NCBI GenBank assembly: GCA_005281725.1
Contig: SSBO01000007.1
Span: forward strand, 5,492,667 to 5,556,666
Direction of reading: 5' to 3'
Length of the DNA stretch: 64,000 nucleotides
DNA from: Wuchereria bancrofti
Taxonomy: Eukaryota > Nematoda > Chromadorea > Rhabditida > Onchocercidae
In this document: positions 1-64,000 of the stretch, piece by piece
Layout of the letters: the number at the start of each line of letters is the position of its first letter
Numbering within the stretch: the first letter of the stretch is position 1
Notes under the pieces: generated by a model
What the model was told of the DNA's origin: nothing
What the model saw: only the letters and a program-made list of their open reading frames with translations
The model's database searches: none
Position numbers and translations under genes: made by a program

Positions 1-3000
1 TCGACTAAATGTCAGCTTTAAATTGAAATTCAGTAAACAATTTTAAAAAAAGTGGAGAGTAAAAGAAATCCGGACTTGTGCTCCTTATGATCCTTTAAAC
101 AGTACATATTTCTATTCATTTAAAGGAATTACTCGGTTAACAATTAAGCACTACTTTAAAACTTCACCTTCAAAAAAAATATTTCAAACACTTTTGAACA
201 TGTAAAATATTAGCAACACAGTGGTTACTGTAACAGGAATGACCTTTTTTACGAGTTTTTCTGTTTTCATTTAACTTCCTTCCCCTTCTTCCTCAACAAA
301 TCCACTTCTGCTTGTTTTTTCTCTATAAATATGAAAGCATGGATTCATTTACATAGCGCTAACATCGCCCCTCTAATCCTTACAACTTACCAAAGACGAT
401 ATTTAGTAGCAATTTAAATTCGTGCCTCTTTATTACTTGAGTAGTTTATTTTATTTCATACTCCGTACTGTTCTATTTCTGGTACTCCTGGAGTCAAATA
501 TTTTTTTTCTTCGTTTCCGAACTATTTTGAACATTTCAAACTTTTGCTGTCTTTTTTTTTCAAATGCTATGCCGGTATTCTGTTCCTATAGTTGTTTCTT
601 GTTTATAATTTTTTAAGGAACTGGTTGCCTTTGCTATATCCACGGCTTTTAAGTGCCTACTTCCCGTTCCCGTATCTTTTTTCATCTTTACCGCCATTGT
701 CACCACTATATATCAATTTTAGGCAAAGGCTTATCCAATGAAATTTCCTTAAATCCATATTATCGAAGACAACCACTATGAAAAGTTGCCAGTACATATC
801 GAAGAATAGCTTCTAAAAAAGAGTTTATTGGTCTTTATTCCTTTAAAATTGCTGACAGTCGATTTATATACGTGCAGTAATCATGTACTGATAATTAATC
901 AGTACATGTACAATAGTTCAGTTAAGTTCTACTGTTTGCTTCACAAAGATTCGACAGAAATTTGACACTGATCTTTTCATTTATTCTTTCTCTCCCTTTC
1001 TCTGTACTTTCTAAGTAACTTCAACTTGGGTTCTTACCTCCACCTTTGTCGTTTGCTTATTTTTAGTTCGAAAAATTTCTACATGATTTTTTGAAGTACA
1101 AATAGTCCAATTTTCAATTGCATTATTCATGCTTCACAGAAAGCACTTTCCCTCGAACCTTCCTTATTTTTAACTTTTATTACCGCCTCGTACAATATGA
1201 ATGCAAACGAATCTGTCAATATCGTTCATACGTGATCTGTTTTCCTAATTTATTTCATTTCATTACGCTTAATGACTAATTATCACCAGTATGACAATGA
1301 TTTCATTTGAAATGTAAATTGTGTTTGAACGCAGAGAAATTCATAGAGTGAACATGTCTTGTCTGAAGTTTTCCCTACAAATGTTAAATGTTCAGTTAAT
1401 TTATTTGAATGTCTGATTATACTATTACGTGGTGAGAAAGGTTTTTATGCGTATGTGGTAATGGTCTTTTTAGCATCAATGGAAATTATATCTTATTGTT
1501 ATCGCAGTACCTTCCATTGACTGTCTGGGTAATTCTTAAGTTTTGCGACTTCTGATATCAGTACATAAAGATGGAGTAAGATAGGCTGGCTAGATGCTTG
1601 TATTGTAAAAAGTTTTTTTTTTCTTTTTTTTTTTTTTTTTTTGATTTAGCATCTGTCTGAAAGGGGAGATTAAAGGAGGATATAAGAAGAGATTGACTTC
1701 TCCATGAATAATTTGCAGAGTGGAATGTTTATTGCCGATTAGTCGATTATTGATAAGATCAATTAGCAGTAACAGGAAAGATGTCGGAGTAAACATAGAT
1801 GAGAGGGAAAGGAGAGAGAGAGAAAATCAGTTTTTTCTTGAATCGCATTATATTCATATCCGTATGCGCTCTATTGAGGAACTATTACACAGCAGTGTTT
1901 TGATATTGTTCTTCTTCATTAAAAAACTTCAAATTTTCTGGGAACTTTCCACCTTATTTGATAAAAAAAGTAATAAAAAAATTGTAACATCGCTGGTTCG
2001 CAGTTTACTATCTTGCAAGACAACCTAATAAAGTAGAGAGTCTGATCTTTGAAATTTGTAGAGTTGAAAAAAATTAAAAACCCTCTTATATGTTGGAAAA
2101 ACCTGATTCAGTGTTGTGATAATTAAACTTCAAGTTTTAAATTTGAAAGATCGGAATCCCGCCTAACTCGAAATAATCTTTACAAAACGAAAGGACGTCT
2201 GATCACGCCAGTCGAAATAAGAAACATTCATTACATTTCCAGTCAGGAAGGTGGCAGGAAATCTCTTGCCGTTATCTTCATAGGAAGTGGAATTAAGAGG
2301 CATGTTTATTTGCTTTTATTATATTTGCATATTTCTATAAACTTTATTTCAATTGAGAATTGCATGTATCAAGTAAACACGTGGGCGTGCTGAATATTCT
2401 GAACGAACGGAGAATGCTTGCCTATTTGTGCCCTTGAAGGACTTGGGAAGAGTAGAATGCCTATTGCTAACTCCAAGTCTGACATAATATTGGTCAATGA
2501 CGTATGGCAAAGAGAGCTCTTTCATTAAAAAGTGATTTTTTTTTTCCTCTTTTGAGAGCAGAAAAAATAAATATAAAAGCTTCATTGCATGAGAGCTTTT
2601 ATTCACGGATGGTTACATCTAGCAAGGGACGGGCGGTTAAGTAAGCGAATGATGTCAACAATTATTACCAACTACACCCAGGCAAGAGTAGGCTCTGTTT
2701 ATTTAACCACTACCAAACTCGATCTCTCACTCTTTTTAAAAAAAACTTTCGATGTTTTTCATCTAGAAAACTTTTCCTTCTTAAGCAACTTTTCATTAGG
2801 AAATTTGAAGAAAAGCCGTATACAGTGACATGTATAAATTGCTTATCCGACTCTCTAAATCATTTCAATTGAATTTTTGAAAATAGGTGGGATTCTCGCT
2901 GGAATATTTATATTTTTTCCACATGTTGAATGAAAAATCCGGTTAAATAAGCTACTTCCCTACAGCTTTCATAAATTTTCGATGAGAGTAGAAGTTCGCA

Positions 3001-4096
3001 GAAATATGAAAGCAAAATTTATTATATATTTTAATTATAAAATATTATTTCGAAATATTAAACTGAAGTACTGCATTAATGATACTTGAATACATGAACA
3101 CTGAGTTAACAACTAATTATTCCTCGGAATGTTCTTCGGAATCTTAAAAAGAGTAAGATTAAAGTTTAGATTGGTTTCAATTCCAGAAAAAATGTGATGA
3201 ATAGATTTTGAATTCTAAATACCGATGTGATGATGAATAGTTGTGGATGGTTGCCATCATTAGCTTACATTGTTACTCGTTTTGTCTCATTTCATTATTT
3301 TTAAGCCTCATAAAGAACCAAAAAATTGAAATGAATGAAAATGGGTGGAACAAAATCGGAAAGAAAAAACGCTTTCAACAGCAAAACGACTGAAATAACA
3401 TGTAGTTCTAGCTTATCTTCATTGCTGCAAAAGAAAAACAAATGAATAACACTGAAAGTTTTCTTTTTTTTCTTTTTGAAATAAATGATGGGAAGGAAAT
3501 GATTTTATGGGATGAATTTGAAGAACAATTAATTAACGGTGATAGTTACAAATGTGGCAAAGTACTTCAAAAATGAATGTAGTAAACAAAACTGAAAAAT
3601 TACTTTCAAGAAAAATGTTGAAATTTAGCTGAAGAATTAGTTATTAATGAAGATTATTCTTCCTGTTAATTTTAAGCATTTAAACTTTATGTGCCTTTTT
3701 AAGCAGTGATTTTGTAGCGATTTTGCAAGACTTTAATTCTAAAAGAATTAGCAGGAAGAATGATGGATTAAATATCACGGCATCACATTGCATCATACAA
3801 AAAAAAAAAGAAAAAACTAAAAGTTATAAATGAAATAGCTAATTCTCACCGATTAAAATTACAAGAGTACGTAGCAGAATATCACTCAGAATTTGTCGAA
3901 TTTAAATGAAAATTTAGGCTATATTTAAACATCAAATACTTCTGAAAAAAAAACGTCATCAGTCTCCTTGAAAATCAAGTTCCAAATTTATTGGAACATT
4001 TAGAAGTAATTCTCCTTATTATCAACCTTGGATAAGTGATCGTTTCAGTAGCAAACTAATCATCGAAATTAAAACTTCAATATCGTTGAAGAAAAA
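1..4096. other. Gene-poor AT-rich stretch
   Basis: No gene is recognised here. The stretch holds a long oligo-T run at about 1612-1642 and AT-rich spacer. A minus-strand open frame at 2349-2606 has reasonable residue diversity near its end but no recognisable domain. The 3' end of the neighbouring E1 beta gene reaches into the right edge: a minus-strand AATAAA poly(A) signal lies at 3992-3987, about 105 bases past that gene's stop codon. Confidence 0.5.
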
Positions 4097-7033
4097 TCAG
4101 TGCTGAAAATCGATTAATTTTTTGATTGCTTCTATTATGCGCCACTTCGTCGGTAGATAAAAGGGTTCGAAAATATGCGGAAATGGTGTATCCCAGCCGC
4201 AAACACGACTGATTGGAGCTTCCAAGTGAAAGAAACATCGTTCCTGAATATTTCAGTATTACCAGGACTAAAGGTGTTGTGAATACAAATATGCTTAAAA
4301 ATTATCTGAATATTCGTTTTCCTAAGACTGGAAAAAAATCCCCCAATTATTAGCCGGGATAAATATTTGGATTTTTTGAAATCAAATTTTCAAATGCAAC
4401 TTTTCACACAAAAAAGTAATCCGTAACAGATAGTTTGTAACAAAAATATACAATTTTCCCACCTGAACTTTCGTTGATATTTCGGCTGCGAATCCGGAAG
4501 TTATGGGTGCTTCGTGAGTTATTATTAGATGACCAGTTTTTTGAACACTCTGAAGTTAATATAGAGAGATGTAAAACCGGCAGTAACATCCTATATTTTG
4601 AAAAAGAAAAACTGACCTATTTCATATGCTCAACAATAGTGCAAATAATAAGTGAAACAGATCATAAATTTAAAAAATTGAACAAACCTTTGCAACCGTA
4701 TCGATATCCCACGGTAAAATGGTTCTCAAATCAATCACTTCACAACTGACACCAATTTCTTCCTCAACGACTTTCGCAGCATCAAGTGCAACGTGTAACT
4801 GAGTACCCCAGCTAACAACTGTTATATCTTTCCCTGAAAATTAAGATACTTTCAATGTATCGTGATATCATATCATAACATCCATCATACCTTGGAAAAC
4901 ATTAAATTAAAAAGCGATAAGTAATGTATGAGGTTGATAACCTTTATGAAATAAAAGCAGCTTTACATTTTTATGAACTAATTCATGAAGAATGAACAAA
5001 AGTTTGTAAAGCATAAAATCGTAACATCGTGTAATGAATAAATAGATCGTTGAATATACTCTTTAGGATAATGCATTCTAAAAAAAATTTTTTTTCAAAC
5101 CTTCTTTGACTACTTCAGCTTGTTCAAGTTCAGTCTCATAATCTCCGATCGGAACGTCTTCAACTGCTGCACGATACAGTAATTTTGGCTCAAAAAATAT
5201 ACATGGATTCTCGTTTCGAATGCATGACAACAGTAAACCTTTCGCTTGAATCGGTCCACGTGGAACCACTACCTTAAACATAATTCCTTATGTTCTCTCA
5301 GTCAAGAAGTTTCTGAAACAAACAAAATATAAACTGATAGATTTATGCTTAGGAATTCAAAATATTGAAATGCAGCACGAAATGTAAAAATAACTGTTTT
5401 GCATTTAAATTACAATATTGACTTTTGAAGTTTTACTTACACTGTCAACATTTGAATTATGCTTAATATTAAAAAGAATCACTTTATCTTAAAAAATGAA
5501 ATGGATGATAATTCTGAAAGCGATTAGCAGATGCTTGCAAGACTTCCAACAAACAATTTATACCTTTAGACCTGGCGTATGTGTGAAATAAGCTTCAGGG
5601 CTTTGTGAATGATAGAGACCGCCATGACCTACAGCACCCCACGTTGCTCTTATTGTCAATTTCCCGCAGTTAAATAAATTTCCACTTCTATACCGATACT
5701 TGGCTGCTTCGTTCACAATCTAGAAACACAATAATGAAAGGATATCGTAAATTGATAAGCTATCTGCAATACTTCGTAAGTTCAATTTTAACCAGACTAA
5801 ACTGATTAATCCAGATTAAATGAGGAAATGAAGCTACCATTATGTACCATCATTAGCATAAAGCTTACTGTACCTCTTTCTGTCTTAACAATCTATACTT
5901 CATGAAATGAAAAGAGATTAAGTTCAGAGTGGAATCAAGATATATTACCTGATCGAAAGCTGGGAATATGTAATCAGCAAATTGTATTTCTGCAATGGCT
6001 GTCGAACCGCAAACTGCCAAACCGATGCCGAAACCAGCTATTCCTTGCTCACAAATAGGTGTATTAAAAACACGATCTTTGCCTGTAAAAATTAATGTAT
6101 GCCTTAGATTTGAATCATATGAAGTGAAATGAAACACTTTTAAATAACGATTTTTGAAAATAAGGATTTCAAAAACATTTTTAAATACTTTTAAAAAGCA
6201 TTACAATTTTCTATCTAAATATTTCATTGATGCACTACCAATAGCAGAAATTTAAATATATGTATTTTAAAAGCGGTCATGTAATCCTGGCAACGTTTTA
6301 TGATTTTGGTTTTATGGCAGTGTTTTATCCTGGTACAACGTTTTATTTAATTCTTCATAAAAGGATTAAATAAAAGTCCGTCTGCAATGAAATCAAATGC
6401 TGTTTTAAAAATTCCTTCAATTTCGCTCCATTTAAATTATATCTATTTTTGCATTATTAAAGATGAAATTCCGCTAGTAATCAAACTTTTTAATGCATTG
6501 AAAAGTGTACAGAAATCCATTGAACTATGTGAAATAAGCTCAATTTTCAGTTTCAATTAAACCCTAATCAATAAATATGATAGTTTGCATTTAATAACAG
6601 TGCAAATCAACAGACCATACTTCGCCTGTAAGCCAATGGTACATCGGAAAACACCACCAAATGCAACATCCTCGCCGAAAAGACATGTGGATGAGTCACT
6701 TCCCATAGCGATATCTATTGCATTGTTGATCGCTTGGCATAGATTCATCCTGCTTATTTCACCTGAACTTTTGCAATTACGGAAATAACCGGAATGAAGT
6801 AAATCAGTGAATTATGGATAATTAAATCTCTTTTTACTACTAGATGAAATATTCCATGAGCATCTGCCAATATGTAAACTAATTCAATCATTTTTGTAAA
6901 AATGAAAGAAAGCAACAAAACCATGTGAAGGATCTGCTTGGCTGGGGACAAATGTAATTCCTGATGCATATCGTATCGAAGGGATTTTTATGAGATTTAT
7001 CAATGATTTGATAACATATCCTGTTGTTGCCAT
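4097..7033 (-). CDS. BCKDHB: Branched-chain 2-oxoacid dehydrogenase E1 component, beta subunit (mitochondrial)
   Basis: This is the beta subunit of the thiamine-dependent E1 decarboxylase of the mitochondrial branched-chain 2-oxoacid dehydrogenase complex, which acts on the keto acids from Leu, Ile and Val. Eight exons join in phase: 7033-6922, 6762-6616, 6082-5949, 5719-5564, 5272-5101, 4833-4688, 4549-4463 and 4243-4097. They give 366 aa, against about 390 in vertebrates. The first 37 residues ([11 protein letters not shown]...) lack acidic residues at the extreme N-terminus and look like a mitochondrial targeting peptide. Family hallmarks are [66 protein letters not shown] and [16 protein letters not shown]. 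These separate it from pyruvate dehydrogenase E1 beta. The start is the only ATG giving a targeting peptide in phase with exon 2. A poly(A) signal lies about 105 bases after the stop. The exon 5 acceptor (TTTAAG) is slightly weak. Otherwise the model has no lesion. Confidence 0.95.
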
Positions 7034-7599
7034 CGTTTTTGGTAGCTAAATGAAGGACGATTGTCTTGTCATCTATTACTACCCTACGCTAAAGCAAAGC
7101 ATACCGGCACAAACTCTTATTCATTACGTTTATTTACAACTAAACAAAACAAAAAATTAATAACAACTTTAATTGCTGCATTTGGCTTTACAAATATTAG
7201 TTACAGTATTTGTAAAGTAACCCAATGAAAGTATATGTTTTACTAATCGTTTCAATAAATGTTGGCAAATATATTTTGTTTATGTTCTCTGAGCGACGTA
7301 TGAACTACAAAAACAAAAACAGATCACGCAGTTTACGTGATGAAAGGGACCATTGGATGCCTATTTCCGATATCAGCTCATGAAATTATTACTGCTAGAG
7401 AGTCACTGTTTTCAAATGACATAGTTGACACTGTTGTGTTGATAGAAGTGAAAAATCAGTTGACAAAATGAACGACACACAGGTGAAGGATGCTTGAGAG
7501 TTCTACAGAGAAAGCGCCCTCCGAGTGTTTACATGAAGATCAGCGAGAGTGGTGCCATCGCCGATTTGTACAGTTTTCGCTCTTTCTTTCTTCCATTCG
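7034..7599. other. Upstream region of the E1 beta gene
   Basis: This is the presumed 5' flank and promoter area of the minus-strand E1 beta gene. I see no open reading frame of note and no obvious TATA element. Confidence 0.4.
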
Positions 7600-7827
7600 C
7601 TTACTCTGTGGGTAAAGAGCTAATGCTTGCCCGATGTGCCATGCCGAATGTCATCTGAGACAAAGCATTAGCATTCATTCATTCATTCATTCATTCATTC
7701 ATTCATTCATTCATTCATTCATTCATTCATTCATTCATTCGAACAGACATTGTTGCAGGGTTAGATTTTCTATAAAATTATTGGAAAGCTTTCCCTGGAA
7801 ACTTTCTGTTTCAATTAGAATTTATAA
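7600..7827. repeat. Left copy of 228-base direct duplication flanking the N gap
   Basis: Positions 7600-7827 and 7839-8066 are the same sequence, including the ATTC microsatellite and its unique flanks, and are separated only by the run of N at 7828-7838. Identity over the whole length and the position against a gap point to two unmerged contig ends rather than a biological duplication. Confidence 0.9.
7672..7741. repeat. (ATTC)n tetranucleotide microsatellite, left copy
   Basis: About 17 perfect ATTC units. Read in one frame they give an artificial Ser-Phe-Ile-His repeat, which is not a protein. The same array recurs at 7911-7980 in the right copy. Confidence 0.97.
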
Positions 7828-7838
7828 NNNNNNNNNNN
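7828..7838. other. Assembly gap (11 N)
   Basis: A run of 11 undetermined bases, with the sequence on its left repeated exactly on its right. Confidence 0.99.
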
Positions 7839-8066
7839 CTTACTCTGTGGGTAAAGAGCTAATGCTTGCCCGATGTGCCATGCCGAATGTCATCTGAGAC
7901 AAAGCATTAGCATTCATTCATTCATTCATTCATTCATTCATTCATTCATTCATTCATTCATTCATTCATTCATTCATTCGAACAGACATTGTTGCAGGGT
8001 TAGATTTTCTATAAAATTATTGGAAAGCTTTCCCTGGAAACTTTCTGTTTCAATTAGAATTTATAA
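7839..8066. repeat. Right copy of 228-base direct duplication flanking the N gap
   Basis: Identical to 7600-7827. It includes a second ATTC array at 7911-7980. Confidence 0.9.
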
Positions 8067-11000
8067 AGAATATCGTAAAACAGAAATTGCTGAAATGACT
8101 TTTGTGTATTTATGAATGATGTAAGTGAGAGATGTAAGTGATAAGTTTTCCACGTATGACAGTAACAATGATAGAGAAAGGTGTTCAAATAAATTGCTTT
8201 TTCATATTATTAATAAAATATTAGTTAGTTATGAAATGAAATGACCATGTCAATGGCAGGATGGAAAACGAAAATTTGTCGGAAATTTTTAAAATGATTG
8301 TGACATATTTACTTATCGTTTGTATTAAAGCGTTATCACCTGATTTTAATGATTATAGGACTGTCACTGATCTTAGCGTGTTTACTTCATTTGCAACAAG
8401 TTTGAAATTATTTATATATATAATTGTTGGAGAACTGTAGAACATAATTTTTTCGCATTTAATTCATTGAATTGGATTGCTAAATTGAACCTACTGCTAT
8501 GAGTACAACTATAAAAGGGGTTGGAGGTCATCTATTTTTCCTTTGCTAACTAAATTGAGGAGATGGTGGGGGCGCTTATTTCTGATTATTTGCGTTCCGC
8601 AAATATAACAATGCTTATTGTAAATAATGGAAATGTTGCAGGAAAAACAAAATAGGAAGCAGAGAAGTTAATGCAGAAAATTTAAAATAATGTCGATCGT
8701 CGCTAAGTTTAAAATAATTGGTAGGAAAAAACAAAAATTTCTAAAGGCGAAAAAATTACGCGGAAATCAGTAATCACTCAGTCCCAATCACTGAAAGTGC
8801 CAGCTTATTATTTTACAGCAGAGGATATAAATATGGAAAATTTATAGTACCATCCAACTTTTGAATAGAATAATTCGTACAAATTCAATCCAAATGCAAA
8901 TGCCATAAAATTTACAAATCAAAGTTGATAATCTATCAAAATAATCATCGAAGCTTGCTATCACTGAAGAATTAATGATGTAAAGTGTGTTAAGCTTATC
9001 ACTCCTCAAGAAAAAAATAAGTTGTGCTAAGTGAGAGTACTGCCTTATCAAAGAAATGTTATAAAGAATGAAGGAAATAATAGATCAGAACCGAAATGAA
9101 TAACTTTGAGTCATATTGATCATAATAACACTAAGAGTGCCATTAACAGTTTTAATGATTTCGGTGGATTCATTGTATTATATCGATAAACTTATTTATA
9201 AATATTTCAATTACTTTTAATGTTGAATTTGATCCTAAGAACTCGAATACAATTTAATGAATAAAATTCAAAGACTCATATTTTCAAAGAGTTTACTAAG
9301 GTATAATGGTGAAAAATAATGAAAAAATTAAAGTTGTTTTGCTCATGACAATACTAGTGATATTAGAATGAAATGCGCATTTAACCAGTAACCCATAGGA
9401 AGATCATTGTTGAAAGTTGTTAAATCAGCATGAAATTTTTAAAATGAAAATGCTAAACTTTTTCTAATACCAACAATAGCCAACTTAATGTTATTTCTCC
9501 CCCGCTTTTAAGTCAATAAGTAGTTCTAGCAATTGTTACATCTCTCGGTGTATCTTTTGTTTATTGCAAAAGTTGCTTAAATGGATGGATGGATGATCCC
9601 GAAATTGTTTACACCTGTCTAGCATTGCACACAACGACTTCATTTGTTACAGCGACTATCCCAATTTCTTCAACACATTACTGATACGTACGACTTACAA
9701 TTAATGAATCCTTTCTATCATCTTTCAGCAAAAGGTTAATTTACCATGTCAAAGCGCATCCTAAAGCATAAAATTCAGTTTTGACCTTTGCAATATTATA
9801 AAAATGCTAAACTACGTTGCGAATCAATTTATAGCGAAATAATCCACAACTTGAATATGAGATAACAGTTTTAAGTTCGAGAACACGTCATAACTCATTA
9901 TAACAGATTGTTTCCTAAAAAAGAGGAGCATTTAATTTCAGAAATTTTGATTTTGTTTTGACTTGCTTCTTTTTTTATCCTACTTTGTTTTGATTTGTTA
10001 AACAGGAATAGTACTTATTTGTTACCAAGTTGGAACTATACCTCCGCATTATTTGTTCTAGCAAAACCAGTCTCTTGGCTTAATGTTTAGTTGAATGGAA
10101 GAATATAAAAATATATCTAGCTGCTCTGTTTTGGTTTGTTAAGTAAGAATGGTGTTTATTTCTCATTATAATGCTTAAAAATGTTAGGAGGAATGAATGA
10201 ATGATATTATGATTGCAGTAGAATTTCCAGGAATTTTATTTTAAAGTGATCGAAAATTTACTACTGGATATTATATCATAACATAATGATAATAACAATA
10301 TAAAACAACTTTTTCATTTTTTTTTTTTTTTTTGTTTTGTTCAGCTATGAATAGTTAAGTATGAAATTTTCAGGTATTAGAGAATAAGTTTACAAAATCA
10401 CAATAACATCACAAATGGAAGAATCATTTCGAGTAGATTTGAAGCATTTCAAACAATCCTTTAAATTTTTCAAAATGAGCGCTGTGTATTTTTTAAGTTT
10501 GCAATGAATATAGGTAGCATACTTGTAGAAATATGGACAATAAGGAAAGGGCATGAATAAAACACTTTAAGAATTGAAATTTCTAACAAACGGTGAACTT
10601 CGCACTTTTAAACAAGAATTTTCGAAGATAGAGTATGAAAATAATTGAAAACAGAGAACAAATAAAGCTATGAAAGGAATGTTCTAAATTTTGTTTGAGC
10701 TATATAAAAAATATATGGAATAACAAATAAAAAGAAATTTTAAAAAAAGTATAGTACAATAAAAACAATTAGTCAACATGTAGATGAAAAACAGTTTGTG
10801 AAAAACAGGGAAGTTTGTAACTGAATTTACACTACTGGACCTTGGCTTATTTTTGTACTTGTACTGATACATTTTATGTTCTAGGGCTAGTCTATCATTA
10901 GCTGTAAATAAAAATACTATGGTTTTGCTGCTAAATAGGAAACTTAGTATGTGACTAATTAACTTCACCTAAAAATGATTGTCTGAGTTGTTAGTTAGAA

Positions 11001-11788
11001 ATAAATCAATCAACTTGCTATCAACTAACTAAAAAAAATTATCGATTAATCTTAGTACTTTAAATGTAAACTTTTTTGAAATTGTACGACTTTCAAGACA
11101 ACAAAGTAAAATTTTAAACTGAGAGTCACCATCCCTGCAATATTTCCTGCCCGTAAAATAATATTGGTAATATCACTGAGTAAAAACAATACGTCTATAA
11201 ATTAAAAAAAAAAACACGAAAATAAACAGAAAAAGAAAGCATTTGTGAAATAAAAACATGATAAAGCATATTAGCACACTAAGCTTCTGAAATCTATTAG
11301 CAAAATTCAATCAAGTTGAATTCCCAAATGAATCGATGCATCTTAAAAGACATGAAAATCGCTAAAAAAGAAATTAATAGAACTGAAGTGGATGGCGATG
11401 GAATGGCGATAGCTCCTCTGCTCACAACAAAGTATGAATTGAAAGTGAACTAAATATGATAGAATTTGAATTTATTCCATTACCTTTTATTTGATTTCAA
11501 GCTAATGTTCACTCTAGCTGGCTACACTGGTGCTACATCATCATCTCCTTTAATTGCTATTCACACTTTAGATTTTTCACTTGAAATAAAACAAATGTAA
11601 ATTCAAATTAATGAAGTGAAATGTTATTAAATGCTCAGTGAACAGTAAATTCATATTCTTTGTATTCTAAAAACCACAGGTAAAAGTGCGATGATTCCAA
11701 TATTATCGTTTTTATATCAGTGTCTTATTACACCAATAAAACTTGGAATGTTCAAATTTAGGAAAGATCATATACAATTTAGCATGCT
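8067..11788. other. Intergenic stretch, downstream of the bZIP gene
   Basis: AT-rich with no recognisable gene. A loosely duplicated T-rich segment occurs near 9988-10035 and 10124-10172, and an oligo-T run lies at about 10316-10334. The right-hand part should contain the 3' UTR of the bZIP gene that ends at 11789. Confidence 0.45.
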
Positions 11789-11824
11789 TCATATTTTTGA
11801 CTTCCGAGTGGCCAATTCTGGTTT

Positions 11825-11857
<33 letters not shown>

Positions 11858-13985
11858 AGAAATGTTGGATTGTAGAGTCTGACTTGCTGATAACATTTTT
11901 GGATCCAACAATTCTGGCTTTGAGAAAAGCATTAGTTGTAGCTTTGCTGTTTCATTCTTTAATAAAACAACTTGGCTACGAAGCTGAATGTTTTCCTGAA
12001 ACTACTAATCGAACTAGACAGCTAGAACTAAAATACAAACTACTTTTAATGAGATCAAATAAAAGATTAAGATGGACCGCACCTGCTCTAGAAATGCTGC
12101 TCTCGCTGCAACAGCTTCTTCTTTTTGTCGTCGCGCATCTCTTGATCTCTTTGCTGCATCGTTATTTTTTCGTCGCCGTTCATAGTAGGCTTCATCCTGG
12201 AATAATATTTATGATCTACAAGTTTGATTATGAAGTATTAATTAAGAAAAATTTCAAAATTTTCAAAAACAAACTTGAATTTTGGCCAAGTCCAAAAAAA
12301 TTGATTTTATTTGTAACTATCAAACTATCTCCTTAATGAATAGTTCTTTATGGATCCGAAAGCAACCGGTCAGTGTTTTCAATACAACCAAACGAATTCA
12401 CTGAACCAGAAGAAATTTACAGTATATTACACTTTATTGTCCTTCCAATGAGTAACAATGACAAAAAATGACAATAAATCTTCCAACTATTGCAAGCCAT
12501 AGTAGCCATCTCCCGAGAATACCCAAATTAGACCGGCTACTCTCTCTCTCTTTTTGTGGCTTTCTCTCTTTATTTGTCACCATTTCTATGAAAGGAGTTA
12601 TTATTCATAATGATGATGACCCCATCTGTTGCCTTTATGGAATTGATATTTTCGGTGAAAACAAAACGCTTGCGTCTCAAACTTTGCATGATTAGACAAA
12701 TTCATTTGGCAATAAATAAAAGATGCATATTTAGGCTTAAAATAGATCAGGTCAATTAGGTCAACAGTGAGCATACACCCACGTATTCTTTGACCGCTCT
12801 TGCAGGGTGGAGTATCACACTTGTTCAGTAGACACATCCGATATTCGGTAAATTGACATTTCGCTATAACTTTTGTTATTTCCGACTTCACAGCTTAATT
12901 TGAGCTATAGCAACAGCAACAGCTGCCTTCCAGAGAGGATGATAGCCTTAAGGGTAACTACTAGCACTGTTGCGCATAATGCGCCGCATGTCTGCATAAA
13001 TAATGAGAGCAGAGAACAGTTGCGAGTTGTGTCTCTGATAGATAAATAAAAAGGACGTACAAAGGTCATCTGCGTAATGTTGCAGACATCTCAAGGGGTC
13101 ATTACTTTAGCACAACAATGATCAGTGTAGCACCAGAGCCAATTTGATACCATCGGATAAATCATATTCAAACTCTGTTTTACTTGGATGTATGTCTCAT
13201 ATGGGCTTCATAAGCACTCACTCATTATCTTATCTTCCTGGGAAAAAGTACAATAACACCAGGAGAGAACAGAACTGTTTACAAAATGCTTGAATTTAAA
13301 CGACTTCATCCAAAAATTTACTCATTGCAAAAACTTTCAAAGTCTAACCTTCTTATCGTCAGGTACTGGTGCTGCTTGTTTTCGATGTGGTGATTGCTGA
13401 GGACTGCATGATGAGGTCACCGATGAAGAGGAGCAGGATGGTGGACTAGATGCTGATTGCTGTTCTCGATTAGGCCGTTTGAGAGGAGATGGGCCAAGAC
13501 TGGGAGAGGAGATGGCACTTGTAGTTGTGACAGTTGCAGACAAGAGAGGCGATATTATCGTCGCCGTTTGGTAATTCGGCAAACTGGAACGGAGTTGTGA
13601 AAATGCAAATAGGGCAGATGGATCCGGAAAGGAAAATGGACTGAAGTGCGGGAATGATGCTGGGAGAGTTGCTGCTGGCCTTGCTAACAGCGAAAGGGCT
13701 GCATTTAAATCCACCGGCAAAGGCGACTTTTCGTTACTGAAAATTTCATGGAAATATGAATTATTCGGAAAAAATGAAATTTAACTTGATTACCAGAATT
13801 ACTAAAATTCGCTTTCATAGCATTTCTTATTTAGAATTTCACTTCACGAATTACTTTTTCAAAGGAAAGATGTCTTGTATTCTAAGTGATAAAAAAGAAT
13901 CAAATTCGATATACTTCTGTATAAGTTGTGGACTGTGAACAGCGCTTAAAGCATTGCTTAAGTGAACAGAGGCTGAACTGTCCAT
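11789..13985 (-). CDS. PAR/CES-2/NFIL3-type bZIP transcription factor
   Basis: This is a sequence-specific nuclear bZIP factor of the PAR/NFIL3/CES-2 class. Four exons join in phase: 13985-13915, 13736-13349, 12196-12083 and 11995-11789, giving 259 aa. Residues 24-153 are Ser/Pro/Ala-rich, a likely activation or repression region, and open with [17 protein letters not shown]. The basic region at about 154-191 contains [20 protein letters not shown] followed by RAAFLEQ, the diagnostic extended signature of PAR/CES-2 proteins. The zipper runs from [15 protein letters not shown] to about residue 225. A ten-glutamine tract (nine CAG and one CAA) lies at about 239-248, near the C-terminus. The first exon ([17 protein letters not shown]...) was chosen because its donor phase (two bases) matches the exon 2 acceptor exactly; it is the least certain part. 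In C. elegans, relatives include CES-2 and ATF-2; I cannot decide between them. Many nuclear-receptor half-sites lie upstream. Confidence 0.9.
11825..11854 (-). repeat. CAG trinucleotide repeat encoding polyglutamine
   Basis: Nine CAG codons and one CAA, read on the minus strand inside the last exon of the bZIP gene. A plus-strand frame reads the same tract as polyalanine, which is a shadow. Confidence 0.95.
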
Positions 13986-16603
13986 TCCTTGATCGCTATT
14001 CACAGCAGTTGCGCCTAGGTAAGTTCAAGAGACTGGTAAAATTCGAGGATAGAAATGGACTGAAGCTGCCGCCGGTGAACAAGAAGAGATTCGGACAACA
14101 ACTGCAACTGCTGCGGTCACTATAATTCGAAAACAGTAACAGAATAGGACAGAAAAGAGCATAACGGAACTGGAGCTCGAGTCGGAACTTGACCCCGCCC
14201 CGAGTTGACCTTTCGAAAGTATCCGCCTCTGTGCAACAGCCTATATATCCCTTATGTCATTTGTTGAGGAAGAGGGATAATGCTCTCGAATTGATTTCTG
14301 TTGTCTCTTTTTCTTTGGTCATGAAAGGGCAACCTGTTACCCAACTCATGCGCAAAAGGTCGAGAGGTGGGGTGCAAGGTCTATATGCAAATTGCATAAC
14401 CTTTATTGAGTGACGAAGGAGATAAGGTCGTCGTCTGAGCGATGGTCAAACCATTGAACATAAAACATCATACAGCGCTGAGGTCGTCGAGTGTTATCGC
14501 TAATGCGCATCATCACCTTTTTGCTGGCAAATTATCACTGAGGTCATTAGTGGTCTTCGGAAAACCATCTGCCGAGAATGAGACTGTGTAAACATTTTAT
14601 GTTATTAGTTGGTGAAGATGTTTCATTATGAAAGTGAAAATCAAGGCCGAATTCAACAATAAAACTTATGACAGCTGATCGATTGTAAACGATCTATTTG
14701 TTTGAGATCATTTTATTTCGGTTCACTAATTTTACTTATAATGAAAATGAATTTTAAACAGTGGAAATTAATTTCATTTATGAAAAAGTCTGATGATAAA
14801 CTTAAAATACTGAAAGGTTAAATGATTTGTACAGTATAGCTTAAAAGTTTTTCTCACTTTGCTCAAACTTTGCTGCTTTTCTATGAATATATGAATAGTA
14901 TAATAATTAGTATATATTATTTTATAGCTCCTTTTATAAATGACTCATTCAGTTATTTAACAGGAATCCCCGATTTTATTAATTAAAAAATAGAAGCTGA
15001 AGATGGATAAAGAATTCATACATTTAAACTATTTTTGAATTTATCGTGTTGCTATTTCTAAATTTATGCGGCAAATGACATTAATTTTAAGCATACATAA
15101 AACACTTTTCTCATGTATGTTTGACAGTCGATCGTAAACTCTTTCAAATTACAGGAAATTTTCAGCTGATCTTTTGGTTCCTTTAAAAGAAATGCGCCTG
15201 TTTAATCAGTCAGAATGATTTTATCTTATTTCAATAATGAAACAAATTGAATGAAATTTGTCCACTCGAAAGTATATTTTGTCGTAGGCGTTGTTGTACA
15301 TCTCACATTGCATCGATATTAGGTGAATTAAACTAGAAGTAAATATGAAGAAAGAAAAGAAATGGAAATAATTCTCTTATATGTCATTGCATTGTCATTA
15401 CTATATCCTTAAAAAGTAGAGGTCATCCTTCTTTGATTGCAGCAATGGCATGAGGGAAATAAATGGAAGATAAATGAGACAGCTTTTGTTGATAGCTTTG
15501 ACCTTTTCCTGAAGAGGTCACAGTAATGCCGCTAAAGAGGCTTAAGAACTATCGAGCTGCATAATAATGGTAATTCCAGGACATTTTGTGCTCTGTCTGC
15601 TAGTTCCACAATGTAACATCGCTTACCGCATCTTTTAATTAAAGTGCCACAGCATGGCGGTTTTGTTCTTACCGCCACATTCATCACTACACTTTAGTTT
15701 ATCTAATGATAGATGTCAAACAGTATAGTGAAGGTTATTGCAATATTATGCTATAAAGACAACATTTTTTTGAATAGCATTGTTTGGAGATGGACAGTGT
15801 AGAATGTTCGCTAAAAGATTGACCTGTCCAGTTAATTTGGTGGTGTGCACAATGTTGTAGTACTATTTACGCACACACAAACATACACATAGACACACAG
15901 ACACGTATACACACGTGCATTAAGGCATGCAACTGATTCTTCTAATGTTTACATAAAGGACAGAAGAGTCAATAGTTTGTGTTTACACAATTTGTTTATT
16001 AATACTGAGACAGGTCACAATTTCGTTTTTACCCAATAATAACATCCTGTAATGTAACCTTCTTGTTCACATCAATTGGAAATCTGTTGGGGAATTCAAA
16101 GAACATTAGGTAGTATTGTCCCGAGGTTCAAAGGTCATGTATTTTAGAGGGAGTTTTAATACTGTTACTCTCATGAGGTGCAAGTATACCACAAATGATG
16201 CAAGATAACCCTACTTCCGTACATAATCTCATTCATCATAATAATAACGAATGACTGTTCTTGCAATAACCATGAGTCAGTATTCCATTGACCTTGCAGC
16301 TCAAAGGTCATCCTTTACATCCTTTTTTTGCTTCATCATAAAACACACCTTTTGTGAATCTATTCAACTACTGCGTTATATGGACTGAATGTTACTCATA
16401 TGAGTGAAACATTTCCGAATATTTCCGATCGTCGACTTCTCAATTTTTTTTTTTTGCCATCTGAGGGTCCTTCCTTTACATTAATCAATCATTTTAGCGC
16501 ATAAATCATAATGATGGCTGGATAATTCATGACATGTCAACAGTCTGAACTGTTAAGTGCAGCGGTAGAAGCTTTGATTTTCGTCTATGGCGATGTCTGA
16601 CCT
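13063..16603. promoter_or_regulatory. Cluster of AGGTCA/TGACCT nuclear-receptor half-sites around the bZIP gene 5' end
   Basis: Exact AGGTCA or TGACCT hexamers outside the coding exons start at 13063, 14206, 14541, 15420, 15499, 15515, 15820, 16012, 16132, 16289, 16305 and 16598. Positions 16125-16137 form a DR1 element (GGTTCA, one base, AGGTCA), and 16298-16310 a DR1 with one mismatch. Two pairs (15499/15515 and 16289/16305) are everted repeats with 10-base spacers. A TGACCC at 14190 is also 10 bases from the TGACCT at 14206. The rest of the window has only scattered hexamers. Such sites bind nuclear receptors of the ROR/Rev-erb, HNF4 and RXR types. That they form an enhancer of the bZIP gene is inference. 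Confidence 0.45.
15870..15919. repeat. CA-rich imperfect microsatellite
   Basis: Interrupted ACAC repeats with GT/AT variants. Confidence 0.8.
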
Positions 16604-19600
16604 CGACATTTCTTTTTTTCATTCTTTCTGAATTGAATACCGTAGATTCTTTCCTAATGGCATACTACTATTGGCATAATTGAATTGACCCGTCGGACAA
16701 CACTGACCAACAATAACAACTTTATCAGTGCTTCCGCTCGCATTCACTCCTCAAAACTTGCCCTCCCGAGAAGCTCATTATTGGGTGTCGTGCTGAGCAC
16801 TATCATAATATGAAAGTGTGCGCAGTTTGCATAACTTCGTTGGGCGCTGTTTTTGGTCTTCCAGTGTCACGGTAACACCATTTGAGTAGAAATGAAAAGA
16901 ACTGGGAATGTTACAAGAACATAAATAATAAAAAAAAATAGTACAGAAATCGGTGCAAAAGTGGAAACACCTGCAAGAAAATATAAATAAAATTCAGAAA
17001 TGATTCACAACTTAATTAACTTGGATTAGATACACTTAAGATAAATCAAATTTGAAAGAGAGAAAGCGATTTATCAAATGACAATGTCAGCAGCAAAATG
17101 AAGAAAAATAAACTGATACAAATGATCCGATCCAATCTATTTTCATTCTATCAACTGAAACTGACGTGCAGCATCAGCAAGTTAACGTGTTTTGTTTGAT
17201 TTACTTTACTTTAAATTACTTCTAATAATCATTCTGCATACGTTATACAGCAACATATATGTTGGCATATCATTTACTTCCTAGAAATGGGTTTACTAAT
17301 ACGTGTAACACCTGTAACATTTGTTGCGGAACTTTCAAACATATGCCAACATTATCATAAAAATGGGAATGAATTGTTATTTAAGAAACATGTTATCAGT
17401 AGGAAGATTCTACGCGATCTTTTCCGAAATTAATATGATTCAAAATACGGTTCATGTTTTGGATAGCTTAGGAACGGATGCGTACGTCTTACGTAAATGC
17501 AGTTATATTCAACGTGTAAACTACATGTTTGAAAAAGAAGTAAAAAAATGCAAAAAGGACTGTTGAAAAGGCGTTGCGCAGAAATAAAACGTATCTCTCG
17601 TAAACTCAATGCGGAGAATTGTTATGGTCATTTTTTGAGACGGATACATATACTGTGTTGACTTGTTCTAGAATAACGATTTCATATTTTTTTACTTCCT
17701 AAAATTTGGTTCTTCAACTGATAATTGCACTAAAAAAATTACGATATGTACATTATACTTTGAAGACACGTGCGCTGATCATAAGAACGAACGGTAAAGT
17801 AAATACAAAAGATAATGTGTCAAGAATGAAATCGATTCAGCAGGTAAATCGTAAAAGTTTCGTTTAGTAAGACACATGATTAAACTACAGGACTTATTGT
17901 AATATTCACCAACAATACGTAAAGTATATCGAAGTGTCCATCGACATTGCGTGATTACCGAATTTCATTATCAGTCCTTTTCTGAAGAATTTCAAAAATT
18001 TGGCAACCTAAAGTAAGCGTATTTTCAACGTAGGTCTAAAAATTTGACTTTAAAGTGAACCACTTTTCCTGCCATTTGCACTCAAAGCCATTTGCAATTG
18101 TTGATCACTCTTTCCAATGACATTTTTCGCTGTTCCGAAATGGAATTTGTTTAAAAATTATTTGTTTGTTCAGTTTAGCCAGCTATTTCCTTGTTTATGT
18201 TGCATTCGTTCATCTATCTGTAGCATTGCTTATTTGTTTAATGATCCTTCTACACACAAATATTCATCTCCCCACCTGTTTGCTAACCTTACCTTATTTC
18301 ATTACTAGCGCTCCTTCAGTTAGGCTCATTTGTCCAAGCATTATGAAAGACATGACAATTCTACCCTAGAAAAGAAGCTTACGGGTAAAATAATGCTTGC
18401 ATGATTGCATATTGTACTTTAATGAAAAGAAAACCGAAAAATGATTGAGCAACCTAAATTTTGTTAAAAATATCATCCCGATTGGAATTTATTTAAAGAT
18501 ATATTAACTAACTTTATTGCTTAAAAATGACTGTTCTGTCGATTTGTCGTCGATTTTTATGCCATCGATAAAATCATTACTTCCTGTTCCTGTTCCTATC
18601 CATGTCCGTTTCGAAAACTTTTCTTAAATTTTAAGGATAACTTACGCTATAAAAACGACTTACGCTTACATAGATGACAAAATCAAAGCTTACTTTTACC
18701 AATAATCAAAAGTCATAAACCATAGTAATAGTTTCAGTTATTTATGTGTTAGTTAAAGAACATCAGATATAAATATTTTGAAGTTGTTTTTCCCTCCTAC
18801 AATTCTCTAAATCACAATTTGAAATTGAACTTAAAATCTTCGGACATTCTTCACAGAATTTTATGATTTTTTTATGCTTGATAATGATATTAAGGCTTTT
18901 TCATGTAAAATAAAATGTGAAAATGACGAAAATGTTTTTGAAACGCACTGCTGATTAAAGGTTGCTTGAAAGAATGTTGAGCTCTCAGCAACTAACGATT
19001 CGTATTTCAGTTGGATAACTAATTGCGCCCGAATAAATAGCACAACCTACCATTATTTTAGAAAAAGAGTATTATGTTGCAGCGTGACACTGCTCAATAT
19101 CTTTTTGATTTGTGACAATAGGATAAAGCTACTCAACTATCAGAACAGTTCTCTTAATCACAAATTCGGAATTTCCTGAAAATTTTCTAAACCATATTTC
19201 ATAGTTAGTCTATTTATCATTTATTTTGTTAATATGATGAAACAATTGATCAACAAATTGTATTGAAGATTTTGATCTAGTGCTTTTCAAAAAATGCTAA
19301 ATAATTTTTACCTAAAAGTGTCGTCTTCTAATAATATTTTGATAAAAATAGAAATTTTAATGTTTCACGATCATATTTAATCGAAACAAAGCCAAATCAA
19401 TTATGATATCATTTTGGGAAATATAGAAAGCAAATTGGAATGCCATTAGGACAAATAAATATATATTATCATTCCAATATCTTTTCGCACATTATTTCTT
19501 TTGCCACGCCTTTTTTTTCATGAAAATTCGCTGCATTCGATAACTGAAGCCTTTTGAATAGTTATTGTTTACCCAAGTATCTTTTTCTTAATTCAAATAG

Positions 19601-21230
19601 GTCTCATTCAGCTTGCAAAAATAATTGCACTTAAAAGTTTGATTGAAATAATGGAAAAATGCTTTAGAGCAGTTCATGTATATAAAATAATGATTCTGTT
19701 TTCATCAAATAAAAGAATCAGATAAACTCTCGGCAAACTGAAAGGACTATATTCAGAGGAGAAGAGGGAAGGAAAATGACAATGAAATTATGGATGCATT
19801 TTGAATATTTTTGATTGTAACCAATAAATTCGTAAATGTTTAACTGAATTTGTTCATTACCTATATAGACATTAGCATAGATTCGATTGTCTCAATAATT
19901 GCAAATATGATTTGTCTAAAATATAGGGTGAATGGAAAACATTCTTGTAGTCTCCATTTGAATGACTTAAAAGCTCATTAAATATTCATTTTAGGTAAAC
20001 AATTTTTAATCAAAATTAACTTTGACAATCTTCCGTAAGTCTTTTCACTTAATTTTATGAGCTGATTTATAAACATTGCAACATGAAACAAAATACCATT
20101 TCTTAATTTGATACTGCCATTACAATTCAGTTCCTTTCAATTCTTTGTACTATTCTAAAACTATGAAACCACCAATACTATGCATGTAAATTGGCAAATA
20201 CAAAGTAATCTACAATTTAAGTTAAAAATAAATAATTGATTTATAAGCATTGCATTTATTCTTTGAATATCAAAAAAGGGAATTTAGTATGATAAAAAAA
20301 CATTAAAAGCAGAAATACACTGTTTTCGATGAATAATGACAAATTTGCATTGAGTGAAATTTGCATTTTACAGAGCGCAAGCACGACAAATCATTGTGGT
20401 ACATGCAACGATGTACGATTTCACTATCAGACATTTCTCATTCAGTACAAGCTTAGTTATTTCGATTAGCAAACCTTTCATTTCACAATTCAGTCTTTCA
20501 AATAAACAAAATAAATTTCTTTATTTAATCCAAGTATCGTCAGGCTACAGCACAGATGAACTGAACAGAAGCTTAATTTTCTTCCACATCTTATATTTCT
20601 TCTTTTCTGTAACTCTCCTATTTCTGCATTTTAATCAGCAAAAAAGAAATGAAATAGCTTAACAATGCATCATCCACTCCATTTCAAATAATCATTACCA
20701 CTACGCTTTTACTCCCATAACTAATTTAGGTACCAATGAGGACCGAGTTTTTACATGAGCCTTTTATGTCTCAAAGAGGCTTAAAATCTTTTTGGACTAC
20801 TAATAGAAATCTGTTATGAATTGAAAACGCTCTAAATGCTAAATGACATGAAAATAAGGTCTTCTGACTGATTTTTATAAGACTTTCGTAGGCTTAAGAA
20901 GGTTAAATCTTGTCTTACTGGCCAGTATTTTTTTTTTTTTATTTTGTCATTTAGATGTAATAAGTAGAAGATTAAGGACAAAAAATGTCACTATTTTTAT
21001 CAGTTCCATTTTTTCTTCTATTAAGATCATATTTACATGTAATTTTTGAATCTGTGATTTATGATAGTGTGCTCGTCTGAAACAAAGATAAGAAAAAAAG
21101 ATAAAGAAGTTTTCTAAACAAAAATCTTGTTGAAGCAATGCATGATGATTTTGCTTATAAGCCTCTAAATAAAAATTCAAAAAAGTTATTTCAGTCCAAA
21201 CTTTTAGCTTTTAGTACTGTCGGTATCTCG

Positions 21231-21413
21231 ATGGTTCAAGAATTCAAAAAGTACTTATCAATAATTTTAATCATTAAACCTTTATAAAATATTAAAGTCA
21301 TCCATATCCTAGAAATGCATATGAATCATTAAGTATTAAAAATTCAAACAGAACCTTTCCGGGCTAATTTTACTTCTATGACTTGATAAGTTCTTTTTGA
21401 ATTCTTGAACCAT
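21231..21413. repeat. Inverted repeat, 31-base arms
   Basis: The arms are 21231-21261 and 21383-21413. They are reverse complements with a single mismatch, and 121 bases lie between them. The arm begins ATGGTTCAAGAATTC. It could be a MITE remnant or a hairpin-forming element. No target-site duplication or coding capacity is evident. Confidence 0.85.
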
Positions 21414-23492
21414 TTTTGTTGTTTGCGGCATGTACATTAGATCTATATTTTTGTACATTTACCTACTTCATTTACATGCTTAAACTTTTCTAGATTTAAT
21501 TTACACAGTGGTAATGAAAAGCAAACTTCATCTTGGCCTTACTTTGATAATCTCATATAACTTTAGATGACCTCATAATAATATCGATGAGCTTTGGTCT
21601 ATGCTTTTCCATTGCGTGATAAGAAATCAAATTGTTGAGTATCTACAAATTCATGCAATGGTAATGAATCATGTAAAGGTCAAAAAAGTCTTGCAACTTA
21701 TCCTTTGGCTTTCAATTTTATTTTTTGAGTCAGGAATGACTGGTATGTACTAATTAGAAAGACTGTCAGGAAAATATGTGCTACACAAATGAATCCTTTC
21801 TTCATTATTGGCTTCGATTTATCTCTTTTTTCAAATGGCACAAAGTGTGCATTAATAGGTGACAGTGTTAACTTCGACATTTTAATCTTTCTTAGGTCGT
21901 ATATTTGTTGCTTGCTTAAAGTTGATATTTTTAAAGAAGCATTCGACCAATTTAATCTGATAGTATATTTACTAATTTAATTTATTTGTTTCTATAAATA
22001 AAAGCACCTTACAACTAGATGAGCTTTCGCATGTCATTGTCTAGGTGGAAAAAACTACTTTAAAATACATATTTAGGCATATCCTTGAGATTCTATAAGG
22101 TATTTTAAATTTCCATTAAAATCTTCCGCAAATATGCTTAAATAGAAGAAAAAAACCAAAAATTTATATGGCAGCGAAATTGCTTTTTCTTTCTGGTTGC
22201 ATAGGATTTACGACTTTCATTAAACATGCGAAGAAAAAAATTCAGATGACGTGATCATCAATCAATTCATTCATCGATCTGTCTGAAAATTTACCAATGA
22301 AAAGAACTTACCAAATATTTTCTAAGCTTCTCTTTGAAAAAAAAAGATTCAATAATGATATCTACAATTTTTATGCCTTTTATGTTATATTTTAAGCTCA
22401 TTTAATAGGCCTCAATTTCTGTGATTATGCTTTCCATTTTGAAAACATTTTTAGATGGTTTTATGCAAATGGAAAAGCGATCATTTAATGAGTAATGAAG
22501 TCAATTAACATCTGCCGCAGGAGATTATATGAAGGAAATGTTATGAATGGCTGATACGAATGGAAGATAATAGTTGTACGACAGGTAGAAAGAACTCGGC
22601 ATTTCTCCATGTTCAGTTTAAGAAAAGTACTCGCTGAAATGAAAACATATGAAGAGAATACAAAGACATTGACCGCAAAAAATACATAAACATGAGAAAA
22701 CTCTGAAAATACGGCAATAGAAGTCGTCTCGTTTTCATTTGAAATTCTGGATCGATTCCGAAATGCTTGTATTATTTTTGTCATTTGCACGTGCGATAAA
22801 GTTTTGCCGGAAATTTCTACTTATGCTTCATAAAAGCAGATAAAATATGATTGTGAAACAAACGAGAAGAAAAAATCGATAATCAACAAATCGCAATGAA
22901 ATGGTTGAAAATAATAAAACGATATTCTGAGAGCACACAGTTTTGTTTTGCTCCCAAATGCAATATGCTAATAAATTCCTATCTTCCTAAGAAGAATCAG
23001 TTAAAAAATGCACCTCCAAAATCAAGCATGAAATGACAAATGAATGTGAATTGGGAAAATGGCGCAATAAACATAACAAATGAAATCGCTCTCTCATCTC
23101 ATTCTTTTTCCCATTTTTTTGGTTACTTGCTGTGAATTCCTGTCAACATTTATTTTAAATAAAATTTTGTCTGCAAAAAAGTGATACAAAATTACTTCTA
23201 CGTCATTTTTCCCTTGTTACTTTTTGGATTTCAACAAAAATTTTTTGTGATTTTTTGCCATAATTCTTATTAATTGAGCTATGAATTAGAAGATACCATA
23301 ACATGACTTATCAAGATTATTTGGAATTGACTGTTATTTACAGCTTTTACTTTTTACCTAATTCGACCCGATCATCTAAGCACTTTATGGTTTTCAAACA
23401 TAACCGCAATTTGCCAATCATTATGCATCAAAAAAGTTTCAGAAATTGGAATCACAATTGTAGATAAATAAACGACGAACAACTTGGTAGAG

Positions 23493-26400
23493 ATGTCACT
23501 GAACTGTTCGGATCCTCGGTCGCATCCGCGGGCAATATTAACCTCCATGCACTATTTTACATTCATTTGTTATTCCATTTGTTTCTGCATCGCATTTATT
23601 GGTAATGGCACAATGTTCCTTATTTTGATCAGGTACGTCGGTGTGTTCCACGTTGCACGTAAGTTAATTGTCACCGTTTTCGAACAACCACCTTAATATA
23701 GATACTTTTTAGGAATCAACGTGTCAAAGTTCGCCGAGTACATACGTTATTGTTACATATGAATATTGCACATCTTATTGTTACATTAATTTATATGCCG
23801 AAAGAAGTAATACATAGCATAACAGTTGCATGGTGGGGCAGTGATTTCGTTAGTTTTTTGGTTTTAAGGTTTTAAAATCTGATAAAAATTGAAAATGACC
23901 TATTTATGTTGCCGTGAATATCGCTCTTGCCAATAATGCCAAAATCAGCAAACGCTTTTTATTGTACAGAGACTGAACAAATAGTACTTCATGATCTACC
24001 ACTTTCAAAGAATGACAAACGAATATTATTTATTTAGCCTTGGATCAAATTAAGCGTTAAAATTTACGTTAGAAACTTTACCAAATAAAATGACAAAAAG
24101 TAAGTGATGAATACCATCTTTACACCTCGCAAAAATATAAAGCGGTAATTACAACGTTGCAGTTATGTAGAATATGCAAATTTTTTGATAACTTTGGCAA
24201 CAGTTTAGCGGCTAATATGTTGATATGCATAAGTCTTGATCGATTTTATTCAATATTTTCGCCGTTGTATACACTAAATGCTAAAAAATCGGTACAAAGG
24301 ATGATTGCTATCGCCTGGATTGTCAGTTTCTTGATAAGTATTCCAGCGGTATGGTCTTACAAGTAATCTAAATTGAATTAGCTAATCCTTTAAAATGGAT
24401 TCGATTTTATTTTACTCAATTAAAACAACACTGTAACATTTTTGAAAAAGGCGAAATTACTTTCCTCAATTTCCTAACTCAAACAAAATTTAATTAAAAT
24501 CTTTCTTTTTTTTAATTTTCTTTAATTAAATTAAAGTAACAAATTTTATAAAAGAATGCTCCGCATCCTCTATTTCAGGCTGCTTTATTTCGTACGTCAT
24601 CCCATCCATGCGCAAAATGGTTTATACAATGTGTGTCAGGTGATTTCGTTGGCGCTGTATCACATGATGTTGTTTTTGCTTATACCATAGCTAATCTTAC
24701 ACAGGTTTGCAGTTAGGAGACCACATAACGTTTCAGATTTTATGATTGAGAAATGTACAACTCTTTCCTATAGTGAATCTTTGCAAGTTGCAGAAAAAAC
24801 TAAATAGCAATCAAAGAATACTTTTCCTTCACAGGTTGACATTAAATAAATATTACACTATTGTTCGGCAAGTTATTCAATAATAATTACTTCAGTTCAT
24901 TACAATTCAAATGTTCTGGTCTAATGCTGTTTGATTTGTCGATTCAAATGCACTCCAATCTTGAGTATTGATACTGGATTTAAATGCACATCTTAAATTG
25001 ACAAAGGCACTTAGCTTGTCTCACTAGACATTCTCATAATCCACGAACATATGCCAAAAAATGAAGTGTTTTTGTGATAAAAAAAGAAATGAGATATTGA
25101 AAGGAAGAAATTTTCACTTAAAATTCAGAATAAGTTAAGTTATTTAAAATAAGCTTAGTAAAAGTAATAACTTGTAGTTAGACTATTTTTACTCTTTTAA
25201 ATTAACACTAAAAGCGTTCGATTATCTGACTCATTGTTCCCATACGTAAACGAATATAATTTCCATTCATGAATGATTCATTCATATCACCTGCTAATTT
25301 TTAGGCATTATATAACTTATTGTTGAAGAAAAGCTTCCTGAAAAAAGAAAAATACTTACCATTTATAAATATCATTAGAGAAGGAAGATTCTTCACTGGG
25401 AAAAAGTGCAAAAGAGAAATCTCTGTTACTTGAGCGACAGTAGAAATTTTTCAGCACCAATAATTAACACGCAGTTTATGAGATCGCATCTGAATTTTAA
25501 ATAATCATCTAATTGATATTTATGCATTTTGATTTGCTTAATTCATTTATTTTGTCTTCGGTATTTTATAAATATGCTACTATTATATTGACTTTATCAT
25601 TTCAGTTTATTTGAACTCATTTCAACCTAATCTAAATTGGCTGACTCATTCAAATTATTTCTCTTTAATTCTAATTTTTTATTTTCAGGTTTCCCTATTG
25701 CCGCTTATAATAACGGTTATTTGTTACTCGTTCATACTATATAAAATCTCTTCCAAAAATGAAGCTAAAGTGCTGAGAGCCCGACAAGTGAATTCGTCAA
25801 GTGAATTATTGTGATTTGAAAATTTATGAGAACAAATATACTGCTACTGCAAAATATTGTTAAATGTGACTTCCATGTGGTCATTTCTGATCATTGTATC
25901 ATCAATCAAACATATAGTTTGTAAGTAGTCAAGTCAAGAAAGGCTGACTGCAGTTTTTCTGGTTGAAGATAGTTTGTGATCTTTTTATTTTATAGAGAAA
26001 TTGGACTATCATATCCTTTCAGCAACTCTTCTGACCATCTGTAGTATTTTGAGTATTCAGTGACCACATAAAAGTAACATATTTGGTAGGCTTTAGTTGT
26101 TATCTATCTTACTTTTTTTCGTTTTTCCTTTAAATTTCTAAGAAAAAGAATTATAGAATTAAGTTTTATTGGTATTTCAACAACGAAGCTACGAAGTTCT
26201 GGTGAGACTTATACACGTGCCAAGAGTAAAACATTGAAGATGACATTTGTCGTGGTATCTGCATTTCTGTTGTGTTGGACACCTTATGCAGTTGCTTCAT
26301 TGGTTCATTTCACTATAAAACCAAGGTTAACTATCATTTTTTTAATTAGATGCTAAAAGCGAACTCTTCTACTTGAAGTATCATAAAGTTAAATCATGAA

Positions 26401-26845
26401 TCAGCTATATTGCAGTATTTATAATCTTTCAAAAAAAAAAAAAAAAAAGGAAAAGATTAAGCCTGCAATGTTTACTGTAGGGCATTTTAAAAATTCATTT
26501 TCAGAAATTTTCCTTAAAAATTTTTTGAAACTTTATTTGAAAAAACCCATTGGCTGATAGTTATTGCAGAAAATAAATTAAAGAAATATAAACAAAGGAC
26601 ATTTCAGTCCTATACCGGCTATTATTCGGAAATTGCTATACACATTCGCCGTATTTAATTCTGCAATTTCGCCATATCTTTATGGTTATTTTTCATTTGA
26701 TCTAAAGAGGGAATTATTATTGCTGGTTAAATGTTCCAATACGGATGCATTCGAGAGAGTACCAGTTATCGTTGCTAATTCTGCAGTACCTAAGTATGAT
26801 TATTCTACAAATTCAAATGTATCAGTTATTCCTTTACTGGTCTGA
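23493..26845 (+). CDS. GnRH/AKH-receptor-like (GNRR family) G protein-coupled receptor
   Basis: This is a seven-helix rhodopsin-type receptor at the plasma membrane, by family expected to bind a small neuropeptide. Seven exons join in phase: 23493-23632, 23713-23848, 24163-24348, 24579-24704, 25689-25787, 26189-26325 and 26608-26845, giving 353 aa. TM1 has the GN motif (residues 37-38). TM2 reads NIAHLIVTLIYMPKEVIH and is followed by VAWWGSD. The TM3 start has the disulphide Cys (LCRICKFFD). DRF replaces DRY at 118-120 (SLDRFYSIFSPLY). TM6 has FLLCWTPYAV, and TM7 has NSAISPYLYGY, an NSxxSPYLY variant. The MPKE/WWG and SLDRFYS patterns are typical of nematode GnRH/AKH-type receptors. The second extracellular loop keeps HP...QCVS. 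The exon 5/6 junction (CAA|GTGAAT to ACGAAG|CTA) is the least certain. The C-terminal tail after TM7 is moderate in length. A poly(A) signal AATAAA occurs at 27337-27342. Another peptide-GPCR subclass cannot be excluded. Confidence 0.85.
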
Positions 26846-28415
26846 CAATGATGCTTGAGTGAAGTAGATCAGATATAATGCAGATACCCTTACTGAAAAA
26901 GCATAATCGATGAAATCGGATAGTTGATGCGCATAATTTTGCGTAATAATAAGATATGTTGTGTTCGGGAGAGGAAGTTTGAACAGATTTCCATTGCACT
27001 GACCTTTTTCTAGTATTAACAAATTATTATCAACAGTTCTTTTCCTTGTTGTGACTTTCACTATACTTTTTTGACGATATGGCTGGCTGGTTTTTGAAAA
27101 AAAATTTGAATGGAACTTTGGAGAGGACCGTTTTTTTTAACTGAAGAATCTCTCCCGCACATCTGTTAGATTTGCCAGCTTTTGTCATTTTGTCATATAA
27201 AGTAGTTCGAGGAAACTGATAACTTGTTGGATTTGATAATATTTTCAAGAGAATTGAATTTCAGGAGAAGATTGCTGACGCAAGCAACTAATTCATTTCA
27301 GCATTCATGTGATGATCAACGACTTTTAGTTTCAAAAATAAAAGAAAAAAGGTTTACTACAAGCAGAAGAAGTTCAACCACAAAGAATTATTGAGGATTT
27401 GAAGTCCATTCCGGATCCTGAACTGTTGCTTTAATACAACATGATGTCAACAATTTTGTTTCTCTGCTTAATTTGTAAACACTTCCATAGAAAAAATTTT
27501 ATTTGACTCTAAAAGATACATAGTGAAAATAATTAACTGAATCCAGCGGTTCTGTCATGTGTAATTAATAAGTTGACCAAGTTACCTGTTCATCTCCAGG
27601 TAAACTACATGTTTTGCAAGAGCAGCTAGGATATTCTATAAATAAATGCACTGATTCTATGATTTCATACTTTCCGTGCAACTCGACTGTCACTGTTACT
27701 TTTAGTTGGACCTATTGTACCTTCACTTCCTTTTCTTTTAAGTTAAGAAAATTCAATTTCCTAGGAATAATTTTCTAGTCACTTAATTTCAATCATTTCT
27801 TGATATATATAGGAACAAGAAATACAACTGCATAAATGTAAGAAATAAAATTTAAAATAATAATGATAATAGACTTGATGACTTCGAACTTTGGATGCAT
27901 TAAAAAAAAGTTTTTTTTTTTTGTTAATGAATAAAGATAAAACGAGGAACTATACGTAAATTTTGTTTTGGTATCAGAAGTTACGATATAATTCTTTCTA
28001 CCATTACAAAAAAGAAAACTGAAATTACTGAAGTACTGTTGAAGAGAACTTCGTTAATTTAGTTTATGGAGAAATTATCATTCAGTACTGACACTGTCAT
28101 GTGTTGTATTAATATTTGAATTATTAAACTTTTACTGAAATAGGAAAAGGATTTCAGCAGGCTGCATCACGCCTCTTGGTGAGATGTTCTACTAAGATGA
28201 AGAGAAACCCTTCACTATTGTTACTTTTTGTATTTCATTTCTGAAATATCTTCGTATAATAAAATGACTTATTGCTGGAAGAATAGCATCCCAAAGCTTT
28301 CAGTAACATTTGCACACAATTTTATTCATATGATAGAATATGTCACAGGGAATGCTCCAAGCTTAAGTGACTATTGACACAACCAATAGTTTTCCACAAT
28401 TCGAAAAAAATAAAA
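26846..28415. other. Convergent intergenic region between the GPCR and forkhead genes
   Basis: The 3' ends of the two genes face each other here. AATAAA signals lie at 27337-27342 (+) for the GPCR and at 28326-28321 (-) for the forkhead gene. I see no coding exon. Confidence 0.5.
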
Positions 28416-29755
28416 TCATGAGTTCTGATGTGGTGATGGTAAATTTGCATAGTGATTATAGAGCTGTGAAGAAGTGCCGAACTGTGACAAGTTAACTTGC
28501 TGCTGTTGTTCGTTGACAAACATATCTGGATCACCAGATAAATCACTTGGTATCATAACCATTGGACAACCTTCCGTATAATCAGTTTGTTGCTGTTGTG
28601 CAATTGTTTGCATGTTATCATACGCAGCATAGCTGTTCACTGCTGATGAAGCTAGTCCATAACTATTTGGCCATTGATTTGCATATTCGTAATGAGGCCA
28701 GAATGCATTGGCCGTATATTGAGACAGACAGTTCTGTTGCTGTGTAACGAAATGTGTCCCATCAACGGCAACCATATTGTTGCTAATAGGCACGGTATTG
28801 GCTTCGACAAAAATCGGTTCTAACTGAAATACTAGACTGATGCGGAAAATCCAGCAGACACTTCGTTAAGAATTGGGTACAACCAAGTTTGAAAATAAAG
28901 TTTAGGACTAGAAAAAGATTCTTCGATCTTTCGGCTTGCAGAGAGTCTGGGTAATGATAGATTAATTGGCATACCTGTTCATTTGGATAATCGCAATTTC
29001 GTACACGAGCTTTATAACCTCGTGGTCGCCTTCGATACGAACCTTCTTCAAAGAGAAATTCACAATTCTGATCGATCGTCCACTGATGTCCTTTACCACT
29101 TCGGCCGCCCGAACTTTTTGGTAATTTTATGAAACACTCATTGAGTGACAAGTTATGTCTAATAGAATTCTTCCAACCATTATATTCTCCTGAAAATTTG
29201 ATGAATAAGTACCACTAACGAGAGATGTCATTGAATGAGTAAAAGATACTTGATTAAAACATTGGGTGATGAATTAGGAAAATGAATGATATTACAGATT
29301 TTTAATCTAATTTAGATTTTTCGGGAAAATTTTTTTTCGATGTTGTTCAATAAAGCTTAGTAATTTTTTGAAGGATTAAGATTTCTAAGCAAAATATCCA
29401 ATTTCCTCTAGCAAGATAATTAGGTGATCGAGATCATTGTGTCAGATTAACTCAAATAATGAAATACACCTCTGAAAAAGTCGAAATTACTCTGAAGGAA
29501 AGCGTAAATCTCAGTAAGTGTTGCTTTCCGGTCCGGTTTTGCGTGTATTGCCATAGCGATGAGAGCAATGTAAGAATACGGCGGTTTCTCCTGCCGTTTA
29601 CCGCTCCGCCGTCGACAAACCACACTTTTTTCATCTTCATCTTCACTTTTAAATTGTAAAGGACCGAGTGAATTGGAGATTGGGTCACTATAAATATATA
29701 CGCATAAATCATTTTGAAAGTGACAAAAGGAAGACCGATTTTGAGATCTGTTCAT
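28416..29755 (-). CDS. Forkhead transcription factor, FoxF/LET-381-like
   Basis: This is a nuclear winged-helix DNA-binding factor. Three exons join in phase: 29755-29470, 29189-28975 and 28823-28416, giving 302 aa. The forkhead domain spans about residues 57-150. It starts [15 protein letters not shown], has recognition helix [16 protein letters not shown], and ends in wing 2 with [15 protein letters not shown]. The FEEGSxRRRPRG wing is characteristic of FoxF. In nematodes that is LET-381, which acts in mesoderm and coelomocyte fate, glia and muscle lineages; this role is taken from the family. An acidic stretch (SEDEDE) precedes the domain. The C-terminal 135 residues are Asn/Gln/Tyr-rich, with QQQ runs, and resemble an activation domain. 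The start at 29755 is the first ATG of the open frame. An acceptor-like TTTATAG just inside the exon (about 29693) means an upstream first exon is possible. Poly(A) signal AATAAA is at 28326-28321 (-). Confidence 0.88.
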
Positions 29756-32700
29756 TTTCCACTTCTGATTTTGATAAAGCTTGAACTTCGAATGCAGAAA
29801 ATTCAAAGTTTAGAAAGGTTAATTAAAATGGGATGTATGTCTTTGGTACAGGAATAATTTCATGCAACAAGTTTATGATTTCTTATCATCCAAAATCTCT
29901 GCTTACTAGCTGAATTAAAATAAATAGCATTTGGCTATGGACAAATTAATTGATAGTTTCCAAAAGTATTCAAAAAGACTGGTTGAAATTATTAAAATGT
30001 AAAATGCAATTTCGGAATCGTTGTTCTTTGAGGGAAGTGTCAGTAATAAATTTAGATAAATAAATATATTTATTATTCTGAAACATAAATTGTTTAAATA
30101 GAATAAAGTTCATATTATCAGATCAATTAAAATATTTGATTAAGCTTTTAAGAAGAGTTGAGAGTTGCATTACTTTAATATCCGAAATTCCAAGAAAGTG
30201 AAAGTAGCTTAAAAAGTGCTTTTGTGGAAATGAGAATGACACTGTTAGGAAACCTAAACAGTTTATCATAAATTGGGAAATAAACACAATTTGAGTTAGA
30301 GACTTATATACAAACATGGCTCAAAGGACCACCCATACGTATGCAATCAGCACAGAAGACCTAAACAATATGCGCTTCTGTGTAAATAAATACGTACTTT
30401 TGAGCTACATATCTTACCTCGTAGAAGAGTGTTGCTGAGGATGGGATGAAAGTTTCAATTCTGTTTTTAGTAGGAAAGTTTGTGACTGTTGAGCCATAGA
30501 AAAGATATGAGTTGAGCTGATGCAAAGAATGATCCAAAGAGTTGAATGATTGGAAGTGGCTGGTGATAGTTTAGTTTATGTGAATGTTAGCATGCTGTAA
30601 CTGAAAACTAATCTCACTGGTATTATGGTAGCTTATGGAGAAGCATTGCAAAGGGAGAAATAGATTGAGAGAGAAATGGAGTGTGAATGGTTTAGAAGTG
30701 AACGAGACAAGAGAGAGGGAGAGATTTCGTAGGGTCTGCCGAAATTTCTTCTTCAGCTTTTACCATCCACCGTATCGCTTCGCTTTCTTGCTATATGTTC
30801 TTCACATAAATCCTAGTTTGGATTACGGTCTTCCAAAATTCACTTTCAATTAATCCAGAAATTCTTTTAATCAATTTCTACTCAGTCCATGGTCTTTTCC
30901 AGAATCACATATAATTTGATATCCAAAAACCGCCATAGTCGAGTGTGAAAAGCGCTGTATGATGCTTCAGAGCATGCGGTAATTCGAAACCATACGACAA
31001 AGGTGCTGCTATCTGTTGCCAAATAATGCTGAAAGATTAAATGTCATTGATGGTCATCAGCATAGTTAGACCTCTCTGGTGGTGTGTTAACTTACGTTAA
31101 GCTTCCATTGCCCAGAAATACATTACTATTCTATCAGAAATGACCATCTCGAGACATATGTTAATGAGGAGCAATGGAAAGAAATGCCATACTTCTTTCT
31201 AGCTTAAAAAGTTATTCATAAATTTGACATTTTCCAAATAATAAGTATCTATTATGCTTAAACTAAATTTATGGATACCGTGAAAGTAATGTCCTGTATA
31301 ATTCCTGGCTAATGAACTTTTTGAATGTTAGAACCCAACGAAGAAAATTTGACTAAATTATTCTAGACCAGAAATAATTTTAACTTTCATCTTTTACCAA
31401 TATCGTAATCGAAATTTAAAATGAAATTACTTTCTTTGATCAGCGACTTTCACACTTTTATCGAAGATGCAGTTAAATGGTAAGAGAAAAACATAAGAAA
31501 GCAAATTCTACCATATTTATGAAAGATCTCTTGTTTATTTATCACTTTTGAAGATCAAGCCGATAGCTGAACGATGAGAATATAATGTATTAGAATTTAA
31601 TTTTTTAATTAAACACTTTATTTTCTTCTTTAATTTTACTGTTGAATATTTTTTATCTTATTACAAAATTTTCTTTTATGAACAATTCTTAATAAAATTT
31701 TAATACCAATTTAAAATTTATGTAGTATTAATTTTTTTGTCGTACTATTGACAGTAACAAAAGATTATAGTTCACCACAAAAATTTTGAATATTTCTGTG
31801 TAAAGTGTTATAATAGTGATAGCGACAATAAATGATAGTAACAATGATTTACGGTTTCAATTTGCATCTCATCGAAGCATACTCCATGTAAAATTTAAAT
31901 TTCCGAAGTATCATTCTTATATTGATGTCATATCCGTACTTACTTTATTCACATTAACTCTTAATTCGCTTACTGAACTATAAGCTAACAGACTTTTGCA
32001 TCATTTAGTTTATTCGCAAATAACAGTGACATAGTAAGCAAAGAAACTGGTAATTATTGCATGATTGTATGTTGGCAGGTGGCAGCAAATCATTTCAGCT
32101 GTAGAAACTTGATAGACATTGTGGAATAAATAAACATTTCATCTTTATTAACAATATTTAATCAAAATATGTAATTAAATTTAGTTGCTCATAGGTATTA
32201 TCTCATAAATTACACACCTTTCAATTATCCTTGGGTAATAATTATGATCTATAATTTAGCAGTTTCATTGTAACAAGCTTTCAGTAATCTTATTTTAGAT
32301 ATTTTTTTGATTTTTCTTTTTCATAGCTAAAATTTGTCACCAAATGATAGTATGAATATGGAAATGTATTAATAATAATATGTTACTTGTTAGTAAATTA
32401 GGTCTACTTGCTAGTAGACCCAATTCAAGTGAAGTAAAGCAGAGGTATAATGATGTAAGCATAAAGTGATCGCAGGATTATCGCATTGACATCCAAAGTT
32501 TGATATTATTAATCTTTGCTACAAAAATCATAGTACGTAGCACATTATCTTCTCTGAATTGCATCCTTCGTTTCATTAATTTTATATGTATTATATATAT
32601 ATATAAAATATGTATCCTTAAAAGTATTTACTCATTATTAGTTTGCTGGTATAGCAATATCTGGTCAACCTTTCAACGGAGTCTAATTAGCATGTTACAA

Positions 32701-34776
32701 AGTGCGCTCAATCGCTTCCATCGCGTAAAATGGCGCATATTGCCAAGCTTCATGAAATCATTATCCATCGCAGTGAGCAATAATGTCAGAATTTAACATT
32801 TAATCTGTAGTATGAAATTTCTATCTCTTAGCTGTTGGATGTTGAAAACATTTGTTTCCATAGGAACGTTAATGAGCAATAAGGACGTATATGTGTTTAT
32901 ATGCGTGTCTATATATATATAAGTTAGCTTACTCTTCCGTCCAGTAATAGAGAATCTTTAGCTTCAATCCGGAAGGATGTGACGCTGAAATTTAGCAAAT
33001 GATTAAAGTAGAAGGTTCTCGCCATTTAACTTTCAAAAAACCTCCAATTTTTCAAGCTTATTTAGCACTTTCGTTTCAAGAGAAGATTAATTTACAATTC
33101 ATTTTTTTTTCTTTGCTATATATATATGTCAATGATGATATGAAAGTTCAGACCTAAAAGATTGATAGTTTTGCTGTAAACAAACCTGAAATAATAATAA
33201 GTTTTCTAATTGCTAACGTTTCCTTTTCCTACTGTGTTTTTATTGTAATTTTTTTTTTCAACTGTTTTAATAATAGTGAGCATTGCTAAGGAAGACGTTA
33301 GTTTGTTGCAATCGTAATTATCACTTTGACCATTTTTATTGATATATGCAAAAGTTTATTTAAAATAAATAAAAATGTATCGATTAATTAGGATGAAATA
33401 CTTCGTTGAAAGAGAGAAGAAAGATAAGAGAGATAAATCACAAATAGTTTCAACAACAGTTGACATAAAAATAAAACAAAGCCTTAATTGTACTTCCAAC
33501 GACCGTTAAAAATGAAATGATTTTGAATGAAAGAAATAACTGAATAATATGAATTGAATAAGCAAACAAGAAATGATCAGCATATTTCACCAATGGAATC
33601 AGCAGCAAGAAATTAATTAAGAATAATAAATTAAATAATGGAAATATACTGACAGAGAAACAATGATATGAAACACACTTTTGTAGTAATAGATTGTAAA
33701 AATATTGGTAAATTAGCTGATTCAAAAGATCAATAAATGGGTTTCAAAAGTAGAATATGTTAGATTGATCAGCCTAACATTTATTTTATATATGTAATTG
33801 ATTTAGAATTTATGCTATGAACAACGGAGACTGTAATTTTATTTCTAATTATTTACAATTCTCAATCCATTAACTTTTCGAAATATACAATTACTCTTTC
33901 TCTATGATTATCATACTTCAGTAAATTTGATGATTGCTTTCTTATCAGTCCAATCGTGAAAAAATTATTTGCGACTAGCACCACATTGGGCAAGTTGTGC
34001 TATCGAGCGCAGAAAGTATGGCATCGGTTTTTTTAAAGGCCTAGGATTCATATCAGATAATTGATGAATAAATGAACTTACGGTGAGTTCATTTATAGGT
34101 TGATATGATGCGAATAATTTTTTGATTAGTCCAATATCACTGTTTTTGATTTCACGTAACAGTGTTCCGAGTTGATTTCAGTGCTTTTCAATTCTAAATT
34201 TCTTATTTGTTCCAATAGATGTATTTTTGTGCATTGCTATACTACCAAATTCTTGATCTGTACTCATTCTTTTATTTATTTGGCTATCATTCTTTAAACA
34301 AATTCTTTAAACAATTACTTTAAACAATTACTTTAACAAGTTAACCCGAATTATATCTCAAAGCATATTTGTAAAATTTAGTTTTGTTTTCGTTGTTTTC
34401 TACTGACTTATTTTATTTGTTATTTGTTTATTGTTTTCTACCAAATTCATTCCATGTTTGATTTTCTTTAAATGATATTTCGAATCATTCATTTCATTTA
34501 AACAAATAGTTTTTCTTCCGTTTTAATAAATCAATTCCTTGTTATTACAACATTTTTGATTTGATTTGTTTCTCATTCAAAGATATTCTCATTTCAAGAA
34601 TTTCACTATAGAATTTTTTCTTGTATTTAATTCTTATCCCTTCTCCTTTATTAATCCTTGCGTTTTAAGCAATGCAATTTTCCAAATTATGCAAATTTCA
34701 GAACATTCAGACAAATATGCGTGCAATGCTTGGTAAAGCTATTATAATTATTTTAAACTAAGCAAGGAAAAAGAAA
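29756..34776. other. Shared upstream region between divergent forkhead and DCX-PLAT genes
   Basis: About 5 kb of AT-rich DNA with no recognisable gene. A short, less AT-rich patch occurs at about 32640-32800. TA-dinucleotide tracts lie near 32590-32605 and 33118-33128, and a short tandem repeat of CTTTAAACAATTA units lies at 34291-34337. Promoters of both flanking genes are expected here, but I cannot point to individual sites. Confidence 0.45.
34291..34337. repeat. Short tandem repeat (CTTTAAACAA units)
   Basis: Three to four imperfect copies of a 13-15 base unit just upstream of the DCX-PLAT gene. Confidence 0.7.
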
Positions 34777-37700
34777 ATGAGTGATCCAGACAACGGGGAT
34801 ACAACGCTACTTTGGGTCAGTAGTCTTTCATGATTAAAAAAAGTTCAACATTCAAAAACAAACAACAGCGAGGAGAAATTTATTTGTTTTCCCTCTGTAC
34901 AGCTTGATATACACCGATGCATCATAACTTAAACTTTTTATTTATTTTTTTTTTTTTTGCCAAAAACATTTAATTATCTGGAAATCAGGTGAAGCTTGTA
35001 AATTATCTTCTTAACGAATACAAGCAAATGATAAGAATCAGAATTTGAACTTGAACGTTTGAAAAGTAAATTATCTCTTTGGCCACATATGATAGCAATT
35101 TAACACTCAACTTTAGTCTTCATCTCGTTCCACGCTTGATCATCATTCCACTCCTGATATTGTTAATCTTCATGCGTCACCTTCACCATCTAATGTACCC
35201 AGTCTGGCAAACAGACAAATTCAAAATTATCGCAATTCAAATCGATCCTTCACTCGACCATATTCCACTAAAACAGTATTCTTTTACAAGGAAGGCGACA
35301 TTTATTTTGCAGTAAGTTACTCGTATTTTATATCCTAAAAATGGTAATGGCAAGAACTAGCCGAAGCTTTCAAAAAAAGAAAAAAAAAAGGGAACAAAAC
35401 ATCTGACTTCTTGATTTTTCCGAAATTTAGTGAATTATAAATGAGTTTTTGGATTTTGACTGAAAATGAAGATTTTAATTCATTTTGTTTATTGTTTTGA
35501 AGGGACTTCGTGTACCAGTATCAAAAGCTCGATATCGCACTATTGAATCATTATTGGATGACTTGAATAGCAACATTTCGATGCCGTTTGGCGTCCGTCA
35601 TTTAACTACGCCGCGTGGAAAAACAATTATCAAAAATATTGATCAACTACAGCACCATGGACGGTTAGCTATGTTGATAGTGATAATAAACGATTACATT
35701 ATCCCCCGGCTCAATAGCTATACCAGTTTTGTAACTTATAGAACTGAAACAGAATATCGGGAAGGAAAATTGTCAACGTTGACTGGATGGGAATATAAAG
35801 AATAACGAACTTACTGATCACATTGTTCATGCAATTTATCAGTTCATATGCAAATATATGAATATAACTATAGAATTGACAGTCGTGATAAATAAAAAAC
35901 GATAAGCTTAAGATGAATGATGTGCTTAATTGATTTAAATATGAGAATGGAAAAGAGCGCTTGACTAAGGATTAGCATTTGGTTCTAAAAAGATATCAGT
36001 AAAAATTTTAATTTCAAATAGACGGAAAAACAAGGAATAGAATTGTTTTAAGTACCTGCTACATGGTTTTATTAATAGTTTATAACATGGATGGGAATTC
36101 ATTAACCAAAGCACGCAGAAAGGTAAGAGATTAGCAAGTCTACTACTTACTAGTAAACAAAAAGGTGGCATTTCAAGTAAATAGGCATCAAATACATGAC
36201 ACACTACTTATGTAATTACAAAGAAGTATGTACTAAGAAAATGATTTGAAAAGTACGTCCATCCAACAGTTACGTCACGTCATGCCACTCAATCTCTCTT
36301 ATCTTATCATCAAAACTCTTAAAAAATATTACGTATGTATTACAAATATTACGTATATATTGTCATCAAACCAACTGATTATTTTTATTGGTGAATTTAA
36401 AACATGCGTTTCAGATATATAGCATCTTCCTTCAAAACACCACGACCGTTGAATTTATCGATGGTTGAGAAAATTCAGAGAATTCGCCAAGCTAATCGGA
36501 CACATTTGCCTCATTATTATCGAAATAATTGGTTTAATTATCGGAAAGTTAGAATTTCATAAAATGTTTGACACCTCTAATGCACTGAAACCAAAAATTT
36601 CATCAATTGATGCTTCATAGTTAATTTCCTTTTCCAAGAAAAAAGGAAAATTTAGAAATTACTTTGTAGCAAAACAAAAATGGACGTGCAAAGATACCGT
36701 TGAAATTATCATCTGATCCTGCAACATCCAAGCAGGTTCATTTCTTTTCTCATTATTTTTTTTGTAACCAATACTAGTTTTTAATATTTTATAATTTAAA
36801 TTTCAGCTTTGTTTTTTAAAACTTTCAATTTCCTAAAGTATTATTATTGGAAAAACCTTTAGTTTGAAGAGTGATGGATAAAATATTTATTCATATAGTT
36901 AATTAGCTATTAGTGTTCTAATTCATTTTATCGCTCTGACAACTTTACATCAATCATTTTTTCTCTTAATCATATGGCAAGAAAAAGTAATGAATGTAAT
37001 AAATTCAATCATTTATTCTCACTAAAACAAAATTGTTTATTAAAATTTGATCTTGAGTTTAGGTATTTTTTGTCTTAAATGGCAAGCCTTCGCGGATTTA
37101 TCGAACGTTACTGAATCCTCTTCGTCAAAGGACTATCGAATCACTGCTGGAAGAAGTTTCGGAAGGTTTACAGGTGAAATAAAGACTTCTCATTACGAGG
37201 AAAATTGCTTGATATTATACTATTCAATAGTTAATGAAACTTAAGGCACAAGGCGCATATTAATTCAAATTAAATTATCGTATCCATTAGCTGTTAATTT
37301 AAGATTGAAAAACTTGACTTAATAAAGCTTCCTGCAGTATCAAATCTTTTGGAATTCCTAAATCAATCGGATTTTAGATGGCAATTTTCAAACTGTATAC
37401 TTATTCCGGTAAGAGAATTATAAATATGGATGAAATTTTTTTATTAAATGAAACTCGACTACTTGCTGTACCAAGGAATGAGCGACCTATGTTTCGGGAA
37501 AATATATTTCCAATAAGTATACCACAACTACCGCCGATTTCAAAGATGATGTCACCAAGTCTTTTAGGACAGCCTACTATCGGTTAACTTTATATTAAAT
37601 TAAGTTTGTATGTCATATGAAATTCAGATTTCGGTCTTTGAAATTACGTAAAATGCATTTCACATTGCCTTCAAAATATCATTAAATACTTTCCCCCGTA

Positions 37701-40700
37701 CGAATGAATTTGTTCAAAGTAAATTATGTTCTAGCTAAGCAAGCAGTCCAGTCCGCTTACCGGGAGAACTCAATTGAGCGACCTCAACGGGTGGTTAGCA
37801 ATAAAATGATGCCCTTAACTTCGATGTCTCGTTTGAGTAGACGAAATAGCAACGAATCAAAGAATACACCATCGGGAAATAAGATAAAGAAATGTTCGTA
37901 TTTTTGAAAATTACCAAAATTCTTCTCCAAGTGTGAAATTGTGTGATATGCAAATTTGTAATTATCATTAATTTTTTCCCAGAAATTTCAGTTTCCCTGG
38001 AAGCTACGCAGCACCTACCAGCTTTATCACTCTCACAAAAGCCGCCAGAAGTATATGAGGAAGAGACAATGCTTCAAAATGTGGAAGACTGTAGTGACGA
38101 AGTGAACGAGCTTACAGCAAATGATAATCGAAGAGAAGTGTCATGTGGAAGTAAACTGACAGAACCGGACAATGAGAAGGAAGCGGAAAACGTAAAAGAA
38201 AGCGGACGAAGTGAAGAAGAAAATAAAGCCAGTGAGAAGGAAGAGGAAGAAGAGTTGGTACAGAATAATGAAAAAAGTCAGATTTCGGAAAGATTTTTTG
38301 ATTGAATTTTCATTCTTCAGCAATTGTAATTGGTTGAGCTTTCATTTTGAGACAGACATAATTGATTGAATTGAAGCGATTGTAGTTGAAGATCACGGAA
38401 GAGAAGAAAGAAAGGCGAGCAATACAGCCGATACCGGACAATCTGATTCGGTCAAGAAAGAAGTGTCGGAACTGATGTTTGCAACATCTAATGATCAGGC
38501 ATTTGATAACAATGAAACATCTTCTTCTGAAGCTAATTTTTCACCTACCACAAAAGAAGATGGTTTGTTTGATAAGAATTTAACATGCAGCAGTTTGATT
38601 TGTTGGACTAAAGAATTTTCATCATTAGTGGCTTTATCCTGGAATCAGTTAATGCTGTTATCCTTCCATATTCCGTCATTCTTCCGATATAAATCAATTT
38701 ATAAATTAGTTTATAGTAATAAATTAGTTTATATTAATTAGTTTATAATACTACTCAGTATTACTTTTTAAATAATATCACGGTTACTAAAAAGTTATCT
38801 TTCAGGTATGACTTATACAGTATCAGTAATTACTGGAAATCGTTGGGCGGCTGATACAGATCTCGACTTGTTCATTATTTTATATGGTGACTTAAATACA
38901 AGCGAGAAGCATCTACTGCGACAAGATGTGAGCTGTTTCGTATATCTACGATAGATCAGATCAGGACACAGCTTGATGGACATTCTAAAGTATTAGCTAC
39001 AGCTAGTTAATCTACTTATCGGTCAACCAAAACAAATAAATTATGAACGAAAACCGATCAATAGTCGGTTTTTTAAACATTATATCTCAATATCATAGCA
39101 GCAAAAATTTTATTGGCAGTGTACAAATATATCATTCGTCATAAGTCGGAAAATCAATTGCTAATAAATTTATTCATTTGGTTTTGAAAAATCAATCGAT
39201 ATTGCGATTTTCTAATATTTGATCAATAAGGAAACGAGGAGAGAGTGGACATTTTCCCAACAATTCCCAATTAAAATGTCATGTTTTCAGTATATAAATT
39301 GGTTACAGACAAATGAACCAAAATTTCAACAGAACAGAATGGACTCCTTTCATATTGAGACGACGAAACTTGGATTACTTCAAAAAATTATTATCGGACA
39401 TGATCGTACTGGTTACGGTAAGTCCTATTCATATTGTTGTAAATGAACACAATTTTTTCTTCGATTTAAAAAGAAATTCTCAAATTTCAATTTGAACTTT
39501 TAAGATGTTCTAAAAATTTTCTAATAAAGTTCAGGAGTCGGAGTATACATTGAACGAGTTCTTGTCACCGAAAATATTGCTGATGGACGGCAGTATCTTT
39601 TCCAATGTGCCAAATGGTTGGACAGTGGTCAAGTGGATGGGAAAATTGAACGATCACTAAAGACAACGGCTTTTTGCTACCTTACTACTATCTTACACGA
39701 TTCTAGATCTACAAGTAGGATTCGCAATAAAGAATTTAAATCTAAGTTTGAGAATTTTCAGACTCACAGATAGATAGTTTACTTCTGCCTTAGATTAACA
39801 TTTTCTCAAAAATAATCAAATTTTTGTTACGAGTGGCAATTGTACAAGTATAAATGCAACAAGTATTGAAGGGCTTTTGATATGCAAATATATTTGACTA
39901 TGATTATGCGAAATGACAGGATGACAGTCATCGTGATAAGCTCAAATGATTGCATGAAACATTTGCACAAAGCATGAATTAACATCACTTTTTTTTGTAG
40001 GTGGTCGTTGGGAGCTCATCTTGCATTCTGGCAAAGATGATGGTAGCGGTGCAACTACATCAAATCTGAATATAGTGGGTTATGGTAGCCAAGGTAGTTC
40101 AATGACAACAAAAATTTATGACAATCGCATGGCAAAGGTGCCATCAGCTTCACTTGTGCAGGTAAATTTTAATATTCCTTTTCTAATTTCCATTGTGGCG
40201 ATTTTGGAGATCTTCCAGAGAGCGAAAAGTTTTCAAGCAATTATTTTTACTCCTTTCTTACCAAAATTTTCCCTTCAACTTTGAAACCTGCTTTTTATTT
40301 CAAAAAAAGTTCTTCGGACAGAGCAGTATTTCGAATAACTTCATTTTGATTATTTCAAAAAAAAAAAAATTGCACAATTTATAGGTGGATTTCGGTGAAA
40401 TTGGAGATCTACTAAAAGTGAGGATTGAAATTGATGGGAATGGTGAAATGCCGAATTATTATTTGAATTATGTTGAACTCAGAGATCTGGATACTGAAGA
40501 ACGCATGGTATCATACGTGAGAAAATGGTTGAAAACAGGTTGTGATGAGATGAATTCGCAGCCATTTCGAGAATTTCCAGTTTTCCGAGCAGCTTTTGAA
40601 CCTTTAAATAGTAATTTTTAGTTTTTTACATCAACATAAAATATTTTAAAAACAATATATTAGGTCTGTTACAATGCTATGATAGAAATTGAAATAGAAA

Positions 40701-43700
40701 TAAAAAATTGATGCTCCAAATCATCTTTCATCAAAAAAGTTCTTTTAATTAATTATTTTGAAAATCCGCTTATGTTCTTATTTTGCAGTATTATCTTACG
40801 AAGGGAAAATTAAGCTAAGTTCACGCAAACAGCGATTTTTGGAGAAACCTATCGTATATGCAAGAATACTTGGTGAAATTGGTGAAACAGGTTGTTTTCC
40901 TGTTGATTTCAGATGTGTTTCGGATTTGAAGCAAGTGAGTTGATTTTATTCTTCCAGACAGACCTTTATGCAAATAGAATGTTATACGATTGATCAGAGG
41001 GACTTACTTTATTTTTGTTTTTCTTATAAGTTATGATTGTTATTCATTATTTTCATAATATTTTTTGTCAACACTTGTAACATATTATTTAGGAACTTTC
41101 ATTCAAAGCTGAAGCTGTTTCAGTTGGACGCATACAAAGTACGCGATTGTATGTCAAAATGAATGACATTGGTAAATTTATGGTCTCATTTTTGTTTTGA
41201 AAAATTCCTATAAAAAATTTGATATTTGAAAGGATAAAATGATGCTGAAAAAAATTGATAAATGCTAGTTATGCTAGTTTTCAATGAGAATCTCTTCTTG
41301 GATACTTTTTAAAGGAAACGAAATATACGAGGGTATGCAAATGTTACAAGATATCTACGATCGACGACATATAAACGTCTCAATGGCAAATGATTGGATC
41401 GCTGAGAAAGTAACCGTTCGTGAATCACATCACGCACCGTATCGTTATGTAATGGCAGTGAACCGCGTGAAGAGTATGGAAGAGGAGAATGAGAAAGCTA
41501 AAGAGGATACGTGTGACGATATTGGGGATCTCTTCGTGGAACTTCTACTTTCTGGTTTCTCTTTTTCTGAAGATTTTCTGAAGAATTTTCATTTTTTATG
41601 GCATATTTTCGATGGAATATTCCAGATTTAGAAATCAAAATTAATCAAATTTAACAATAGAAATGGAAGGCCTTTCAACCAAAATCAGTAAGAAAAAAGC
41701 TTTGTCGAGAAAGCAACCTCAATGGATTCTATCGATGACAATTGGTGAAGGCAGTACTTTAGTCCCAAAAGTAACGCTTTGTGCGGAAAATACAAGTGCA
41801 GAGATGACGATTGTTGCTACTACTCCCATCGATATGATTATTACTTTTCAGGTACGTAGATTTTTGCTTTTTTTCATATTTTAATGAGTTTTAAAGTAAA
41901 GCTTCATTATCAGATTGAAATTAAATTAAAAAAAGTTCGGATGGTAGGTGGAACAGATTAGAACTTAGTTGCTCTTGAAGATGGTAATTGACAGGATTCA
42001 ATCATGATCAGGTTTCATGCTGAAAGATAATTGTTTCAATATGCGCTTCAAATTATTTTGAGCATAGTGACTCTTTGACTTGCTTATTTCCTTCCGGCTA
42101 AACTATTTCTCCACTTATTTGAAATATACCCAACCAACTTCATTACTTTCAAAAGTTATTCTATACTTATAAAATCAAAGTTTTGTACAGCAGAAAGCAG
42201 CAGACATTTCAACGATAATCAAAGTGAGAGTTGGTATCGATGATTCACAATACCTCAACTGTACTTCATCAGATGATCTTCAATTTAATGATGGAAATAT
42301 CATTGAAATACAAAAGGTTCATGATTATTAATTATCTCTCTACATTTGATGACCTTTCAGTACTTCAAACTTTCAGCTATAACCCAATACATGTTCGGAA
42401 AATATTAGTTCATTTCAGATGAAGCTTTACGACTCTGAGAATGGTGATGAACTTCGATTTCCTGCTGTGAATACCATCCTCACATTGGAATCGGTTTATG
42501 AATTCCCAGCTGTCTGGCCGGATATCCCACCTATTTCAAGTAAGTTGCAAATAAAACTCGAGCCAACTCAAAAGTATGTTGCTTGAATTGCACGCAAAAA
42601 AAAATTTTTTTTTTGATTGAATTTTCTATCTTCAGAAAATTCCCGAAGTTTATGAACTTTGGTATTTAATTTTTTGTTATATTTCGTTTCACTACTTCGC
42701 GAATTTTTTAAATTCTTCTGTCTAACAAAATATTTATGCTTAGTTTTTTGCTTTAGACCATCAAGATTAATTTTTTTTTTTTGTTGCAGACATTGTCTAT
42801 ATAATCACTATAAATTCTGGTGAATCAAGTGCAGATTTCGATGTTTATATAACATTAAATGGAACAAAGGGTGACACAGGTTTGAGAAAGCTAATCAACG
42901 ATGACATCGATCCGTTCCAAGAGAAAAAAGTTCGTTAAATTTAACATTTAAAATCGCCCACTTATTACCCTCCTTCTCTGCTTATTTAATTCTTTTTTCT
43001 TTATTTAATTAATTAACATTAGAGCTTATCTATTTTCAAAGTTACTGACTTATTTTGTAATTTGCAGATGAGTAAATTTGAAGTTGAAGCTGTTTCTATT
43101 GGCGAGCTTCTGACTACCTCAATCGTAATAAAGAATGAAAACGTAAGTTTCATATTTTCATCAAGTCAGATTTGATTCACTCTTAACCGTCATGTTTTCG
43201 ATGTGCTAATATGATGCGAATATACGTAGTCTAACGTAAATTTCACATTTCTATTTTCCATTTGCATACGTTTTGTCCTTAGAGATTTCTATGTGCAAAG
43301 TGCATATGTCTTTTCTTTCTGATTACTTAGAGACTAAATCAAATCGTTATTTTCATTTATATCCTTTCTTTGCTTTTTATAGCTTAGATTATCTTTTGTT
43401 TTTGCTAATCATTCTTGGCTCGATTACCTGTCTCTATTTCCAAACATTTTTATCCTCAAAAATCAATGAATGCATCAAATAGTGATACATCGACCATTGT
43501 TAGTGATCTGATAGTGATCTGATAATTATGTGTCAATCCAAACGAAATGCGGCCAAATTTCGTTTTTATTAGATTATAGAAAAAGGCACTGCTAACTGAA
43601 CATAACTGAAAAATGTAAAATTTAAATCATACAGTTTTGAATCATTTAAATCATACAATCACAGAATTTTTTAGAACCTCATTAATCTTGCAAAATTATG

Positions 43701-45107
43701 ATATTTCAGCACAGTTTCAAATGGAAATGCGAACAAGTGCATATTCTTGACAGCGAAACAAATCTCTTTTATATATTCAAATTTAGCAAGTTAGTTCTGT
43801 TCATTTCTATTATTTTTAAAAAATGAAAATGCTTTACTTGTAGTGTGATTAAAACTGACCAGTAATGCGCTAATTCGAAGGAAGAGAAAAAAGTTGGAAT
43901 GACGAAGATATGAGCTAGGTACTTTGCTTCCTTCTAAACTCATCTACAATGAACTTCATTTTCAGGATGTTTACGGATGAATTAAAGATTCAACAGGTAA
44001 GTGCTTCTCGATTGACAGACGCCTTATGAAAAAGACACGCGTATTTCTCTGCTCAGCATAATGCAACACAGCTCAAAACTTATTGTGACAGTCTTAAAAT
44101 AACCAATGTGCCTCAATTTTTATTTTATTCTTATTGGTTCAGAAAGTTTGTCAGTTTGTCATTTTCACATCTTTTTTTTACTAAACATATCACTTTATTG
44201 CTGTAAAAAGAGAAAATGAGTAGATTAAAATACTATTAATGCAAAAGAAATTGCAAATCACTGTTGTTTTAGTATTTAGCTAGAAAGTAGGCGGTAATGA
44301 TACGACGCTAATTTAAGAAATAATATTTATGTTATCACTTAGTGCGTTTAACTATTCAGTCTTGAAAGATGTGAACGAAACTCTAAATTAAAATTGCAAA
44401 TGAACCCTTAATAGTGTAATTGTAGTAGACTTTTTGAATTTATATTGAAGTCTTATGTTTTAGTTAATTTATATATACAATACAAAATTTTGATTTATAT
44501 GAGAAAAAGTGAAAAAAAATCGGGAATCCCGGAATAATTGATTTTTTTTAAAACAAATGACAGAATAGTGCAGGAAGAATCGGTCACTTACCAAAAATGC
44601 ATCTCATGAGAAGTGTTAGCAAAATTGATCGAGTGACAGTAAATCAGTGGCCTACTTTTCTTCATGAAAAATGCAAAGTATTTTGTTACTTCCGCTTCTG
44701 AAAAAGATTTGCTGCTATTATTTCAACTACTTCAATCAACATTTAAATGCAACGAAAAGTTAAAACGTTGCTTCAGTAAAGTTCAAATAAAGCTTGTTTC
44801 AAGAGTGATGAATTTTCACTGATTCGAATATAACATATTAGGAAAAAAGAAAAAAGGACGGTTGTTTATAAAATCCAATGTGAAAGACGATTTTTGTATT
44901 AAAAAAATCTCATATTATCTTATCCTTTTTGAGAATAACTATGAAAATACGATAAAAATTGTAGTTGACATTTTTGAAAATGATGAAATGGAAATGAGAA
45001 GAAAGAATAAGACACATAGAATGAAATTGATTGTCAGAGACGTACATGGCCTCAAATCTTCCATCATTAATTCCGATCGTGCTTTCGTCTTTTGTTTTGA
45101 TCATTAA
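34777..45107 (+). CDS. Doublecortin-PLAT multidomain protein (two DCX, about five PLAT-like modules)
   Basis: About 27 exons give 1300 aa. Exon starts-ends: 34777-34815, 35117-35311, 35503-35663, 36415-36547, 36670-36735, 37063-37173, 37378-37582, 37735-37893, 37992-38276, 38386-38592, 38806-38927, 39309-39417, 39535-39714, 40001-40161, 40385-40610, 40789-40934, 41093-41171, 41315-41554, 41661-41851, 42191-42316, 42419-42539, 42790-42929, 43068-43142, 43710-43789, 43966-43996, 44564-44612 and 44842-45107. DCX1 (about 66-150) has VFFYKEGDIYFAG and ARYRTIESLLDDLN. DCX2 (about 195-285) has VLNGKPSRIYRTLLN, TIESLLEEVSEGLQ and KLYTYSGKRI. A Glu-rich linker (about 357-520) follows. PLAT1 (521-640) has YTVSVITGNRWAADTDLDLF and LGLLQKIIIGHD; further PLAT-like blocks start near 658, 787, 942 and 1088. 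DCX binds microtubules and PLAT binds lipid or protein, so a ciliary or cytoskeletal scaffold (RP1/LOXHD1-like) is inferred. The last two exons and the exon 10 donor are least sure. AATAAA is at 45131-45136. Confidence 0.85.
38701..38749. repeat. Intronic tandem repeat (AAATTAGTTTATA units)
   Basis: Three imperfect copies of a 16-18 base unit in the intron before the first PLAT exon of the DCX-PLAT gene. Confidence 0.75.
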
Positions 45108-45259
45108 CTATGGAAAGAATTTCAACTAATAATAAAAGTAAAAAGTAATTATAGAAGTCTAATCTCATCTCGGTTCAATTTCTGCAGTGATTTGCAATGT
45201 GCTATTGTAATAACACAGAAATCGTATAATGCAGGAATTAAATTATATGGTTACGGTTT

Positions 45260-45335
45260 TTATTTATTATTGTTATCATTATTATTATTGTTGTTATTAC
45301 TATTATTATTGATACGTTTATTATTATTATTATTT
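45260..45335. repeat. ATT-rich trinucleotide repeat
   Basis: Interrupted TTA/TTG repeats. The leucine-rich plus-strand frame is an artefact of the repeat. Confidence 0.85.
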
Positions 45336-46968
45336 TCTCAAATTACTATTTTTATTACACCCAAAAGTTATATAATAATTATTATTAATTATTGTTACCA
45401 CACGAAAAACAAAATTTTTTTTTACAATATAAGATTATAGTACGATAATCAATAATTATAATCATGAAAAAAAAGTAAGAAATCGACAATTTTTATAACT
45501 CTTAATTTGTCGCTTTTCATCACGCCCCACACAAATTAATATGTTGGTCAACAGTGACCTCTGCCCACCTTTTCGCTTATAACTTATTCATCGGTTCATT
45601 GAATGTAAATCAATAGAGACTGATGTATACCTGAGGAACCGATCGGGTACAGAAGGATGATTTGACGTAGGCGTTTTCACCTCTTCATGTGATGTGTACA
45701 TGTGGCAATATAAGAGCACGAATGATCCAGTTTTCTCTAGTTCTATTTAAAAGATATAAAGATTGTTTGCTTGAAAAATGACTGCAAGAAGTCGTTTGAT
45801 CCAATATGAATGCAAATAACAAATGGAAAGACAAGAAGCAGTTGAAGAAGGGGAAAAAAGTGCTACCAAAGAAGCATTCTAGAATTCCAGGCTCTTTTTC
45901 AGTTTTAAAGTGGCTATGTTATGAGGACAGCTAAGATAAAAGGACAGAGATAGAAAAAACAAAAAGCCTTTTCGTAACTTTAAATGCGTACTGGCAGTAA
46001 GCACTCATCTATTCCTTTTGTCTTAAGGCTTTCATTTTCATCGAGATTTATAAAGTACTGAAGCTATGCTTGAAATTACAATGTTATGTGAGAGTGTAGG
46101 CGTCTTATTGACATCTGAATACAATGTGATTGGTATAACTTATAACGCTTCACTCAGTAATAACTCCTTGAATCATTGGCTTGTTTTATTTGTGTTTGGA
46201 AAGGATTTTATTAATATTTCATTTTTATTTTATTGAATGATTTGCTAGCGGTTTATGATATGACTAATAGGCACAATTTGAAAAGTAAAATGAGTTCTAC
46301 AGAAGGAATAAAGTTATTGCTTCATTTTTAGATATTAGTTGCACTAATTTTTAGCTTAAAGGATATCTCGGATTTTTCCAGTGATCCCAATTTTTGAATT
46401 TCAGATTGGAAGATGACTTCATTCAATTATTAGACTTTTATGCTTGTAGTGCTTATCTTTTACTATCTGTTTGTTTCTGCCTATATAAAATGATGTATGT
46501 CTTTTCTCTGTATATTATATCTGTAACAACAGATCTATCGTTCTTACAGCGATATATTAATTTATCCATTTAATCGTATGATTTAGTTAAGTAATAATAT
46601 CTAATACTTTTTGATAATAATGATACATTTGCGGTGGACCATCAGATTTTGTTGATGAGAGTCATAGACATATAATTTTATTTATTTAATGCAGTTGAAG
46701 AGGTCTAGTACTGACTGATCAGCAAATCGATCACTGAAATAGTTGATAGATGAAATGCTCAAATATGAATACAATCAAAGCTAAACTACTTTTACAATTT
46801 TAAATGGAATAGTGAGAAGTGTGACACTGATGAGAGATGTGAAATAAAGAATAAAGTAGCCGGGCGATGAATGTGACACGTTGTGCAATGCAAATTAGCT
46901 TCTTATTTACTTCCGTCTATACATTGCACGTCTCTTTTATCGGGGGTTATGCATAGGTGTCTGTTTAA

Positions 46969-46997
46969 GTGTGTGCCTGTGTCTGTGTGTATGTGTA

Positions 46998-47033
<36 letters not shown>
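46969..47033. repeat. (GT)n microsatellite
   Basis: GT dinucleotide repeats interrupted by GTAT units. The Cys-Val and Thr-His frames across it are artefacts. Confidence 0.95.
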
Positions 47034-49521
47034 AGCATTTTGCTAAACTGTGCCCAGTTCATTTGATAAACTGGGCTCAATGGAATAGGGCTTCTGGTTA
47101 GAATAATGGACTCAGAGAGTGTCTCTAACCACCCGTTACGCATCCATAGGCATGTCACCTTATAAATTCAAAATTCAGCTTTACCAAGCTTTACTATATA
47201 TTTTTCTCTGGACTTGTCTAAATGCCACTTCTTATTGCTTTACACATTTTTCTACATCCTATGACCATTCAGGCCTTTCTCTATCTTATTTATCATATGG
47301 CTTGAAGCAATGTGATACTACCGTGAAGTTGCATTATTCAATTTAATTTCATTTCCCTGTAAATATTTATAATCGGCTCTATAACTTTCTGTCTGTCTCT
47401 ATCTGCCTGCTCTAATAATTCAATTCACAGGAGAATTTCTATGCAAAAGTATCTTCTTTGATGTATGAGTGGGTGATTCAGAACTTTTATCAATGGTCTC
47501 TTCAAGATCTATCTGATCTCCGATCCCAACCCACAAATTACTGTATCAATTTTGCAACTATCGATCATTGTTTACAAAATTACAACCAGTTTAGCTCTTT
47601 CAAAAGACCATTTTTCACGAGAAAAATCTCTTCTTCCAGAAAATTCATGGTTCCTTCTAGCCAACTCCGAGAACAATAATACTCGATTGAGGATTTTAAG
47701 GATGATCGTTCCATTGGGGACATATTGCTGAACAATTAAATGAAAGTACAGAAAAATTCGTTTTTATTCTTCAAAAGAATTAGGACATACCACTTAATTT
47801 TCTTTTACATTTTAAATTTAAATCTGAAGTGACCTTCTTGATAGAGCTATGTGCAACTTTTATTAGTCCATTAGTACCTTAGTGATCACCTTTTCTTTAA
47901 ATTATTTCCAATTCGTTGGTGGTACAGTATTCTTAGCAATTGGATAGTAATTTTTTTTCCTGACCACAAGATTCTCAAGTAAGAAATGAAGAAGGATAAC
48001 GCATCTAAGAAATTTCCACTTTTGTATCATTTGAATATGCAATTTTTGTATTGTTAGTAGTGGGAAATGTTTGCAATTTGTTGATTTTATTATCTTTTTG
48101 CTTGAACAATCACAAAAGAGCAAAAAAAAAGAAAAAACTTGGCATTTAAATAAAAGAATTTTATTATTAAACAGTTCAAAGATGAATATTGTGTCTTAAA
48201 TACTCCTACCCTACTAAAAAAGAACTTCCAAAATGGAATAAAGATTAAAATGTACACGAGATGCCAGAATATGGATTATCAAAGAAAGCTCGCGTGACAA
48301 TGAAAGTATCACTAATGACAACTGGCACGACTGCTAGTTTAGACAGCATAATTGAGCCACTAATTTTTGGCTCATTGAAACCATTTCTTAATAAAAAAAA
48401 TCTCAAAATTTTTAGCATAACAAAAAATGAAATTTTGAAAAGTAAGAGTTATTAAATCAAAAGTTATTAAATGCTTTTTTTATTTTTTGCAAGTATTTGT
48501 TAATAGCAAAGGTTAATGAAGAAAAGATTAAGAACTGAGTTTTATATGTTTGCCTTACGCACTTTCCTATTCTCGGCATCCTCCTAAATAAATATTTAAC
48601 TGCCACAAAAAGTAAAAGTTCCTTCACATAATACATTACCCTGAGTAACTGCTTTCCCATCCATCCCTTTCCGTTGCATATGTCAAATGTTACGCTGTTC
48701 GATGTGTTCATTCTTACCATACAAATACCTGCCTATTCAGCCTTTGATTGAAAAATGAAATTCCTATATTTATATATTTAAATGAGCAGTAATATGTTTT
48801 CATTTTGACTGATCCTTTAATATGACTGATCCCAATAAACATATGCCTTGATCGTTTCAAGTTTTAAACATTTTCCATATCTAAACCTCCTTTAATTTGA
48901 CGGAATTCTGGTTTCAATTTTAAAAATTTTTTGAGAAATATGGAATTGTGTAAAAATACGGAATTCTGTTAACTTGATTTATTCATAGCTTAGTGATTAA
49001 ACATGCAGTATTTAGCTATGCAGTAGTCAATCTTGTTATTAAGGAAAATCTTCAAAGAGTTAATCTATTTGTCAAGGAGATCCTTAAACTGGTTCCGTAG
49101 TATCATTATGCTCCATCCTCCACTGCTGCACACATTCCTTTGTTTTATTTGTTTACTTCAGATTTGAATAGGTAAAAAACGAAATCTACCGGATGACTTC
49201 TGACAACCCAAAGCGCCCTAACTGGACACCTGAGAAGCAATAAATTCGGCAGGACACATTATTGTTTGTTTGACTGATATACAGTTGTTTTTTATGATAC
49301 AATGGTTGCCTATATGTCAAGCACATCACTTATAAAATGTTTTTAGGATCAGTTACATGCTTCATGACTGAATTTATTACTTAAAGCTATATTACTAAAC
49401 CTATTACGGTTGCATGGTCATATGGAGAAGTCAAGGAGCCCACCAAGAAACAACTACTTAAAATGGGATAACCTTTCCATATTTGGCTGTGAATTTCTCT
49501 ACTCTGAATTCCAGCTACTAG

Positions 49522-51086
49522 AAAAGCTCTGCAGAGATAATCCACCGCACGGAATATCTGAAATCCGCTCTACTTGAAGCTGAAATCTACCATTCCATCC
49601 TACGACTGCAAATGTTAGGAACTGCTCGCGGCGTCTCATTAGGTTTGGGGAAAATAAACCTATCAGCCTTGGACACCGGTTTACAAAGTCGGGATGGTTA
49701 TTTGAGGGCCAGACGAAAACGAGAAAAAGGCCGACGCAAAATTACGACCAAGAAACATGTTCATATTGAGGTAAAACTGCTCAAAATTAATTTGCACTTG
49801 ATTTTTGTCCAATTCCACAACATGTTATTGATGAAATCGTATTGAAATAATGCTAGTTCTTTGATTTCATTCGCAGTTCATAGTATTTTCAGTAGAAATT
49901 TTGCAAATAATCACCTACTGCTCAGATCCAACTATCGCATCTCTCGTGACAGTGCTATTATTAATTATCAAAGGAAAAATGGGAATCATACATCCTATCT
50001 ACCTTTCACGTCGGGTTAAAGTGACCCGTACCCAAACTAACATCCACAGTTCATATATACATCCACATATAGCCCTCCTACATCGGTTTAGGCAGTGTTT
50101 CGAACACGTTTGGATCACTCTGAGTCACTATGAAAACTGAGTCCAGTGAATCAGACTATGCAGTGGTGACGTCTCGAGATGAAAGCCATCTCTTGCACCA
50201 AAGTAGGTCTTTCCGGTCCGGTCCAGTAACTGATCTATTTCACATATGATGCTGCTTCAATTGTTCTCAACTGTTCTTGCCTAATTTGAGCCGCTTATTC
50301 TCTTCACGTCACAATCCTATTCTATCTCTCAGCTAAATAGCTGTACTTATTCGGTTTCTGATCATCACTTTCTTAAATTACTCTAATTTCAAGGTATAAA
50401 TTTCATTGATGTTAAAGAATTCCAACAACCTCAGTTCAGGAAGGACATCGGAAAATGCGCGAATAATTATTACTGTTCATTCGGGCCTTTCTCTGTAATT
50501 TTAAGTTACGGAACAATTCATCACAAAAAGAGGGTGAAAGAATAAGCAAATGCTTTTCTTTCATGAGGAAATCATCTATTTGCTTTCCTCAATTCAACTC
50601 AAAAGCAATCTTTTGTGACCAATCAGACAACATTTCCGTCCCGTTAGAACCTATCCAAAACCATAATCAAATATTGCTTCTATATGAGTGAGTCACTTCC
50701 CTTTTTAATTACATTAAAATTATGTGACATCTATTTCCCTCCATTATCTATTTTCCAATCACAGACGAAGGAAATAGATACAACTACAGTGAAATAGTAG
50801 ATGGAAAAAAGTGTTTACATGAAATCCTAGACCTTACTTTTCCTCTACTTAACTGTTCATTTTATTTTCTAGTCTAAATGTTTCCTAACATCTGTTCTTC
50901 TTTTTCTCATCCCGTCGAATATCTTTCACCTTCCTCTCTTTCTTCTCCTTAGTCTTTCTGTGTGCTGATATCCTACTTATAGACTTTTTTGTTATCCGGA
51001 TTAAGTGCTTGCGAACTGTGTCATATTTTTCGAATTTCAGAAATCTCGTCTCTTTACTTGGCCGCGGATCTCAAACTTGGCTGCTG
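49522..51086 (+). CDS. Unassigned gene fragment, two in-phase putative exons
   Basis: I do not recognise this product. A putative exon at 49522-49770 (83 codons, acceptor CTACTAG, donor GAG|GTAAAA) encodes a helical segment (EIIHRTEYLKSALLEAEIYH) followed by a basic stretch (GYLRARRKREKGRRK). A second putative exon at 51041-51086 has a strong acceptor (GAATTTCAG) and encodes KSRLFTWPRISNLAA. It joins the first in phase 0 and ends with a one-base overhang. Other coding-like pieces lie nearby but could not be joined reliably: about 50131-50228 (SSESDYAVVTSRDESHLL), about 50395-50510 (NFIDVKEFQQPQFRKDIGK), 52448-52520 (EAVENTKSLKNVSGLRIRRS) and 53093-53197, which ends in a stop. The whole region is less AT-rich than its surroundings, so some open frames may be chance. 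The start and end of the gene are not located. It could also be a decayed element. Confidence 0.35.
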
Positions 51087-54000
51087 GTAATGTAAAAGTT
51101 CTGTTTTTTAAATTTTGGAAGGAATTGAAAATTTTTACTTGTTAATTAACTCAACAATAATTTGTGGAATGGCAAAATTAGCAACAAAATAAAAATACGT
51201 TATTTGCTGAAATTTTTGAACAATATTGGTTTCCGAGCGCGATAGTTTTCTTGTTTTTCTCAAAGAACTTAATCAGATTGGTTGAAACAAATGGATTTTG
51301 AAGAAATCTTATGTTATATATATCTTTTAAGGCTTGTAATTTAAAACTTCACCCTTTTAAAGTTCTTAATTTAAATATTTCACTTCGGCCTGGACCCATT
51401 TAATCCATATTTCCGTCAGTATTCATATCCTCCTTATAAATTAAAAGGTAAGATAAAGGAATTGTCACATTTTCGAGTGATATTTTGCTTAATTTCTAAA
51501 TCTTTCATTTAACAAAAATTAATATATTAATATGTAGAAATTTTCATGATTATCAGCTGCAAATGCAGTTCAGCCTACTTTTAAACTAGTCACAAAGATC
51601 AGTTCCTAGACCGTCATTAGTAGATCGTTTCCATGACCCCAAATTTTTCCTTTCTCATCCATCCAATCCTCTTGATTTCCTCCTCTTCTTTCCTTCTTTG
51701 CAATACATTCATTGAACTCACCGCTATTTACCAATCGTTTTGCATGAGATCATTTAAACACCGCCATCTCAAGCTACAATAAATCAGTTCACTGATCTCC
51801 ATCTAATGGTCATTATGTCAGTAGTATCGCTGATCAAAAAAGATTGACCGTTGGCAATTTTTATTTTGCATATATGCTACTACGAGCAATGCAATGAAAT
51901 ATGGCAATAAACGATAAAACCTTTTTTTCTTGTTGCTGAGAAGAGGACAGGAAGCCAAGGTCTTCAATTTTTCCAACTTTTTCTTATTGCACTATCACCC
52001 TTCCATCCATATTCTCATCTCCATTATTTACACTATTTCAATAATGTGTGAATGATGCGTCCATGGGACAGCTACCATTAGCTATTTTAATGTGTAAAGT
52101 TTTTCCTTCAGTACTGGGGAATGCATTGTTGTACTTCTGTTTCATTTTAACACTACTCAATTCAAATGGAAAAAGTGGTTTTTAAAATGAAATAAGTAGT
52201 TTCAAATTGTCGAATTACAGGCTACTAGAAGTGAGAACGTGTATTTTATCTACAATAGTTAATTAAGCTTGTTCGTTCATCCGCTTACCATGAGTCCATT
52301 GCAAAAATATTATTTTTCGAGACGGGAAATCATGAGAGACATAGTTAAAGAATTTGTTTCGTTGACGCTTGGGATCACATCTGAAAAGAGGCTTAAATCG
52401 CTTAAGACATCATGATTTATATATTTTTCTTTCAAAATAATTCATAGGAAGCAGTGGAAAACACTAAGAGTTTAAAGAACGTTTCGGGTCTACGAATTCG
52501 CCGTTCAATTCATTTCTTTACTTGTTTATTTTGTTATCTTCCTTCATCATTTCTTGTTAATATCTGTTTATCTATCCAGTAATAACTACTCCTTCAATCT
52601 CCAAACTCACCCTCTTCGCAGTCTTTTTTCCCTGTCTGAAGTCCAAAGCCTATACTTTTGTTCCATCCCTTCGAGTAGTTACTACGGTTTCCGCCTTTCA
52701 AATTCGTTAAAGTAATTAAATTTATCGAAATTACACCAGTTTAACTTCTTTGTAGTTTGATAGGGAATTATTTTCGAGTCTATTGCTTCCGTAGTCACAT
52801 CCATTTTTATCTATTTTGTTTCCTAATATTTTCATTTCTCTGTCATCCTTCTCATCCACTTTTCTTTCAACCTCTATTCGATGATATGTCGAGTAATTTC
52901 ATTCTTTTTTGCTTTGTATGTCCCAACAAAGTCGAGTTTTCTGATAAGACTCAAATGTTTTTAAAACCTAGACAAACAAATAAATGGTGATCGTTTGCTG
53001 ATGCCGCTTACTTGGTAATCTAATCTGTTCTGCTATTCTCGTCAAAAGTTACAACAACGGAAAAGTGTTTTGTTAAAAACAATTTTTGTCAGAAAATTCT
53101 GGGATTTTCTGACATTTTAAAACCAAAGCGACAGCGCAGTAGGAGGGCTGATGATCCATCATCCAACCGCCACTATCATACGAAGAAATTTCTATGACAG
53201 GAACTACAAATATCATCAAATTAATGAGTCGAAACTTTCGGTACACTTTTTGCTGTTCGGGAAAAACTGTTAAAGTTATTCTGATAAGGATAAAATGTAT
53301 GAAATTATAATTAAGGTAAAATCTTCTTACCTTCTTATTTATCACATAAAGCTCTGACTTCAGTTCGCCGTAGGTATAGTCTGGTAGGTTACTGAATTTA
53401 CTCTTCGGTTAATCAACATGCAACGTTACACTTTAAATGAACGAGAATGAGAATAATGTTTAATACAAGCTAAGAAAACCAATGACGGAGGTGGGTTTCT
53501 TCGATTGAACCACTCACTTTAGAAGTTATGTTTTTAAAACTTTTTCTAAACTTTTCTAGACTAGACAAGTTATTCGTCAGCTAATTATGAAAAGAAGACA
53601 GCATATATAAGTAAATTAACAGTCTGAAAAAGGTGAAAGAGAAGGAATTGAGGATTTAATTATATTGTCCAGGTTATAGGATTAGAGTTAGTTTTATCGG
53701 ATTTTTTTTAGTTTTGTCAGACAAGATTCTAACCTCTGGATTTTTTTTTTTTTTTGATACGACTGGGAATTTGTCGTTACTAAGACCTGAAAAAAGATTG
53801 CTTAATGTGCATTTGGAATGTGTAGGCAAAAGAATTGGGATAATTGTTTGTTGTCTCTAAGGGAACTCAGAACAAGAAATTTTAAGGTGACTGGCGTGAC
53901 CCTGACGGCATTTGAAATGAAGGGCTAATTCCTGTCCTATTGTCGATTCCCATTCTGTGTGACTATCCTAATTTGTTTATTTTCTTATAAGGTTAAAAAT

Positions 54001-55114
54001 TCTCATCTAACTAAATAGTAATCCGTTTTAGTCAGCTTTACCCATATGAAACGTTCATACCCACTGACACTTAATCCTATTCCGTTCTTTTTCCTCTTTT
54101 TATTCCACTGCCTTTAACCAATAATCTATAAAGATCTATGGAAGTACATTGTTTTGTTTCTAATGCAACTCATTAGCTTATTTTTATGCTCGTAATTTGA
54201 ATTCTGATTAATTTCTAGGTCAACGATTCTTCATGTTTTTGAAACCATAATTTAAATTTATCTATCTTTCTGTTCTTTTTTTCAAATTTTTCAAATAAGC
54301 CACATAAAGAAACAAATAATTTATTTAATTAATTGATCTTTCATAGAGATATTGCAAAATACAAGAAGTCAATAACACAGATGCACTGTTGCATTTATCA
54401 ACATTCTACACCGAAACATAAGGTTCAATGTAACCATGTTTAAAAGCACAGTGAAAGAGTAGGTTTGAAAATAGTTTAGTCTAAATTTGAGAGGTGCTGG
54501 AAGGAGCACTCACATGTGAAAGGCGACATAATATCCTTAGCATTATCCGAAAAGGTATCTCTAACTTACTTTTTTTTCTCTCTCTTTAATACTTTTCTTT
54601 TCTGAAAGTTAATCGATTTCAGTACTTTTTTCATTTATGCTTAGGAACAGTGTAAAATTAGCTTTATTCAGCCGTTCATTGCATTAACTACCTATTCATC
54701 GTTCTACATTTTCCCTTGTCAAATTAGTGAATTGTTGATAGTTGCATGATTTACAGTTATGTTTTTTTTTTTTTCTTTTTTATATCTTTTATAGAAATTG
54801 AACTTTAGGACTGAAATCAGCATCTGAAGATAATGAAGCGGTAACATCAAATAAGTCATCATTTCATCAAACCGAGATAACTACTTGCTTCTTATATATT
54901 TTTTTCTTATGAATGCTTACAAAAGTTGTATGAGTCACCACACTTTTTCGGAATCTTGAAGGAATTACATACGGTCATAAATAGCCTATGTTTCATAGCA
55001 AGCGATAAATAATAATTACATAATACATTAGTTAACAAGTAAGATTTGATGAAACACTGTAAACAGTAAAAAATTGAATTGCTTTCACGGCATTTATCTT
55101 GCAATGAAATTTAA
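51087..55114. other. Mostly unassigned stretch
   Basis: A pyrimidine-rich, somewhat less AT-rich region with isolated coding-like open pieces (52448-52520 and 53093-53197, plus strand). The latter follows a TTTTTGTCAG acceptor and encodes a basic tail (KPKRQRSRRADDPSSNRHYH) ending in a stop, so it may be a terminal exon of the unassigned gene. The remainder, from 53.2 to 55.1 kb, shows nothing I can support. Confidence 0.35.
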
Positions 55115-57485
55115 ATGATCGCTAACACTGATAATCTGATACCATTAAGACCAACCCCTAGTCATTTACTACTAAATTTGTTGACTGCTATGGAAGTTTG
55201 TCTGGAAACGAATCAAGTAAAATTCAAAAAGAAATCCAGTTTCATTTTGTTTGGAGAAGAAATGAATGTGTTTGGTAAAAATTCTGAAACTCAACTAAAA
55301 TCTTATCATCAGAATTTTACGGATAACTGATCTTTTTTTAAAAAAAAGAAAAGAAAAAGAAAAAAATCATCTACCAAATTAATCATAATTATTTTAAAAT
55401 AGAAAAATTGCAACTTGCTTGAAACAGTTTACTTCAGACGTTGTGGATAGCATGCAGAGCGATTGTTTTTGGTGGTGTTATTATCCTTTTTGGCATTTTA
55501 ATGACTATTCTTGGTTACTTTGATGTTTATTTGTCTCAGGTTTGTACTTTTTTACCTGCTTTTAGTACATTCTAGTATTTATACAAATTTATGTCGTTTG
55601 TTATTTTATGCAAGTTTTAATATCAGTTTCATAAGTATTTTAATAATTTAGTAATCCTTTTTGGTTATTTCAAAATGTTTTATAAGAATTACTCCTACAA
55701 TTAATTTTTTTTAAATTTAAATGAAACTTTGCAGGAAATCGTACACAGTGGAAATGATGGTGCCGATAAACTGTCCACCAACTGGACCAAGCGATATTTG
55801 TTTAAAAGTTTGCAGTATTTCGGACCAGTTGCAATGGGAATTGGTTCATTTATCCTTATCGTAGCCTGTGTTATTACTCTTGAAAGCAGGGATAAGAACA
55901 CGCAGGTTATCCTTTCTCTGCTGAAGTCCGTAACGAAAGTTAAATCCATCCATTAATGATGCACATGTTATTTTTTTTTTTTTTTTTGAGTAAAGAGCTC
56001 AGTTTTTCGATGATTATTGCAGGTGCTTCATAACATAGAAGTTAATCCGTGTAAGAAAACATCTTTGTTGCAAAGAGATGTGATACAGGAACATTTACCA
56101 ATGACCGACCAAGAGATACGTGAGTGGACACCGTTATACAAAGCTGTCCCATTATCAAGACGTGATTTCACTCCAAGTAAGTTTCTTTTAACTCTTTTTT
56201 GCGAAGAAATAACGGTGTTACTTACTTCATAAAACCATCACAACACCACAGATATACAGAAGTACTTGTTCAATATTTGTTCATAAAAGTGTTCAGTTTT
56301 ATCGCTAATTTTAATAAATAATTACTTTTTTCTCAATCAGCTATTCATCCACTGGTTTATTTTTTCTTTCTTTATTTGTTTGCTTATTCATTTACTTATT
56401 GATTTATTTATTAACATTATCCTTTGCAATATTGTTATTTTCAGTAATAGATAAACAACGGAAATATCGTTCCACACCATGTATACCTCAAATGCTTCTC
56501 GATGATGTTGATAATAGGTTAAATTTTTTTTTTTTTTGAATACTGATGAGATAACTTTGTGGTTAGTGAGAACACATTGAATTCTATCCAATATCAACAT
56601 TATTATGGGGGGCAAAGGTGAAATTATTTCAAAACTATATGTCGAAAATTTTTTTCATAATCTTCTGAAATCATGTCAAATTCTGATTCAAAATTCAAAT
56701 TTTAGTACAATTTTATAAGTTTTTTTTATATAGTATGGCTTTGCTTAGACCAGCTAAAAATACTAAGAAATTGCTAGGAATTTGGTAATCTTGAAGTAAT
56801 CCTGGACAATATTACTATTATTTCTGTAAGCTTAATTACAGGAAATTGTATGGGCGTTACCTTGACAGTTATTACTGTGGTATCTTTGACATCGAAAATG
56901 ATTTCGTATTTGACATGCACGATCACAGTCGCGCTTGTACGTCCACAAGTAAACACTGCGATCATGCCTCCCATTGGTATGCTTTTCATAAAAGCAACTT
57001 TGATTTGTTTGACTTATATGAGAATGCATGACTTTAACTATTGACTACGACTTACCCTTAATTTTCTCAGTATTCTACCTTATCAGACTTTTTGAGCTTA
57101 AACATTATATGTACAATAGGGCATTGAAGTAATTTGCAGGCAGGATGTGACTGTTGAAATGCATAGTCCGCCTTCGATGTTGCTGTCAAGTACACCACAA
57201 AAAAATCAGTCTGCGCTTGCTGTATGCTGCAGTACCTCCAGGAGAACTAACGATCTCGCTTATATTGAACACAATAGTAGTAATATTGTTGTTACTATTG
57301 ACCCTTCAGCAACTGATGATACCGCTGTCGATGTCAGGCCATCCGCTCAGGATAGCGGTAGAATTCCGGACGGATTCGAGAAGCATGCTCCACTCGCATC
57401 ATTAGATATTGAATTTGGAACCTCGAGCAGCTCCTCCTCATCCAATATGAAAGCTCTGAATGTGGATAGCTCCTTTACTATATGA
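55115..57485 (+). CDS. TMEM200-family (DUF2371-like) two-pass membrane protein
   Basis: Seven exons join in phase: 55115-55216, 55438-55539, 55735-55905, 56023-56176, 56445-56517, 56842-56976 and 57140-57485, giving 360 aa. TM1 is in exon 2 (residues about 37-62, IVFGGVIILFGILMTILGYF). TM2 is in exon 3 (about 92-116) and reads QYFGPVAMGIGSFILIVACV, then TLESRDKNTQ. The GPxxMGIGxFIxIxA...ExRDxxT pattern is the TMEM200 signature. Family function is poorly known. The N-terminus (about 34 aa) and the long C-terminal half lack domains. The last exon is Ser/Thr-rich and ends in a serine run and FTI. Exon 6 is open in all three plus frames and partly on the minus strand, so its reading rests on splice phase alone (two-base overhang on both sides). 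AATAAA lies at 57687-57692. The gene converges on the minus-strand genes to its right. Confidence 0.8.
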
Positions 57486-58412
57486 CATCATCCACTCAAT
57501 ATTTCGTCTACGGGTTGGGTCTTTTTGCTATGTTGCCTTGTCATCTTGTGAGGACAGTAGACTTCATCAAATATTTGCAGGAAATGTATGAAAAATCTAT
57601 TTGTTGTGGCAGATGTGTTGATCAAATACTGAAAGCAATCAAATGAATTTTTTGGTTTTATAAGAAATTTTGATTTATTTTATAAAAATAAATAACGTCA
57701 AGAAATACATTCCTGACGCTAAACAGTGCACTGCGAGAACTTTATCTGTACTCTGTACTTTCATAAATAGTAAGAGATAAAAACAAAGTATTTTGTTTAA
57801 TTTTTTAGTCGAAATTAGGAACATAGTTTAGTTAATACATTCATAGAAGAAATTGAAATTCCCTATTATAGATGACAGATTTTTTCATGTTATTTTGAAA
57901 TATAGTAATATTGTATCAGTGGTATAATTATTGGAGCGCCTATTAAAATCGATGCAATAAAATGGTAACTTCCCTAATTTTAAAATTGTGTTATAGCTTT
58001 TTCAAATCATTAGAATTGTTTGTATAAAAGGATTATTAAGGCAAATTTGAAGTGGATAGCAATTTTTCATTTAAAAGAATTGCGAATTTTTCAAATATAG
58101 CATAATTATAACGAATTGCAAGGCACATTCTCCTAAACAAGGGATATTTTATTAAATAATTGTGGCACATTTGAAATTTTCTTTAAGCCTATTATACAAA
58201 CAATTTCTATGGTTTATTAATAAATATCTCTTGCAGAAATTTTTTGTAAATTCGGATGAAATTAATACTGTCAGTTGTTGTCAAAGGAGATACTATCTTG
58301 AAACAGATAATAATATATTTTAATCGTTAAGCGTTACTGTTAATATAATCTATATCCAGCATCCAGAACTTAATTCCTAAGTCATATTTTTATTCTGTTA
58401 AATTCAATGATT
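57486..58412. other. Convergent 3' flank
   Basis: Holds the TMEM200-like gene 3' UTR with AATAAA at 57687-57692. I see no other coding signal. Confidence 0.5.
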
Positions 58413-58592
58413 TCATTGTGGTATTATAGCTTGTTTTACTTCTGAGTAGTCCAGTGAGCCATTTTGTTTAAATATAGATCCAACACGAGCATTTAATCGA
58501 TCAATCTTCTGCAAATTGAAAACATTTGTAGGAAATGCAAGAAAAAGTTTGACATGTTCTGTTGCTGACATATCAATATGAATTGATGCCAT
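58413..58592 (-). CDS. Small intronless ORF, 59 aa, unknown function
   Basis: An uninterrupted ATG-to-TGA frame of 59 codons on the minus strand, beginning MASIHIDMSATEHVKLFLAF and ending SLDYSEVKQAIIPQ. Residue composition is balanced and unlike the Phe/Ile/Lys/Asn-rich chance frames that dominate this AT-rich DNA. No signal peptide or membrane segment is evident, and the C-terminal half looks helical. A TTTGCAG inside the frame (about 58510) could alternatively be a splice acceptor, making 58509-58413 the last exon of a longer gene. It lies about 540 bases downstream of the FKBP stop on the same strand, so co-transcription in an operon is possible but not shown. I do not recognise the family. 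Confidence 0.5.
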   Translation of the reverse strand: MASIHIDMSATEHVKLFLAFPTNVFNLQKIDRLNARVGSIFKQNGSLDYSEVKQAIIPQ

Positions 58593-59129
58593 TGTTGTCT
58601 TTTATGATTCCTTTGCTATTGTTTTGATACGATTGTTGGTTGTTGAATTGATTTTTAATGTGCTCATTGCAGTTTGAATAAATGAGAATACTGCTAAACG
58701 TTGACACTGATGAATCACTGCTAATATTGATAAGAGGGAGAGAAGACAATTAAGTTATAAGACCTTGCAGTTTTCTATATTTCCGGGAAAATTCTGTTGA
58801 AAACGCAATTATTTCTTACATAAATATTCAACAAGTTTTCAAAACTAATTTTAAAACAAATGAAATTCAAGTGAAATCAAATATCACTTCAGTTATTTCA
58901 TATAAATTTTGTTTGCTTATAACTTCAATTCTTAAAAAATGTAATTTAAAGAGTTGAATAATGTCTATAAATGGTAAATATTGAGTAATGTTAAAACATG
59001 ATAGGGCATAAGTGTATTTCAGAATCTTCAACACAGTCGAAAGATCATGTCACTTTCTGATATCATCTGATTTACAAAATCTATTCATATCATGGCAGTA
59101 AATCACTTATTTGTTTGATGAACCAAATT

Positions 59130-61973
59130 CTAAAGCTCATCCTTAGCAAATATTGGTAGAACGGCTGGTTCTCCTTGCAGTATTTCGTCAGCTCGGTCAA
59201 TTTCCTGCAATAAAAATTAAAGAAATACTTACAATCGATCGTTTCAACTTATCAATTTACAGGGATAATGAAGACTTTGATTTGTTTAAGATAACTATGA
59301 AATAATATTAAGAATAACGTACCGAGACAGAAACAATGCCATCATTATTAAAATCTAGAATCCAAGCAATCGATGGATCACGTTTCCGACCTTCTAGCTT
59401 TTTATCATTCGCTACTGCAGCCATTACCGCCATATCTCGTCCCATTACCCGGCGAAATTCCATCGAATCTATCCGTCCGTTTCTATCGACATCGAAATAT
59501 CTGCAAAAAATTTTCCGTTTTTTTTTTCTTTTTGTGAGTTTAGTTTTTGTGATCAATATTATTCGATATTGATGCGTTTCTTTAGTGCAGCTGCATGCAA
59601 TGGATAGCAGTTGGCTGAAATAGCTAACACTTGGATTGTTTAAAGTTTTGTTCAGGGATGAATTTTAAACATCTAAAGCAACTACCTCATATAATATCTG
59701 GCGGCATTCATGTAATCAATATTTTCATTTCTCCATGTTTTGCCAAAATTTTTCTTCAGGTTTTCTTGAAATTTAACCAACTAAAACATTATTTTGAAAA
59801 ACGTGGTTCAAAAATAAAATTTCTGGAAATAGAACTGATTATTTCCGGTTCTATTCATTTCGACAAGAACTTTTAACCATACAACAAGGCAGTTCTTTAA
59901 TCAACGCAAATGCAATTATGAAAAAGTTCGGTGGAAAAATCATCAATTTCATAAATACTGATTTTTTGTGAAGTAATGAACTGATAATAGATGAAGTAGA
60001 AATGATAATTTTTGACATTGATTTGCAATAATAATTTAGTTAAAACCTCATTTTCAGTAAGTATTGTATCGTTGTTAATATCTAGAAAGTTGAATTGCAA
60101 ATCGAGTGACCACGGCTCAACAGTAAGCATTTCAATGTTAAAAATAAGCCAGTGCTCATCGTTGGGAATATTTTTCCATACTGAAAAATTAATTCTAAAT
60201 ATGAGTGGGAACAGAATATTCGTTTGTTGTTAAATACTGGAATGGCCAAGAATATATTTTAATACTTTACATCTTCCGCCGATTCAGTCATACTTCTTTT
60301 GTGCAACTAATGAAAGTTGTTTAATCAGATAATTTCCAGCTGATGAAATTTAAAAACTTTTTGACAAAATGAAACACAGCAGAGTGGTAGGATTTTTTCA
60401 AAGACTGACAATTTGCGAATAATTGCGCACGTAATGAATAGAATATTACGCAGGGATGACTAAGTAAGTATTGAAATATTCATTGTTAAAGTGAATACAT
60501 CACTTATCACCTCATACAATATTTGTTTGCATGCAATAGAAATAGCGTTTGAACGCTTATTTGTCCTATAAATTGATAAAATGATAGAGCAAAGCCTTTA
60601 CCAACGCGGGTAAGCGGCGGGAGTAACTATAACGCTTAGGGTAGCCAAATACTTCCTCATCTAATTCATGATGCACTTGAAGGGATTAACGAGATTCCCG
60701 CGGTCTCTATCTAGTACTTGGTGAAACCACAGCCAGGAAACGGGCATGGCAAACATAACGGAGAAAAAAGACCTTGTTGAGCTCAATAAAGAGTTATCTC
60801 GGCAAGAAATTCATATATTCAGTTGAATGAATTTAACAAGCACAGATTAAGACAATGAAAGTGAATAAATTCACTAAATTCAAAATCAACTATCCTACTA
60901 ATATCCATCAATAATTAAGCTTACCTTTGCTTTTCTTTTTCCTGCTTAACCGATATGGAACATGAATTTTCCTTAATTCAGTGTCGCACATCCCACGCAT
61001 ACCTTTGTCTAATCCAGGTATTATCATGCCTACGCCAAGTTGTATTCGAATCGGTTCACGTCCATATGACTGATCACATTTTTTATTAGCTTCAGTGAAT
61101 GCTTTATAGTGAAATGTTATGAAATCTTTACGTTTCGCAGCACGTGGACAGTTCACTGGTCGCCATGTTTTTTCGACCTGAAATTTATGATAAATTCATC
61201 TAGATAAGCAAATTTATAACTTTTAAATATATAGATTAAATATAAACAGAATAGGCGAAAATAGAAGGACTATGCTTTTTTTTGTCATTCTTCTGATAAT
61301 CGACGAATCCACTGATACATAAAACAAAGGGTTTTCAACAAGAATTTCTTAATGAGAGGGTGGCATCAACAGAAAAGCAATAATATGAAATGTGAACAAT
61401 GCGTTAATTTCATATTCGGGCATCCGAATATGCATTTTTCATCTGAAAAAGATTGATCAACTTTGACCTTGATATCAAGTGGGCCACCATTCGCCATTTC
61501 CTCAAGCTGTCTTATTTGCGCTGCGGTCATCGGTTGGCCTTCACCACGTATTTCAATTACTGGTATACTGTCTTCAAGTTTTCGTTTCTTTCCGACGTCA
61601 TACACAATCGGTGTTTCCGTCTCAACAACATCTGAACATAGACCTGAAATTTTAGCATTTTAAAAGAATAAAAGACGAAATAATAAATCCTTTTCCGAGG
61701 ATGTCTTCGGTTTCTACAACAAGAGTGATTTGCCATAATTAATACGGCATGATTAAACTATCTTTACATTCATCAAAAAGCTCAATAATCTCACTTTGAG
61801 TTCATCTCTTCCATTTTCCCTATTTCTTCCAACCTATAATGGATTTCTTCACTATATTCAGGTTTACAAGAAACGGAATTTTTTTTTGCATCATAAATTG
61901 CGGTGAAAATTGGTTTACCTGGTAAAAATATGAAGGTTATGAGGAAGGCTTGGACAAGTAGAGTCTGGAACAT
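59130..61973 (-). CDS. ER-resident FKBP-type peptidyl-prolyl isomerase with EF-hands and KDEL
   Basis: This is a lumenal ER foldase related to vertebrate FKBP7/FKBP14. Seven exons join in phase: 61973-61919, 61643-61468, 61177-60925, 60180-60047, 59780-59686, 59500-59323 and 59204-59130, giving 321 aa. Residues 1-18 (MFQTLLVQAFLITFIFLP) form a signal peptide. A charged segment precedes the FKBP domain at about 78-205, which has FHYKAF, IQLGVGMIIPGLDKGMRGMC and HWLIFNIEML. EF-hand-like loops follow: DINNDTILTENE, the canonical DVDRNGRIDSME, and DFNNDGIVSVEI, which lacks the usual acidic residue at position 12. The protein ends FAKDEL. Against FKBP12, the pocket residues Phe36, Phe46, Trp59 and Tyr82 appear replaced by Cys, Ile, Leu and a non-Tyr residue, while Tyr26, Asp37, Ile56 and Phe99 remain. 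Isomerase activity may therefore be weak. The 744-base intron 60181-60924 contains the 28S-like fragment. Confidence 0.93.
60592..60800 (+). pseudogene. Diverged fragment of eukaryotic 28S rRNA gene within an intron
   Basis: About 200 bases align by eye, in order, with the highly conserved core of eukaryotic large-subunit rRNA that spans the R1/R2 retroelement insertion region. Landmarks in the window, in order, are CGCGGGTAAGCGGCGGGAGT, GGTAGCCAAAT, CTCATCTAATT, GGGATTAACGAGATTCCC, GAAACCACAGCC, ACGGGCATGGCAAA and GACCTTGTTGAGCT. Between them are many substitutions and small indels. For example, the usual CTCTCTTAAGG before TAGCC is altered and shortened. The pattern is eukaryotic (GGGAGTAACTAT, AGCCAAAT, GATTAACGAGATTCCC), not bacterial 23S. 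It lies antisense to the FKBP transcript, wholly inside its third intron. It is too short and too diverged to be functional rRNA. The flanks show no recognisable retroelement. Confidence 0.85.
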
Positions 61974-64000
61974 CACATTCGATTGGTGTCCACACAAGGG
62001 ATGACAGCCGAATGGAATAACAATAGCGCGAGAGATGAGTGACCTTGATGCGCCAGTAATGAGATCGACCGTGTATGTATGTCAAGAAGAAGTGATACGT
62101 AACCTCAGAAAGTAAGAGACGGCACATTTTATTTTATTATGCATAGAACTGATTTTTTTCAATCATTCTCGACACCGCGATCTTTTCGAGATTCCATAGT
62201 TTGAAGTTTTAGAAGAGAGATTTCCATTGGAATTTTTTCAACTTTCCATGAAGAAATACAAACAAACATTCTTTCCATTTTTGTAACTTAAATTGTTAGA
62301 CTTGTAGTTTACATAGCTTATCAAATTTTCACCGATATCTTATCTAGGATTTAAGGTTGAAACTGCAGTGGTTGTGATTTTAATTGAGTACAAAAGTATT
62401 CAAATTTCTACAACTTTTTGTTTCGTTACAACTTTTTATTTTTACGCGTTAATTTTTGTTTGCCTTCTTCAATGTTGTTTTGATTCCTATTTCACAAGTA
62501 TTTTTGTGATAAACCAAGAGAAATTTGATCTTCAGCAGTGAAAAAAACCTTTGAAAAGCTCTTCAGAACAGAAAAATGGACGAACAAATTGAAATTCCCT
62601 TGGTAATTTGAAAATAGGAAGAATTGAAAAACTAATTCTAGTCTCATGAGACGAAGTGCACCAATAAATTTGCCATTAAAAATTTCTGTTTTCACCTTAC
62701 ACCCTTCAAATACATAAGTAAATGCAATACTTCAGAGGTACTCTAACTTCACACACTTAACTGTAATTGCATCGGTTTGACAATAACAATGCAAACCTGG
62801 ATAAGCAAACAAAAACTTCAATTTTCCAAGAGTCTGTGTGGTCCGATTGACAGGGAACAAATATAGTTGATGAATGACACTCTTTTTAAAACTTCGGTCC
62901 CATAACTCCGGTCTCAGATTTTTTTCGTTAAACATTTATTGCATACCAAAGCAGGTTCTCACTGCTCTCACTGTAATTTCTTGTAATTTTTGGTCGTTAT
63001 TACGTTGCTTTTTAAGGCTAAGTGATGAATAAGAATTTTAAAATTTGGCTTCTGAAGGATGCAAAAATTTTTGGTGTAATATTTCTGTTAGAAATTGGAA
63101 ATGTTAAAGCATGCGGGATGATATTATTGTTTTAGATCTGTGACGAAACTAGCTTTAATTGATATCATCAGTCGCTTACTATTGTATGCACTGAAAATAG
63201 TACTCGTGTCTTTGTCACATCCTAGAGTCTTTGCCTAATTATTGACCGTTACTGTTTAAAATAAAATAGGACTGTTAGATAACGAAATATAATAGATAGT
63301 TTGAGTAGGAATTGTTGACTTAGAAGCCTTATCAATGTTTATGTCGGAATTGAAAGCAAAATAGAAATGTTTGGTTTTTGATTTCTCACAATCACCATTG
63401 ATTGTTTGCTTGTTTATCACATTGATGCATTCATTACTGTAACTGTTTAGCGAAGGCTAATTAATTCACCAATTTAACCAATTTTTATCCCTCGAAGGGA
63501 GATGAAACATTTGATAATGCAAGAAGCTTCCAGCAAGTTTTTGAAGACCACCGCTAATTTCCTTGTCATTAACAGTTAACCAATAATAAAAGTCTTAGTA
63601 TGACCCTAAATATGTATCATAACTTATCTCTTTTGGTTTGAATTCTGCTTTCATTATACATATGTTTATGTATTAAAAATAATAGAAATTTATTTCACTA
63701 TGAACAAATATTTAAAACCTTTTACAATTGTTAAGTTAATATGATAACATTCCGTTTCATATTTCCCCGGGATATCATTACCGATCTACTGATTTTCCTC
63801 ATTTATATTATTAAAGGCACGATTGGTTATATACTTTTGATATAACAAATTGTAAATCTATAAGTGTTACATCAAAAAATAATGCCTCTTTTCCATTTTA
63901 ACTTTGAGAAACAAAAATCGGATGATAATGCAAATACTTGAAGCTTGAAAATAAAGTATCGAATGAAAAGCGAAAAATGATTTCAATCGAAATGATTGTC
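61974..64000. other. Upstream region of the FKBP gene and right window edge
   Basis: The FKBP promoter should lie just right of 61973. Apart from a low-confidence two-exon candidate at 62492-62935 (-), I see no coding sequence. 63.0-64.0 kb is AT-rich spacer. Confidence 0.4.
62492..62935 (-). CDS. Possible two-exon small gene, unknown product
   Basis: An ATG-initiated frame at 62935-62797 (MFNEKNLRPELWDRSFKKSV...) ends at a TATCCAG|GTTTGC donor with a one-base overhang. A second open frame at 62703-62492 follows a TTTGAAG acceptor in the matching phase and runs to a stop, giving about 116 aa. Residue use is only moderately coding-like, and the second part is Phe/Leu-rich, which also arises by chance in AT-rich DNA. 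No domain, signal peptide or family is recognised. Treat it as a hypothesis. Confidence 0.2.

Follow-up and report, generated by a model that had tools for sequence, protein, structure and literature searches.

A decayed 28S rRNA fragment in an FKBP gene intron of Wuchereria bancrofti and recurrent 3' ends among dispersed rRNA fragments

Results

A decayed 28S rRNA fragment antisense to an FKBP gene

The locus lies in a window of 64,000 nucleotides (the whole stretch of W. bancrofti DNA analysed here) and is occupied, on the minus strand, by a gene encoding an FKBP that ends in KDEL. One intron of this gene holds a fragment of 28S rRNA in antisense orientation, with FKBP exons on both sides (Table 1), and the reading frames of these flanking exons bear out the intronic, antisense placement given in the initial annotation. 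Within the exons read, the FKBPs of B. pahangi and W. bancrofti differ at six sites (H/R, V/I, V/M, I/M, E/G and S/N); all six carry the Wuchereria residue in the window, and we accordingly take the host to be W. bancrofti. A chimeric contig was rejected because exons of one filarial gene flank the fragment on both sides.

Table 1. Positions of the rRNA fragment and of the surrounding FKBP gene parts in the window
Feature	Position	Strand	Basis or remark
Decayed 28S rRNA fragment	60600..60783	+	Corresponds to host rDNA unit 5508-5695; Rfam and alignment to host 28S
Altered, shortened R2-target block	60633..60646	+	Coordinates by eye
FKBP intron holding the fragment, 744 bases	60181..60924	-	Splice sites by eye, exon frames
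FKBP-domain exon upstream of the intron	60925..61177	-	Reading frame, protein match; limits by eye
Exon downstream of the intron, VWKNIP...TENE	60047..60180	-	Reading frame, protein match; limits by eye
Further exon of the FKBP gene, reads LVKFQENLKKNFGKTWRNENIDYMNAARYYM	59688..59780 (approximate)	-	Protein comparison

The Rfam model LSU_rRNA_eukarya matched the fragment with 52.8 bits (E = 1.7e-11 in 801 bases; gathering score 50), and BLAST aligned it with the host's own 28S at 83.5% identity over 188 columns (E = 8e-46), both far above chance, so that the co-linear 28S segment of the initial annotation is real. Its best-fit limits, from which the low-posterior part of the Rfam alignment upstream of 60600 was left out, are narrower than the 60592-60800 initially proposed. 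Realignment to the host 28S gave 85% identity over 184 aligned bases. At several sites the copy keeps host letters where the Rfam consensus differs (by eye, AUUC for AUUa, CUAU for CUAc, and GGCAAACA where the consensus has GGaAccau), which, in a comparison confined to these two references (the host 28S and the Rfam model), is consistent with descent from the rRNA of this lineage. Judged by its sequence, the window copy is nuclear 28S rRNA of this worm's lineage, in a decayed state. The 27 substitutions among the 184 aligned bases comprise 15 GC>AT, eight AT>GC and four other changes, an excess of GC>AT, and the Rfam alignment shows non-standard bases at several consensus pairs. As far as can be told from such features, the copy appears dead, with no support for function.

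The R2-target block reads CGCTTAGGGTAGCC in the window copy and CTCTTAAGGTAGCC, preceded by two further bases, in the host; the copy is thus two bases shorter, and the motif is altered and shortened as had been reported. That the fragment overlaps the R1/R2 target appears to be incidental. A whole-window Rfam scan at the gathering threshold listed no rRNA in the window, not even the 28S fragment, in agreement with the description of a fragment that has no rDNA around it. A plasmid search matched bacterial records weakly (70% at best, E = 2e-3), and we take these hits to be bacterial rRNA.

Dispersed rRNA and rDNA fragments across the genome

The fragment had been described as solitary, a claim that the genome overturned. 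In the searched assembly (86,486,585 bases in 108 contigs, where match counts are lower bounds), at least nine matches to the window copy were obtained: its own locus, two rDNA array units, a 28S copy of 2 kb on C7 and five short dispersed copies. The rDNA was located at C1:5.46 Mb and the 2-kb piece at C7:4.80 Mb. Five rDNA stretches used as queries returned many further short dispersed matches, dozens of them to other parts of the rDNA, and a solitary insertion was rejected on account of the many dispersed copies across the genome. Most of these loci were fetched with their flanks. All unit positions below refer to a reference rDNA unit assembled from L010 and L009.

Seed selection was manual, as was the joining of pieces at some loci, and several multi-piece loci (e.g. 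L046, L052, L073) were seeded in part. Four duplicates, L083(+), L090, L049 and L076, were dropped, which reduced 85 rows to 81; L031 (a duplicate of L030) and L060 (the same stretch as L014) were unused, and the rDNA array and L011 were left out of the survey. Loci L095-L098 and part of L028 were omitted as a common dispersed repeat, and nine further matches to part of ITS2 lie outside the set; dispersed repeats dominated the spacer search and the search upstream of 18S.

In all, 81 rRNA/rDNA fragments dispersed over 77 loci were mapped, a lower bound for the genome, with unit spans of 42-1933 nt and identities of 73-100%. It includes six fragments of ITS1, three of 5.8S and five of ITS2, two of the latter (L081 and L082) overlapping the dispersed repeat, and coverage of ITS1, 5.8S and ITS2 is about as dense as that of much of the mature rRNA.

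Several features of the assembled rDNA were observed alongside. L011 (5968-8017; C7:4.80 Mb) is an isolated 2-kb 3' half of 28S, 95-96% identical to the array, that continues for 38-116 nt beyond the 28S 3' end, the figure varying with the array unit compared. A second assembled 28S (L010, 2126-5475) is missing its 5' portion and is fused to a piece of 18S, representing a rearranged or mis-assembled unit. Part of ITS2 (L009 ~7690-7860, L028, L082, L095-L098) matches a dispersed repeat whose copies are ~79-94% identical to one another and which may be a small mobile element residing in the host ITS2. Two other dispersed repeats adjoin the genes: one of ~430 bases upstream of 18S in the assembled unit (L010 ~1230-1700), with dozens of genomic matches, and one of ~240 bases beyond the 28S 3' end (L009, within 2300-3787), with ~40 scored genomic matches.

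Two zones of recurrent 3' ends

Among the 81 fragments, whose ends rest on one alignment scoring, clustering is confined to the 3' ends. We found 60 pairs of 3' ends lying within 8 nt of each other, against 13 pairs of 5' ends. Upon jittering by up to 40 nt, a test that takes all ends together, the mean was 21.3 pairs for 3' ends, with 60 reached in 0 of 5000 trials, and 12.2 pairs for 5' ends (p = 0.44); a two-sided end-swap test gave p = 0.00015.

Two zones, selected after looking at the ends, account for 16 of the 81 fragments, all truncated at defined 3' positions. Nine fragments end at unit 766-770 in 18S (...ACCTTGAAAA; also written ...TTTACCTTGAA(A)n), and seven, the window copy among them, end within a 13-nt zone at unit 5692-5704 in 28S (near ...CTGTTGAGCTTGA...). 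None of the 81 has its 5' start within 15 nt of either zone. The 18S zone is crossed by at least 40 nt on both sides by two fragments, L056 and L073, and the 28S zone by none of the 81; smaller margins are seen in L014 (745-883) and L072 (to 777) at the 18S zone, and in L022 (from 5664 or 5675) and L014 (to 5702 or 5720, depending on the aligner) past the 28S point. The 28S piece of L014 and L025 lie in the 28S region, yet outside the 28S-zone count. Clustering is absent from the remaining 65 fragments (4 pairs of 3' ends versus 5.2 expected, 5 pairs of 5' ends versus 5.3 expected). In the Rfam structures, most of the 28S zone falls within consensus-paired columns, and the 18S zone within a long unpaired stretch. 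Priming at A-runs was considered as a sole cause of the clusters; the A-runs at unit 2121, 2597, 2771 and 3809, which are longer, lack any accumulation of 3' ends.

Flanks, tails and target-site repeats of the copies

The flanks of the zone copies are largely unrelated: an all-against-all comparison of the 16 (E 1e-8) revealed no shared flank beyond two short exceptions, L063/L068, in which the match continues for ~38-50 AT-rich bases, and L062/L068, with ~19 bases outside the rRNA. The comparison did detect true duplicates (L030/L031, L045/L049, L057/L076, L083/L090 and L097/L098), L057/L076 at 71% identity over 635 bases. Identity to the host 28S is 97-99% for L013 and L016 and 82-85% for the window copy, L015 and L021; the 73-100% range of the whole set indicates repeated events, spread over time. 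Counting against full independence, L015 and L021 have seven substitutions in common, and a G>A change at unit 5674, within a G-run, occurs in five of the seven covering copies (window, L012, L013, L015 and L032), one of them at 97% identity.

None of the seven 28S-zone copies, the window copy included, carries an oligo(A) tail. The copies of the 18S zone stop at an A-run internal to the rRNA (15 A in L091, nine in L089), where a tail would be indistinguishable. The window copy has no target-site duplication of 5 or more bases. Target-site-like repeats of at least 6 bases flank 7 of 85 rows (2.1 expected, p = 0.007), most clearly L072 (14 bp), L032 (11 bp) and L052 (7 bp), three of the seven being simple repeats (L036, L040) or an A-run (L091). 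Internal stretches are missing from L016 (5667-5677), L089 and L083, which fits template skipping and ordinary deletion alike. At 18S unit 1200, a strongly modified base where reverse transcription might introduce errors, T is kept in all four covering copies, so that nothing at this base points to RNA as the template of these background copies. In L037 (C12:19712970-19714936), positions 500-1467 hold 18S-ITS1-5.8S (-) head-to-head with 28S (+), the 5' ends meeting, an arrangement suggestive of twin priming or of repair from two ends. U2 retropseudogenes were considered as a further class of RNA copies; at least four matches, one of them diverged, were obtained (46 scored of 7877 candidates).

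Discussion

Origin of the window copy

We favour, with moderate confidence, the view that the window copy is a dead, 5'-truncated 28S copy that was reverse transcribed from a defined rRNA 3' end, inserted into the intron and then decayed. An rRNA piece ending at unit 5692-5704 would have been reverse transcribed from that end, cDNA synthesis would have halted at a variable point, leaving scattered 5' ends, and the DNA would have been joined into a chromosomal break or nick in the intron, to decay in place thereafter. The same process would have taken place at least six more times for the 28S zone and nine times for the 18S zone. Fixed 3' ends combined with variable 5' ends, oriented along the RNA, suggest reverse transcription from a defined end, and we infer an RNA intermediate, a reverse transcriptase and a joining step. 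The lack of a tail and of a visible target-site duplication at the window copy counts against this view. Of the three origins that the initial annotation had offered, a retrocopy of an rRNA fragment is accordingly the best supported, the 3' zone being common to six other copies with varying 5' ends.

The main competitor requires no RNA step: broken pieces of rDNA would have been joined into double-strand breaks, as happens with mitochondrial and endosymbiont DNA. Such capture is compatible with the existence of ITS1 and ITS2 fragments, with the extension of L011 past the 28S 3' end, with mosaic loci of mixed orientation (L037, L076) and with the dearth of target-site repeats at most copies, young ones too. 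A two-sided DNA break, however, should leave both sides, hence the clustering of 3' ends only, with not a single start near either zone, speaks against it, and we regard it as a possible but rather unlikely source of the window copy. We read the two zones as RNA-templated and the other 65 fragments as captured rDNA or pre-rRNA, which would have been cut at random and would form a background alongside the zones. These unclustered fragments, together with the spacer coverage, indicate that simple capture of rDNA or pre-rRNA is at work as well and could account for the window copy.

Repeated use of one 3' zone could also be expected of a SINE-like family, in which an rRNA-derived RNA gene spreads its own copies, and SINEs headed by 28S sequence are described from a bird and mammals (PMC4844689). 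The recurrent change at 5674 and the substitutions common to L015 and L021 point the same way. The all-against-all comparison, however, found neither a non-rRNA body nor a tail in common, and the 97-99% identity of L013 and L016 to the host 28S places the source at the rRNA itself or very near it. A SINE family, which we consider very improbable, was rejected for want of a shared composite body with a LINE tail.

Elements specific to rDNA occur in nematodes, and the initial annotation had proposed transfer together with a target-specific retroelement, of which the copy would be a leftover that carried 28S flank (R1, R2 or R4). The window copy does span the R2 motif, and L013, alone among the copies, has its start 3-4 nt away from the R2 cut point, which we place at unit 5554. 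No target-site junction with an attached element, as in an R2-type product, was found; inspection of the copies and their borders brought no element sequence to notice, the common 3' zone is situated ~150 nt beyond the R2 motif, 18S has an equal zone of its own, and the LINE endonuclease model PF14529, a search of limited sensitivity, had 0 matches in the genome. With no element sequence seen at the copies and the zone off the R2 site, an R-element remnant was rejected as scarcely credible. Retention as a functional antisense RNA or regulatory element of the FKBP intron, the exaptation initially suggested, has the antisense position alone in its favour and was rejected as equally implausible, given that GC>AT-biased decay, non-standard pairs and many equivalent decayed copies elsewhere all argue against it.

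Candidate enzymes

A profile search with RVT_1 gave 58 matches (best 54.9 bits), all beginning at profile position 37 or later. Pfam annotation of six open frames showed, beside RVT_1, a Pao peptidase in five and DUF5641 in one. No LINE was identified among the RVT_1 and PF14529 matches, and reported AviRTE copies went unrecognised too; since the searches miss published copies, they are too insensitive to prove absence. The nematode genomes that hold AviRTE (Brugia, Wuchereria, Loa) carry 273-859 copies, and the full-length copies are reported to be all broken (PMC4844689). In flowering plants, LINEs of the RTE clade terminate in (TTG)n or (TTGATG)n (PMC3747384), and (C/G)TTGA is present in both 3' zones. 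By analogy, an RTE such as AviRTE may mistake internal TTGA-type motifs for its own tail. The unit contains 64 TTGA sites and enrichment at the 65 other fragments is not clear (7 versus 4.2 expected), so this idea stays a lead. Alternatively, the two ends may mark physiologically cut, stable rRNA fragments.

Implications

The window copy alone is ordinary genomic debris, for which no R2 or exaptation story at the FKBP intron is needed any longer; the part worth following is the pair of 3' ends that recur genome-wide. We propose only tentatively that in the filarial germ line two rRNA 3' ends (18S ~768 and 28S ~5696) repeatedly start reverse transcription by a non-L1 enzyme. The recurrent ends would be a trace of germ-line rRNA pieces that were reverse transcribed; under either explanation, an RTE or physiologically cut fragments, retroposition of the tailless type would extend outside vertebrates, and rRNA cleavage would be recorded in DNA. 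In practice, rRNA-based probes and read mapping in the W. bancrofti genome will meet pseudogenes.

Comparison with known systems

Among the titles and abstract openings listed from the open-licence rRNA/rDNA pseudogene literature, a two-zone 3'-end pattern in a nematode was not found. The window copy has the properties of dispersed nuclear rRNA/rDNA pseudogenes, lying outside the array and being degraded. The 28S region 3,636-4,115, a frequent source of pieces fused to LINE-1, presumably includes the part seen in the window copy. In such 28S/LINE-1 chimeras, pieces of 50-482 nt derive most often from that region of a 5,035-nt consensus, and, unlike in the filarial copies, where the 3' end recurs, they are fused to LINE-1 and it is the start point that recurs (PMC13174262).

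The nearest known kind is that of the tailless retropseudogenes, which are reported among vertebrates only from therian mammals and one lizard (anole) and were not found in platypus or chicken (PMC5322556). They are tied to L1, derive from many kinds of RNA, have truncation points in single-stranded RNA and were selected for target-site repeats; human 5'-truncated tailless forms listed there include ten from 28S and two from 18S (PMC5322556). The filarial copies resemble them in the absence of a tail and in truncation at defined internal 3' positions, but differ in that the host is a nematode, rRNA alone was studied in depth, two 3' zones dominate, target-site repeats are mostly absent and no LINE was identified in limited searches (PMC5322556). 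The 28S-derived SINEs (budgerigar MeloSINE and a mammalian SINE) likewise consist in part of 28S-derived sequence and spread by retroposition, but form families with a common body and a LINE tail, neither of which is seen in the filarial copies (PMC4844689). Filamentous ascomycetes, like the filarial worm, hold divergent, dead rRNA copies in one genome; theirs, however, are paralogues of the rDNA repeat decayed by RIP, whereas the filarial set consists of short dispersed fragments (PMC5555474).
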